This document shows positions 1 through 64,000 of a stretch of DNA of 64,000 nucleotides, piece by piece. Within the stretch, counting starts at the first letter, position 1. Each line of letters opens with the position of its first letter. The translations under genes were made by a program, and so were the position numbers. The stretch covers positions 16,461,001 to 16,525,000 of the forward strand of contig JAVHKY010000004.1 of NCBI GenBank assembly GCA_035079385.1, given 5' to 3'. Origin of the DNA: Aspidiotus rigidus (taxonomy: Eukaryota; Arthropoda; Insecta; Hemiptera; Diaspididae). The notes under the pieces are model-generated. The model had not been told where the DNA came from, ran no database searches, and saw only the letters and a program-made list of their open reading frames with translations.

Positions 1-111
1 GTTATAATGTTATAAATTATACCCTTTTTGTTCAATTTTGATCCTGAGAGACCTACGATAGAAAAAATGGTACTTGATTAATTAATTGAAAATTCTTTTT
101 TTTTTTTTCAG

Positions 112-219
112 GGAAAGATCGTCGTTACCGCCTTTTCCAATCGCCGAGGAATTATCTCCCAACGAAACATTTCCGCCTGCTGATGATCCTTGTCCTTATA
201 TCTTGGATATGAATGATTG
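112..219 (+). CDS. candidate host-gene exon (internal or terminal)
   Basis: A 13-nt run of T followed by CAG (ending at 111) makes a strong 3' splice site. After it, one frame (first base 112 as a carried-over third base) is open for 36 codons and ends in TAA at 221-223. The peptide is Pro- and acidic-rich with hydrophobic residues near the end (PYILDMNDW). A GTAATG donor at 220 overlaps the stop, so the exon could instead be spliced at 219 into a small candidate exon at 3045-3082, whose phase fits on both sides (GTAG acceptor, weak GTTAGA donor). I do not recognise the protein. Either it ends here, or it is the upstream part of the gene at 3192-5251 with a LINE lying in the intron. Confidence 0.45.
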
Positions 220-273
220 GTAATGCGCCTAAGAAAAAATTATTATAAATTTTTTTTTTTTTTTTTTTTTTTA

Positions 274-308
274 CGAGCAATGCAGCTGCGCTAAGGGCTA
301 TTTGCTCG
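274..308 (-). other. LINE 3'-terminal stem-loop, copy 1
   Basis: Just upstream of the poly-A tail, CGAGCAA pairs with TTGCTCG around a 21-nt loop. The same structure occurs at 30971-31005 and 49036-49070, and in diverged form at 56418-56450. Conservation in the diverged copy suggests a 3'-end recognition element for the LINE's own RT; that role is inferred. Confidence 0.6.
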
Positions 309-460
309 GCAGATAGTTCTGCTTTTACAAAAACTTAGTATTTAATAAAGTAGAAAAATTGAAAACAAAATACATGAAAAAGAACCGAGATGAAACAAAA
401 ATACAAAGGAAAACAAAAATATTCTTTTTTTTTTTTTTTTTTTGGTGTCATCGTTCGGAG

Positions 461-2466
461 TTAAACGTGGTTGTAAAAGTCAGTAGATCGTAAGTAAGTT
501 AGAGTTGAGTCAATTGTTTCGGAGTTGTTATTGAGAGTTTGTTGTATATTAAAAGATCGGAGAGGCTGTAAAGTCGGGCAAGAGAAAAAGTGTTCAACTG
601 TTAAATTGTCATCGAGACAGTGCGGACATGATGGTGGGCCAAGGTTTGTTAGAAGGTGAGTATGAGTAAGACGAGTGTGTCCCATTCTCAGTCGAGCTAA
701 GATGACTTCCTCTCGTCTAGAATGTCTGTGGGATGAGGACCAAGAAGAGGGATTGGTTTTAATTGTTGTCAGTTAGATTTTTCCAAGAGGAAAGCCAAAG
801 TTGGGAGATTAAGGAAGCGTAATATAGTTTTAGGTCTTTTGCCGGTGAGAGAATAGGGTCCGTTATTTTAGGAAGAGATGTTGCTTGTTTGGCTGCTTTA
901 TCTACTGAGTCGTGAGGTGGAAAGTCAACGTGTCCAGGAATCCAACCCAGAGTGATATGAGAGTTTATTAATTTCGTAGTGTGGAGAGCCAAAAATATAC
1001 GTTGAATTAAGGGGTTAGTTGAGAAAGGATCCGCAATGGCTTGTAGAGACGAGAGGGAGTCAGTCAAAAGAAGGTATTTTTGTTCCGGTAGTAGTTGCGC
1101 AATTAGTGATATACAGGCAAGGATACCGTTTAATTCAGCTGTGTATACCGACGCTGAATTTCGTATGCGGTATGCCTCCATTTCGCCACCAATGGAGAAC
1201 GCGTAAGATGTTCTATGGCGATATTTTGAGCCATCTGTGAGACAAAGGGTATAACCTGCAAATTCGTCGATAAGTTTTGCAATATGTTTTCGATAAATTG
1301 AATTGCTGACTTTAGGGACTTCCGTAAGGTCTAGTCTGATATCAGGAATGGAGAAGAGCCATGGGGGGGTAGCTGTCAGGATAGGTGGAAGGGTTGAAAT
1401 TTTGAGATTACGAGCGAGAGATGTTTCTAAGCAAGTATGGATATGTTTCGTTGGTTGACGATTAAAAATTGGATTAATTTCAGAGATTAAAGATTTGTAA
1501 ACGGGGGAATTTGGAAATTGAGATATCGAAATAAGAAGATTCGAAGAGAGGGTGGATCGGCGAACAGATAGAGGTGGTTCCGCTGCCTCGGCACACAGAC
1601 TAAGGCTAGGGCTCGTTCTGAATGCTCCCAAAACCAGCCTAAGAGATGAGGAATGGATTGTGTCCAAAAGAGCTAAAGACGATTTATTGGCGAGATTGTA
1701 GATAGGGGCTCCATAGTCCAGTTGTGATCGGATTAAACCTTTGTACAGATTTAGGAGTAATTTTCGGTTGCAACCCAGTCGAGGGTGAGAAAGATATTTT
1801 AGGGTATTCATCGAGCGTAAACATTTGGCTTTTAGTAATTTGATGTGTGGAATCCAAGTTAGTTTTTGATCAAGTAAGAGTCCGAGAAATTTAATTGAAT
1901 CAGCGGTTTTAATTGGAAAATTTTGAAGATAAAGTGAGGGAGTTGATGGAGGAGACTTTTTTTTTTTATGGAAAATTATTAGGAATGTTTTGTTTTGGGA
2001 AAATTGGAAGCCGCGGTCAGATGACCAAGAGGAAATATTGTCTAAGGTTTCTTGTAAGAGTCTGTGAGCCCTGATAGGATTTGAAGAGCGGAGCGAGATG
2101 CTGTAATCGTCGGCAAAAAGTCTTTGAGAAATTGGGAAGCTGGTGTTTAATGGAAGGTCGTTAATGGCGACCAAAAGGAGAAGAACGCTCAGTACTTCTC
2201 CTTGCGGAACACCGTTTTCAATTATATAATGAGAGGAGAGCTTATCCTGTAGTCTGACGGAGATGAATCTGTCTTGTAGGAAACTTTGGAGAATTTTTGG
2301 AAGATTTCCTCGTGGACCGAATGTAAATAGTTGTTTACATATGTAATGTCTCCAGACCCGCGGGTACGCTTCTTGAAGATCGAAAAATATTGTATAGAGG
2401 GGGGATTTCGAAAGGAAGGCTTGTTGAATTTGGGTGTGGAGGTCGGTAAGAGCTTGAATTGAGTTA
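461..2466 (-). pseudogene. LINE ORF2 remnant: reverse transcriptase, RNase H, CCHC-type zinc knuckle
   Basis: The reading frame 2582-759 encodes the RT palm and thumb, with an FFDLQEAYPRVW motif A, a GVPQGEVLS motif B and an LFADDYSIS catalytic box. RNase H follows, with LTDGSKY, YTAELNGI, LLTDSLSSLQAI and WIPGHVDFPPHDSVDKAA supplying the acidic residues and the late His/Asp. The first roughly 38 residues of that frame (2582-2467) are flanking DNA. An 11-bp deletion relative to the other copies, near 770, creates a stop just after RNase H. The C-terminal CPHC...HFFSC zinc knuckle continues in another frame (685-461). RT plus RNase H plus a C-terminal CCHC is the arrangement of the I superfamily. 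The copy is truncated and frameshifted, so it should be inactive. Confidence 0.9.
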
Positions 2467-3044
2467 TTGAAACGTTCTTTGGTCGATAAAAATATCATGT
2501 ATTTTTCAGCGAAAATACGATAAAAATGGTAGTTCGGGAAGAACTTGAAAAGTTCAAAAGTGAATTTCTGGAACTGGTTCAAAAATTCTTGAGTAAGTGA
2601 TGTTCGACGATCAATTTATTATTTTGAGTACGTCATTTAAAAAGTTGTAAATTCGTGAGAAAGAATTTTTAATTCTCGATAGTAATAACACGTAGGTAAT
2701 GAATAAGTTAATTCTTTGCGCTTTTCATTTTACAAAATCAATTTCCTCCTCCTTCCTAAACCTTTCATTATTGAAAGGTGACAAAAGGAAAAGGATTATA
2801 TCAATTTCAACTACTTAATATTTTGGGAATGTATCTGAAACAGGAATTATTCACAAACGAATTTGACCTAGTCTTGTAGTCTTGCATGGGAAGTATACCT
2901 ATTTTATCTATCGATACTTCGAACTCAGCCTGTCTCAATTTGTAAACAAGGAAATCCACTTGTTAACTATTGAATACGATTTTTTATATTTTATTCTTTA
3001 TTTTTCTCTCATACCCTGATAACACTGAAAATCAATTTTTGTAG
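2467..3044. other. probable intronic sequence, no gene seen
   Basis: AT-rich DNA between the LINE and the next candidate exon. I see no coding signal or repeat structure. If exons 112-219 and 3192-5251 belong together, this is part of the same intron that holds the LINE. Confidence 0.4.
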
Positions 3045-3191
3045 CTTCATGCAAATTACTCATCGTTGGATGGAAAATGGACGTTAGAAGTTCAGTCGCA
3101 GTTGAATGAGCTTTCTTATTCTTTGCCTTTTGGCATAAATAATTATACCCTACCAATAAAAATAAATATAGAAGTTGAATTCATTTTGCAG

Positions 3192-5251
3192 ATGAGCAGT
3201 CGCGACTAATCGACCACCAGTACCATCATATTCCAACGCCGCGTAAACAAAAATCGAAAATAGATTGCGAACAAAGAGATCTATATTTGCCAGTAAAAAA
3301 CAGTAATGACGTTGAAAAAGTTGACCTGATGATATTTGAAAGCACTGACTACGTTGAGGCATTGGTATGTACATGAATATGATTGACTTATTTTAATGTA
3401 GCAAGTATAAAATATCAGTTGTAGCAAGTGGGCTATGATTTAGCAACCAAGCTTATCTGTGCAAAATCAAATCCTACTTGACTATAGTCGGTTGTATTCA
3501 CATATCTTCAACACCCATTATAATATTTACCCATTCTATAATTCGAAAATGTATTTTCTTTGTAAATAGGAGAAATATTTTGAAAAGAAAACTGCCGGAC
3601 AACGAGATGATGTTCACTCCGCTGTCAGTGCTCTCATGAGCTCGGTGGTAGCAGGGGGTTTATTGTGCTATGAGTATAGTTTTTATGGTTCAGTAAATCG
3701 GAAATCTTTCCGGAATACGAAGATCGCCGAAAAAATTCTGAGTACCTAGGTTTCTTTCGGAACTTTTATGCTTCAAATCAATCTAAAATGGTTTACCCAC
3801 CTTGAACTGCATGAGCAATCAGCTACTTTATTATGTTGAGGGTTGAGGTTTGCAAAAATTGTCAAGCAGTTAATAATTGGGAGTATAAATAAACTTTTTA
3901 TCTTGAAAATGTGCTGTGGGTGAAAGAAATTGCATTAACACTATAGTAGTGAGTCCCCTGCATTCGATATTCTGAAAGGAAGAATTTTTTATCGGTATTT
4001 AATGATTTTGAAGAATTTGTAGGTCAAAGAATAATTGAACACTATATTCAAGGAACTTTGAAAAACATTTAAATGATGTCTGTTGTATCGATCATCATAT
4101 TATTTAGAGTCGATGATGGATAGATTCATGTATTTTGAAGAAGTGCGAATTTTAACGAGAGTATAAGGCAGGCATTAGTTCAAATAATATTTCTTTGGGT
4201 GGAAACATTTTTGCGCTTTTTTAGCTCATTTAGGGAAATGTTTCACAATCATTCAGCAGCTACTTTTCCTCTGTATGGTGAGAAAGAATGTACTAGATTG
4301 TTGTAATATTGCAATTCACTTGAGGAACGTAAAAAGTCTTGAACTAGCAAGGAGTAAATTTCTAGAACTGCTCAATGTTTTGTATGTACCTCTTCACTTT
4401 GACTTAATATCTAACTATTCTTTTATCAAATAGATTTCTTGGAGGCGAAATTTAACGTCGCACAACAAAATGAATATTTAAAAATAACATTGGAGAAAGA
4501 AATCGTGAGTCGAATACACATGTTCTTCAAAAACAAATCTGACTACGAAGCCAAAAGTATGTAATTCAGGATACTTATCTGAAACAATGTATGAGTACCG
4601 TATGTAATTTACGCATGCAAAAATATGTATTTTCAGAAAGCCAAGAAATTACTCGAAAAGGCAGACAAAAATTCCAGGAATGAAGAATCCGGAGAAGGTA
4701 TTGATGATTCCAGGATTGGCGAAGAGACGGAAAAGGAAGGCCATGACTTGGATTTTTGTCAAAATATTGGTAAGTTGAAAAGAATGAAAGGCGAATAGTA
4801 TATTTCTATACAAGCGGATGAAACATTACTTGACCCGCCAGTACAACGTTTTTTATTGCTGCGAGGAAAAAATAGTTTCAACTATTTACCAGATTAGTTT
4901 TATTTTTAATAGGAATTCAAAAGAAATTGTGTGAGAAACTAACAAGTGAGAAGAATTCTGCAGTCATTGTTTTTTCTCTTGTTTTGTTATGAGGTGAATA
5001 GTTAAATTTTGGAAATTACTCCCAATTACTAAACGTCAGGTTACTTCATAATTTATTTGGAGAAAAGGAAAATTTACTTTTGGTAAGATTTTCACTTATA
5101 CTGCTCCTTTTAGACCGAAAGAATAAAAAATTTAATTCAATTAAGAAAAAAGAAAAAGTATAAATGTCAGTCCTAACAACATTATTTATTTGATGTAATT
5201 TTAGATGACTCGATCTTATCGGTGACCAAAAATTTAACGGCGACTTTTTGA
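3192..5251 (+). CDS. unrecognised host gene, 3'-terminal exons
   Basis: Five exons fit together by splice sites and phase: 3192-3364 (acceptor TTTTGCAG, donor GTATGT), 3570-about 3657 (acceptor AAATAG; donor uncertain, the one that fits the phase is GTTTAT), 4434-4504 (acceptor AAATAG, donor GTGAGT), 4637-4769 (acceptor TTTTCAG, donor GTAAGT) and 5205-5251 (acceptor TTTTAG, stop TGA 5249-5251). AATAAA at 5283-5288 gives a very short 3' UTR. The protein end is hydrophilic: a basic and acidic stretch (exon 1), a helical Lys/Glu-rich stretch (EKYFEKK, then YLKITLEKEI and KAKKLLEK) suggesting a coiled coil, and an acidic tail. I do not recognise a family. A possible upstream exon is 3045-3082. 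The last three exons join without phase conflict, which is the best support that this is a real gene. Confidence 0.6.
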
Positions 5252-5282
5252 ACAATCCAGTTTGTAATTTACATTTTTGTAA

Positions 5283-5288
5283 AATAAA
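5283..5288 (+). promoter_or_regulatory. polyadenylation signal AATAAA of the host gene
   Basis: AATAAA lies 32 bases after the TGA at 5249-5251 that ends the last predicted exon, in a T-rich context. Confidence 0.5.
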
Positions 5289-5454
5289 ATTTGCTTATTA
5301 TTCTGATCAATTATTTTTAATGTGAAAGAGACAAATTTTGTTTATTAAGAGGTAATTGTCAACACACTATGTATAATAGCCGAGTGAGTTTCAGTTAAGG
5401 TTGCAGAATCCTCCATAACAGTACCCTGTCCATGCTGAAAAACAAGGCGCAAAA

Positions 5455-5740
5455 GTTGTTTATTTCTACTACTGAACGCTGCAAAAAAGTAGACCGAGCG
5501 GAAGCGAAGATGGTTAATTTCTGCGCCGAATGTTGCGAGAAAATTATTTTGTGCGGAAAAATGAGACTGAAACTTTTCATCTCTGCAGCTGAACGTTGCG
5601 TCAAAGTAAATCGTGCAGAAGCGTAATCCGTTTATTTTCTGCGCGAATGGTAACGAAAAATATAATCTGCGCTGGACAGAATCTTATGGTAGAATGATTT
5701 TTATTTCTGCCGCTGAACGTTGGTGGTGGAGTCTGACAAG
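5455..5740. repeat. degenerate tandem repeat, about 120-bp period
   Basis: The segment around CTGAACGTTGCG recurs with the GAACG core at 5474, 5591 and 5715, so the period is 117-124 bp. Between the cores the units share TTTATTTCTGC and GCAGAAGCG blocks. There are two and a half units with many substitutions. The short open frames on both strands here come from the repeat, not from a gene. Confidence 0.65.
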
Positions 5741-5841
5741 GATGAGGCCTGGTGGTCGACGTCAGTATGTCTACAAAACAAGTTGGAATGATGTACTCGC
5801 AAAACCACAATTAGTAGAAGAAGGCTTTTGTTAGTGTCTCC

Positions 5842-6112
5842 CTTAGACCATACAACAGATAGACCGAGCATCGGCCATATAAGCGTGTACAACGCGTTGA
5901 ACGGAAGACATGATAAGAAAATAAGGGGGACTGGACCTCAATGAAGGCAACGCGGGTGAACGCGCGGAGCAGTGAAACGCACCGTACACCCGCGCCGCTC
6001 ATCAAACTTGTAAACAAGGTCCAGTCCCCCTTATTTTCTTATGTGTATTCTTATCATGTTCTCCGTTCAAAGATTCATTACTATGCTCGGTCTATCTGTT
6101 GTATGGTCTAAG
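5842..6112. mobile_element. 271-bp hairpin MITE
   Basis: The first roughly 95 bases (CTTAGACCATACAACAG onward) return as an inverted copy at 6018-6112, with a non-repeated GC-rich centre. The two arms differ by small indels. TGTCTCC lies just before the left end and TGTCTAC just after the right end, a possible 7-bp imperfect target duplication. It has no coding capacity, as expected for a non-autonomous DNA transposon. Superfamily not assigned. Confidence 0.75.
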
Positions 6113-6133
6113 TGTCTACCAGACTACCACGGT

Positions 6134-6189
6134 ACGTGTTTGTTATTGTCGCATGAGTTGGACGTGTTTGTTATTGTCGCATGAGTTGG
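6134..6189. repeat. 28-bp unit, two perfect tandem copies
   Basis: The 28-bp unit starting ACGTGTTTGTTATTGTCG is repeated exactly at 6134-6161 and 6162-6189. A related single copy lies at 6936-6960 inside the second unit of the neighbouring repeat family. Confidence 0.85.
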
Positions 6190-6204
6190 TCAGTTCATAT
6201 AATC

Positions 6205-6610
6205 CACGGTACATTATAGAGGTATTGACACGAACGTATATTAGCCGTGTTTGTTACTGTCGCCTGAGTTGTGTCAGTTGATATAATCTACGCTAGGAGC
6301 GTTGCAAGGTATTACTAAGCATGAAAACTACATGAATACTAGGTAATGTAAATTCATCAATTTTTAAAAATTCGTGGAGGAATCAGGTATTAACCTAAAA
6401 ATCTGAAACCTGGTACGAATAAACAACTCACCATGCTCTACTTATTTAAAAAAAAAATTATTTTCTTAGGTGAATTTCTTCACCTTTTACAACCCTCGAA
6501 AATTTCGTCAATATTAGGGTACCTCCGGTAAGGTTCCGACACAGGTGGGGTGTGGAAGGTATTAAAACGATCGCTGCGAGCGTAGCGGAATTCCGTATGA
6601 ATTAACACAA
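6205..6610 (+). repeat. dispersed repeat family A, copy 1
   Basis: This begins CACGGTACATTATAGAGG and runs through ACGCTAGGAGCGTTGC, the AACCTAAAAATCTGAAAC block and GGGTACCTCCGGTAAGG. Copy 2 (6890-7380) follows in the same orientation and a partial inverted copy lies at 7640-7815. Copy 1 has no insertion at TCAATATTAGGG, which makes it the empty site for the 123-bp MITE found in copy 2. It is followed at 6644 by ACGGCCTACTTTATATAAGG, which recurs at 7845. Confidence 0.7.
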
Positions 6611-6889
6611 TTCGTGTGACAGAAATTTTTCGTTGTGTCAATACACGGCCTACTTTATATAAGGCCGGAATGCAGAAAATGACAACAGCGCGCAGTGGAT
6701 TCTTATCAGTGATGTTTCGGGGCGGTTCATGTTCATCGGTGCGGTGTAACCACGGTGTACGTGTACCACACTTTGTCTCCTATCTGATTTTTAATTTTCA
6801 AACGATGATAACTGTACTTGTACTGCACCAATTTTACTAAAATTGGGCTTAAAAAACAGAAAATCGTTTGCTCTTCAAGTTAAAGACAA

Positions 6890-7380
6890 CACGGTACATT
6901 ATAGAGGTATTGACACAAATGTATATTAGACGTGTTTGTTATTGTCGCATGAGTTGTGTCAGTTCATATAATCTACGCTAGGAGCGTTGCAAGGTTTATT
7001 ACTAAGGTGGAAAACTACATGAATACTACGTAATGTAAATTCATCAATTTTTAAAAATTTGTAGAGGAATTAGGTATTAACCTAAAAATCTGAAACTGGG
7101 TACAAATAGACAACTGACTATGCCCTACTTATTAAAAAAAATTATCTTCTTAGGTGAATTTCTTCATTGTTTACAACCCTCGAAAATTTCGTCAATATTA
7201 TACTCTGTTCACATTAAGGAAGGATAGAAATATGACCTTGAGAACGGAACGCTCCGGGTAATTTTAATCTACCGTTCCGTTCTCAAGGTCATATTTCTAT
7301 CCTTCCTTAATGTGAACAGAGTATAGGGTACCTCCGGTAAGGTTCCTGCACAGGTGGGGTGTGGAAGGTATTCAAACGAT
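6890..7380 (+). repeat. dispersed repeat family A, copy 2 (carries MITE)
   Basis: Same order of blocks as the copy at 6205-6610, with scattered substitutions. It is interrupted at 7201-7323 by a palindromic MITE. The partial inverted copy at 7640-7815 matches 6960-7120 of this unit. Confidence 0.75.
7201..7323. mobile_element. 123-bp palindromic MITE with TA target duplication
   Basis: Two 51-bp arms (7201-7251 and 7273-7323) are exact reverse complements around a 21-nt loop. The ends read TACTCTGTTCAC and its complement. TA precedes (7199-7200) and follows (7324-7325) the element. The homologous unoccupied site in copy 1 near 6515 reads TCAATATTAGGGTACC with a single TA, which confirms the boundaries. 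TA duplication points to the Tc1/mariner (Stowaway-like) group. Confidence 0.9.
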
Positions 7381-7639
7381 TCGGACCCATTGTAGGATCG
7401 CTAGCGTCGCCTATGTAAAATGCCTAGAAAGTACTGATAAACAAACGGTGATTGTGACTTGAAACCAAAGGTGATTTTTTAGTTTTTCTTAAATTTCTCC
7501 AAAAATAATGAATTTAGGCGTGTACTCGTAAGGAACAAAATTGAAGAGTGGAAAATTTTCTTTCAGATGATCATATTTTTGAGGGATTTTAAAAAATTCA
7601 AAAATTTTGCGCGATGCTAGCGCTGCCTGGTCCGAATCT

Positions 7640-7842
7640 CTGCAAGCGTTAGTAGAGCATAGTGAGTTGTCTATTCGTCCAGTTTCAGATTTTTAGGTTA
7701 ATACCTGATTCCTCTACAAATTTTTTAAAATTGATGAATATATACATTACGTAGTAGGTATTCATGTAGTTTTCCTGCTTAGTAATACCTTGCAACGCTC
7801 CTAGCATAGATTATATCACGGTACATTATAGAGGTATTGACC
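7640..7842 (-). repeat. dispersed repeat family A, partial inverted copy 3
   Basis: 7640-7815 is the reverse complement of the central block of copies 1 and 2 (CTAAAAATCTGAAAC to ACGCTAGGAGCG). It is followed by the family's starting motif CACGGTACATTATAGAGG in direct orientation at 7818. This suggests a rearranged or nested copy. Confidence 0.65.
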
Positions 7843-8594
7843 ACGGCCTACTTTATATAAGGCCGGAATGTAGCGAAGTCACAACGTCGCACTCTAAAAT
7901 CAGTGGATACAGGTTTACATGGACGCTTATGGGAAAAAACGAAAAAATTCAAGTATTTTGATTCGCACGCTAATAAAACGCGGTTTTCGGAAAAAACGAA
8001 GAGAATATAATACTAAGAGCTAAGAGAAGTCTCATTTCACTGATCATGTTTTGCAATACGTTGATTCAACATATTTTACTTCATCAAGCTCAGAGGTGAT
8101 TAGCCAAAGATAATCGGCTTCCATACATTGCCACATAGAGCCTTAATCGCCACCAGTACTGACTGCCGTACAAAGTTGGACTGACGTATATCCAAATCGA
8201 CGATCGGGAAGAAGTTCCATTTCTTAAAATAAGATTAAAACGGCTTATTATTGAGATGTAATGCGTTACTAAGACAATTTTTCGACGAGAAATCCAATTA
8301 TCATAATGGTTTTCCGATACAAGCATCCCTCTTTCCAATATTGGTATTTTTGATTTTGGGCCGTGCGGTTTGGATGTACCTCAAAATTTTGATGTATATC
8401 CAATGTTCATTTCTCAACACAATTCAGAGTAGAGTGTTCATCCCACGTGAAAGAAAGCCCCAATTTCCTAGACCTGAATTTTTCCCTGTTATTCCATCAA
8501 TAAAGTGATAGTAATAATATTGTGTTATCACAATTCACACACTGGCACCAATCGTCCGCAAGATAGTTTACCTAATCGTTGAGTTGGATGTAGG

Positions 8595-8793
8595 CAAGGT
8601 GTTTGAAAAGAGGTGTGCTTAGTCTTAGTTCGATTGTAAACAAAACGCAACCCGCACGCACATTTAAAAATACATGGGACGCGGAACCGAGTGACGTCAC
8701 CCGGTTCCGTTTTTACATTGTTTTAAGGAGATCAGCTGATGTAGCGCCTTGTTGTTTACATTGAGCTGAGCATACCACTTTTCAAACACCTTG
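8595..8793. mobile_element. 199-bp MITE with 9-bp target duplication
   Basis: The ends are imperfect inverted repeats of about 45 bp (CAAGGTGTTTGAAAAG... and its complement). A perfect 9-bp direct repeat GGATGTAGG flanks it at 8586-8594 and 8794-8802. The centre is a GC-richer palindrome around GACGTCAC. A 9-bp duplication is typical of Mutator-like elements, so MULE-type is the likely assignment. Confidence 0.88.
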
Positions 8794-9049
8794 GGATGTA
8801 GGTCAAAAACTTTGTACGGCGGAGCAGCGACTCTTCCGCTGTCAAGTCCGAATCGTCGCATGGTAAGCACGTACTCATAGTAGGCACTTGTGTCCGTTAG
8901 TTGTGTACTTGTATTGTGTCTCAAAGCTCGGAGCCAGAGTTGGAAGTTCAAACGGTGTGAAATCAAATCAGTTGATGACCTTGTATTTTGTAAGGACTTA
9001 TAGTATTTTGTGTTCTGTTTCCGTTGTGTAGACTGTTAGTAGTGCTGGT

Positions 9050-9398
9050 AAGAAACTATATAAGATAGGTATGCGCAAGTGATAAGAAAGGGATCATCGC
9101 CATGTTGATAAAGTTGAAGGAAGAGGAGCAGTTTTAGAAGATTTCAGGAGGGCCGTGTGAGAAAAATTCAAATGTCAAACATTGAATTTTGGTTACCGTA
9201 ATTAGAAAGATTATATTGATGAAAACAAAAAATTAGGGAATTTCCTTCATTTTTTGTAGTTTAAATTCTTGTATGTATTTGATGTTTGATGCTTAAAATT
9301 CTCTTAAGATACTACCCAGATTGCTCCTCCTTCGACTTTATCAGTGTGGTGACGATCCTATTCTTATCACTCGCGCATACTTATCTTATATAGTTCCT
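9050..9398. mobile_element. 349-bp MITE with 10-bp target duplication
   Basis: About 80-bp terminal inverted repeats begin at A(A/G)GAACTATATAAG and run through TATGCGC, GTGATAAGAA and GATAAAGT. TAGTGCTGGT occurs immediately before (9040-9049) and after (9399-9408). The interior is AT-rich and non-coding. Duplications of 9-10 bp again favour a Mutator-like origin. Confidence 0.85.
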
Positions 9399-9409
9399 TA
9401 GTGCTGGTT

Positions 9410-12400
9410 CTGAGTTAAGACGTCATTTTTACCGGGAAAACTTTGGAGCAGAAAGTTGAAAACGAAGAATAATTTCAAATTGTCAGTTTCAATCTAAGTT
9501 AGAATCTGGATTCTACTTGGGTAGCTCTCAATATAATCATCTGCCTACCGGTACGTGTATTGGGTAAGTGTAATTGATTTGGAACTTTTCCGCAAACATC
9601 TTCTTCAATCAAAAATTCATTTTACCGTGCGGCTACTTTCCGATGAATGTTTTATTATCTCTCAGAGATCTTATTTCATTAAGGCTATAGGTCTATCGAT
9701 TTGTTTTGAATTTCGACCAATTAATGGTGTGTTATGATTTGTCAGGAATGGTACAACGGTTTTAGCTTTTACTCAAGAGGTATGCCAATTTTCTGTTAGC
9801 TAGGTGCTTACCTACATAATTATTATTTAAAATCGGAACAAAGAAGTAGTTGTCATCCCCACCACGAACATTTTTCAATGGTATTTTATTCAGTCTGTCA
9901 GTCGACCAATATCTGTCAAAGTGTCGAATATCACTCACATTATATCAAGACTGAATTCTAAAAATTTACCTAGGTACCATTCATGTCCCTTAGCTGTACA
10001 TGATTGAATGATTCTAAGTACAAATATTTCTAAAACAGTATCTCAAGTATAGGCTATTGGGCTCCATATACGTACCGTGTAGACAGGTATGATATATTCA
10101 CGATCGCGTTATGCGATGGAGAGATATCATAAATTTGTTTCAATTTGGGCATAATTTGCGATTTATCTAAAAAAAACAGCGTTGAATTTCTCATTGGGAA
10201 ATGAACGAGTAGCTGTGCAACACAAATCGTTTTTCGATCTCTTATTTTCTTGATCATTCCGGAGCAGTAACGTGCCCTCACTGAATTTGATTATTATGTG
10301 CTTATGATGGATTCGCGAGACAATTATTTGATTAAAGCCAAAATATAAAAGGACTACAATATGCATGGTAAGATCATAGTTATTACGATGATACTAATGA
10401 AAGATATCGATCGATATGAAACTCAGAGAAGAAATAAGTATTCTCTCTTTATTAGATAAGTTGAAGTAGATAAATGTTCATATCACGAATATTTATTTCC
10501 CGATGAACTAAAAAATTGCATACAAAATGAAGGGCTGCTCTCGAAGCAGACGATCGAGATTCTCCTCAATTTTCTTCAATTATTATTTTTTTCTCAACTA
10601 AACGTAATATTCTGAAGCTTACACAAAGTATCGATTTTTCTCGTAGAATTTTTGTGCAGTAAACTTATAAGTAGTTGAAAAAAAAAAAAAAAATGATAGA
10701 AATAAACGGAAATTCAGCGGAGAGGAATCGCGAAAAATATCTATGGTACTATATATTATCATATTATTACAAATAATGTACCTAATTCGCGTCTATGAAA
10801 TTCGTTCTTCAATATTGTTCACTTATTATACCTCATTATCACTGGTAAATGAGGGGGAAAAACGCTTAGAAGGAATTTATGATTACAGTTAAATTTTATT
10901 CTTTTAGCCTAGAACCTTATTTTAGGCCTATTTTACATTTTGAACAAGCATCATTTTTTATCGCTAAAAATGGAAAGGAGCGAGTTATTTATAATTTTTC
11001 ATGGTCCACGATTTTTAGACCTGATCTCTTTGTGTTTGAAATTTTCTTGTTGAGAATTCGATTTCTAAGTTGTGTAATTGTCACGATTAAAGTGGATGAT
11101 CCGTAAAATAACCCAAATTAGTGCGAAAATGATACCAAGTTTCAGTGAATCTTCCTTTTTATTCAAGCTTGAATGAGGAAGTAAACATTATAATGCGGCC
11201 GCGTAGCTCATCAATTTTGGCTCTGTAAGCTATCGTTCCAATTTTCTTTTGAATTCCTACCATCTGCCGACGAACAATATTATTTTAAACGAGATATGAG
11301 AACTTTGTGAAGCATCGAATTTACCTTAAAATTTCGAAGTGTCAATGTCTTCGAGAGTCGATGTAAAGTGAAGAAATGCGAACGTAAAACGTGGGTTGTT
11401 CCGAGAAAAGCTTAAGATGAAAGAGAGAGGTAAATAATTAACTGGACTTTGAGAAATGAAGAAGCTAATACTCGCAAAAATAAGTTTATACGCCTTCGTC
11501 TTTCGGGTAGTTTCTCTCGAATTGTGAACTATCTTTTGCTCAACATCGTTGAATTCTATAATATTAAACCTACGCTATACGTCGAGACGATTATATTACC
11601 TATCTTCCCGATTCTCAGCGGGAATGTCCTGTCTTCTCGCTTTTGTCAGCAAAACAAGCAGATTTAATTACGAATTTGCCTTTTAGCCATTCACCCGCTG
11701 GCTTGTCTCTTCTGACAAATGTACCTACTATTTTGAATAATATTATGTTTTTCTCTCGCGATTATTCAATATCGTCTATTGACATCGCGATTAAGCGTCT
11801 TTTTTCTTGGAAGAAAGAGAGAGAGAGGGAGAATGGAAACAATTTTTCCAATTTCATTAGTGTTTAGCCTACAAACAAGGAAGTAGATGCATTCAAAGTG
11901 GTACATAGACCTGATTTTAAGGGTTGCACCTACACAAAACTTTTTCGCTTTACCAGTCAGAGAGGTGGGGGTCGAAGAGTTTTGAGGGCCTACCCAAAAA
12001 CTCAAAGCCAATCTCAGGCCTGGTGGTAAAATAAAAATTCCCTAAAGAAAAAAAACCGAAAAAACGACGCCTTTCTTCGTGGAGGTTTTTCTCTTCCCTC
12101 TTCTTCTTTTCTACGTTAATTGTGGCCTTTCATAGGAATGAGGATGCTTATTAAATGGGAGCCTCGCTAAGTTTTGCTAGTATCGAAATATGACAAGAAA
12201 CTATTCTCTCAAATCGAGGAAAAAAGAAACAAGAGTTTTCCGGCCCTCAACCATCGAGGAAGTGTCTTAGTCTCTTGATGAAGTTACACCCCACCCCCGA
12301 TATCTCCTCTAAAGACTCATATCTATTTCTCACTTAAATTCCCTTCTCATGAAGAATTCAAAATTTTTCTCAAGTCTCTAAAGTAGGTCAAGCCCACTCC

Positions 12401-12960
12401 AGCTTGTTTAGTATTCTGTTCGTCTCACATCTTGTTGTAAGCTCTACTTAACGAAAGACATTACCTACTTTTTCGGAAAATCTTTAGTGCTATCATCTAA
12501 ATGATCGTCCAGGAAGTTCATTCTTCTATAGAACGTCTTTTGTATCCAGACGTGCAGTTGAAAATTGGTGGAGAGTCTGCCACTCATATACGCCTTGGCA
12601 TGGTAGAAAATCAATTTCGGCCACAAAAATTAATTAAGGAAGACGAGTAGTCACTCTCGAAATAATAGATCGCGTCGAAAGTCGTTAATTAAATTTCATT
12701 CGAGAATATTACAGCTGTAACGCAGAATATAATAGACTCGCAAAAATGATCGCCCACTAGTATTAGAGAGCAGACTGGAGCGTGTGTCAGGTATTACATC
12801 GATAGACGATTACGCGTCCCGTAAACTTATGACGTCATTCGTGATCTGAACTTCAAGTTGAACGTCGTTAAGATTACCTAGACGAACTCAAGAGGTTGAG
12901 CGAAATTGACGATAATTATTCGTTCTTTTCAAAAACTAAAAAATAATACACGATTACCAA
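9410..12960. other. 3.5-kb stretch without recognisable features
   Basis: AT-rich sequence with many short random open frames on both strands and a short GA-rich run at 11815-11835. I found no splice-consistent exons, RNA gene, inverted repeat with target duplication or known protein motif. Confidence 0.4.
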
Positions 12961-12987
12961 GGGCAATAGATAGTTGTGGTTTTGTCA

Positions 12988-13025
12988 TCTTTATTTATTT
13001 ATTTATTTTATTTATTTATTTTAAA
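12988..13025. repeat. (ATTT)n low-complexity tract
   Basis: Runs of TTTATTTATTTA at 12988-13025, just before the TAA microsatellite. Confidence 0.8.
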
Positions 13026-13104
13026 TTTGTTTATATTTAAGTGGTGCCGCCAACAGTACATAGACCAATTAAAGGCGACACCACTCACAAAATTACAAAT
13101 GCAT

Positions 13105-13275
<171 letters not shown>

Positions 13276-13299
13276 TCATGAGCAGACATTATACACACA

Positions 13300-13323
13300 C
13301 ACCCCCACCAACACACACACACA
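13300..13323. repeat. (AC)n tract
   Basis: Short interrupted CA repeat (ACACACACACCCCC...) next to the TAA microsatellite. Confidence 0.75.
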
Positions 13324-13403
13324 AGTAACCGGTTCCTCCTTATTAGGGCACTCAACAAATGCACTAATTCTACTTTTAAAGGTAGACTGAAGATCTTATT
13401 ATA

Positions 13404-14140
13404 TCAGAACATCCAGACATGCAGATCTGAACTGTTTTTTCGACTGCGACAATATGTCAAGAGTATCCCCCCCAGGTTTCTTTCCAGGTCATTATAAAGG
13501 GCACATGCTCTGTTCACAAATGAGTGTTTCAGGGGTCCTTTGTTTGTATGACTTATGTAAAATGTTTCCCTAAGCCTTGCATTTAACCGCGGAACCCGTA
13601 AGGTGATCTCCTGAAGCAAGGCAGGATCCTTTTGCCCCTGCAAGACATCGTGCAGATAGTCGAGCATTGTCAGTTTACGTCTTTCCTGTAGTGAATAGAT
13701 TTTGAATCCTGCCAACAGATCGACGTACTCAATTTCGTGCGGGTAATACTGAAATATTTTCATGTACGTAAATTTCAAAAAACGACGCTGTATGTTTTCT
13801 AGAGCTTTCGAGTATTTGTCATATATAGGATCCCATATCAGCGCTCCAAATTCCATATTCGACCTCACGAAAGCATAATACAGGGTTAGGATGGTACGAA
13901 TATCTTTGAAGCCGTTAACATTCCTCATTACAAAACCCATTGCTCTTTTACTTTTACTGATTAATTGATTAGTATGTATATCAAAGTAAAGACGTTTGTC
14001 CATTATGATACCTAGGTCACGTACATAATCATTACGACAGAGAATTGTTTCAGTCATTCTATAATCATGCGTTATTAGTAATAAGGTTTAAATGTAAGAA
14101 ACTTCAGTTTTAAGTAATTGTAATCTACGTTTGAATTGCC
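13404..14140 (-). pseudogene. C-terminal reverse-transcriptase fragment of a CR1/Jockey-like LINE
   Basis: A 217-residue open frame (14057-13404) carries the conserved tail of many animal non-LTR RTs: VRDLGIIMDKRL, an LISKSKRAMGFVMRN block, YYAFVRSNMEFGALIWDP, ENIQRRFLKF and a VPRLNARLRETF segment. Coding similarity continues upstream to about 14140 in a shifted frame (HDYRMTETIL region). The catalytic FADD/YADD palm is absent, so this is a 5'-truncated, dead copy. It is unlike the I-type LINEs elsewhere in this window because it has no RNase H. Clade (CR1 or Jockey) is inferred from the thumb and tail motifs only. Confidence 0.8.
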
Positions 14141-15015
14141 CACAGAACGTAATATAGGCTATTTCAGTATTAACTTGGTATTTTAGACGTTGGGTACAGA
14201 AGAAAACCTATTCTATCGAAAATTTCTCCTTTTCTTTTATCGTTAAATTCTGTATATTTTTTTTACACTATCTCGCTCACAAGATTCGCCGAAAATAGAA
14301 TTATTTTTCGATCACCTGTTGGCATTGCATTGTTTATCTCCATACACCCGAACTTTAGTAAATCTATATCAAAACCTTTCGTATTACCTCCATAATAATA
14401 TTGTAATTTATCGCGTCGGTTAAATTGATCGTAAGATTGTGAAAAATCGTGACACCCGTCGAATTTCCGTTTCATTGCATGAATGAAAATTTTGAGCCGA
14501 ACGCGCAGCTTGCTTCTCGATACAAAACGCAACAAGCCATTCCGTATTCGAAACCGTTCAAATAAATTTTATTCGGATCTCATAAAGAGAATTCTTCAAT
14601 TAGGCAGGCTCGCAGCATCGTGCTTTGTAATTTAAAATATAAGCGTTTTAAACGGGCTGTCGTGGATTTCAGGTGAATATATTTCGCTGTAGCTCATGGA
14701 GGTGATTTAAATTAATGTTTTCGTTCGTCTTCCCTGAAAACGAGAATGAAAAAGAATGAGAAAAAAATTTGAACTTTAAGCTTCGACCTTTTTACTAAAG
14801 ATGGAGTGAAAATCGCATATTTGAAATGCCCTCAATTATTTTTCCTCTATCCCAGCATATTTATCAGTACAACTAGTATAAATAAAATAATATCTAAAGA
14901 GCTTCAATTATCAGTACCTAGTTTATTGTTAGAATAATAAGCGTGAACTCATGAGCCGCATTGTTTTTATTATTGAGATAATTATTGTGTTCCAAATTAC
15001 GATTTCTCAACTCAT
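14140..15015. other. no gene seen
   Basis: AT-rich DNA flanking the LTR element. The 90-residue open frame at 14535-14263 (-) shows no motif I recognise and no splice signals. Confidence 0.4.
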
Positions 15016-15019
15016 AACC

Positions 15020-17947
15020 TGTAGCGTCACAAATTACAGGTGCCGGGGAAATCTGCCTCGAACACTGGACCAAGCCTAAAGAGGGGGTCTCACCGCAAGA
15101 GGGAGAAAAATCCAGGGATGCCAGAACATTTTTTTTTTTTTAGTATGAGTCTAGAAATGCTCAAAACTAGGCCATAAGAAGTCAATTTAACAAATAAAAG
15201 GGAGAAAGCTTCAATCCAGTCCTCGAGAGAAAATACAGAAGTCCCGGATAATAAAATGTGATCGTACAATATTTGCGCTTTCGGGGAAGGACGATGCGCG
15301 CGGTTAAAATCCAACCCCTAACTGAATTTAAATAGGGCATATTCAGCAGACCTAAATAAAGAAAAATGAAATTAGACATAAAAATATACGAGAAGAGGGA
15401 TTTATTCCGAGATTACGAATAATGCACATTAATGCATCTTCAAAATTTATGTCAGTGGGCGTGAATTAATCACATGAAACCCAGAGAGTAAAAAAAAAAA
15501 AATTAGGAGGAATCCGAATAGGTCGGAAAAATAAGCGTGCAGGTGACACGTAAATAATATAAAAAAAATAAGATAATAAGAAGAAAAGTAATAACACAAA
15601 ATAATAAAAAAAATAACATAAATGGGGAATAATCCGCGAATGGCCAAATTCACCCTAGAAATCCAGGAAACTCACTTCAAGCAATTTTGTAGGCCCAGAT
15701 ATGAATCTCGGGGGAATGTAACCCCTAGTAACTTGTCCCGACATGGGGGAAACGGGAGGCAGGGAATCGAGCCTTCTTCCTCATACGTAATAAGGCGAAC
15801 TTGCACTCGATTAACTCTGGTTAACGAAAGTAACTAAGTAAAAAAAAATAATCAACATCAACTCGGGCGTAGCCCGGAAGGGTAGTGCCTAATAGTGGCT
15901 AATCGCAACTTCCAATAAACAAAAAAGGGCATTAAGTACAGCCTCGAGTGAAAGTAAAAAGTGGGTAGGGGATCAAACTCTCGTTCAGATAAGGTAAATT
16001 AAAACAAAGTAGAATAATATGAGTCATAGCAATCAGTAAGACAATGAACGAGAGATGGCCTAAAACCCGGATAAAAAATAAAAAAAAATCGCGCCAGAGC
16101 ATTCCAAAAAAAAAACAAAATTCGTAGTTCGAAGTGACGCAGGGAGAGGAGGCTCGATCTCCGTTCCCAAATTCAAAATAAACAATTTGGATTTTCGAAA
16201 TGGGGGGATGAGAATACATCAAATAGAATACGTACATACCGTACAACAGCTCCGAGGACGAAATGTGCACAAGTCGACGATCCGGAACTGAAAAAGAAAA
16301 GATTAAATCCTCTACAAACTCAGGAGAGGGTGCCTAGGGAATTCCTTGAATTTTTAGGAGTGAGATTCTAGAGAATTGAAAAAGTGTGGAAATACATAAA
16401 ATTAGACGTACTAAAAACGTTAAAAAAAAAAAAAATAAAAATAAGGAGAAATTAGACATAAAAAAAAAATATTCGATTGGACGAAACGATGAAAAATGTA
16501 CGGCGGCGTCGGCATGATGATGGTGATTGATTTGTGGCGGATGTTGAAAGGCTCGGTCCACTTGGTGGTCGAGGACCGGCCAGATTTACGAAATGGACGG
16601 ATTCACGGCATTGGCAATCGAAAGGGTGGGATGGTCCCACCAGAATGGCCTTTAGCCTGCCATGGATAGGTGATTTAGCACAGTCGAAAACATTTAAACG
16701 TGGTTAGTTCAAAAACTGAATACCCGAGATCAGCCAGCAAATTTTCACGGTAACGAGATAATTAGTATCGATCGCTATATTAACACGCACAATTCTTCAA
16801 CACGTGCGGAAAAAAGATAGGTCCGTTCGGGACTCAGAAAAATCGCACTTGACCCCAAACGAGATCATACTCCCAATTTACAGGAGGGAAAAGAAATTTC
16901 AATAAAAATTCAATGTTCGAATTTACGAGTTTCGGGCAGACGAGTATCAAATACGTAGATTCATTCGATTACGGTGACACAACCGGACAGAAGAAGAGCA
17001 CGGCGACTCGACCAGATTGACGAAAAAGCCAAAACAAGACTCTCTAACGAGAAGGATTACGCTCGACCAGCTCGCGGTACATCGCGATCCACTAGTCCCC
17101 AGAAACAGGGGTTGAAGCCAATCGTACGGACCAGTGGTCACGTGGACGACAAACCCAGCTTGTTGATAGGTGTAAGATAGAGACATCGAATCCGCCCTCT
17201 AACGCGTCGTTTGATGATGTCAGAGGAAGATGGAAGCCCAAAGGGTAACAGTCGATCGAAGAAGAAAACAGAGACAAGTAAAAGAGAGAGAGAGAATGAG
17301 AGAAATACGGAAAAATATTGAGAGGCCGATGAAAGACGCGACAGAGTACGAAAGGAACGAAAGGAAAAAAAAAATTGTATTGTCGGAGATCCGGACGCGA
17401 GGACGAATTCGAACAAAAAAGACATTAACGCAGTCAACATACCTGAACAGCGAACCTCAACCACGACCCAAGCGTCGGCGGCGTGATCCGCAAAGAACAA
17501 TTTATTCGGGAAATGAATTGAGGATGAGAGATAGCTGACTTTGTTACAAGGAATTTATTGAGGTCTGCATTCGGTTTATTATTAGTGTATTTAAAGAAAT
17601 ATTATAAAGAGCGGAAAGAGCGAGAAAAACAACTAAAATGAAGTTTCGACGGACTGCAGGATTATATTGCGAGGACGCTATTAATATACATGCAGCTGCA
17701 CGAGGTCGAAAGACAGGAACTGAATGAAATAGAGAAGAAAAAAAAAAAAAAAAATTAGAAAATTGGGACGGGAACGGAATGAAAAGAGTAGAGTGAAGCC
17801 TAGGTTCGCGTCCAATCTCGAATATGCCGACGAATGTCGACGAATTCGAAAAATATCTACGTCGAGCTGGTCTTGAACACATATCCTTTTACGGGGACAA
17901 AACAAAAACGGCTCGATCAAATCGAATATCGAATTTGTGACGCTACA
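15020..17947 (-). repeat. 3' LTR (2,928 bp)
   Basis: Near-identical partner of 25796-28724. An LTR of 2.9 kb is long for Ty3/gypsy, where a few hundred to about 1,500 bp is usual. The + strand is strongly purine-rich, which produces many chance open frames (for example an Arg/Lys-rich one at 17230-17538). Because both LTRs carry the same frames, their conservation is no evidence for coding. Confidence 0.95.
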
Positions 17948-18743
17948 GCATGCCCCTATAAATTTTGAAAAAGACTGTAGGGATGTTTCGGAATTTATAT
18001 ACTAATAGCGTCGGTATTTCGAGCCCCATATCCACCATCATGCCATCGTCGCACTGAAAACATAATTCGCAGAAAAATAAAACATAATGAATAAAATATG
18101 AGAATAAAACTAAATAAGAGTGAGTTGATAAAAGAACTAATATAATTATACTCTAAATATATTTCACTAGACCACCACCTACTACCGTGATAATAAACTG
18201 GTAGAGGGGAAACAAGAGAAAGAAAATATTCATTGACACATCAAGGTAAAAACTTCAAAAGTGAGTAAGTCCGGAATAAGCAAATCGAAGGAGCAAGAAA
18301 ATAAAATCATGGTTAGATGAGACGTCAATCCTACGATAACCAACCCGACACGGAGGTCTGAGTTTTGAGCAGCACGAGATGTCTAGGAATCTACGTAAAA
18401 CGCGATTTTCCAGCTCTCTGCCGTTCTCCTCAAGGCTTAGAGGTTACACGTAAGACGACAAATAAGTCACGAGACGAGTTTCCACTTCCGCGGTCCGCCA
18501 TGTCCAATTGACTAGCCGCTCGGTTCGCTTTGGCAATGTAGAGTTGCGTAATAGCATTGCTCCTATCTACCTCAGCTACCGTCGCAGCAGGGAAGGGCGC
18601 TTTCATGGCCTCGATCTCGTGACTTTTCTTTGATCACAAGGATACTGTCGGATAAAACTAAAAGGAACAAAGAAGAAAAAGACGGAAGGAAGATTGTAAC
18701 GAAAAAATACGTAGTGGGGAAAGAGAAGGAATAACGAATGAGT
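17948..18743 (-). other. 3' untranslated region and polypurine-tract area of the LTR element
   Basis: About 800 bp between the pol stop and the 3' LTR. Directly before the 3' LTR the minus strand reads ATAGGGGCATGC, a weak, short candidate polypurine tract. I see no env-like frame here. Confidence 0.6.
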
Positions 18744-21700
18744 TTACTCTTCGCTTTTTCGATCGATCCGCCTCATCAAGAGAAGCTGCCGAACATTGGC
18801 GATAATTTCAGGACCTGAGCCATCGAGGTTTCTGAGGAGATAAGCATTCGACCCGATAGGTTTGATGACCAGATATTCTCCATCATATTTTTTATAAAAC
18901 TTTTTTGTTAACCCAAAGTACGCTTGCGAGATCCCGTGGTTCTTTAATGCGACGACATCACCGGTTTTATAAGACGTGAAGTTCTTACTAGAGATAGCGG
19001 CCCGATGAGACAATCGCAGGAAATCGATTTTTTTAGACAAAGCCACGTAAGCGATAAGAACTTCGCGTCGCGTAAGTGAGGCGGTATTTATCCCTGACCA
19101 TTCTGAATATTCTCGAATACAGGTATGGGCCATGTAATCCGCCTCCAGATTCCCGAAGTCGATCGTATGTCCATAGACATGTTTCAAGAGAACATGGTCA
19201 TGGTCAAATAGATTGATGGCATGTTTGAGTAGGGACAGCCATTCGTAATTTTCGTATTGGCCAAATCGGGGGTTCTCATCGCGGAGTAGTCCTTCATTGA
19301 CTAAATCAACTACGTACGCGGAATCGGTGTGTACTATTATTTTCGAGACTTTGTGGGCATGAGCAATTTCGAGTGCCCGTATCACTGCAAAAATCTCGGC
19401 TTGATTGTTGGTAAGCGTAGGTCTCACGACAGTCGCACAATTCGCTCCGTGATCCTGAGCAACCCATACTGCGATCGCTGAAATCGTATTACCAGTCTGA
19501 GGAGTTGATACAGAGCCGTCGCAGAAGATATGAGCCCGACCATTCTCGTCGAAAAAGAATTTCAAGCGAGATGCCTTCACTGTCGATTTTATTTCGTAAT
19601 TCGTCACATCTTCTTCTAGCAAAGTGATTCGTTGTTTGATGAGCGTGAAAGGGTTCTTGGCATGCAAGGGGATGTTGGCGATCGGAAGGGGGTTGATCTC
19701 GTCGATTCCCAATATTTGGTTAGGGGAATAGCCGTGACTCTTAGGCAGAGAATTCAGAGCCTGCTGAATATCCTTCAATTCTCGATGCCATTTCGAGTGA
19801 TCATTCACATGGCGATTAGAAGAATTAATTCGTAGACGAAGTTTCTCTCCTAGATCGCGCATAACTCTCTCCACTGGATTAGCTGAAGGGTTATACTTAG
19901 CGGTAAATTTCGGCTTGATATTCAACCCATGGAGGTATTCAACCCATTTATTCGACCTGAATTGTTTCGCGTTGTCGCTAAGGACTGCCTTCACTACAAT
20001 TGCGAGCCCATCGTAATCATGGAGGACACGCCCAAGTGCGCGGATGAAAGAGTCGGCAGTCATGGACCTGATAGGCTGGAAAGAAACGTATCCAGACAAT
20101 CGATCCATGGCCACAAACACCGCTATTATACCTCCACGTTTCAAGGGTAGGGGTCCAAATATATCGACCGATAAGATTTCTCCAGGATGTGATGCTTCGA
20201 TACGATCCTTTATCGGGACAATCGATTTATTTGTAGACTTACAATGCTTGCACTGGACACATTTTCCCACCACTTGTCCGACGTGTCTTTTGAGGTCCCT
20301 CGCGTAGAATTGTCGCTTGATCAGGTCGGTGGTTTTCTCGATACCTGGGTGAACATAGAATTCGTGGAAGAACGAGATGAGATCAGGTAGTGCGTGAGAC
20401 GGCACGACCAGCAGACAAGTATCGTCCTCCATCTTACGAAATAGTTTTCTGTCCACGATACAGAACTGCGAATTGTCACCTTTTTCGCACTGTTCCATGG
20501 CCTTCTTACAAAAGATATCCGACTTTTGGTGAACGCTGATACTGTCAAACAGGTGGATGAGTAGCTCTGATGGCTCATCTCCCAAGGTCAACGCGATAGC
20601 GCGAAAACTATCACAGTCAGAGCAATCGTTAACGGGGTGGGTTTCATCAACCGGGATAGAGTCCGGCTCTACACTCTCCCAGAAACAAAGAGAGGGTTCA
20701 AACTCTGTTTGTTTAGCGATAGCGTCGAACTCCTCAACCGTTTTCATTACCCGGTCGAACAGTTTATCATCGCTAGTCCGAGGGAGGATGTTGAATGAGT
20801 TTATGAAGACGTACCATTTAGCACAAAGAGCGTTAACCGGAACATACTCCTTGGCTCGCTGAAGGATAGCTGACGAACTTTTGTTGAGAATAATGGGATA
20901 GCCTAGCAACAGATTCCTGTACCGTTTTAGTACCGAATATATGGCAAACATCACTTTTATATCAGTGGGTTTCTCGATAACATTGGGCCCGAGCCGTGAA
21001 CTCAAAAGAGTAATAACGTTCAGATGATCTTCAACTTCTGACCGTTGGGCAATACACCCTGTGAATGACGCATCGTGCGCCTCAATAAATAGTTCGAAGG
21101 GCAGTTTGTATGAAGGCTGAGTGAGCTTGAAATCTTTGAAAAACTCTTCCTTCAGATGATGATAGGCTTTTTCGTGCGAGGGCCCCGTCTTTATAGGGGG
21201 AGGACACGAAAGCAATTCAACGATTGGTCCAACGATCTCGGAATAATTCGGGATAAAGCGGGAATACCAGTTCATGAACCCGATTAATTGCTGGACAGAT
21301 CGCTTAGTGGGAAGAGCAAATTGATTTCCTTTAAAATATCGTTCTTCGAATTTTCTAAAGAAGGTACCCTTATCAAGGTTTTTCCCAATGAGACCATCCG
21401 AGACGATATGTCTTATATACTTTATGCGTTTTTGAAATAGCTCAGTTTTCTCAAGCGAAAGAGTCATTCCGGATTCATAGATATTCTTAATCGCCTGAAC
21501 TAGATGGCGAAGGTGCGTGGCGAAGTCATCGGTTTGAATTTTAACGTTATCCACGTATGCCTTAACGAAATGTGGATCAACGTCGCGAAAGATAACCTTA
21601 CGGACTATGCGATTAAACACCGACCCGCTGACCTTAGTTCCGAAAGGGAGACGCTTATAGACGTAGGTAGTGTGATCTATTTGGACACCGAGAAAATGAC

Positions 21701-23519
21701 TAGAAGCGGGGTCGAGCGCGATCTGATTATAACCAAGATCGAAGTCAAACACGGAGAAAATATGCCCGGTGCTTTCGTCGAACAAAATATCTTCTATCCG
21801 TGGCGGATCGTGATGTTCCTCCCACGCGACTTGGTTGAACGCTGCGGCGTCAAGACCGATTCGTATCCCACCATTTTTCTTCGGCGAAATAACTATTGGG
21901 TGTATATACGGGGTAGTGGATTCCTCCAATATGCCCCGGGCAACCATTTCTTTTACCATTTTGCGGACTTCACCCTGGTATACGTGGGGATAACTATATT
22001 TCTTCGGTTTCCATTGCTCTGTGAGCTTTATATTTAATTTTATATCCTCGGCCTGGTATCGGCCTAATTCCTTGCGAAAAACAAGAATATAAGGGGCGAT
22101 TGAATCAAAAGCTCTTGCTGCTTCATCGGAGGAGATAACATTCGCAAGCACTGATCGGCTTAATTTATCTTTCAGCGAATTTAATAAGGATGACTGCTCA
22201 TTAGTGCAGTCTATCTGAGTCGCGAAATACGAGAAATCCCTAAATTCCTGATCGCTATTTTTTGGACATAGTTCCGGGCACTCGTCCAAAGACGTGAGAA
22301 ACATTTTTATATGGACCCGGTGGGCAGTTCTAGCGAGTGGGATGACCGAAGTTTTCCCTTCCGCCCGAATAGACATTTCGGATTTATCGTAGTCGATAAC
22401 GGCCTTGTATGTTAGAAGAAAATTGCCCCCAAGAATTATGGATTCGGACAAATCTGGTATAATAAGCGCTACAATAAAAACCCGCAAACCACCAAGATTA
22501 ACACGGACCATCGCAATTTTATCTAAGGAGTAGGTTTCCCCCTTTGCTAACAAAACTCGAACTTTTCTACCTAACTTCCTGAACGAGATGCTATTGGGGT
22601 GCTCCCTAGCCATGAATTGGGACCATTCCTCAGAAACTCCACACGCAGTTGCCCCTGAGTCTACTAGAGAATCCTCGTTTGGGCCATCACTGACGTTAAC
22701 CGTGACTCGAAATAACATACCTTCGATCTCGGAATCAATATCTAAGGGTTTCCCGGGAGTCGAAGAGTTGGCGGAGCGTGAAAGGATCTTCACCTGATTG
22801 GTGTTCACTACGAGTTTCTCAGACGAGTCAGTAATCGCTGACCTATCGATATTTATAACGTGTTGGGTCTTAAGACGATTGGTAAGGTTACTGAGGGAAT
22901 CGATACAATCCGAAATGGCAGTCTTTTTGAAGCGAGTGACCGACGAAGTGGCCATGGTGAAGACGTTACCGTTTGCGAGAACATTGCACCGCTCGGGCAG
23001 ATCGTTACTGTCCCGGCTCACAATTTCGTCATTTTCACCAAGTTTTTTGAAAAATATGTTATCAAGATTCGTTACGCTGACGAAATCTCCGAACTTTTCG
23101 AGAGACGTACTGTAACAACTACGAATGTCCTCGTACGAAGCCCATTTATCTAACTTATCAAGGGTAGGATGAGGAGGAGGTACGACGAGAACTACGTGCT
23201 TGACTCCGTTATTTTGGAGATGACGGAGGATTTTGAAGAATGTGTCCTGGAATACAGCGGGGTGGAATTTATGGAAGACCGTTTGATCACTAAACCCGGC
23301 CGTAAGCATCACGTAAGGGTGAAATTGAGTCAACGAGGTGACACTGTTGAGCAGATAATCGATAGTGATGTATTCGTATACGGAAAAATATTTCTTCCCC
23401 CTTTTCATCGCTTGCTCAGGCTTAATGACGTTAAAAAAGGATAGGATGTCGTAGAATAATGTATCGCCAATCATTTGATAAATTTTAAACAAACGGAATT
23501 GATTTAACGAGCTATTCAC
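18744..23519 (-). CDS. pol: Pol polyprotein: SGNH-like domain, protease, RT, RNase H, integrase, second RNase H
   Basis: The 1,591-residue frame opens with GTG, not ATG, and is open upstream to the gag stop, so it is probably made as Gag-Pol. Domains by residue: 12-200 SGNH-hydrolase-like (MIGDT at 16-20, LTAGFSD, LVVPPP); 265-385 aspartic protease (DSGA 287-290, ILGGN 362-366); 500-720 RT (FDFDLGY 591-597, LPFGTK, YVDN 655-658 in place of YVDD); 805-925 gypsy RNase H with D816 kept but other acidic positions apparently lost; 1052-1093 HHCC zinc finger; integrase core D1119, D1182, E1217 (34 residues between the last two); 1325-1475 a second RNase H with D1334, E1375, D1399, H1451, D1461; 1515-1582 GPY/F-like integrase tail (KYDGEYLVIKPIGSNAYLL). 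It would act in cDNA synthesis and integration. The N658 substitution may weaken this copy's RT. Confidence 0.93.
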   Translation of the reverse strand: MNSSLNQFRLFKIYQMIGDTLFYDILSFFNVIKPEQAMKRGKKYFSVYEYITIDYLLNSVTSLTQFHPYVMLTAGFSDQTVFHKFHPAVFQDTFFKILRHLQNNGVKHVVLVVPPPHPTLDKLDKWASYEDIRSCYSTSLEKFGDFVSVTNLDNIFFKKLGENDEIVSRDSNDLPERCNVLANGNVFTMATSSVTRFKKTAISDCIDSLSNLTNRLKTQHVINIDRSAITDSSEKLVVNTNQVKILSRSANSSTPGKPLDIDSEIEGMLFRVTVNVSDGPNEDSLVDSGATACGVSEEWSQFMAREHPNSISFRKLGRKVRVLLAKGETYSLDKIAMVRVNLGGLRVFIVALIIPDLSESIILGGNFLLTYKAVIDYDKSEMSIRAEGKTSVIPLARTAHRVHIKMFLTSLDECPELCPKNSDQEFRDFSYFATQIDCTNEQSSLLNSLKDKLSRSVLANVISSDEAARAFDSIAPYILVFRKELGRYQAEDIKLNIKLTEQWKPKKYSYPHVYQGEVRKMVKEMVARGILEESTTPYIHPIVISPKKNGGIRIGLDAAAFNQVAWEEHHDPPRIEDILFDESTGHIFSVFDFDLGYNQIALDPASSHFLGVQIDHTTYVYKRLPFGTKVSGSVFNRIVRKVIFRDVDPHFVKAYVDNVKIQTDDFATHLRHLVQAIKNIYESGMTLSLEKTELFQKRIKYIRHIVSDGLIGKNLDKGTFFRKFEERYFKGNQFALPTKRSVQQLIGFMNWYSRFIPNYSEIVGPIVELLSCPPPIKTGPSHEKAYHHLKEEFFKDFKLTQPSYKLPFELFIEAHDASFTGCIAQRSEVEDHLNVITLLSSRLGPNVIEKPTDIKVMFAIYSVLKRYRNLLLGYPIILNKSSSAILQRAKEYVPVNALCAKWYVFINSFNILPRTSDDKLFDRVMKTVEEFDAIAKQTEFEPSLCFWESVEPDSIPVDETHPVNDCSDCDSFRAIALTLGDEPSELLIHLFDSISVHQKSDIFCKKAMEQCEKGDNSQFCIVDRKLFRKMEDDTCLLVVPSHALPDLISFFHEFYVHPGIEKTTDLIKRQFYARDLKRHVGQVVGKCVQCKHCKSTNKSIVPIKDRIEASHPGEILSVDIFGPLPLKRGGIIAVFVAMDRLSGYVSFQPIRSMTADSFIRALGRVLHDYDGLAIVVKAVLSDNAKQFRSNKWVEYLHGLNIKPKFTAKYNPSANPVERVMRDLGEKLRLRINSSNRHVNDHSKWHRELKDIQQALNSLPKSHGYSPNQILGIDEINPLPIANIPLHAKNPFTLIKQRITLLEEDVTNYEIKSTVKASRLKFFFDENGRAHIFCDGSVSTPQTGNTISAIAVWVAQDHGANCATVVRPTLTNNQAEIFAVIRALEIAHAHKVSKIIVHTDSAYVVDLVNEGLLRDENPRFGQYENYEWLSLLKHAINLFDHDHVLLKHVYGHTIDFGNLEADYMAHTCIREYSEWSGINTASLTRREVLIAYVALSKKIDFLRLSHRAAISSKNFTSYKTGDVVALKNHGISQAYFGLTKKFYKKYDGEYLVIKPIGSNAYLLRNLDGSGPEIIANVRQLLLMRRIDRKSEE
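19095..19547 (-). other. extra RNase H domain inside Pol, between integrase core and GPY/F tail
   Basis: Residues 1325-1475 of Pol show the full RNase HI pattern: FCDGS (D1334), TNNQAEIFAVIRAL (E1375), VHTDSAYVVDLV (D1399), VYGHTIDFGNLEADYMA (H1451, D1461). The TNNQAE and GHT...N.EAD forms resemble stand-alone cellular enzymes more than the gypsy domain at 805-925. Secondary RNase H domains are known in plant Tat-type elements, and retroviruses are thought to have replaced theirs. A site between integrase core and C-terminal module is unusual to my knowledge. Confidence 0.85.
22920..23486 (-). other. SGNH-hydrolase-like N-terminal segment of Pol
   Basis: Residues 12-200 of Pol precede the protease, where gypsy elements usually have only a linker. 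The order is hydrophobic-GDT (16-20), GKKYFSVYEYI (41-51), YVMLTAGFSD (69-78) and VKHVVLVVPPP (106-116). This matches GDSL block I, the second loop, the GxND block and the following beta strand of SGNH folds. The catalytic Ser is Thr, the block-III Asn is Ser, and I see no clear D-x-x-H. If the fold is right it is probably non-catalytic. Confidence 0.45.
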
Positions 23520-23547
23520 TTTCGGAATTGTAACCGTTTCCGTATCG

Positions 23548-23584
23548 TTTCCACCCCCTTCCGTTCTTTGGGAGGGGGTGGAAA
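23548..23584 (-). promoter_or_regulatory. hairpin for -1 frameshifting between gag and pol
   Basis: TTTCCACCCCCT pairs perfectly with AGGGGGTGGAAA (12 bp, 13-nt loop) on the coding strand. The stem starts directly after the gag TAA. It lies 3 nt past the candidate slippery heptamer at 23588-23594, or 5-8 nt if the A:T base of the stem is open. Confidence 0.75.
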
Positions 23585-25201
23585 TTAGTTTTCCGACCTG
23601 GAAGACGAGTTTCCTAAGGGCGTAACTACATGGGATTGAGCTCTTGCTCCTTGGTTCTGAGTGGCGGTATTAGTTCCTCGAGTATTGTTATCATTAATGT
23701 TATTCGGGTTTCTATTATTATTATTATTACCATTATTAGCGTTATTATTACGCTGATTACCAGAGGTATTCGAACCGCTTACATTTCTGTTACGGGAACG
23801 ATTGTTTCGGTTTGCCTGCCCGTTTCCACTATTTGCGCCATTAACTTCCTGAGCGTCGACGTGACTACGGGAGTCAGCTATGTCGTATCTAGCGAGTCCA
23901 GGTGCAGCAGCGCGGCGTCTGGCGGCGTTAAATTGATTGTCGAAATCACTTTTCCGAATTATCTTGGCTACCTTACGCCGAAATTCGCCGTAGTCCTTGT
24001 AGTCGAGCACATTTAGGGTGTCCCTTTTTGCGAAAGGCAATTTATCAATCAACAAGTTGATGATCTCCGAATGACCAAGTCGGAGAAGGGTAAGGGTGGC
24101 TAATCGTGTATGCCACCGATCGAGTTGATTCAAGAACTCGGATGTATCAGGGTAGGTGAGTCGGCTTTCTTTAAATGATTTTAGCTCAATCTCCTGCATC
24201 TCCCGATTCCAAAACACCTCAAGAAATTTCTTTTGATATTTTTCGAATGGGCTGCCTGAGCTTAACCCCTGGTCCCAACTATCATCTTCAACCTGTATGA
24301 GACATTGAAATAATTGAATCTTCAACTCGTCATCGAGACCTCTCGTCGCCTGATTAAAAATGCGGACAAACTTATTAGGGGAAATCGACTTGCTGTCCGT
24401 GTAAGGGGGACACGCCTTCAAAATAGCGTCTATGTCGAAGCATTTTTTACGGGTCGACGTACTATCATTAGACGCTGAGTGAGACGGATCCGTATTGGAG
24501 AAAGTGCTCATGATAGGTGGTAATCCCATGGGGTGATAGACTGCCCCTGGCGCTATCGATTGAGTATCCTGAGGGGTCATGACGGTGGTCGGTGGTGTCT
24601 CATGGCTAGGTACTGAGCTAAACGACGTGGGGTTTGAAACAGGCAGCGGTATGAGAGGCATCGCGGTCGTTGAAATCGGCACGGGAATCTGATCCCAAGA
24701 TTTAAAAGAAGGAGTCGCATTACTAGTGACCGGAAGCTGAGTGGGCGCGGAATGAGAAATATTAGTCACCGGTGGGTAGCAAGCTGAAGCCGTTACTGGG
24801 ATTTCGTGCGGCCGACCACCCAACTCTAACATAGGCTGAGCAAGCTGCCGCCTAGGATCCTGGTATATGGGCGCAGAGCTTGGAGTAGAATTCGGAGCTT
24901 GTGGTGCTCTTTCAGTGCGTAACTGATTAATTTGCCCTTGAAATAGCGCTCCTTGCGCGTCTAACTGTTCCTTCATCTGCGAGAACATTCTTTCCTGCAT
25001 GGCAGTCATCTGTTCAAAGAAACCTCTTAAAAGATTGGGAGTCAGAGACGATTCTTCATTCAATGTAGACTCTTGCCCATCAGCTTGAGAGACGGGTATA
25101 CCGTCGTGCGATACATCCTCTGTTCCCCCTGAATGTTCAGCAATAATGTTCGGGTCAATGGGGTCGCCAAGCTTGGCCGTTTGCTTTCTGGTTAACACCA
25201 T
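23585..25201 (-). CDS. gag: Gag polyprotein of the LTR element
   Basis: This 538-residue frame starts at ATG (MVLTRKQTAK). Residues 55-98 form a Gln/Met-rich helical, probably coiled-coil segment; 100-250 are Pro/Ser/Thr-rich and likely disordered; 255-430 form an all-helical capsid-like block with the typical retrotransposon-gag feel (FEKYQKKFLEVFWNREMQEIELKSF, then LNQLDRWHTRLATL and INLLIDKLPFAKRDTL). The tail 450-538 is Asn/Arg/Gly-rich. No CCHC zinc knuckle is present, so the Arg/Asn tail probably replaces it in nucleic-acid binding, as in some other gag proteins; this is inferred. The frame ends in TAA directly before the frameshift hairpin, and pol follows in the -1 frame. It would package the element RNA in cytoplasmic particles. 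Confidence 0.9.
   Translation of the reverse strand: MVLTRKQTAKLGDPIDPNIIAEHSGGTEDVSHDGIPVSQADGQESTLNEESSLTPNLLRGFFEQMTAMQERMFSQMKEQLDAQGALFQGQINQLRTERAPQAPNSTPSSAPIYQDPRRQLAQPMLELGGRPHEIPVTASACYPPVTNISHSAPTQLPVTSNATPSFKSWDQIPVPISTTAMPLIPLPVSNPTSFSSVPSHETPPTTVMTPQDTQSIAPGAVYHPMGLPPIMSTFSNTDPSHSASNDSTSTRKKCFDIDAILKACPPYTDSKSISPNKFVRIFNQATRGLDDELKIQLFQCLIQVEDDSWDQGLSSGSPFEKYQKKFLEVFWNREMQEIELKSFKESRLTYPDTSEFLNQLDRWHTRLATLTLLRLGHSEIINLLIDKLPFAKRDTLNVLDYKDYGEFRRKVAKIIRKSDFDNQFNAARRRAAAPGLARYDIADSRSHVDAQEVNGANSGNGQANRNNRSRNRNVSGSNTSGNQRNNNANNGNNNNNRNPNNINDNNTRGTNTATQNQGARAQSHVVTPLGNSSSRSEN
23588..23594 (-). promoter_or_regulatory. candidate -1 slippery site GGAAAAC
   Basis: The last gag codons GAA AAC TAA contain G-GAA-AAC. 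Pol lies exactly in the -1 frame and is open from here down to GTG 23519, with no stop in between. A site followed by TAA and a strong hairpin fits programmed -1 frameshifting. The heptamer is not a perfect X-XXY-YYZ (GGA instead of GGG or AAA), so slip efficiency is uncertain. Confidence 0.65.
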
Positions 25202-25795
25202 GATTAAAATGGATTAGCCAATAGAAAGAATCCCTGAACTTCACGAACTTGATCAATATATGAAGGGAAACGCGCTCGTGAAATAGTTGCGCGAGTAAAA
25301 GTCGAGAGAAAAAAGAAATGCGTTCTTCTTATAGGAAAGACTATAAAGCAAAGTAGAGAATAAAAATGAAATTAAAAACAAATCATACACGAAAGTGGGA
25401 CGATCCCACCCTTCTTTGCCTAGAGCCGTATGTAAAAGGAAATTTGCCGTAAAAATAGTTACGAAAATAGCCAAGTAGAGCCGTAAGACAAGCAGGAGCC
25501 GCATAAATTAAAGAGTACTCAAAAATAATTCTAAGATAATTTAGATTAAGAAAATCAATAAAGTATGCATTTAGAGGAAACTGCTGAATATGCCCCCCGA
25601 ATGACAAGGTCAGAGGAAAGGATAATTTACGAATATAAAAATAAAAAAAAAATAGATAAATGAAAAAAAAAATTGGAAAACAGTCTGTGGCAACAGGGGA
25701 GAGAAAAGGAAAATCAGAAAAGTAGCAATTGGATTTCTGAGAAAAGTGTTGAACAAGGAGTATTGTCGGTCCCCACCAGGTGGATGCCAAAAATA
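25202..25795 (-). other. 5' leader of the LTR element with primer-binding site
   Basis: About 590 bp separate the 5' LTR from gag. On the minus strand, six bases after the LTR comes TGGCATCCACCTGGTGGG (25789-25772). It begins TGG as primer-binding sites complementary to tRNA CCA ends do. I cannot assign the tRNA with confidence; the stretch is also partly self-complementary. Confidence 0.6.
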
Positions 25796-28724
25796 TGTAG
25801 CGTCACAAATTACAGGTGCCGGGGAAATCTGCCTCGAACACTGGACCAAGCCTAAAGAGGGGGTCTCACCGCAAGAGGGAGAAAAATCCAGGGATGCCAG
25901 AACATTTTTTTTTTTTTAGTATGAGTCTAGAAATGCTCAAAACTAGGCCATAAGAAGTCAATTTAACAAATAAAAGGGAGAAAGCTTCAATCCAGTCCTC
26001 GAGAGAAAATACAGAAGTCCCGGATAATAAAATGTGATCGTACAATATTTGCGCTTTCGGGGAAGGACGATGCGCGCGGTTAAAATCCAACCCCTAACTG
26101 AATTTAAATAGGGCATATTCAGCAGACCTAAATAAAGAAAAATGAAATTAGACATAAAAATATACGAGAAGAGGGATTTATTCCGAGATTACGAATAATG
26201 CACATTAATGCATCTTCAAAATTTATGTCAGTGGGCGTGAATTAATCACATGAAACCCAGAGAGTAAAAAAAAAAAATATTAGGAGGAATCCGAATAGGT
26301 CGGAAAAATAAGCGTGCAGGTGACACGTAAATAATATAAAAAAAATAAGATAATAAGAAGAAAAGTAATAACACAAAATAATAAAAAAAATAACATAAAT
26401 GGGGAATAATCCGCGAATGGCCAAATTCACCCTAGAAATCCAGGAAACTCACTTCAAGCAATTTTGTAGGCCCAGATATGAATCTCGGGGGAATGTAACC
26501 CCTAGTAACTTGTCCCGACATGGGGGAAACGGGAGGCAGGGAATCGAGCCTTCTTCCTCATACGTAATAAGGCGAACTTGCACTCGATTAACTCTGGTTA
26601 ACGAAAGTAACTAAGTAAAAAAAAATAATCAACATCAACTCGGGCGTAGCCCGGAAGGGTAGTGCCTAATAGTGGCTAATCGCAACTTCCAATAAACAAA
26701 AAAGGGCATTAAGTACAGCCTCGAGTGAAAGTAAAAAGTGGGTAGGGGATCAAACTCTCGTTCAGATAAGGTAAATTAAAACAAAGTAGAATAATATGAG
26801 TCATAGCAATCAGTAAGACAATGAACGAGAGATGGCCTAAAACCCGGATAAAAAATAAAAAAAAATCGCGCCAGAGCATTCCAAAAAAAAAACAAAATTC
26901 GTAGTTCGAAGTGACGCAGGGAGAGGAGGCTCGATCTCCGTTCCCAAATTCAAAATAAACAATTTGGATTTTCGAAATGGGGGGATGAGAATACATCAAA
27001 TAGAATACGTACATACCGTACAACAGCTCCGAGGACGAAATGTGCACAAGTCGACGATCCGGAACTGAAAAAGAAAAGATTAAATCCTCTACAAACTCAG
27101 GAGAGGGTGCCTAGGGAATTCCTTGAATTTTTAGGAGTGAGATTCTAGAGAATTGAAAAAGTGTGGAAATACATAAAATTAGACGTACTAAAAACGTTAA
27201 AAAAAAAAAAAATAAAAATAAGGAGAAATTAGACATAAAAAAAAAATATTCGATTGGACGAAACGATGAAAAATGTACGGCGGCGTCGGCATGATGATGG
27301 TGATTGATTTGTGGCGGATGTTGAAAGGCTCGGTCCACTTGGTGGTCGAGGACCGGCCAGATTTACGAAATGGACGGATTCACGGCATTGGCAATCGAAA
27401 GGGTGGGATGGTCCCACCAGAATGGCCTTTAGCCTGCCATGGATAGGTGATTTAGCACAGTCGAAAACATTTAAACGTGGTTAGTTCAAAAACTGAATAC
27501 CCGAGATCAGCCAGCAAATTTTCACGGTAACGAGATAATTAGTATCGATCGCTATATTAACACGCACAATTCTTCAACACGTGCGGAAAAAAGATAGGTC
27601 CGTTCGGGACTCAGAAAAATCGCACTTGACCCCAAACGAGATCATACTCCCAATTTACAGGAGGGAAAAGAAATTTCAATAAAAATTCAATGTTCGAATT
27701 TACGAGTTTCGGGCAGACGAGTATCAAATACGTAGATTCATTCGATTACGGTGACACAACCGGACAGAAGAAGAGCACGGCGACTCGACCAGATTGACGA
27801 AAAAGCCAAAACAAGACTCTCTAACGAGAAGGATTACGCTCGACCAGCTCGCGGTACATCGCGATCCACTAGTCCCCAGAAACAGGGGTTGAAGCCAATC
27901 GTACGGACCAGTGGTCACGTGGACGACAAACCCAGCTTGTTGATAGGTGTAAGATAGAGACATCGAATCCGCCCTCTAACGCGTCGTTTGATGATGTCAG
28001 AGGAAGATGGAAGCCCAAAGGGTAACAGTCGATCGAAGAAGAAAACAGAGACAAGTAAAAGAGAGAGAGAGAATGAGAGAAATACGGAAAAATATTGAGA
28101 GGCCGATGAAAGACGCGACAGAGTACGAAAGGAACGAAAGGAAAAAAAAAATTGTATTGTCGGAGATCCGGACGCGAGGACGAATTCGAACAAAAAAGAC
28201 ATTAACGCAGTCAACATACCTGAACAGCGAACCTCAACCACGACCCAAGCGTCGGCGGCGTGATCCGCAAAGAACAATTTATTCGGGAAATGAATTGAGG
28301 ATGAGAGATAGCTGACTTTGTTACAAGGAATTTATTGAGGTCTGCATTCGGTTTATTATTAGTGTATTTAAAGAAATATTATAAAGAGCGGAAAGAGCGA
28401 GAAAAACAACTAAAATGAAGTTTCGACGGACTGCAGGATTATATTGCGAGGACGCTATTAATATACATGCAGCTGCACGAGGTCGAAAGACAGGAACTGA
28501 ATGAAATAGAGAAGAAAAAAAAAAAAAAAAATTAGAAAATTGGGACGGGAACGGAATGAAAAGAGTAGAGTGAAGCCTAGGTTCGCGTCCAATCTCGAAT
28601 ATGCCGACGAATGTCGACGAATTCGAAAAATATCTACGTCGAGCTGGTCTTGAACACATATCCTTTTACGGGGACAAAACAAAAACGGCTCGATCAAATC
28701 GAATATCGATTTTGTGACGCTACA
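25796..28724 (-). repeat. 5' LTR (2,929 bp)
   Basis: Matches 15020-17947 over its whole length with very few differences. Transcription would start within it and run leftward. I do not see an unambiguous TATA box and initiator pair that I would place to the base. Confidence 0.95.
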
Positions 28725-28728
28725 AACC

Positions 28729-28990
28729 CAAGTTTCTCAAGTTTTTCTTGAACTATTGCGATTCTTGAATGCGGTCTTGTAGTTATATTTCTATGACCTC
28801 CGTTTGGATTGTGGGAAGTGGATTTCGAACCAATAAAAATAATTCTACTAATCGTACCTTCCGTCTCGAAGGTTTATACCCCTTCTGTACTTTCATAATC
28901 GGTTTTAGAAATGTTCACTCTTCCCTAATTTCGACGTGGGGCCCAATAGCACAAATAATTGCTCCCTCATTTTTCCGATTATATATTCAT
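28729..28990. other. flanking DNA, no gene seen
   Basis: Non-repetitive, AT-rich sequence between the LTR element and the 47-bp tandem array. No coding motif. Confidence 0.4.
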
Positions 28991-29009
28991 TATTTGCTAG
29001 ATTACTGAT

Positions 29010-29106
29010 CGTTTTCACATCTCGTATTACAAGATGTGAAATAAAAACAGACAGGAACTATCAAGATACGTTTTCACATCTTGTATTACAAAGTGTGAAA
29101 AAGGAT
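29010..29106. repeat. 47-bp palindromic tandem array, left part
   Basis: Units of TTTTCACATCTTGTATTACAAAGTGTGAAA appear before the LINE and continue after it at 31037-31200. Each unit is itself an imperfect palindrome (TTTCACA...TGTGAAA). Confidence 0.75.
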
Positions 29107-29118
29107 AAACACCAGCTA

Positions 29119-30811
29119 ACCAATTTCTCAAAGACTTTTTGCCGACGATTACAGCATCTCGCTCCGCTCTTCAAATCCTATCAGGGCTCACAGACTCTTA
29201 CAAGAATCCTTGGACAACATTTCCTCTTGGTCATCTGACCGCGGCTTCCAATTTTCCCAAAACAAAACATTCCTAATTATCTTCCATAAAAAAAAATCTC
29301 CTCCATCAACTCCCTCCTTTTATCTTCAAAATTTTCGAATTAAAACCACTGATTCAATAAAATTTCTAGGACTCTTACTTGATCAAAAACTAACTTGGAT
29401 TCCACACATCAAATTACTAAAAGCCAAATGTTTACGCACGATGAATGCCCTAAAATATCTTTCTCACCCTCGAATGGGTTGCAACCGAAAATTGCTCCTA
29501 AATCTGTACAAAAGTTTAATCCGTTCACAACTGGACTATGGAGCCCCTATCTACAATCTCGCCAATAGATCGTCTTTAGCTCTTCGGGACACAATCCATT
29601 CCTCATCTCTTAGGCTGGTTTTGGGAGCATTCAGAACGAGCCCTAGCCTTAGTCTGTGTGCCGAGGCAGCGGAACCACCTCTATCTGTTCGCCGATCCAC
29701 CCTCTCTTCGAATCTTCTTATTTCGATATCTCAATTTCCAAATTCTCCCGTGTACAAATCTTTAGTCCCTGAAATTAATTCAATTTTTAATCGTCAACGA
29801 ACGAAACATATCCATACTTGCTTAGAAACTTCTCTCGCTCGTAATTTCAAAATTTCAACCCTTCCGCCTATCCTGACAGCTACCCCCCCATGGCTCTTCT
29901 CCATTCCTGATATCAGACTAGACCTTACGGAAGTTCCTAAAGCCAGCAATTCAATTTATCGAAAACATATAGCAAGACTTATCGACGAATTCGCAGGTTA
30001 TACCCTTTGTCTCGCAGATGGCTCAAAATATCGCCATAGAACATCTTACGCGTTATCCATTGGTGGCGAAATGGAGGCATACCGCATACGAAATTCAGCG
30101 TCGGTATACACAGCTGAATTAAACGGTATCCTTGCCTGTAAATCACAAATTGCGCATCTACTACCGGAACAAAAATACCTTCTTTTGACTGACTCCCTCT
30201 CGTCTCTACAAGCCATTGCGGATCCTTTCTCAACTAACCCCTTAATTCAACGTATATTTTTCGTTCTCCACACTACGAAATTAATAAACTCTCGTATCAC
30301 TCTGGCTTGGATTCCTGGACACGTTGACTTTCCACCTCACGACTCAGTAGATAAAGCAGCCAAACAAGCAACATCTCTTCCTAAAATAACGGACCCTATT
30401 CTCTCACCGGCAAAAGACCTAAAAGTATATTACGCTTCCTTAATTTCCCAACTTTGGCTTTCCTCTTGGAAAAATTTAACTGACAACAAATTGAGAAAAA
30501 TTAAAACCAATCCCTCTTCTTGGTCCTCGTCCCACAGACATTCTAGACGAGAGGAAGTCATCTTAGTTCGACTGAGAATAGGACACACTCATCTATACTC
30601 ACCTTCTAGCAAACCTTGGCCCACCATCATGTCCGCACTGTCTCAAAGACAATTTAACAGTTGAACACTTTTTCTCTTGCCCGACTTTACAACCTCTCCG
30701 ATCTGCCCTCAACATTTCTATTAATATACAACAAACTCTCAATAACAACTGCGAAACAATTGACCCAACTCTAACGTACTTACGATCTACTGACTTTTCC
30801 AACCACGTTTA
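29119..30811 (+). pseudogene. LINE ORF2 remnant: RT palm end, RNase H, zinc knuckle
   Basis: The frame enters at PISQRLFADDYSIS and stays open to about 30600. It covers the RT thumb (LLDQKLTWIPHIKLLKAKC, SQLDYGAPIYNLA) and RNase H (LADGSKY, YTAELNGI, LLTDSLSSL, WIPGHVDFPPHDSVDKAA). The RNase H first block reads LADGSKY rather than LTDGSKY and keeps the Asp. A 4-bp deletion near 30593 relative to copy 3 shifts the frame before the CPHC zinc knuckle, whose codons are otherwise present and run to the TAA near 30811. The fingers and most of the palm are missing. Confidence 0.9.
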
Positions 30812-30970
30812 ACTGCGAACGATGACGCCAAAAAAAAATTAAAAAAATATGTTTTTGTTTTCCTTTATATTTTTATTTCATCTCAATTCTTTTACATGTA
30901 TTTCGTTTTCAACTTTCCTTCCTTTCTACTTTATTAAATACTAAGTTTATGTAAACGCAGAACTATCTGC

Positions 30971-31005
30971 CGAGCAAATAGCCCTTAGCGTAGCTGCATT
31001 GCTCG
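30971..31005 (+). other. LINE 3'-terminal stem-loop, copy 2
   Basis: CGAGCAA and TTGCTCG pair around a loop identical to copy 1 except for one C-to-T change (GCGTAGC against GCGCAGC). Confidence 0.6.
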
Positions 31006-31036
31006 TAAAAAAAAAATAAAAAAATAAAAAAAAATC

Positions 31037-31202
31037 GTATTACAAAGTGTGAAAGAGGATCGTACTTCACATCTTGTATTACGATGTGTGAAAGGGGATT
31101 GTACTGATCATTTTCACATCTCGTAGTATAAAGTGTGAAAGAGGATCGTACTGATCGTTTTTACATCTTGTATTACAAAGTGTGAAAGAGGATCGTACTG
31201 CC
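31037..31202. repeat. 47-bp palindromic tandem array, right part
   Basis: TTTTCACATC blocks at 31111 and 31158 give a 47-bp period, and three to four units are visible (ACAAAGTGTGAAAGAGGATCGTACTGATC). This continues the array interrupted by the LINE. Confidence 0.85.
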
Positions 31203-31701
31203 CACAACATGTGCTTCAGCGGTGGATCTAAATTGGGTTCTAGAACTGGCAACGCCTCCTCAAAGTATCGTTCTGCTGTATGAATTATACATTCCAATTG
31301 ACTATCCGCCATATATTCCTGCCTTACTCACTTCTCCCCCCCCCTTTCCGTTAATTCCTCCTCTTTTCCGACTCTTCTTCCTATTTCCAAAATATATAAG
31401 ACCCCTAGACTTTTCCAACCGTGTCGTTCACCTTATTCTTATCCTCCTGCTCACCCCGTATTATTATTATCCGCTTTCAATTACAAGTACATACAAGTAG
31501 TTTACATCTTATTCTACTAATTAAAATGAATTTATCGTATGACAAATCCACTACGACCGTCATCGAACTTATTTCCCTTGGGAGCGAAAGCTCTCCTCAA
31601 CCTTTGCCATTCTGGTCTGCACATGGCCACCCTATGGTACATCTTATGTGTTAATAAGTTTTTAAAATTACGGCTTCCTTAACGAAGTTAAACGAGGAAC
31701 G

Positions 31702-32231
31702 CAGGGAACCTGTTTTATGATTCGAATGAGATTTGGTATTGAAAATTCAAGGAAGCCTAGATCATATATAGCTCGACAGTCGAAATTTTTCCAAGTCCCC
31801 CTTCTATCATATATAGCTCGAGAGTCGAAATTTTTCTAAGTCCCTCTCCTATCATATATGGCTCGAGAGTCGAAATTTTTCTAAGTCCCCCTTCTATCAT
31901 ATATGGCTCGAGAGTCGAAATTTTTCCAAGTCCCTCTTCTATCATATATAGCTCGAGAGTCGAAATTTTTCCAAGTCCCCCTCCTATCATATATAGCTCG
32001 AGAGTCGAAATTTTTCTAAGTTCCCCTCCTATCATCTATAGCTCGAGAGTCGAAATTTTTTCCAAGTCCCCCTCCTATCATATGTAGCTTGAGAGTCGAA
32101 ATTTTTCTAAGTCCCTCTCCTATCATATATGGCTCGAGGGTCGAAATTTTTCTAAGTTTTTCGCTGGACGGCGCACGGCGGACGGCGGACGGCAGATTTC
32201 TCAAATAGCCCCCCATAAAACAGGTTCCCTG
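31702..32231. mobile_element. short-TIR element containing a minisatellite
   Basis: CAGGGAACCTGTTTTATG at the left end (from 31702) returns inverted at the right end (CATAAAACAGGTTCCCTG, ending about 32231). The interior is mostly a 45-bp tandem array followed by an ACGGCGGACGG-rich stretch. A diverged relative with the same order of parts lies at 42290-42590. I find no clear target duplication. Confidence 0.65.
31760..32160. repeat. 45-bp minisatellite, nine units
   Basis: TCATATATAGCTCGAGAGTCGAAATTTTTC recurs with starts at 31763, 31807, 31852, 31897, 31942, 31987, 32032, 32078 and 32123, a period of 44-46 bp. The minus-strand open frame through it (repeated MIGGGLGKISTLELY) follows from a period divisible by three and is not a gene. 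Confidence 0.92.
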
Positions 32232-32239
32232 TTAAAATC

Positions 32240-35200
32240 GTCTGCCCACCTTATTAGCTTTTGTCTTCCCGGATTTCTTCTTTTATACCCTAGTGTAACC
32301 CTAATAAATTGCCGGAGCGCCTGCCCCCTCACGAATACAACCTAACATACACCAAAGAGCCACTTACGTCAGTCCGATCTTGAAAAATCTCTCCGCTGAG
32401 CCAACTCCGCCTTTTCATTGAACTTCCTGTAAAAGGTTTTTAAAACTCTTTTGAGTATACCTGCAACGTACGCCTACACGACCTACCTAACATGCGGTCA
32501 CGCACGACCTTTGCCATAGACTGTGCCTTCAAACATTACGGGGAATTGACCAGACCTTCACTTATTCTCTCGTCTTGACACCAACAGAGGGCCTTGCCCC
32601 AGTTGTCACACTGGTAGAACTTTCTGATCATTTCCCCTTCACTAACTATGTAATGTCGAGTCCCCATCAGCCGCCCAATAGCAGCCTGATGGCTACAGGT
32701 TCAGCAACCCTACGATTGCCCCGCAGTGTCCACTTTAGTGGGGCAGAACCGAGTCCACTACCACCTTATCTGGGGCGGCCAACCCCAGCCTCGGATTTGT
32801 GCGACAAGGCCCCTGGCACCTAACTCAGCCGGTACCCCTTAACCTGACTAGCCGATGCCAATCACCGCACAAGCCCCATTACAAGAGACTCTGTGATGAC
32901 GCCCCGTCCCGGCCATGAAGTCCATCTCATGGCCTTTTGACCTCAAGGGTCCCAGCCCCTGCTCGGGCTTCCACTGGAGGATGCAGCTCCAGTGCTCATC
33001 AGGAGAACAGACTGTTCCCGTGACCACTGACAAGACTCGCATTACCTATTCTACCCTTAGGTCAGCTCGGTCCATCGGCTACCTCGGGTCTCGGCTAACT
33101 ATCCAGGTCCTATCCTTAACGGCCACTCCAGGACCGCCCTGAACCGACGATAAGCCTTCCCACCGTCGTCACCTAGAACACCAGACGTCAGCAAACAATA
33201 CAGCAGTAGGCCACCTTGAGTCATACTCAGTGTTAACCGCAAATCCTATTTATCACCCACCTCTACTGATTCCTTCTCGTGTGCGTGCCGCAAGTCATAA
33301 CACTAACATAATCTTATATTGAAGTATCCCTAACTGATAGCAGACGAATGTAAATTACAAATATACTCAGTGAACCACTCACCAATACAATATCAAGCTC
33401 GATATGTATAATACCCACAATAAGAGTTCAAATACACCCACAATCACTACCGATAACCACGGACAATCCGACAAAACACAGAAATATAGCAACCGAAATA
33501 TCAACGCTCGATACGAGTAATTCGATGAACGACTACAATTCCGCCGAACTGATTTACTATTAAACAGAGTAGTTTGAAACCTACCCTTGTCGATCGCGCG
33601 TAGGTTCGTCCGGTCGCGTCCCTGGACCCGGCTACCCGCACCAGCCTATTTCTTATAATCCGGTACAGGATTTTTTCTACATGCGTTAAAGATCGTTGAC
33701 TGTAGAACGACACAATCATCGTTCAATTACAATGGTAAACGTCGAAAGTGCAGACAGCTCGTCTAAACCTAGGCACATGTGTTTGTTGTAAAACCTTTCC
33801 TTCCTTTCTTTTCAAGAACAAGAAATCACGCAACTATTTATAGATGTACTCTTCACACGGACGTGACTGATGAACATCTAATAATCTTAGTAGTTTCCAA
33901 TACATGCTACAGTTTTAAACAGCCGTACATTTACTCACCGAAAAATATATACAGTATTTACATTAGGTAGCAACCCGTAACCTTTCCCTCCCATTTGTCC
34001 CCTCCGTGCCTAGCTAGGTGTCCCGCCCAATCCCATTTTCTAAGGAGACATTCTTCTACAATATTTCTATTTCCTTGTATTTTCTCTTTTACTTTTTTGA
34101 TTTATATTCTTGTGATCTGCTTGATACCTAGCATGGCTTTCTCCATTTTGTTCTGCATAATGTTTTCTCTACCTTCAATTACCTTATTCTAGATTCCTGA
34201 TTATAAGACGCGGTCAAGCCCTGTTCTCCTCCCCAATCACTGATCCTTGCCCTTCTTCAGCCTATGACTTGAAATCTAGCTATCATCTCGTCATAGTACA
34301 ACCTTTGACCAAACATCATTGGGTTAAAAAAACTCGATCGCCTGATCTTCTTCAATTCGTTGTCAAAGCGCGATCAAGAATTGGACAGACCCGCCCAACC
34401 CACCCCTTCATTCTCCGTGGGCTCTTCGGTCCACCCCATGTCAGTGCTGCCATGCTGAGAAATTATCCGTCTGCCATTTTTCTCCCGTTCATGCCTCCTA
34501 AACCTCAGAAAATTATATTCTGTCCCCCCTCGATCCTCCTCTGTCTTCTTCAACATTTCGGAATCCATTAACAACTTTCTAAACTTTTCCCGGTCTACAG
34601 ACTATTAGAAATCCATCCAAGTCCAACACTTCTACTAAAACGAATTATGGTGTCCAGTAAGGAATTGTTCTTATAAAAAATTATGTTCCAAGTCATACTT
34701 CTCAACTTACTGTAGTCTAGTTCAGAAATTTTTTGTCATGATGCTATCGAGGAGTTGAATAGAACTTATGCGGGACAGACATTTTAATTTCGAGACAAGG
34801 AATGAGTATTGGGTCTATATCGAGAATTCATGAATAATTAAAGAGTTCATTTATATTACGTACCGGTACACATTTTAATCAAAGCATAAGGACGCTGAGA
34901 AAGTCTTTTCTTCTTTTTCCAGCCGGGATATGAAATTTCTAACGTCTCCAGGAGTCGTTTTTTGAACTCTGGAGCTCTAGCTCCACTCAAATTCACAAAC
35001 AAAGATTGCGTCATGCAAATGTGTGCTCTCCAGGGGTGGGAGTTTTATATTCCTTGATGAAGGGCAGAATAGATTTTGATGAGAGTGATTCGAGGACATA
35101 CAAGAACACTCGAACCTATTCTTAGAACTGTATTCCTAATTGGTGGACGTAGCGCAATTGTTCCTTTTCATTTGTCACTTTTATTTTTAAACCAGTTTTA

Positions 35201-35440
35201 TGTCATAATGAATTCAAAAAGTACTTACAAAGTTGACAGCCAAAAATACTAAATCGACTTTCTTCTCATTTTTCCAATTTATCGTTCATAGGTACTTTAT
35301 CGACGGAGCAATGAAATTTTAACTTGTTTCATTTTAGCCACATATTTCTCTATGTACTATTAAATCATTATCATCTCAACTTTCCATCTTTTTTCTTTTT
35401 CTTTGTCTGAGGAAGGAGGCCACGCTCGCTATGAAATTTG
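32240..35440. other. 3.2 kb without recognised genes; GC-rich block 32560-33180
   Basis: 32560-33180 is clearly GC-richer than its surroundings, with CCCC/GGGG-containing segments, and may be a fragment of a mobile element I cannot identify. 33990-34600 is pyrimidine-rich low-complexity sequence. No motif, splice pair or terminal repeat stands out in the rest. Confidence 0.35.
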
Positions 35441-35449
35441 TCGCTTATG

Positions 35450-35820
35450 ATTTTCTGTAATTACATGATGGTACGGCAGTGAAAGACTTGAACCGTACAT
35501 TTTGTGATACAAGCATGTGCTCTTACATGGTTGTTATGAAGTCCCTGGTGGACAATTAGTACTCTGTGAAGAGCTCAAGTTTTGAGGGTTGCCTACATAT
35601 TTTAGTTCAATCACTAAAATTCTTCCTCTTAAGGTATACAAACGTCCATTGAAGAAATTATATTGTTAAAAATTGAACCTAAATTGAAAAGAAAAATTTT
35701 ATGATGATAGAAATTTGTTTACAGGTTTGCCTATTTACAAGAGGCTAATTTTAAAATTCAAACAACCTTTAATGGAATAAAGTAAAATGTTACAGTTTTA
35801 TTACCAATGAGACGGAAATG
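35450..35820 (+). repeat. dispersed repeat family B, copy 1
   Basis: This 370-bp stretch recurs inverted at 46110-46380 and 49087-49160, where a LINE insertion splits it. Shared blocks include GGACAATTAGTACTCTGTG, AACGTCCATTGAAGAAATT and AATGTTACAGTTTTATT. A GGTTCAAGTC-like block on the minus strand resembles a tRNA-type B box, so a SINE origin is conceivable but unproven. Confidence 0.65.
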
Positions 35821-35929
35821 GCGATAGCCACAAGGGGCCAAAAATGTTAGATATTTAATTGGAAAGATCTATCGATTGTAGTATAATACTTACGCTTTAA
35901 GAATCAATAAGTCTGGCAGACCTGACAGG

Positions 35930-38232
35930 CCGGATTCATGGTGCCAGAAGAGCAAAATTTAGCCTTGAAATTGCGATTTTAACAATAAACGTAGAGGAAA
36001 TCTGAAGATTACAAGGTTCCTTATTGAATATTATCGAAAATATGTTACTACGTACATGAATATACAAATCCCAGCTCAAATATTCCTCATTCGACAGCAA
36101 ATTCTAACTCATTAGTGAAAAAAAGACTGTATTGAACTCGCGGGTCATGTAGCGGGTCAAGTAGCGTTTCAACTCGTTGCGTTCCCGTCATGAGCGGAAC
36201 GCGTGTGACAGAAAACGTTTCTCTTTGTATAAACCCCCTCTTAACCCTTTTGTTTAATTTCATCGAGGCAAGGAAGTACTCTTCTTCATCTCCTAGGCCT
36301 CTAGCTCGTATTTTACATTCTTAAAAAAAGAGGCAGAATGAAAAATGATTTTTTCAATTAAGTATCTTCACCAACTCCGTTTGTGTTATTGCGTTGAAAC
36401 CTTCAAGAATCGTAATTTTTTTCATTTACTTATCTGAAATCTTACCCTCTTCTCCATGGTAAAACGCCTCAATTCTTCATGTTATACGTGAAGTTTATGA
36501 AATATTATTTTCTTTTGACCAGAAGTATTACGGAAGGCTACATTCTACCAAAAATTGGAAAACTTCTAATTAACTAATTTATGTTCGATGGCTAGCGAAA
36601 TATCATGATAATTTGATGAGAATTGCTGATACTCATCCTGACTTGACTCCAACCATTCAGTGAGGATGTTTTGCTATCAGACAAACACGTTTAAATTACT
36701 CAAGGTCACCTGTTGATTTGACTCTAAAACAAACAATAAACGCGGACGCTGCTAATAAACTCACAGGAATCTCATATTTCATCAATTCTGTATCGGCTTG
36801 ACAGCGATGGACTAAACGTCATTCTATTCAGACAGACATTATTTCAACAGTTTTTGAAGATGTCGGTCTCAAAAAAAAGATATGAAGTAGTAAATGAGCT
36901 TTCTACCCATCGAATTCAAAAAGACCGAAATGCTGTGCAATATTTGAAGAGTTCAATCCAAAAACATAGGCTATTAATCCTTTTGACGAGGCAATAAATA
37001 AAAACGTTTTATTTAATATCGCGACAGGAAGAGAAGTTGGAGAAGGGACTTCAAAATTTCTTCTCAGCGTCGAAGACATCGGAGAAAAAGCCCTGGAAAG
37101 ACAAATACCTATTGGTTTGAGAAGTCGATCAAAACGAACGTTTGCTAGTGAACGAGAGCATTGTTCACAATCACAAATCCATGCCTGCTAAAAACTTCAA
37201 GAAGCTATCAGCAACAAGGATTTATTTGCAAGAATACTGGCTATGTTCTGTATGCAGAAAGTCGACATTGCTGAAATTTTAAAATATCCTCCAACTCCTA
37301 CACCACATGCAGACGGGAGTCTTACAAAGAATGATGAATCAACGTTAATGCATTACTTGGAAAAGAAAATCGAGAGCCTGCCTCCGGAAGTTCCTGAATT
37401 TACCGACGTGGTTATAATAGATGGTTTCTTTTTACTTCATACTAAGGGAGAAATTCCTCGTACTTTTGGTCTCATTGCTCGAAAATTACTCAGTAACGAA
37501 AGACGATAATTTTTTACGTGTGGGATGGTGACGAAATATAAAGCCCCCGAAATTCATTTAGTGTTCGACCAATATTGGAAACTTAGCATCAAGAATTTGT
37601 AAATGAAACGCCGAGTGCAACATTTGGATCTTAGATAGAATATATCCTATACACGGTCCTGATTCAGTTCATAATTCTTTATTGCAGGTTTAATCATCAA
37701 CTTTCATTCTGAAAAAACAGCTGTGTTTTATGGAGAAGAGGATAAGATTTCAGATAAGGAAATGAATTAAATGGAGAAGGTTTTTTATTTGAGAAAAATT
37801 ACGATTCTTGAAGTGAACACAACCGGAGTTGATGAAGATACTTCATTCTGCCTCTTTTTTTAAGAATGTAAAATACGAGCTAGAGGCCTAGGAGATGAAG
37901 AAGAGTACTTTCTTGCCTCGATGGAATTATACAAAAGGGTTAAGAGGGGGTTTATACAAAGAGAAACGTTTGCCGTTACACGCGTTTCGCTCATGACGGG
38001 AACGCAACCAGTTGAAAGGCTACTTGACCCGCGAGTTCAATACGGCGTTGACCGCTGTCGAAAAAGGAATATTTGAGCTGGGATTGGTATATTCATGTAA
38101 GTAGTGATATATTTTAGATAATAGTCAGTGAGGAACCTTGGAATCTTCAGATTTTCTCTGTACGTTTTTTGCTAAAATCTTGTAGGGCTCAATTTTGCAC
38201 TTTATTCTCGTCTGGCACCATGAACCCGGCCC
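35930..38232. mobile_element. DNA transposon with about 0.5-kb terminal inverted repeats
   Basis: Left arm 35930-36466 and right arm 37725-38232 are imperfect inverted repeats. The outer end reads GGCCGG(A/G)TTCATGGTGCCAG on both sides. Landmarks along the arms include GGAATATTTGAGCTGGGATT, CGCGGGTCA, GACGGGAACGCAAC, GGGGTTTATACAAAGAGAAA, CTAGAGGCCTAGGAGATGAA and CAAGAATCGTAATTTTT. The outer flanks differ, and I could not define a target duplication. A degraded coding region lies between the arms. Confidence 0.8.
36735..37509 (+). pseudogene. broken ORF of unrecognised transposon-associated protein
   Basis: Three pieces read in different frames: 36750-36890 (DAANKLTGISYFINSV, then QRWTKRHSIQTDIIST after a TGA), 36998-37190 (LFNIATGREVGEGTSKFLLSVEDIGEKAL), and 37243-37509 (KVDIAEILKYPPTPTPHADGSL, VVIIDGFFLLHTKGEIPRTFG). 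The blocks N-I-A-T-G, a later KYP-TP-P-DGSL block and I-D-x-FF-LH...P-TFG resemble, from memory, uncharacterised proteins found many times over in insect and cnidarian genomes. I do not know their function. Stops and frameshifts show this copy is dead. Its place between two long TIRs suggests it is the element's own gene. Confidence 0.6.
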
Positions 38233-38289
38233 ACAGTGGGATGAAACACTCTCGTAGCCGGCAAAAAATAAAAAAATTCAGAAAACTAC

Positions 38290-38650
38290 TTTGACCGTCT
38301 TGACCAGGGGGTTTTAATACTTGTAAAACATGAATCTAAAATCCATTTTCGGATTCGGAGCCCCCTCCCTCTCCACACATATTTACACATGTTTGGCAAA
38401 GAATAAATAAAGATTCTCTGTCAGAAAGATCGGTTTGGGGGTTTTTTGCTCCGCAGAACACATATCTGAAATCCATTCTTTTTATTTGAAGCCCCCTCCC
38501 ACAACCACAAGTTTGATACTATAATTTATTATGATAATGATGTAAATAGAGATTCTCCAGTAGAAAGATCTATATGTTTTTTTTAAACCAAAGTTCATTA
38601 TCCAAATGAGAGTCCCTTCCCCTCTCCACAAAAGTTCAATTCTGTCGTAT
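38290..38650. repeat. degenerate tandem repeat, about 140-bp period
   Basis: Three units each contain (A)TCCATT...GAAGCCCCCTCCC and AGATTCTC(T/C)(G/A)(T/G)(C/T)AGAAAGATC blocks, with the AGAAAGATC core near 38424 and 38563. Diverged. Confidence 0.55.
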
Positions 38651-38659
38651 ATCTGATAT

Positions 38660-41600
38660 GAACCCCTTCGTTCACTATTTGATTTGTCACATAATTATAT
38701 ATTATATGAATTATTGTGTGCCTCTGAAGGAAGTTTGAAAAAAAAAGAAATTTTTCTATCATTTGTTAGTACTACCTATTTACACTTATTTTGTTCTTTT
38801 TTTTTTCAATTCTCATCATATAAATCTTCAATTGAAAAACTCATCGTTGTAGTCATATTCTTCTTCTTCTTTTCCTCTTCTTCTCCAACAGTTTTCTTTA
38901 GCAATTTTGATACATTTTTTTAGGTGTTGCAGCGTCAATTCTCAATGAAATAGGTAATAAGGGCAAGTTTAGTAACTAAAAAAATTATTTTACCGATTAA
39001 ATATTAACAATTCATTGCAATTCTCCACAACCATCCCTAAATTTTAATCTGCAAGAATACAAATAAAATTCAAATGGGAAGAAAAATAGCTTGAAATCAT
39101 CTTTTTCAGTTACTACTGTGAAAAAAGTTTTTCACTGCTCGAATTTTCAATGAATCTTTCTAATTTTTTAGAAAGATTCAATTGAAGACGGTATCAAAGC
39201 AGAATTGGAAAATTTTCTTTAATCAACTTTTCATTTCACTTTAAAGTCATTGAAAATTTGTCTATTTTTTGACGCTGTAAAATTTTTTTGAATCAAAAAT
39301 TTGGAGATCAAAAAAATTCTTCTATAAATGGAGTTTTGAGCAACTTTTTTGTGAAGTTTGGTGAAGTCATTCCTTATGAAGACTACCTATGCACACCCGA
39401 CAAGCGTCGCAGAGTAACTACTAGTATACCAAACCGTATAAGGTATTTGGGGAGAATATATGCAATCTGTTGTATACCATTCTGGCCATTCCCAACGGCC
39501 GACGCACACCCTTCAGGATGGTACTTTCCTTCATACCTTGAAAAAAATCCAAATTATTTCTTGTTGTAAGCCACATATACTTTTAAAACCATACTCATAT
39601 CACTGCAAAATGCAAGTTAATGCAACAAGTGTTGATGCACGATTAAAGTGAACGTTTTTGTGCGTTTGTTTGTGGTTATACTTTCTCGACACATATTGGC
39701 AAAAATTTTTGCCAGTCTAAAGAACTTGCATTTTGAACACGTATGTAGTACTTACTGGCAATGCTTCATTCCAGCTTTAATTGAAATCACAGCTAAAAGC
39801 CATTAGAACCACGTTAAGAGCGTTAAAAATACTCCTGATTCAGTATTTAAAAAAGTACATACCGATAAGTATACGACACTGGTTTAACAGTGAGCTCTAC
39901 AGCGACGAAATAACAAATCCCCGCACCTTCTACTCTCCCCATTATTCAACGGTAATTTTAGATCCCTCCAATCAAAAAATTTGCAGTGAGCTCCCAGTCT
40001 ATTATGATTTCGGCTGCAAACTGGATGTAGCCGAAATGAAGTATCTTGTCGCCTGATTTACGGTATAATTTCACCTATAATGTTGCATATTTTAGTTTAT
40101 TTGTGAATTTTTACTCCTAATTTTGCAGGAAAAGAAGTAAAAATGGAAAAAATTTTCACTAATACCTTGTTTTAAACGATTAAAATCATTTCATTTGAAA
40201 TTTGAATCTCATACTTGTGTACCCTCTGTATTGTGGTCTATGCAGGGAGCACTAACCATACACCACCTCTAGTTTAGTATGGTCTAAAGAACAACTGTAC
40301 CAAATCTCATTCTTGTAAGATATCACATAATGCACGCTTCACCTGAGAATTGGTTGTTAGCTGCCCCACGAATCTCGTTTCCATTCCAACTTAGCAATTC
40401 AATTTCAATCCGGTGCGGAAAGCTCATGTTCGTCGTATTTTTGATTAATTAATCGTCCTCGAAATTCATTGAGGTTCAAAACAATTATGAATTCATGCTA
40501 CCTGTCGATATTTCCTATAGTTTTAATGTGTATAAAATGCCTAACCGAGTATTCGTAGACGAACACTCAAGATCAATCAAAAACAAATCACGGTCTTGAA
40601 ACGTCATAATGATAAATGACTGAAATTCAGCCGAAATTTGTTCAATTATAGCGAATACTCGACAAACAAGGAGACATAAAAGAATTATTTAAACAATAAT
40701 AGGTATTCTAATTCCTCTCTAATCCATTATCCTCACGGACTAAAATAATACTAGAAAAATGGATTTTTAATAAAACTCACCTTTCCAAATATTAGTTGAG
40801 AAATTGAAATCCGGTGAATGTACGAGAGAATTTACTAATATAACCGAACAAAAATAATGAACGAAATAAGCCGCGCGGAAAAGCTTAAAATGAAGAGAAA
40901 AAAAAAAAATTTAAAAATTAATATGATACAAAATAACGTAAAATCAAAATTGCTGAGCCTATAAATGGTGAATATAATGTGCTGTTAGCGCTCTTCGAAA
41001 AATTAGTGCTGGGGTGCTTAAAATAATAAATTATGTACAGAGTAGAACCGTCGAGTATGGAGCTAAACTTGTGAATGGCAGACTGCTGGTCGGGCTGTCG
41101 GTGTATCACCATTTACAACAGGTGCCGCCTCCCTTCCCTCGTCACGTCTTCATCCCCTTCTAACCTACTACTGTACTTTCTGAGCTTTACTATAAAATCA
41201 TTGAACACAGTCTCTACGTGCGCAGTATCCGCAACTAGTGCATACAGAGTGTATGCGGATACACCGAACTCCCTATTCTCTCTCCTTCCGACCAATATTC
41301 ACCATCGTGTGAAAAGAAAAAATATATTATACAGCATATTTTCCAATTATGCGTAAATTCTTTTTTTTTTTTTTTTCCTCTAACCCTTTCTAGCTTTGCT
41401 GTTTTTCTTTTAGCGCAGCGTCGAACAAATTACGCCGTCAACATGAAAATTTTTTCAGTCGCCTGACGCCAAGCTTTTCCTCCTTGTTGACGTGAAGTTT
41501 TGAATTATGTAAAATACGTTCCCTTAAACGTGAGCATTGCCTTTTAATAAACGCTGAGCCTGGCTGAGCTTGTCACATGTACTGAGTAATAAGAAAACGT

Positions 41601-42285
41601 GTGAGACTTTTTTCTTATACATAATACGATTTCGTTTGTCTTTCGATAAAGGGGCCCGGGCGTTTGGTGTGAAAACAAACGAGTAGGTCTTCTTATTTTT
41701 GTATCCTTTAGACAACGAGAATAAGCAAAGACAGTTCCTGTCCTCGACAATGCTTGCCTGTCACATTTCACGAAACGCATCGTCGGTTTTCTTGGTGTCA
41801 AGATAAGGAAAGCATTTTTCGACAAATGGTAAAATTTGTGGGAGCGAATAAGATTTGTCTATAGAACACGAAGAATACCTTTTCAATCGAAAATCTCGGC
41901 TCTCAAAACTTCGGTTTTTTTACCCTAGAATCATCGCGTTGGAGTGGCATGTTCTGAATTGAAATTCACTACAATTATGTTTTTAAATATAGCTGTTACC
42001 TCCAATTTGTGAAATTACTCAATTAGCGGAGTAGTCAAAAAAATTACCCATTTCATTTAATGAGCAACACCCTTTGCCTAATCCGCGGAGTCGTTAAATG
42101 AGCATATTTTGTTTTCCCACACGATTGTTTAACATTTGCATTGAACAAATGTGTACAGTTTTATCTTTTCTGAAGGTTGAGTGGAATAATTAAACGTAAT
42201 AGAGTGCTTCATTAGAGACCTTTGGCTATCAACGCAGGATTATTCACTTCAGTTCATGTCTACGTAAATTCATAAAACGACGTCT
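38660..42285. other. 3.6 kb without recognised genes
   Basis: Contains AT-rich sequence, a T-rich run near 38795-38890 and several open frames under 95 codons that lack motifs. I see no paired splice sites, TIR or RNA gene that I can support. Confidence 0.35.
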
Positions 42286-42289
42286 TCCT

Positions 42290-42595
42290 CGACGAAGTTG
42301 AACGAGGAGTGCATGAAACCTGTTCTATGGGACGAGTTAGTTTAAGACTTTACTTGGAAATATTTCGACTTTTGAACTACTATAGATAGCTCAGAAACGC
42401 AAGTCGAAATTTTTCCAAGTCCAACTCCTTTATCAGGGCCCAATCTCTTGTATGATAGGAGGGAGACTTGAAAATAATTTTTCAAAGTCTCAACTTCTTT
42501 ATCATGATAGATCAGTCTCAAGCGGACGGCGGGACGCCAAAATTTTCAAAAAGACCCACAATAGAACAAGCTCCTTGTTAACACAGCTATCAATC
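42290..42595. mobile_element. diverged relative of the minisatellite element at 31.7 kb
   Basis: It starts ACGAAGTTGAACGAGGAGTGCATGAAACCTGTTCTATG and ends CAATAGAACAAGCTCCTTGTT, matching in order the ends of the 31702-32231 element (ACGAAGTTAAACGAGG... and CATAAAACAGGTTCCCTGTT). The middle has single copies of the GTCGAAATTTTTCCAAGTCC unit and the GCGGACGGCGGGACG stretch. The tandem array is not expanded here. Confidence 0.6.
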
Positions 42596-42708
42596 TTCAA
42601 CTGATATCCTTCAGGCGAAAAACTACGACACTCAGTACAGAAGCTAACGTTTCTCCTCCAGAGACACGTGGAGGAGTTCCGTTTTCACTTTCCTTCAATT
42701 ATCGCAGA

Positions 42709-43371
42709 TCAGTCCGTGTTCGAAATGACCTTATTGAGGACGGTTTTTTCACGTTTTTCCAGGTTTTGCAGTAGTTGGAAGTCCTCTAGTGCTTTCCTCC
42801 GGCGGTAACCTCTTTTAAACCGCACTGGCTGGTAGATGTTTAGATCAAATCGGTGACCCATTTCGATGAGGTGTTCAGCAAAGGCTGAGTACTTTTTTCG
42901 GAGCAAGGAATCAAACGCCACTCTGTGCTCTTGGAAGCGGAGAGAATAGCTCCTTTCGGTCTCCCCTACGTAAAACGCGGTGCAATCGGGGAAAGATAAT
43001 GCATAGATTCCTCACTTAATCAAGGGAGTGATACGACTTTTTGGTGAGCTCAGGAAGACTCCCAAAGTGTGGAGGTTGTAGCAGCCGGGCTTAAGTTGAC
43101 AGTGTTTGAGGTTCTTGGCAAAGCAGTAAGTGAACTTCTCCAAGAAAGGAAGGCGTATCCACTTTGTCTTAGGTGGAAGGGGCTGGGGAGTAAGCCTAGG
43201 AAACAACTTCAGCTGGCTGAGAGTCTTAAAGGTTAGTTTTTTATTGATCATCTTATCGACGAGTTTTACTCTTTCGTGTAGTGTAAAGTAGCGGAGTAAA
43301 TTCGAGCGATACGCAATAAATGGGCCGTCGCTCAGGAGGAAGAATTTGCTAGATGATTCTTCCAACACTGA
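42709..43371 (-). pseudogene. Penelope-like element fragment with GIY-YIG endonuclease
   Basis: The minus strand encodes the RT tail and linker (WIRLPFLEKFTYCFAKNLK, then PGCYNLHTLGVFLSSPKSR) and, after one in-frame TGA at 43012-43014, the GIY-YIG domain. The latter begins GIYALSFPDC (43011 leftward), continues FYVGETERSYSLRFQEH and ends near 42712. The Gly-Ile-Tyr, Tyr-Val-Gly, the downstream Arg and His and the preceding PDC all fit Penelope endonucleases. RT catalytic motifs are missing, so it is 5'-truncated. It is similar in layout to the copy at 54.7-56.0 kb but diverged in sequence. Confidence 0.82.
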
Positions 43372-43444
43372 AGTGAACGAAATTAACGCATAGGCAGTTT
43401 GAGATTACATACACTTACAATTTAGTCAGCAAATCTGTGTTCTC

Positions 43445-43800
43445 ATTACTCAACACTGTTCAAACTTCCTCTCTGAGAATGGCTTTATGAGCCTATTGCA
43501 CAAGGCCTAAACATAGTTTATGTGCAGAAGCTACTGAACTTCTACTCTTTTTTTGTAGACTCATTCCAACTTCCAAATTCCTATTCTCTGTTGCCCAATC
43601 TTTTTTCAAAACACTGAATCCGTTTCGACTTACAATTAATATATCCTCATTCAATTTGACCATACCCTTAATAAGTCATTTGGAGCAAATCCTCGAAACC
43701 CTTGTATATTACCTGCCCCCTTGAACGCTCTCTGAACCAAACATAAGTCTCTCAATCTCATACAATTTTCCAAATCAAACAACATCACCATCATCCAAAA
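43445..43800 (+). pseudogene. decayed fragment of an I-type LINE (post-RT region)
   Basis: In one frame with a stop, the sequence reads TVQTSSLRMAL, SLCAEATELLLFFCRL and PTSKFLFSVAQSFFKTLNPF. These align in order with HSSSLRLVLGAFRTSPSL, SLCAEAAEPPLSVRRS and SSNLLISISQFPNSPVY of the LINE copies at 1.6, 29.6 and 47.7 kb. It is more diverged than those copies. Confidence 0.6.
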
Positions 43801-43802
43801 GC

Positions 43803-44410
43803 TTAATGTACAATGGATGGGACCAACCTCATCGACATTTTTGATGTATCTATCTCGGTTATGATGACGTCATAATAACGTCCTTCTATAAGTGTTTCCC
43901 AGTTTAGTATAAACCTAGTATTCTGTATGTTAGAATAACCAGCTGACGAACTCATTCGCTTCGCCTCACTCCCCATTATTTTCAAGCCATCTTGTATATT
44001 AGTCTACTTAGCTGACGAACTTACATTTCGTAGCCAGTGTCTTACCGTACTTTCAGCCCAATTTAACCTAATTTTCTGCATATTAAAAATATGAGACGCT
44101 TAGTAACTTACAATATTGATCAAAAGACATATTTTATGCTCTTGCGCGGGTTGTGATGTGGGCAGTGCATTTGCCAGGAAAGGTAAAATTTCATGTTTCA
44201 ACACCAGGGGAGAACATGATACAGTAACTTCGACTTCTTGGAAAGGAGATGAGGAAGGAGACTGTGCTGGTATTGAGTCATTTGTAATACAACTGTGAGA
44301 CACATTATTGCTTTTAAAAATACGTATCCATTCACAAGTGCAAGCGACATCTTTCCTCAAGGAAAGGAAAATCATGGGAGACAATTCCACCAACATCAAA
44401 CGCTTTAGTT
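43803..44410. other. no gene seen
   Basis: Short open frames on both strands without motifs. Confidence 0.35.
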
Positions 44411-44640
44411 TTATACAGCTTGCGCCGAAATGATGTTAACAGTTTGATTGGATTTTAGACTCTTGTACTAGCGCAAAAAGTTCAATATATACTTTAATTA
44501 TACGACAGTTGAATCTCAATTTCATCTTCAATTTGAGTATGGACCGAATTTTCTACGACTATTCTCAGCTGAGTTATGGATCGAAATGTGCCAAAAATTG
44601 ACCAACTTGCCAAGGTTTCGGTATTTATCCTAGCGGGCTT
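44411..44640 (+). repeat. terminal fragment of the 57-kb inverted-repeat element
   Basis: ATACAGCTTGCGCCGAAATGATGTTAACAG... aligns with the left end at 57178, and the later block TTCTACGAC...GAGTTATGGA(T/C)C(G/A)AAATGTGCC is shared with 57330-57370 and, inverted, with 60205-60250. Only one end is present, and it is diverged. Confidence 0.65.
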
Positions 44641-44734
44641 AGGTTTTCTGTTTTCAGAAATGGAAGTGCCTACCTGTACCGTCCACTTGCTGTACATTCT
44701 TAGGTTTTGTTTTTGATTCCCTTTCTTCAATTAT

Positions 44735-45660
44735 CAGCCTGCCAGAGGAACGAAGAAAGGCACTAACGAAGCGGATTACAATCTTCAAGTCCCGTTACAA
44801 AGTCAAGATAAGAAAGTTCGCTCAAATCTTGGTCTCTCTAGGTGCTTGCTGCCCAGCGATTCCCTACGCCTGGTTTTACGCAGAGTGATTTGAAAGGGCA
44901 AATATCTTAGCCTTCAAAGCGTCTAAAGAACTCGTTTAACGGTACCAGCATGATTTTACCTAACAACCACCCGAACTTTGATTGGCGAATCTATGTGGCC
45001 CTGGAATTCAGTTAAGGCGCCTCGCTCTCAGGGTAGGGAGCTCGAGCGGTTGCGTATAGAAAATTCATGGCTTCTGGTCACACAGTGAAAAAGAAAAACA
45101 TATTAACGAGTTAGAACTCTGAGCAGCCTTCCTTGCCCTGCAGTCGTTCGCCATGACTATAGGTGCGTTTACAATATCTTGGCACAATATCTTCTTGCCT
45201 TCCAACCCTTTTCCCTGCTCCTACAAACCCTGACTAAAGGAACAAGGTATCGTGGTCGCCCCTTATTGGCCGTCACAGTCTTAGTTTCCACTTTCTCATA
45301 GCCTCCTGCGCTCACCACCATTCGTTCTGTCGCCTTCAAATGAACTACTGCTTTCTGTTCATAGCAAGCCACATCTTCTTCACCAACGCCTCTCCCTGGT
45401 ATGTGGTAGGGAACTTATCAGGAAGGCGTTGACAGCGCAAGAAGTCCCCCTGGAAGAAGAAGATGTGATGATGGCAGCAATCCGCCACTCGACGCTATCC
45501 TCTTACAAAGGATACCTGAACAGCTGGTGGGACTACTACACGCGTAATAGAGTTCCACTACTTAATCCACTCGCTTCGCATGTACTCTTTTTCTTGGCCT
45601 CGCTGTTCAAGAAAGGAAGAGCCTACAATGCGAGAATCGTTCACTCTTTTTATATATGGA
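44735..45660 (+). pseudogene. DIRS-like retrotransposon remnant (RT/RNase H end and tyrosine-recombinase start)
   Basis: Three conserved stretches follow in order: KIRKFAQILVSLGACCPAIPYAWFYAE then FERANILAFKASKE (44800-44930), typical of the RT end of DIRS elements; HSEKEKHINELEL then AAFLALQSFA (45080-45155), the start of the DIRS RNase H; and RHSTLSSYKGYLNSWWDYYTRN then PLASHVLFFLASLFKKGRAYNAR (45492-45640), the N-terminal SAM-like part of a tyrosine recombinase. A VVAPYWPSQS block sits between. Several stops interrupt the frame; only 45429-45734 is open. The recombinase catalytic R-H-R-Y part is missing. DIRS-group assignment comes from this motif order. Confidence 0.68.
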
Positions 45661-45929
45661 ACCACCTTTATTTTAAAATCAAATACTACGTACAAATCTA
45701 CGATAAACTTGTCTTTCGACTGTTTTTTCCGTGAATGTGTGTAGAAAACGCCGGCCTGCAAATCGTGCGCGCGCGACGTTGTCAAGTTAGTTTATTCGGC
45801 CTGGTACGAGATACACTTGTTCCGAGAATGATATTGTTTGCGTGGAGTTATGTAAGTGAGGTGGCTTATGACAAAGTTCCGAGAGTATTTGCGAGAGTGT
45901 ATTAAAAAATTTTTTATTGATAAGAAAAC

Positions 45930-46107
45930 CAGGGCCGGATTGAAGGGGTCAGGGGGCCATGGCCCCGAGCCCCATAAAAATGGGACCTCACCACATGAGA
46001 AAGAAAAAAAAAAGGGGGAAAAAAGAAGAAAAAGTCTTTTTTCTTCCCTTTTTTGGGGCCCCCACCACCGCTGGTCCCCCTAGCGAAATTCTTCTAATCC
46101 GGCCCTG
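45930..46107. mobile_element. 178-bp MITE, CAGGGCCGG termini (hAT-like)
   Basis: CAGGGCCGGATT at the left end and AATCCGGCCCTG at the right end form the inverted termini, and inner GGGGCC/GGCCCC segments also pair. It sits inside repeat family B, whose copy at 35.8 kb lacks it. TAAGAAAAC before it and ATAAAAC after it suggest an imperfect 7-8 bp duplication, as hAT elements make. Confidence 0.75.
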
Positions 46108-46109
46108 AT

Positions 46110-46375
46110 AAAACTGTAACAGTTTACTTTATTCCATTAACGGTTGTCTGAATTTCAAAATCAGCCCTTCATAATCCGAGTGAACCTCCCTAACAAGCTT
46201 TTTCTATCATCATACAAATAAATTATTTTTTTCCCCCAATTTTGTATATTCAATTTTCAATAATACAATTTCTTTAATGGACGTTTATATATATCTTAAG
46301 AAGAAGAATTAGTGATTGAATTGTCAACCCTCGAAATATGAGCTCTACACAGAGTACTAATTGTCCACCATGCAA
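46110..46375 (-). repeat. dispersed repeat family B, copy 2 (first part)
   Basis: Reverse complement of about 35540-35810. It is cut at CCATGCAA by LINE copy 3 and resumes at 49087. Confidence 0.75.
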
Positions 46376-48877
46376 CTCATCGAACTCAAATTATTCCGCC
46401 TCATTCCTTCGAAAAAAATATGAATCAGAATCCTCCCTGATAAATTTCGATTCCTCCGACAACACCCACTGTTACAATCAACCAATCACTCAAATCGAAC
46501 TCACCTGAACCCTACACAAAAATCTCAGAAATGCATCCCCAGGACCGGACAACATACATGCCACAATGTTCAAAAATCTTCACCCTACCGCTCTTGAATA
46601 TCTTCTTTCTCTTTTCAATTCGATTTTATCAGAAGGTATCTACCCTACAGACTAGAAATTGGCGTTCATTCTACCTATTCTGAAACCTGGGAAAGATCCG
46701 TCTTCCCCCTCTTCATATCGGCCCATTGCCCTCACCAGTGTGTTGGGCAAACTTTTTCAAAAAATAATTAACAAAAGACTTTGGTGGTTCCTCGAACAAA
46801 ACAATCTACTATCCCCTGTACAATATGGCTTCAGAAAAGATCGTAACTCAATTCAAGCTCTTGCCGACCTCCACACTCAAATTCAACAAGCCTTCCTTTC
46901 GAACTCCCCTCTCTATACAATATTCTTCGATCTTCAAGAAGCGTACCCGCGGGTCTGGAGACATTACATATGTAAAAAACTATTTACATTCGGTCTACGA
47001 GGAAATCTCGTAAAAATTCTCCAAAATTTCCTACAAGACAGATTCATCTCCGTCAGACTACAGGATAAGCTCTCCTCTCAATATATAATTGAAAACGGTG
47101 TTCCGCAAGGAGAAGTACTGAGCGTTCTTCTCTTTTTGGTCGCCATTAACGACCTTCCATTAAACACCAGCTTCCCAATTTCTCAAAGACTTTTTGCCGA
47201 CGATTACAACATCTCGCTCCGCTTTTCAAATCCTATCAGGGCTCACAGACTCTTACAAGAATCCTTGGACAATATTTCCTCTTGGTCATCTGACCGCGGC
47301 TTCCAATTTTCCCAAAATAAAACATTCCTAATTATCTTTTTAATAAAAAAAAGAAATCTCCTCCATCAACTCCCTCACTTTATCTTCAAAATTTTCCAAT
47401 TGAAACCACTGATTCAATAAAATTTCTAGGACTCTTACTTGATCAAAAACTAACTTGGATTCCACACATCAAATTACTAAAAGCCAAATGTCTACGCACG
47501 ATGAATGCCCTAAAATATCTTTCTCACCCTCGAATGGGTTGCAACCGAAAATTGCTCCTAAATCTGTACAAAAGTTTAATCCGATCACAACTGGACTATG
47601 GAGCCCCTATCTACAATCTCGCCAATAAATCGTCTTTAGCTCTTTTGGACACAATCCATTCCTCATCTCTTAGGCTGGTTTTGGGAGCATTCAGAACGAG
47701 CCCTAGTCTTAGTCTGTGTGCCGAGGCAGCGGAACCACCTCTATCTGTTCGCCGATCCACCCTCTCTTCGAATCTTCTTATTTCGATATCTCAATTTCCA
47801 AATTCTCCCGTTTACAAATCTTTAGTCCCTGAAATTAATCCAATTTTTAATCGTCAACCAACGAAACATATCCATACTTGCTTAGAAACTTCTCTCGCTC
47901 GTAATTTCAAAATTTCAACCCTTCCGCCTATCCTGACAGCTACCCCCCATGGCTCTTCTCCATTCCTGATATCAGACTAGACCTTACGGAAGTTCCTAAA
48001 GTCAGCAATTCAATTTATCGGAAACATATATAGCAAAACTTATCGACGAATTTGCAGGTTATACCCTTTGTCTCACAGATGGCTCCAAATATCGCCATAG
48101 AACATCTTACGCGTTCTCCATTGGTGGCGAAATGGAGGCATATCGCATACGAAATTCAGCGTCGGTATACACAGCTGAAATAAACGGTGTCCTTGCCTGT
48201 GTATCACAAATTGCGCAACTACTACCGGAACAAAAATACCTTCTTTTGACTGACTCCCTCTCGTCTCTACAAGCCATTGCTGATCCTTTCTCAACTAACC
48301 CCTTAATTCAACGTATATTTTTGGCTCTCCACACTACGAAATTAATAAACTCTCATATCACTCTGGCTTGGATTCCTGGACACGTTGACTTTCCACCTCA
48401 CGACTTAGTAGATAAAGCAGCCGAACAAGCAACATCTCTTCCTAAAATAACGACCCTATTTTCTCACCGGCAAAAGACCTAAAAGTATATTACGCTTCCT
48501 TAATTTCCCAACTTTGGCTTTCCTCTTGGAAAAATTTAACTGACAACAAATTGAGAAAAATTAAAACTAATCCCTCTTCTTGGTCCTCGTCCCCTAGACA
48601 TTCTAGACGAGAGGAATTCATCTTAGCTCGACTGAGAATAGGACACACTCGTCTTACTCATACTCACCTTCTAGCAAACTTTGGCCCACCATCATGTCCG
48701 CACTGTCTCGAAGACAATTTAACAGTTGAACACTTTTTCTCTTGCCCGACTTTACAACCTCTCCGATCTGCCCTCAACATTTCTATTAATATACAACAAA
48801 CTCTCAATAACAACTCCGAAACAATTGACTCAACTCTAGCTTACTTACGATCTACTGACTTTTCCAACCACGTTTAA
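46376..48877 (+). pseudogene. LINE ORF2 remnant: near-complete RT, RNase H, zinc knuckle
   Basis: RT motifs in order are NASPGPDNIHATMFKN, ILPILKPGKDPSSPSSYRPIAL, QYGFRKDRNSIQALADLH, FFDLQEAYPRVW, GVPQGEVLSVLLFLVAINDL and LFADDYNISLRF. RNase H (TDGSKY, YTAEINGV, LLTDSLSSL, WIPGHVDFPPHDLVDKAA) and the CPHC...HFFSC knuckle follow, ending in TAA near 48875. Lesions are TGA near 46506, TAG near 46652, an indel near 47340, loss of one C near 47947, an extra TA near 48030 and a lost G near 48452. The protein is therefore split over five frames. It is the best template in this window for recognising the family. Confidence 0.92.
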
Positions 48878-49035
48878 CTGCGAACGATGACGCCAAAAAA
48901 AAATAAAAAAAATATGTTTTTGTTTTCCTTTATATTTTTATTTCATCTCTATTATTTTACATGTATTTTGTTTTCAACTTTCCTTCCTTTCTACTTTATT
49001 AAATACTAAGTTTATGTAAACGCAGACCTATCTGC

Positions 49036-49070
49036 CGAGCAAATAGCCCTTATCGCATCTGCATTGCTCG
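49036..49070 (+). other. LINE 3'-terminal stem-loop, copy 3
   Basis: CGAGCAA and TTGCTCG again pair just before poly-A; the loop differs from copy 1 at two or three bases while the stem is unchanged. Confidence 0.6.
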
Positions 49071-49086
49071 TAAAAAAAAAAAAAAA

Positions 49087-49160
49087 CCATGCAAGAGCTC
49101 ATGCTTGCATCATAAAATGTACGGTTCAAGTCTCTGACTGCCGCTCTAATTCTTCAAAAA
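49087..49160 (-). repeat. dispersed repeat family B, copy 2 (second part)
   Basis: Reverse complement of about 35455-35535 (CATAAAATGTACGGTTCAAGTC block), continuing from 46375 across the LINE insertion. Confidence 0.7.
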
Positions 49161-49164
49161 TGGA

Positions 49165-52100
49165 ATCATTCTGGAAAAACCAAATGTCTTACAAACTCCG
49201 CAGTATTAAACATACCCTATTAGAAGTCCTAAAGGGGAAGAGGTTGTTCTCACCCGTCTGAGTCGGTCGTAAGTCATACATATTGCTACTTCATCAATCC
49301 TTGAATTAAGTAAAAATATCATTTACGTGAGCGGTCCCTGCGTCCTTCCTTAATCAATCCTTGAATTAGTTTATTTACGAGTGAAGTACGTAGCAAAAAT
49401 TTTCAATAATTTTTTTTTTTTTTTTCTATATTTGCAAGCGTTTTCAAGAGTTGATCATAAAATTATTTTTTAGCGCTGTCTCACCACCTTCTCAAATCCC
49501 TGCAGAATTTTTTGCAGCTCGCCTAGCCTAAATCATAGGGTACTTGAATTTTACAGTATCCTAGCGATGTACATGTATACACCCACTGACTCATTGAATC
49601 ATTCAAGAGATAGTAGCGGTACCGCCATTCATATGGAGCTGCTAAAGTTATTTGCCCGCGTTAGTGATCGATTTTCAAATTTGAGACGATAACTGACAGG
49701 AGGAATTACGTCCCTACTTGAAAGATACGGCTCGTAAAACCGTCTGCACACATTATTTTTCCTCTCTTACGTATGCAGCTGTCAATACTCGACAAGGGAT
49801 AATTTTCGACGAAGCGAGCGATAATTAATGTTCTGGTTGGGCTTTCGCTTTATACGTGTACGTATCAGCGTTATAATTAATCTATAATAAAATTCAATAC
49901 TACACCACTCAAAATATCTACAATGTGCGCGAAAATTTCGACCGAATCTAAAAAGGGTACTATCATGCTTGAAAAAACTTAATATACCCATAAAGGTTTT
50001 ATTATCGAGTCTCGTTCTTGGTTTGAAGTACGTCTAAAAAATTTTATTAATCAAGAATAAAAAAATAAAGCAAGTCAAATCTAAGTAAATTTTTGAAGCA
50101 GAAGCATGACTACGACGTTAATCTTTTGCTGTACTATAGAAATTTACTAATTTCACGTTCCACCTACGAAAGAAGTTCGTTTTGTCCGATATCTATAGTG
50201 AGATGAAATTTTTCGACGAATTTCAAACGTAAAAAGTGAGAACGGAAATTTATTTTTCATACCGTCAGGGTAATTTAACTCGGTAAATCTCGTAAATGCG
50301 CAGGAATAAGCGACGAAGGAGGAAAAGATAGAATTTCGTTCGTTTCAATGAAGAGACCCAGCTATATGAAAGAAGGGCAGCATCCGTAGTGAATGAGGGG
50401 GGTTAATACCACAAGGTACGTCCTCGCCTTTTCACTGACGGAGAGGAAACGAACGTCGAAGTCAGCGTTTCATTCATGATGAAAAGAGGTCAAATTGGGT
50501 TATCCCAGCAGCGACGTTCTCGTCTTTCCCTGCCCTTAGGAAAGCTCGATTTGCGCCGAAAATTTCTGTATAACAACTGTACAGTACCCTTCACGAAATG
50601 AAGGCGATTTCTTCGGCGTATAATCTCTTATCTACTTACGAACAGTGAAAATTTGCTACGACTGCGTTTACTTTCTCGTTCGAATTATTCGAAATGAAAA
50701 AAATTTATAGGCGTAATAATACGTTTGTATTCCGTTCGATGAGAATATTTGCGACGAAAAAGAAGAGAACTCCCGACAAGTTCAATAAGAATGCGGAAAA
50801 GCGAGTGGGTTGGCACGTTTCCTTATTATCAATCAGGATTTTTTATTTCAACATTAAAAGAAGATCCAACGTCCTTGTAGAATTTTTTTTACAAATTTTT
50901 CGAAGTGAACTCGCCGAATAACCTGATTTTGCCTTTGGCTTGGTTGTCCTTCTCTCTAATTTTTTCGTTGTAAATATCTGAAGTTTTGAAAGAGAACAAA
51001 AAAATTCACGATGTTGGAACAATATTTCAAACATAACTTCGCTTAGTCGAATGTTTGAGCGTTACTATCGCGATAATTGATCTCGAAAAATATAACACGA
51101 TAATTTTCGTTTACATTTGATCTGAAATGATGATCACTATAATATTTTCATATTCATGAACGTCGAAGAAAGATTCATGCAATTAACATTTCAACCTGCT
51201 TCAAAATAATGACTTACCCCTGTTCGTTCTTGTTTTCGTTGTTTTTCCGCCTCTGTTTTCTCTTCGCTAAGGCGGACTCCTTACAATATCGTTTCCCAAT
51301 ATGAATCAACAATTGTCGCCCACCCCGATTGTCGTCTCATTTTTTATCGTCCGCCTTCTATACCTTACTTCATCCGTTCTTTCGGTTACCATCGAAATTC
51401 ATTACTCGCCTGGTCGCCTATCTCTGTTTCCAAAATTTTATTATTCAAAGCGTACCTCGACTGTGGGTACGAAGAACGTGCTTATGGCTATTCGAATATT
51501 CTTCTTGTTCCTATACATTACATCCCTTTACTTCTAAAACAATATCCTTTGTCCGAGAAATTTCTACGAGAAACCATTAACATTGTTTTATTACAAATTT
51601 CGCTAACGTAAACAACCTTTCTATCGAAAATTCTACAGATGTTATTGAGATCTTTAGTTTTGTTATGACCATACCGCAAACTTCGTTGTTTTAAAAATAG
51701 TGGCGTAAAGGCGTGAATGTTAGCTGATGGTCGTATACACAGAAGCCTATCTTTATATCACTAGTTAGATGCTTAATAAAAGAATTTTATCAAAGAAGAG
51801 GACACTCTTGAGTTAAAAAGAAAAGAGAACTGAAAGAAATTTTGGACAAGAAAGAGAGAATACTGGAATTCTGGAGTGGTATATCTATATATAGGCTATT
51901 GTGGAGGCCGAGACTTCCAGGAGATGATTCTGGGAAACCTATTTAATACTGTTCGACTGGCACATATATACACAACACTCCCCCATACATATTATGAATA
52001 TATCAGTGATTAATTAATAAGATAGAATAGCTGAAACAAAATTTACAGTTATAGTGAAGAAAAAAGGGGGAGGGGGAAGAGATTTACTGTACAACAATTT

Positions 52101-52470
52101 CACTGAGGTGGAACAATTGCATCCAGGTCCAAACGAGTCCTGCGGGTATTCTTATCAGTCGGTATCATGAAGCTTATGTACAAACATAATTATTCTTGCA
52201 TCTATCGATGTACAGCATCCGGATCATAACCGTACCCAACAACGTCGAGGAAAAATCTCCGTGTATGTGCCCTTCATTTACCAAGGGTTTTTTGGAAACA
52301 CATTCTGTACCCGAGGCGAGGCGGCGAAACAGATTTTGTTGGGGCGGAAAAGGAAGAGGGGGCGTCCTCCCAAAGCAAAGCGCGAGTTGCTTCTTCAGTA
52401 AGAAGTATATGGGGTGCCGGGTAGTTGGTAGAATTATAACATCAAGTTTCTTTTTTTCTTTTTTTTTTGC
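49165..52470. other. 3.3 kb without recognised genes
   Basis: AT-rich, non-repetitive. Short open frames on both strands show no motif or splice support. 51880-51990 has a TATA-rich run followed by ACACTCCCCC, which could be a solo-LTR edge, but I see no second end. Confidence 0.35.
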
Positions 52471-54683
52471 CAACCACTACGCTTCGGTCTGCTCCAACAA
52501 AAACTACAACAGTACCTTCCTATCCCACAAATTACTTTCAGAAAAATCTCATATATCGTTCGACCCCTCTCCAGGACACCATTACACATATAATCTCCCG
52601 ATAACTGAAAAAGAACTCACAACTACCATCAACAGGAATCTCAGAAACGCATCTCCCGGACAGGACAACATTCATGCAGCTATGCTGAAACACACCCAAA
52701 CGCCATTTCGTACCTATTTTCTCTATTCAATTCGATCTTTGCACACAATACATATACCCTACATTTTGGAAAACTGTCATCATACTTCCTTTTTTAAAAC
52801 CAAACTCCGACCCCCTTTTACCGGGCTCTTATCGCCCTATAGCCCTATCCAGCGTCCACGGAAAACTTTTCCAAAAAATCCTAAACAAACAACTATCATG
52901 GTACCTAGAATCTAATAATCTCCTTTCCACATTCCAATATGGTTTTAGAAAGGGACGAAACACCATTCAACCCCTAATTGACCTCCAAATTCAGATCAAC
53001 GAAGCTACACTGAACAAATCAACCCTCTGTTCACTATTTTTCGACCTCCAGGAAGCCTTCCCAAGAGTCTGGAGACACTACATCTCACAAAAATTTCACG
53101 AAATTGGCCTACGCGGCAATCTCCCAAATATTCTCCAAAGTTTTCTCAACAACCGAACACTAACAGTCCGAATTCAAAATTTAACCTCTACCCCTCACAT
53201 AGTCGAGAATGGTGTTCCGCAAGGAGAAGTATTTAGCGTACTCCTCTTTCTTGTCGCCAACAACGATATCACCAAATGTTTCAAATTTCCCCTTACACAA
53301 CGCCTGTTCGCCGATGATTACAATATTTCTGTTCAGTCCTCTAATCCTACAAGAGCTCATAGACTACTTCAAGAAACACTAAACTCTATCACTTCCTGGA
53401 CTTCCGTAAATGGCTTTCGATTTTCATCCCTTAAAACTTACTTAGTCGTATTCAAATCTCGGAAACCCACACCCTCTTTACAACTATTATTTTTACAGAA
53501 ATTCAAAATCACAGAACGCCAGTCTGCTAAATTACTAGGTTTACATTTCGATTAGAAACTCAACTGGTCCTCACACATCAAAATTTTAAAAACCTCGTGC
53601 ATTCGAGTCCTAAAGATTATAAAATACCTCTCCCACCCTTCTAAAGGATACAACAGGAAACTCTTCATTCAAATTTACAAGAGCCCCATCCGGTCACGTT
53701 CAGACTAGGGTGCTCCCGTCTAGAATCTAGCTTCCAAATCAATTCTCAAAAGTTTAGATCCTATCCAAACCCATTCTCGTAGAATGGCACTAGGTACTTT
53801 CCGTACCAGCTCCAGACTTAGCCTGAGCGCAGACGCCGCTGAACCACCTCTCCCATATCGCAGACTCATACTGACTTCTAATCTTTTGATCTCATTCTCT
53901 CAATTCCCAAACCGACCGATCTACGACACAATCTTCCCTTAAAAAACTAACCATCTCTCATCGCCGGTTAACAAACAAGTCCGTTTCCGTCTCGAACAAT
54001 CTCTTAACAAACCCTTTTTAGTTCACCCCTTGCAGCCTATATTTACACTCTCCCCTCCTTGGACTTACAGCGAACCTTCCCTTCGACTTGATATTACCCA
54101 AATCCCTAGTCAACACAAATCTACCTACGTCACCCACATCAATCATATGATACAGGAATATCCTGACATCCTGACCACACAATCTGTTTCACGAACGGAT
54201 CCAAATCTGGGAAGAGAGCTGCCTACGCTTATTCCGTCAATGGTCTCCTTGTCTCTCATCGAGTCCACAACATAGCGTCGGTTTATACTACTGAACTCAT
54301 GGCCATCCTCGCATGTCTTTCTCACCTCACTCAATTTCCACCATAGTAACTTTTTACTTCTCGTTGACTCATTATCCTCACTCCATTCACTACTAGACCC
54401 TGACAACTCACATCCACTCATTCAAAGAATTCATCTACTACGAACTACACTTGACTCAATTAACTGCAACATTACATTCATATGAATACCGGGACACATT
54501 GACTTACACCAAACGATCTCGTCGACGAAGCCGCCAAAAAAGCCACCACCCTCAGAAAAATCACGGATAAATCTCCACTATCAGCTTCAGATTACAAAAA
54601 TCACTTCCGCTCTCTCATCATCGAACAATGGCATTCAACTTGGAAAACTCAACCTCTCAATAAACTTCTTCGCATTAACAGGA

Positions 54684-56040
54684 ATTTTTTGGCCTCCTTA
54701 ATACGTGCTGGTCCCCTAACTTCTGTAAGTTCAATGGGAAATTTTACGAGTTTCCTGAGGAGGTAGGAATCCCCATCGGCTCTCCTTTGGGCTCCCTCGT
54801 TTCGGAGATATTTATGTCCAGATTTGAGGTTGACTTGTTTTCCTCTGGCCAAGTGCTACTCAGTCACATTCACTACTGGCACCGATATGTGGACGATATA
54901 TTATGTGCGTGGACCGGTCCTCAAGAGCTCCTTGGTGAGTTTCTTCAGTATCTGAATAAAATGTATCCCTCCATAAAATTTACTACAGAAATTGGAGGTT
55001 CTTCCATAAACTTTCTGGATCTTACTATCTCTGATAGAGATGGGGACATGAATTTGCGATATTCAGGAAGGATACTTCGACCGCTACAGTTGTCCACGGA
55101 TCGTCCTTCTGTCCATTTTCTCATAAGATCGCTGCCTTCAATAGTTATATTCATCGACTGACTAACATTCCGCTAAGTCAACCAGCTTTCCAAAAGGAGC
55201 TGGCGACCATTAAGCACTTGGCCGCTGTGAATGAGGTCAACTTGGACATTGACCGTATGGTCCGTAAAAAACTTACGAGGAAGGGCCTTGATTCTACCAC
55301 TTCCCTCCCCCGCGATCTGAGTGGTAATAATAATAAGAGATTACGTTGGATCAGGCTCCCGTTTTTGGGCGAGTTTTCATCCAAGCTGACTCGTGTCCTC
55401 CGCCCCTTTGGCTTCAGGCCTGCTTTTTATAACCTCACTACTGTGAAGGGTTTGTTTGTTAGGCTAAAGGACCCCATCCCGCGGGGGGAGAGGAACGGGG
55501 TGTACAAATTGGAGTGCAAGGACTGTAACGGCGTATACATAGGCGAGACGGGTCGCCAGCTTGGAATTCGAGTAGAGGAGCACCTTAGGGCCTGGAAGAA
55601 AGGTAATTTGGGTGATTCGGCCTTTGCGGACCACCTTATCTCCAGTGGTCATAGTTTCAAGGAAGGTTCGGCTACCCTTCTCCACAAGGAGAATTCTTAC
55701 TTCAAGCGCGTTGCGTTGGAAAATATCGAAATAGTGCGTCATCTGAACAGTGACGATATTACCGTACTCAACAGGTATTTTCTCGACGAAGGTTTAGTTG
55801 AATTGGTCTACGAGTTTGAGTCACCTCGCGAGGGCTCGCTCGTTCAATCCTGATCTCGTTGGTATTCTGTTTTATGAGTCGTATCTGGGTCAGTGGCGTT
55901 CTAACTTTGCCCGATGATGGTTTGTTAACCGAAAGATCTCGCATCTTCTCCTTTATATCTGCGGTCTTTGTAATTGGTTCTTCGTTTACTCTACTCTTTG
56001 AGTATTCTGTCATTACCCTATACCTTGGTCAAGCTCCAAT
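54684..56040 (+). mobile_element. 5'-truncated Penelope-like element inside a LINE
   Basis: The insertion breaks the LINE between its RNase H and zinc-knuckle codons; both junctions are set by comparison with LINE copies 2 and 3, to within about 10 bases. It contains the end of a Penelope RT and a complete-looking GIY-YIG domain followed by about 190 bp of 3' sequence. No clear target duplication seen. Confidence 0.88.
54735..55853 (+). pseudogene. Penelope-like RT and GIY-YIG endonuclease, one frameshift
   Basis: The RT part starts mid-palm with FCKFNGKFYEF and GIPIGSPLGSLVSEIFMSRFE, then HYWHRYVDDILCAW with the catalytic YVDD at 54886-54897 and INFLDLTI. A frameshift near 55115 moves the frame (SHKIAAFNSYIHRLTNIPLS) into the 211-codon frame 55218-55853. 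That frame carries WIRLPFLGEFSSKLTRVLRPFGFRPAFYN, then GIY-YIG as GVYKLECKDC (from 55497), VYIGETGRQLGIRVEEHL, DSAFADHLISSGH and a helical tail. A GIY-YIG endonuclease attached to RT is the mark of Penelope elements. Only one lesion plus 5' truncation are evident, so the insertion is younger than the host LINE's decay. Confidence 0.9.
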
Positions 56041-56417
56041 AGAAATTCACGAAGAGAAGAAGTCATCCGCACCAGACTAATAATAGGTCACACTCGCATA
56101 ACACACTCTCACTCGATCAACCCTTACACATTATCGCCTCCATCTTGCCCATACTGTAAAGAAGAAAATCTCACAACTGATCATATGTTCTCATGTTCTC
56201 ATCTCCAATCCCTTCGTTCTTCACTACAGGTCTCTTCCTCCATCTCACAAGCTCTTAAAAATGATAACGACACTGTCACACTATCACTACAATACTTACG
56301 TCTCACAGAATTCTACTCTCTCATCTAACTATTCTACCTCAACAAACTCTTACATCTCAACACAACATACACTAATATATAACCTAAAGCGATTAAATGA
56401 TAAGTCTGTAAACAACC

Positions 56418-56450
56418 CGAGCAATAGCCCTTTGAGCAGCTTGTAGCTCG
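56418..56450 (+). other. LINE 3'-terminal stem-loop, diverged family
   Basis: CGAGC pairs with GCTCG around AATAGCCCTTTGAGCAGC..., the same design as at 274-308, 30971-31005 and 49036-49070, with a shorter stem. Confidence 0.5.
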
Positions 56451-56799
56451 TTAATTAAATAAAAAAAAAGTTTTTTTTAATCCACCATTTTTTTGTGCTG
56501 TCTACAGTTTCTTTTAGCAAATTTTGATGTTTATTTATATCTTTTTAACGCAGCTGCGGATATAGTGGAGAAAATCATTTAAACGTGTTAACTTACTATC
56601 TTATTGCGTAATTATTTTACCAATATTGCTGACTTGATGTTCTCATCGAGCGATATTATATTTGAATATTGTCTTCTTAAAATCTTGATGAACATCATTA
56701 ACGCAAGTGTTTTTCATCTCTTCTTATTGTTCATTTCCTCTTTTCCATCGGGCCGAAAAATGGATACCTTTAAGAATATCCTCACTACACACTTTGCCT

Positions 56800-57105
56800 C
56801 TTCAGCGAATCAAAAACATTTAATAAAGCAGCCAACGTATACTCGGTCGACTGGGTCACAATGCATCCGCAACGTAGGTTCCATATTTACAGCCGAACCT
56901 ATGAGCCTATTCACCTACCTCACCCACCTCCTCCAATTGCCCCCGAACGGCAAGCTCAATTAACATGCAAATAATTTTCCAATGGATCCCCAGGCACGTT
57001 GACCTCTTCGAACATGACACTGTTGATCAAGCCGCCAAACAAGCTACCTCCTTCCTCAAACTACTGATGATTCCACTGTCCTATCTCTAGACTATAAAAA
57101 TCTTT
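56800..57105 (+). pseudogene. RNase H fragment of another I-type LINE copy
   Basis: IRNVGSIFTAE, LTHLLQLPPN and then, in a shifted frame, WIPRHVDLFEHDTVDQAAKQATS correspond to the RNase H region RIRNSASVYTAE...WIPGHVDFPPHDSVDKAAKQATS of the copies above. The segment between (the LLTDSLSSL block) is deleted. It ends close to the left end of the inverted-repeat element at 57179. Confidence 0.65.
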
Positions 57106-57521
57106 TTATTCAGTAATTATTTGAGGGGGGGGGGATGTTTCGTATCCATAATGGTCTTAGCTCAGTCCATAAGAGGTATACAGGGTGGGGCAGAAAGATG
57201 TTACAGTTAGATGGGAGTTTGCGCTAAATCTGTCGTAGCGCGAAAACGCAAAACATCAGACATATAGTTTAAATGTACGAATTTTGTATCTTAATTTTAT
57301 CTTTAATTTGAGCCGGACCCGAAGTTTCTACGACTTTCTGAGCTGAGTTATGGACCAAAATGTGCCGAAAATTCACCAAATCGTCAGGGTTCCCAAAATA
57401 GGGCTTGAAAATTAATTAATTCACAGTATTGAACTGAATTTTGAAAACTTTAATAATTAAATTATTGTTTCTTAAGTGAATTTGGACGGGAAAAACGAAA
57501 AAAATAGTAACAAAACCCTAA

Positions 57522-58080
57522 GAAGCACCAAAATGGGTTAATGGACCCAAATGGTTCAAAATTTCCCCAAGGTGGAAAATCGTTCAAATTTTTGAATTGT
57601 AAATCAATTTTTAAGTGGAATTTCGTGCCGAGTTCGAAAAAAATGTTTACAATATTTTTCGAAGCACCAAAATGGGTTAATGGACCCAAAAAGGGTAAAA
57701 ATTTTGCCAAATTGGAAAATATTGTTTAAATTTTTTAATTTTAATTCGATTTTCAAATGGAATTGCACGCTGAGTTCGTAAAAAATGCTCACAAAGTTCT
57801 TCGAAGCACCAAAAAGGGGTTAATGGGCCCAAAAAGGGCCAACATTTTCCCAAATTGGAAAATCGTTCAAACTCTCAAATTTTAATTCGATTTTCAAGTG
57901 GAAGTTTGCGCTGAGTCGAAAAAGAATGCTGAAATAATACTTCGGAGCACCAAAATGGGTTGATGGGCTCGAAGAGAATCAAAATTCGTCCAAGATGAAT
58001 AATTGCGTCATTTTCAAATGTTGTTTTTAATTCTGGAGTAAATTTTTGCGCCGAGTCCAAAAAAAATACTGAAATGGCCC
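57522..58080. repeat. 141-bp tandem units, left arm
   Basis: GAAGCACCAAAATGGGTTAA starts at 57522, 57661, 57803 and 57944 (spacing 139-142 bp). Each unit continues with a GGACCCAAA...GGAAAATCG block and an AATTTTAATTCGATTTTCAA block. Confidence 0.88.
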
Positions 58081-58499
58081 TAGATGATCTCCAAAATGAA
58101 AAATCAAAAATTCTCATTCTGCAGTAAAATTTTTGATTCAGGGGATGGAAGGAATATCGACAAGTTCGTCTTCCGTTGAGTGCTCGCAGAGTGAGAGATC
58201 GACTAGCGTCGGGTGACAAATCTGAAAGAGGAAATTTCGGAAATTCTTCTCATTTGGACGACAAATTCATCTTCCGTTGAAGGTTCGCAGTGAGAGATCG
58301 ACAAGGGCTCTGCGTATGATCAAAGCGGGAAAAAGTGCGAAAACTCACGTTGTTTTCGGCAAAGAACGCAAAGTTGGTCTTCTGTTGCGTGCTTGCCATG
58401 AGAGATCAACTGACGCCCTACCAATGAGCGAAGCGGGCCAAACTGCAAAAACTCCTTGATCCAGGCAATGGGAGGGTACCGCGAATTCGGCCTTGCTCG

Positions 58500-59480
58500 T
58501 GATGAGCGATCAGCTACAGCTCACCGCGAGCTCATGACGAAAGACCAGCTTCACAGTATCGTTCCTTCCTTCGCGAGAATCTACAAGAATTTTCCGCATC
58601 CGACTGCCTCCGTCAAACCCAGGGCATTGATCGTTCTCTCACCGCGAGCTATAATGAAGAAAGACGAGCTCCACAGTATCATTCCCTCCCACGCGCGAAA
58701 GTACGAGAATTTTCTCGCATCCGTCCGCCTCTATCAAACACGGGGCCTCGATCGTTTTCTCACTGCGAGCTCATGACGAAAGACGAGCTTCACCGTATCA
58801 TTCCTTTCCTCACGCGAACCTACGAGAATTTTCTCGCATCCGCCTGTCTCTATCAAACACGGAACCTCCATCGTTCTCCTACCGCGAGCTCATGACGAAA
58901 GACGAGCTTCACAGTATCGTTCTTTCCTCGCGCGAAAGTTCGAGAATTTTCTCGGATCCGGTGCCTTATCGAACGTAGGGCCTTGATGGTTCTCTCATGG
59001 CAAGCTTAACGAACAACGGCTCGGGATATCCTTCCCAGCACTGGCTGTGGAAACGAGAATTTTCTTGAATTCACATGCCTAGATAAAACAGGGCTGTTAT
59101 AGTTCTCTCCTGGCGAGGTCACACTGGAACGCGATCTTCGCGGTATGTTTTTCACCATTGCCTCAAACAACGAGAATTTTCACGTATTCACCCAATTAGG
59201 TCGAACACAGGGCTCCAACTGGTCTCTTACCGCGAGCTCAGGGCAGACAACGATCTTCCTAGTACCCTTCCCTACTTCGCGGGTCTCCACGGGAAATTTT
59301 TTGGATTTATCCGCCTTTATTGAACAGGGGGTCCTACCCGATCTCTCACCGCAAGCTCATAACAGAAGACAATCTTGAGGACATCATTCCCTTCAGCGGG
59401 TGAAGCCCCGAGCAATTCCGGGCATTCGTCTGCCTCAATCAAATACTGAACTGTAGCTGATATCTCATCACGAGCAAGAC
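58500..59480. repeat. about 119-bp tandem array, centre of the element
   Basis: The core CGCGAGCTCATGACGAAAGA recurs near 58522, 58642, 58763, 58882, 58997, 59112, 59230, 59349 and 59467. The first four units are most alike and later ones diverge. Each unit has CAGTATCGTTCC, GAGAATTTTCTCG (itself palindromic) and ATCAAACACGG blocks. Confidence 0.85.
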
Positions 59481-59689
59481 CAAATTCGCGGTATCATACC
59501 TCCCATTGGCTGAATCTAGGAGTTTTTGCACTGCTTCAAACATGAGGGGGACTTTCATCGCGGGCACGCAACAGAAGACCAACTTTGCGGTATCATACCT
59601 TCCTTTGCCTGAAACAACGAGAGTTTTCGCACTTTTTCCCACCCGCGACCAATCTTTTGTTCTCGCGAAGCTCGATTTCTATGAGAACC

Positions 59690-60120
59690 AAATGAAATTG
59701 AAAAGACTAAGCGATTTTCCAAGTTGGTAAAATTGTCATCGTTTTTGGGCACTTGCACACATTTTGGTGCTTCGAAAAATTATTCAACAGTTTTTTTTTT
59801 TTTTTACAATTAAGTACACAATTTTACCCTAGAATCAAGAAAAACTTTGAAGATTAGGCAATTTTTTTCGTTTTGGAGAAATGTTGACCCGTTTTGGTCC
59901 CATTAACCCATTTTGGTGTTTCGCCAGATTTCTTAACAATTTTATTCAGATTCAGCGCGGTAATTTTGTCTCAGAATCGGGAAAAACTTCAAAGATTACG
60001 CGATTTCATCATTTTGGGGAAATTTTGACCCTTTCTGGGCCCATAAACCCATTTTGGTGCTTCGCAGAATTTTTCAACAATTTTATTCAGATTCAGCGCT
60101 AAATTTTCGGGGAACACTTT
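59690..60120. repeat. 141-bp units in inverted orientation, right arm
   Basis: CCCATTAACCCATTTTGGTG-type blocks near 59755 (partial), 59900 and 60040 are reverse complements of the left-arm unit start, with TTCAGATTCAGCGC blocks between. Confidence 0.8.
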
Positions 60121-60394
60121 GGAGATTACGCGATTTTTTCAATAGGAAAATTGTCTTTCGATAATTCACAACTTTGGGAACCCCTGCTGTGAAATTACGC
60201 CACATTTTTATCCATAACTCGGCTCAGAAAAGTCGTAGAAACTTCGGATGTGGCTCAAATTAAAGATAAAATTGAGATAGAAAATTCGGATATTTAAAAT
60301 ATACGTCTAACGTTTTGCGTTTTCGCGCTACGACAGATATAGCGCAAACTCCCATTTAACTGGTAACATCTTTCTGCCCCACCCTGTATAGTCG

Positions 60395-62600
60395 AAGTGC
60401 AGTACCCGTATCTAATTTCGGCATACGGATACTTTATTGCAACAGGCAAATACATCTTCTCGGGCGTTAAAATTTATTTGCTGCTCCGTGAGATAAATCG
60501 CAGTGACTAAGCATGAGATTGCGCAATAATGCGAGGTAATATCAGAAAACGGCAAACAACGTGCATTGCATTGTACTCAGCGTCAAGAATACTTTTAGAA
60601 ATACCTTCAATAGTTCATGTTCATTCCAAAAGTTTGGAAGTTCATGAGTGTTATACTATAAATGCATCTCGAAAGTACGGAGTATGAAAAATTACGTTTT
60701 CGAAATATTTTTCGTGAAGTATATTTTCTGCGGAAAATGATACATGGGAACAAACTGAAACCTCTATGGCGCACAAACCTAATATGGAGACCAAGTTTAA
60801 GTCTTGAAACTATTTTTGGCAACATTTTAGCAGTCGGTAGGAATTGTTCGTCTGAATACCTAAAGGTAAGGATACGTGGGATAGAAATCAGGGCAATCAA
60901 ACGAACATTCCAATAAAAAAAAATTTATCGGAACTGATAAGCAGGATCGAATGATATATGGCTTTACGACGATCATTAAATGAAGAAGATAAAAATAAAA
61001 CCGCTTATTGCTATTCTGCACTACTTTTTTTTAAGTATAAAATTCTTTGCGAATTCTTGCTTTCTTCCTTGAGTTTTTTTTTTGGCTTTTAAAATGATTT
61101 CTTCGTCTTTCATTAATTCTTTCTTGATCGAGTACAAAACTTCGAAATTTATTCTCTTCGCCGACCGTGCTAGCAACAAGAGAAAGTTCACGCATGTTTT
61201 TGATGCACTTTGACCTGAAATTGAGACGATTTTTCTCCTTCGAACAGAAGTCCTTGTGTTTTGTCCACAATATATCTGCCATCCATTTTGTAATTCATTA
61301 ACTAAAACGCATTATTACGACGTGGAAGACAATGATATTTCATATCTCTCTGAAAATTCGATGTGAAAAACCTTACGCAGGCCTACATGTACAAAGTAAT
61401 CAAGATCAAATTTCCTCATGACTCCAACTAAAATTACTCGTAGGTGCTGTTCTCAGATACGAGTATATCTTTTAAAAAGGAAAGATACGTGTGTCGAAAG
61501 CACACGTAATCTCCCGAGAAGAAAAATTGGATGAAAATGAGTGTGGTAGCGATTTCAATTGCCTAGCAGCTTCCCCAAAAAGAGATGAATGAAAATTATG
61601 CGCACGTACCGTGAAATTCTTGATTCTCATTTTGGTGTCTCGATTGAGTGGGTTGAACTGAGATGTTGGGCGCACAAGGTCCTCGGAAGATGGCCAGAAT
61701 GACGAATCACAAGCGATAAAATGAAGCAACTTACATTAGTTGGTGAAGTTGAACACGACCGGTTTCGTTCAATCTTCAACTCGTGCGCGAAACTGACTGG
61801 TTTGTCTTGAGGGCAAAAATAGAATAAATGATAAACTGTCGTAATCGTTAACGGGAATCTCTCAACGGTAACGAGATAAAGCTTAGCACGTTTTAATAAG
61901 TGATAGTGACATCATTAAAAGTTGGGGATTTCAGTGAGTCTTTTGCGACAAAGTAATTAAGAATTTGCGAAGCGATATCATGGCCAGCAACGTAGCTTCA
62001 TCGAATTACTGCGAAAAAAAAAATGAGGTTAATTAAGCCTCGAGCTCCTAGTATTAACTTCTAGTCGAATATTATTCTCCCTTGTGTATGCGAGAAAACT
62101 ATAATGAGACTAATTTTCAATGGTGGGAAACAAAGAATATGAAAATTTATAAACTTCTGGTTACTGTCAGTATACATACCAGAACTCAACCAAAATTTTA
62201 AAAAAGTTAAGGGGTTGAGGAAAATTTTCCACATGTACAAAGTCTATGTATTTCCTGTTGAAGAAGTTTCTTGAAAAGTGACAACAACATTCGCCGGGCA
62301 GATTCATGGCTGTCTAGCAGATATCTGTATGAATATTATACGACTCTTCTTCTGTACTTACAAAGAAGGTGATCTATTCTTGGATTTTGACGACCTAGAC
62401 ACGTCAATATAAATTTTTACATGATTTCCCACAAACTTTTCCCTGTATTCAACTCGTCAAAATCGAAATATAGGTCGCCTTCTTAGACTCACTAGAGGTT
62501 TCCAAAGTTTTCATAATTCACAAAAGTTTTGACGACTTTTCAAAGTCTCTTATTGTCAAAAGTTTGGAAAATTCTGTTGAAATATCAAGATGGGTGCGAT
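60395..62600. other. 2.2 kb without recognised genes
   Basis: AT-rich. Open frames at 60662-60916 (+) and 61282-61031 (-, Lys/Arg/Asn-rich) have no recognisable domain or supporting splice sites. Confidence 0.35.
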
Positions 62601-62631
62601 TTAGTTCTACGTCTGAGAGGAAAGCGGGAAA

Positions 62632-63660
62632 TTGAAAGTTTTTGGAGGACTGAAATGGATGCGAACGCCCGTAATTAAAATCTCAAAATCTAAAATTCTG
62701 ATTTTGGTATTATTATTTGTAAAATTGACGAACGGTTGTGAAAAAATAATCGAAAGATCCTGCAGAATGTCCAAAGTCTTAGATGAATTCAGAGAAGGTC
62801 CAATAGCTAACGAAGGTTTTCTCACAATCCAAGAGTTTGGCAAAGGATGTTCTATTGAAGACGGGAGAGCCCAGCTTAGCTAGAATAAACCTACTATACG
62901 GTATATGTCTTATACTAGGCTTAATCCCATATGAAGCAGAAGGAGTGGGAACTCGGAAAAGTTTCCTGGAAATTACTGGAGAAACTTGTGTACCACGCTT
63001 GTCCCCTCCCCCGTTCAAATTAATGGACAAATTGGGTAGACATGAAACATGATCTTCATTTACTTGGCTCTGCCAGAAAATTTGTCTGATCAGAGACCTC
63101 ATTGAGTCTTTCGATGGGTCGATCAGAGTCTATCTTACAAAAGGAGAGAGAGCGTAAAGATTTAACGGAGAGCTACCCGGGGTGTGTTAGTACCTACCGT
63201 GCCATCTCGACGGAGGCTCTTTGCGTATTAGCATGCCCCCCCGATTGGATTCCTTTCTAAGGAGAGAGCAGTGGTATTCAAAGCAAAAACGATCGATCAA
63301 GTGGCTTTACAAGTGAAGTATGAGGCCAGACGCCCCTTGTTTGAGAAATGGAAAGCAAGAGTTGCTCAGGTTGAGGTGGATAAATGGACGACCCCAGTGT
63401 TAATACACGACCTTGATGAGTAGATAAACCGAGATCATGGTCACACCGGTGTTGAGTGGCCATGGTTGCTTCAACAAGTAACCTTCACGAGGAGTCAAGG
63501 AAAGTTGAACAGACACTGCGATCGAGGGTGATGCGAGGCAAGAGCAGGGTAAGCTCATTCGGCCTCTTCAAGAGATTGAGGCACCGAGTAGCCTGGTAGC
63601 CACCATGCTAGGTTCCGAAGAAGCATGGAATCAGGTGAGTGCAGTTGCAGTCACAGTCAT
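62632..63660 (+). pseudogene. broken coding region, unrecognised; possible secreted or membrane protein
   Basis: Coding-like sequence continues over several frames. 62632-62883 begins MKVFGGLKWM, has a hydrophobic run ILILVLLFVKL (signal-peptide-like) and then Cys-containing sequence. 62837-63052 continues in the +1 frame with LLYGICLILGLIPY and an ETCVPRLSPPP segment. 63090-63250 reads RSESILQKERERKDLTESYPGC, and 63250-63430 reads SKERAVVFKAKTIDQVALQVKYEARRPLFEKWK up to TAG. 63540-63660 ends EAWNQVSAVAVTVIKMNLE with TAG. Low-complexity bias is absent, which argues for former coding function. I do not recognise the protein. It could be a host gene remnant or part of a mobile element whose ends lie outside the window. 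Confidence 0.3.
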
Positions 63661-64000
63661 TAAGATGAACCTGGAATAGAATAGGCAAATGCAGAACCAC
63701 GCTTTAGTCTACTCAACACCTGTATACCATCCACATACAGATGTGCAGGAAAAAGACGACGATTAATTAAACTTGAAGAAAAAAGAAGAGGAAGAGACTC
63801 GAACAGCGATCTACTCTGTCTAAGGTGATGGTGTTGTTGTTGTGTGTTCTGAATTTTTGTGCGCCTGGGGCACTGCAATTTGATGGTTGCCAAGACTGAA
63901 ACAGGGGGTTCTCCGACGAGATTCTTACAACGTTGAATTCATATCAGAATGGGTCGATTCTGGTATTGGAGGAAACAAGCCCGCACCACTCCTCCATGAA
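63661..64000. other. window end, no feature seen
   Basis: Contains a short CAA/TTG-rich run near 63826-63850. Nothing else stands out. Confidence 0.3.

What the first reader, a model, noticed from the sequence alone, without database searches (positions are those of the whole stretch)
19095..19547. Second, complete RNase H spliced into the integrase of a gypsy element
Pol residues 1325-1475 form a full RNase HI-type domain (D1334, E1375, D1399, H1451, D1461) between the integrase core and the GPY/F tail. Secondary RNase H domains are known from plant Tat-type elements, and retroviruses are thought to have acquired a new one. This place in the polyprotein, in a likely arthropod element, is to my knowledge unusual. 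After proteolysis the enzyme might stay tethered to integrase.
Basis: partly seen in the sequence, partly recalled or inferred. Interest (0 to 1): 0.82.

Follow-up and report, generated by a model that had tools for sequence, protein, structure and literature searches.

The report
RNase H inserted inside retrotransposon integrase
A family of jumping genes in an insect-like genome has moved its RNA-removing enzyme into the middle of the enzyme that pastes the element into chromosomes, while the original copy of that enzyme appears to have lost its active site.

Summary

In the native RNase H after RT, D1 and E are lost in 9 of 9; five ordinary gypsy controls keep all four native residues.

The own genome (441 Mb) has 29 near-complete matches to the domain, and a second lineage ("class B") with the RNase H behind integrase's C-terminal domain (9 of 9 loci where both were found) and three of four native residues lost (8 of 8). 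The domain is not a copy of the native RNase H; it resembles cellular RNase HI/H1.

The two relatives with organism names are scale insects. Plant TatIII elements are reported with an archaeal-type RNase H "after INT". I found no report of one inside integrase, or behind it in an animal element: a new variant of a known kind.

The parts
25796..28724 (-). 5' LTR (2929 nt), TG..CA ends with a terminal inverted repeat of at least 12 nt
   Evidence: 99.9% identical to the 3' LTR (1 substitution, 1 gap)
15020..17947 (-). 3' LTR (2928 nt)
15016..15019 (.). target site duplication AACC, left copy
   Evidence: flanks read
28725..28728 (.). target site duplication AACC, right copy
   Evidence: flanks read
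23585..25201 (-). gag ORF, 538 aa, no Pfam match at its cut-off, no CCHC knuckle
18744..23669 (-). pol open frame (1641 aa stop to stop), -1 frame relative to gag, 85-nt overlap with gag
22866..23498 (-). N-terminal Pol domain with predicted SGNH-hydrolase fold, closest to the OSK domain of Oskar; catalytic serine not conserved
22416..22703 (-). aspartic protease (D-[S/T]-G-A); Pfam matches weak, below cut-off
21414..21836 (-). reverse transcriptase (RVT_1)
   Evidence: nearest solved structure Ty3, E 1.4e-20
20796..21182 (-). native gypsy RNase H (RT_RNaseH_2 / RT_RNaseH), catalytic residues lost: inferred tether domain
20235..20405 (-). integrase H2C2 zinc-binding domain
19887..20192 (-). 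integrase catalytic core (rve), D-D-E kept in 9 of 9
19095..19547 (-). inserted RNase HI domain, D-E-D-H-D intact
18771..19070 (-). integrase linker helix and SH3-like C-terminal domain (GEY in place of GPY/GPF)

Best explanation
This is a Ty3/gypsy LTR retrotransposon lineage whose RNase H function has moved from RT into integrase. A cellular-type RNase HI domain was captured downstream of the integrase core and now forms a module in the loop between the integrase catalytic core and its C-terminal domain. The native RNase H after RT then lost its active site and probably survives as a structural 'tether' (connection) domain of RT, as in retroviruses and plant Tat elements. During reverse transcription the integrase-borne RNase H would have to supply template-RNA removal and primer removal, most simply while RT and integrase are still joined or complexed in the particle. 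Because integrase holds the LTR ends, the same placement would also put RNase H where primer remnants must be cleared before integration. Shown: domain identity and place, loss of native active-site residues, intact new site, conservation in relatives and in genomic subfamilies, not a duplication. Inferred: the capture itself, enzymatic activity, the tether role, action in an RT-integrase complex.
Against: No activity was measured. The stretch from the third catalytic residue to the His, which includes the basic protrusion of other RNases HI, has more acidic than basic residues in 9 of 10 sequences (the tenth was cut short by the script) and looks shorter than in E. coli by eye, so substrate binding may need help. 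Whether protease cuts between integrase core, RNase H and C-terminal domain is unknown; a cut would separate them. The window copy itself carries a substitution in its RT catalytic motif, so this copy is probably not autonomous, although the other copies read keep the motif. 'Lost' is strict only for native D1 and E: the window subfamily has Glu at D1, in one alignment it has an Asp in the D3 column, and P0006 has one at D2. Host RNase H could in principle do the work.
Confidence: 0.72

Rival explanations
1. The inserted RNase H serves mainly integration, not template degradation: held at the LTR ends by integrase, it trims primer RNA (tRNA, polypurine tract) so that ends are clean for strand transfer, while bulk template removal is done by a host RNase H.
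For: Its place inside integrase, next to the C-terminal domain; acidic rather than basic stretch around the usual protrusion.
Against: In class B of the same genome the RNase H lies behind the integrase C-terminal domain, yet most of the native site is lost there too, so loss of the native site does not depend on a place within integrase. Tat elements lose native RH whatever the position of the new one (PMC10508981).
Confidence: 0.15
2. Protease releases the RNase H as a separate small protein, and its place in integrase only reflects the history of the capture.
For: The domain is compact, with a low-confidence joint on the integrase-core side (pLDDT under 50 at model residues 175-187); processing was not predicted.
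Against: Release would also cut integrase between core and C-terminal domain in class A; the linker helix and C-terminal domain stay recognisable downstream.
Confidence: 0.12
3. Duplication of the element's own RNase H rather than capture of a cellular gene.
For: Both belong to the RNase H superfamily.
Against: HMM of the inserted domain: 45-65 bits to cellular/phage RNase HI, 5 bits or less to native RNase H of the elements listed; tree split 100/96, with a long-branch warning.
Confidence: 0.02
4. Assembly or annotation artefact, or a one-off chimera.
For: None found.
Against: Same order in 8 database proteins from several sources and in many genomic copies; open frame through both junctions.
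Confidence: 0.01

Closest known systems
Plant Tat elements, especially TatIII of gymnosperms (Neumann 2019, PMC6317226)
   Same: Ty3/gypsy element with an additional RNase H; in TatIII after INT; native RH catalytic core degenerate in Tat whatever the position of the new domain (PMC10508981).
   Different: Tat aRH is of archaeal type (Arg at the active site in aRNH, PMC5348765); here it is His. Plants, not animals. Whether TatIII aRH precedes or follows the INT C-terminal domain is not said in the passages I saw; Biryukov and Ustyantsev 2023 describe five Tat structures in their text and none after INT.
Retroviruses, lokiretroviruses and Odin (PMC9040795)
   Same: New RNase H (of fungi/metazoa type, PMC10508981) with the native RH degraded to a tether. 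The native RNase H region of the window matches retroviral RTs (E 2e-4) and not Ty3.
   Different: There the new RNase H follows the tether, upstream of IN; here it is inside integrase. RT is nearest Ty3, not retroviruses; no env.
Oomycete Chronos and Archon (PMC5348765)
   Same: Independent gain of a second RNase H with decay of the native one.
   Different: aRNH next to native RH; archaeal type.
   Same: PR-RT-RH-IN order, homologous RT and integrase.
   Different: Native RNase H intact, no RNase H downstream.
Bdelloid rotifer Vesta LTR elements with GDSL ORF3 (PMC5408684)
   Same: SGNH/GDSL-type domain carried by an LTR element.
   Different: There a separate ORF3 with intact catalytic residues; here a domain at the N-terminus of Pol without the catalytic serine.

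Membership tests
Ty3/gypsy LTR retrotransposon | two LTRs with TG..CA and a 4-6 bp target duplication | tested here: met
   2.93-kb LTRs, 99.9% identical, AACC duplication
Ty3/gypsy LTR retrotransposon | Pol order PR-RT-RH-IN | tested here: met
   with an extra RNase H inside IN
Ty3/gypsy LTR retrotransposon | RT closest to Ty3/gypsy | tested here: met
   solved structures only: Ty3 E 1.4e-20, 8r0s 9e-17 (CaMV), 7o0h 1e-8 (foamy virus), 1nnd 2e-3 (MLV); the last three virus names are recalled
Type 1 RNase H (RNase HI/H1) | D-E-D-H-D active site and RNase H fold | tested here: met
Type 1 RNase H (RNase HI/H1) | cleaves RNA in RNA/DNA hybrids | not testable with these tools
   no assay
Retrovirus-like dual RNase H (RT-tether-RNase H) | native RNase H catalytically degenerate | tested here: met
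Retrovirus-like dual RNase H (RT-tether-RNase H) | new RNase H directly follows the tether, upstream of IN | tested here: not met
   it lies downstream of the rve core
Retrovirus | env gene | tested here: not met
   no frame of 100 aa or more lies wholly between pol stop 18744 and the LTR at 17947
Plant Tat clade (aRH elements) | archaeal-type aRH (Arg at the active site in place of His) | tested here: not met
   His in 9 of 9; type definition from PMC5348765
Plant Tat clade (aRH elements) | RT/IN groups with Tat | not tested
   no Tat reference sequences at hand
SGNH hydrolase (N-terminal Pol domain) | SGNH fold | tested here: met
   [not shown]
SGNH hydrolase (N-terminal Pol domain) | catalytic Ser and Asn | tested here: not met
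   the GDS position reads GDT, GDL or GTG in 6 of 6; GxxDQ in place of GxND (motif recalled)

The most novel reading that the evidence does not exclude
In a clade of arthropod Ty3/gypsy elements the integrase itself is the RNase H: the only competent RNase H active site is a module inserted between integrase core and C-terminal domain, so reverse transcription depends on an RT-integrase complex, and clean-up of the cDNA ends is physically coupled to integration. With class B of the same genome this gives an animal lineage in which RNase H replacement, the hallmark step of retroviral origin, happened downstream of the integrase core instead of within RT.
Probability: 0.5. Interest if true: 0.78.

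Novelty: new variant of a known kind. Interest (0 to 1): 0.64.

Why it matters
Gain of a new RNase H with decay of the old one is held to be a key step from retrotransposons to retroviruses and was known from retroviruses/Odin, plants and oomycetes (PMC10508981). Here it appears in what are likely arthropod elements, with a cellular HI/H1-type enzyme and at a place that makes integrase carry the activity. It offers a natural test of whether RNase H must sit next to RT, and of what selects for replacement. Class A, class B and ordinary gypsy elements all in one genome allow side-by-side comparison.

Tried and rejected
Scans of viral contigs and genome contigs with the integrase-RNase H alignment found no relative. 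The protein database gave 5, 9 and 4 hits in three searches; its word-based search may miss more. Duplication of the native RNase H: rejected. Retroviral origin of the element: RT is nearest Ty3. Troyka and Odin as the same thing: passages (and the first part of the Troyka paper) seen and rejected. A slippery heptamer (X XXY YYZ) in the gag-pol overlap: none found. A primer-binding tRNA was not identified. TAL-effector rows come from about 33 residues against tandem repeats with no stretch passing on its own, and were ignored as chance.

One versus two captures for class A and class B stays open. For: A+B is one side of a branch on integrase, with support 79/53 only. Against or neutral: the class A RT HMM scores class B (113-132 bits) no better than ordinary gypsy controls (122-138 bits); a single clade is not rejected on RT (p-AU 0.45) or RNase H (p-AU 0.241). 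The class B RNase H scores best to human RNase H1 (71 bits; fork 85/80); class A is unresolved. In the first tree (29 rows) the class A domains did not even come out as one group against the cellular and phage ones (one group in 14% of bootstrap trees); they did (99/99). I could not add the host's own RNase H1, because the PF00075 search of the own genome did not complete.

Rows dropped: loci L042 and L043 (RNase H fragments only) from all class B tables; L038 and L039 from the RT tree and the native-RNase-H table (no usable RT part); L039 and L044 from the integrase tree; L044 from the RT tree; P0012-P0014 from the tables and trees; P0015 from all trees (it lacks the first part); 17 of the 20 control loci, many of them equal-scoring copies, from the tables and trees. 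The hmmsearch list shows native RNase H rows for 9 of the 11 elements given (P0007 and P0009 did not appear). Control loci L045 and L048 run off the fetched stretch, so a later RNase H is not excluded there; the Pol frames of L054, P0010 and P0011 are complete and have none.

Full report
What is there. The window holds a 13.7-kb LTR retrotransposon on the minus strand: LTRs 15020-17947 and 25796-28724 (2928/2929 nt, one substitution and one gap), AACC target duplication, TG..CA ends with an inverted repeat of at least 12 nt. gag is 23585-25201 (538 aa, no zinc knuckle). pol is open from 23669 to 18744 in the -1 frame with an 85-nt overlap. No frame of 100 aa or more lies wholly between pol and the 3' LTR. 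Pfam orders Pol as protease 283-368 (weak), RT 562-702, RT_RNaseH_2 780-877, H2C2 1039-1095, rve 1110-1211, RNase_H 1330-1466 (E 2.4e-16), weak SH3_Tf2-1 1520-1562.

It is a family. A search by the RNase H region found 5 Pols and a search by the integrase region found 9. The 7 nearest by integrase (45-67% identity) all carry PF00075, and the next two, at 29-31%, do not. A search with the domain alone added four short proteins, one from the lac insect Kerria lacca.

The native RNase H is dead by its residues. In the nine Pols the inserted domain keeps D-E-D-H-D in 9 of 9. The native domain keeps D1 in 0 (the window has Glu), E in 0, D3 in 0 and D2 in 1 of 9 (P0006, possibly an alignment effect), while two outgroups keep all four. 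The native domain also varies more. The window's native RNase H region finds four retroviral RT chains among solved structures (best E 2e-4) and one chance row (0.78), but not Ty3. The same region of outgroup P0011 finds Ty3 at 1e-19 and the retroviral chains only at 0.04-0.05. That the matched retroviral part is the tether (connection) is my reading of its place in the chain.

The own genome. The window lies in G000 (441 Mb, 102 contigs). The domain has 80 matches there; 29, the window included, cover at least 149 of 151 residues without a stop, in several subfamilies, one of them with 14 equal-scoring copies. I read 20 other copies (19 of those 29 and one fragment). The inserted site is complete in 19 of 19 whose open frame covers it. 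Native D1 and E are lost in 20 of 20; in this alignment the window subfamily shows an Asp in the D3 column. The window copy departs from all 20 in its RT catalytic motif.

A second arrangement. Weaker matches (26-36% identity) proved to be another gypsy lineage, class B. Its RNase_H lies at or near the C-terminal end of Pol, downstream of rve, in 5 of 5 Pols scanned with Pfam (L033-L037). A match to class A's C-terminal domain was found in 9 of the 10 loci (E 3e-10 to 0.0015; none in L039) and precedes the RNase H in 9 of 9 (in L041 the two lie in neighbouring frames). Its RNase H keeps D-E-D-H-D in 10 of 10. Its native RNase H keeps E but has lost D1, D2 and D3 in 8 of 8. Three ordinary gypsy elements of this genome and two outgroups keep D-E-D-D in 5 of 5. 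Class A's integrase HMM scores class B at 129-142 bits where the core is complete and controls at 36-67 bits, some cut short; its RT HMM does not separate them (113-132 against 122-138 bits). One class B element (L034) has a recognisable form of class A's N-terminal domain (hmmsearch E 1.3e-5; hhalign E 2.4e-6); the other four hhalign comparisons gave none or weak. Trees show A and B each as one group on RT, integrase and RNase H, but leave open whether they are sisters; an earlier RNase H tree left class A unresolved.

Origin of the domain. It is not a duplicate of the native one. It has the His of the H1/HI type, not the Arg of archaeal-type aRNH (definition from PMC5348765). Class B is nearest human RNase H1 among six references; class A is unresolved. 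63 of 50,697 phage records also hold a match at E up to 0.01 (the best-ranked at 35% identity), as expected for ordinary RNase HI.

Mechanism. Shown: place, integrity, loss of native residues, conservation. Inferred: the inserted domain is the element's RNase H, the native one a tether, and RNase H acts while RT and integrase are together. RT-integrase fusion forms of Ty3 and avian retroviruses, recalled from general knowledge, make this reachable. Its presence at LTR ends could also serve primer removal.

What is known. Read or seen: PMC10508981 (whole text), PMC5348765, PMC9040795, PMC8775202, PMC6317226 and PMC5408684 (passages), PMC12440569 (first part of five and passages). Ustyantsev 2015 was not held. 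TatIII is said to have aRH after INT, while the text of the 2023 survey of 92 plant species describes no such structure. The ten paper searches gave me no report of an RNase H inside integrase, or of one downstream of integrase in an animal element; I judged most papers from their listings, and the library holds only open-licence papers.

Noticed in passing
[not shown]
   Followed up: partly
L034, L036, L037 (class B elements), e.g. L037 5187-6860: An extra ORF of 557 to at least 792 aa follows the RNase H-ending Pol in these class B loci; no Pfam match. An env-like or accessory gene is possible.
   Followed up: no
window 15020-17947 and 25796-28724: LTRs of 2.93 kb, very long for an animal gypsy element (comparison recalled).
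   Followed up: no
   Followed up: no
window 759-2582 (-), 46659-47420 (+), 55218-55853 (+): Other retroelement-like frames: two RVT_1 frames and a weak GIY-YIG match below cut-off.
   Followed up: no
window 23585-23669 (-): gag-pol overlap in the -1 frame without a canonical slippery heptamer.
   Followed up: partly
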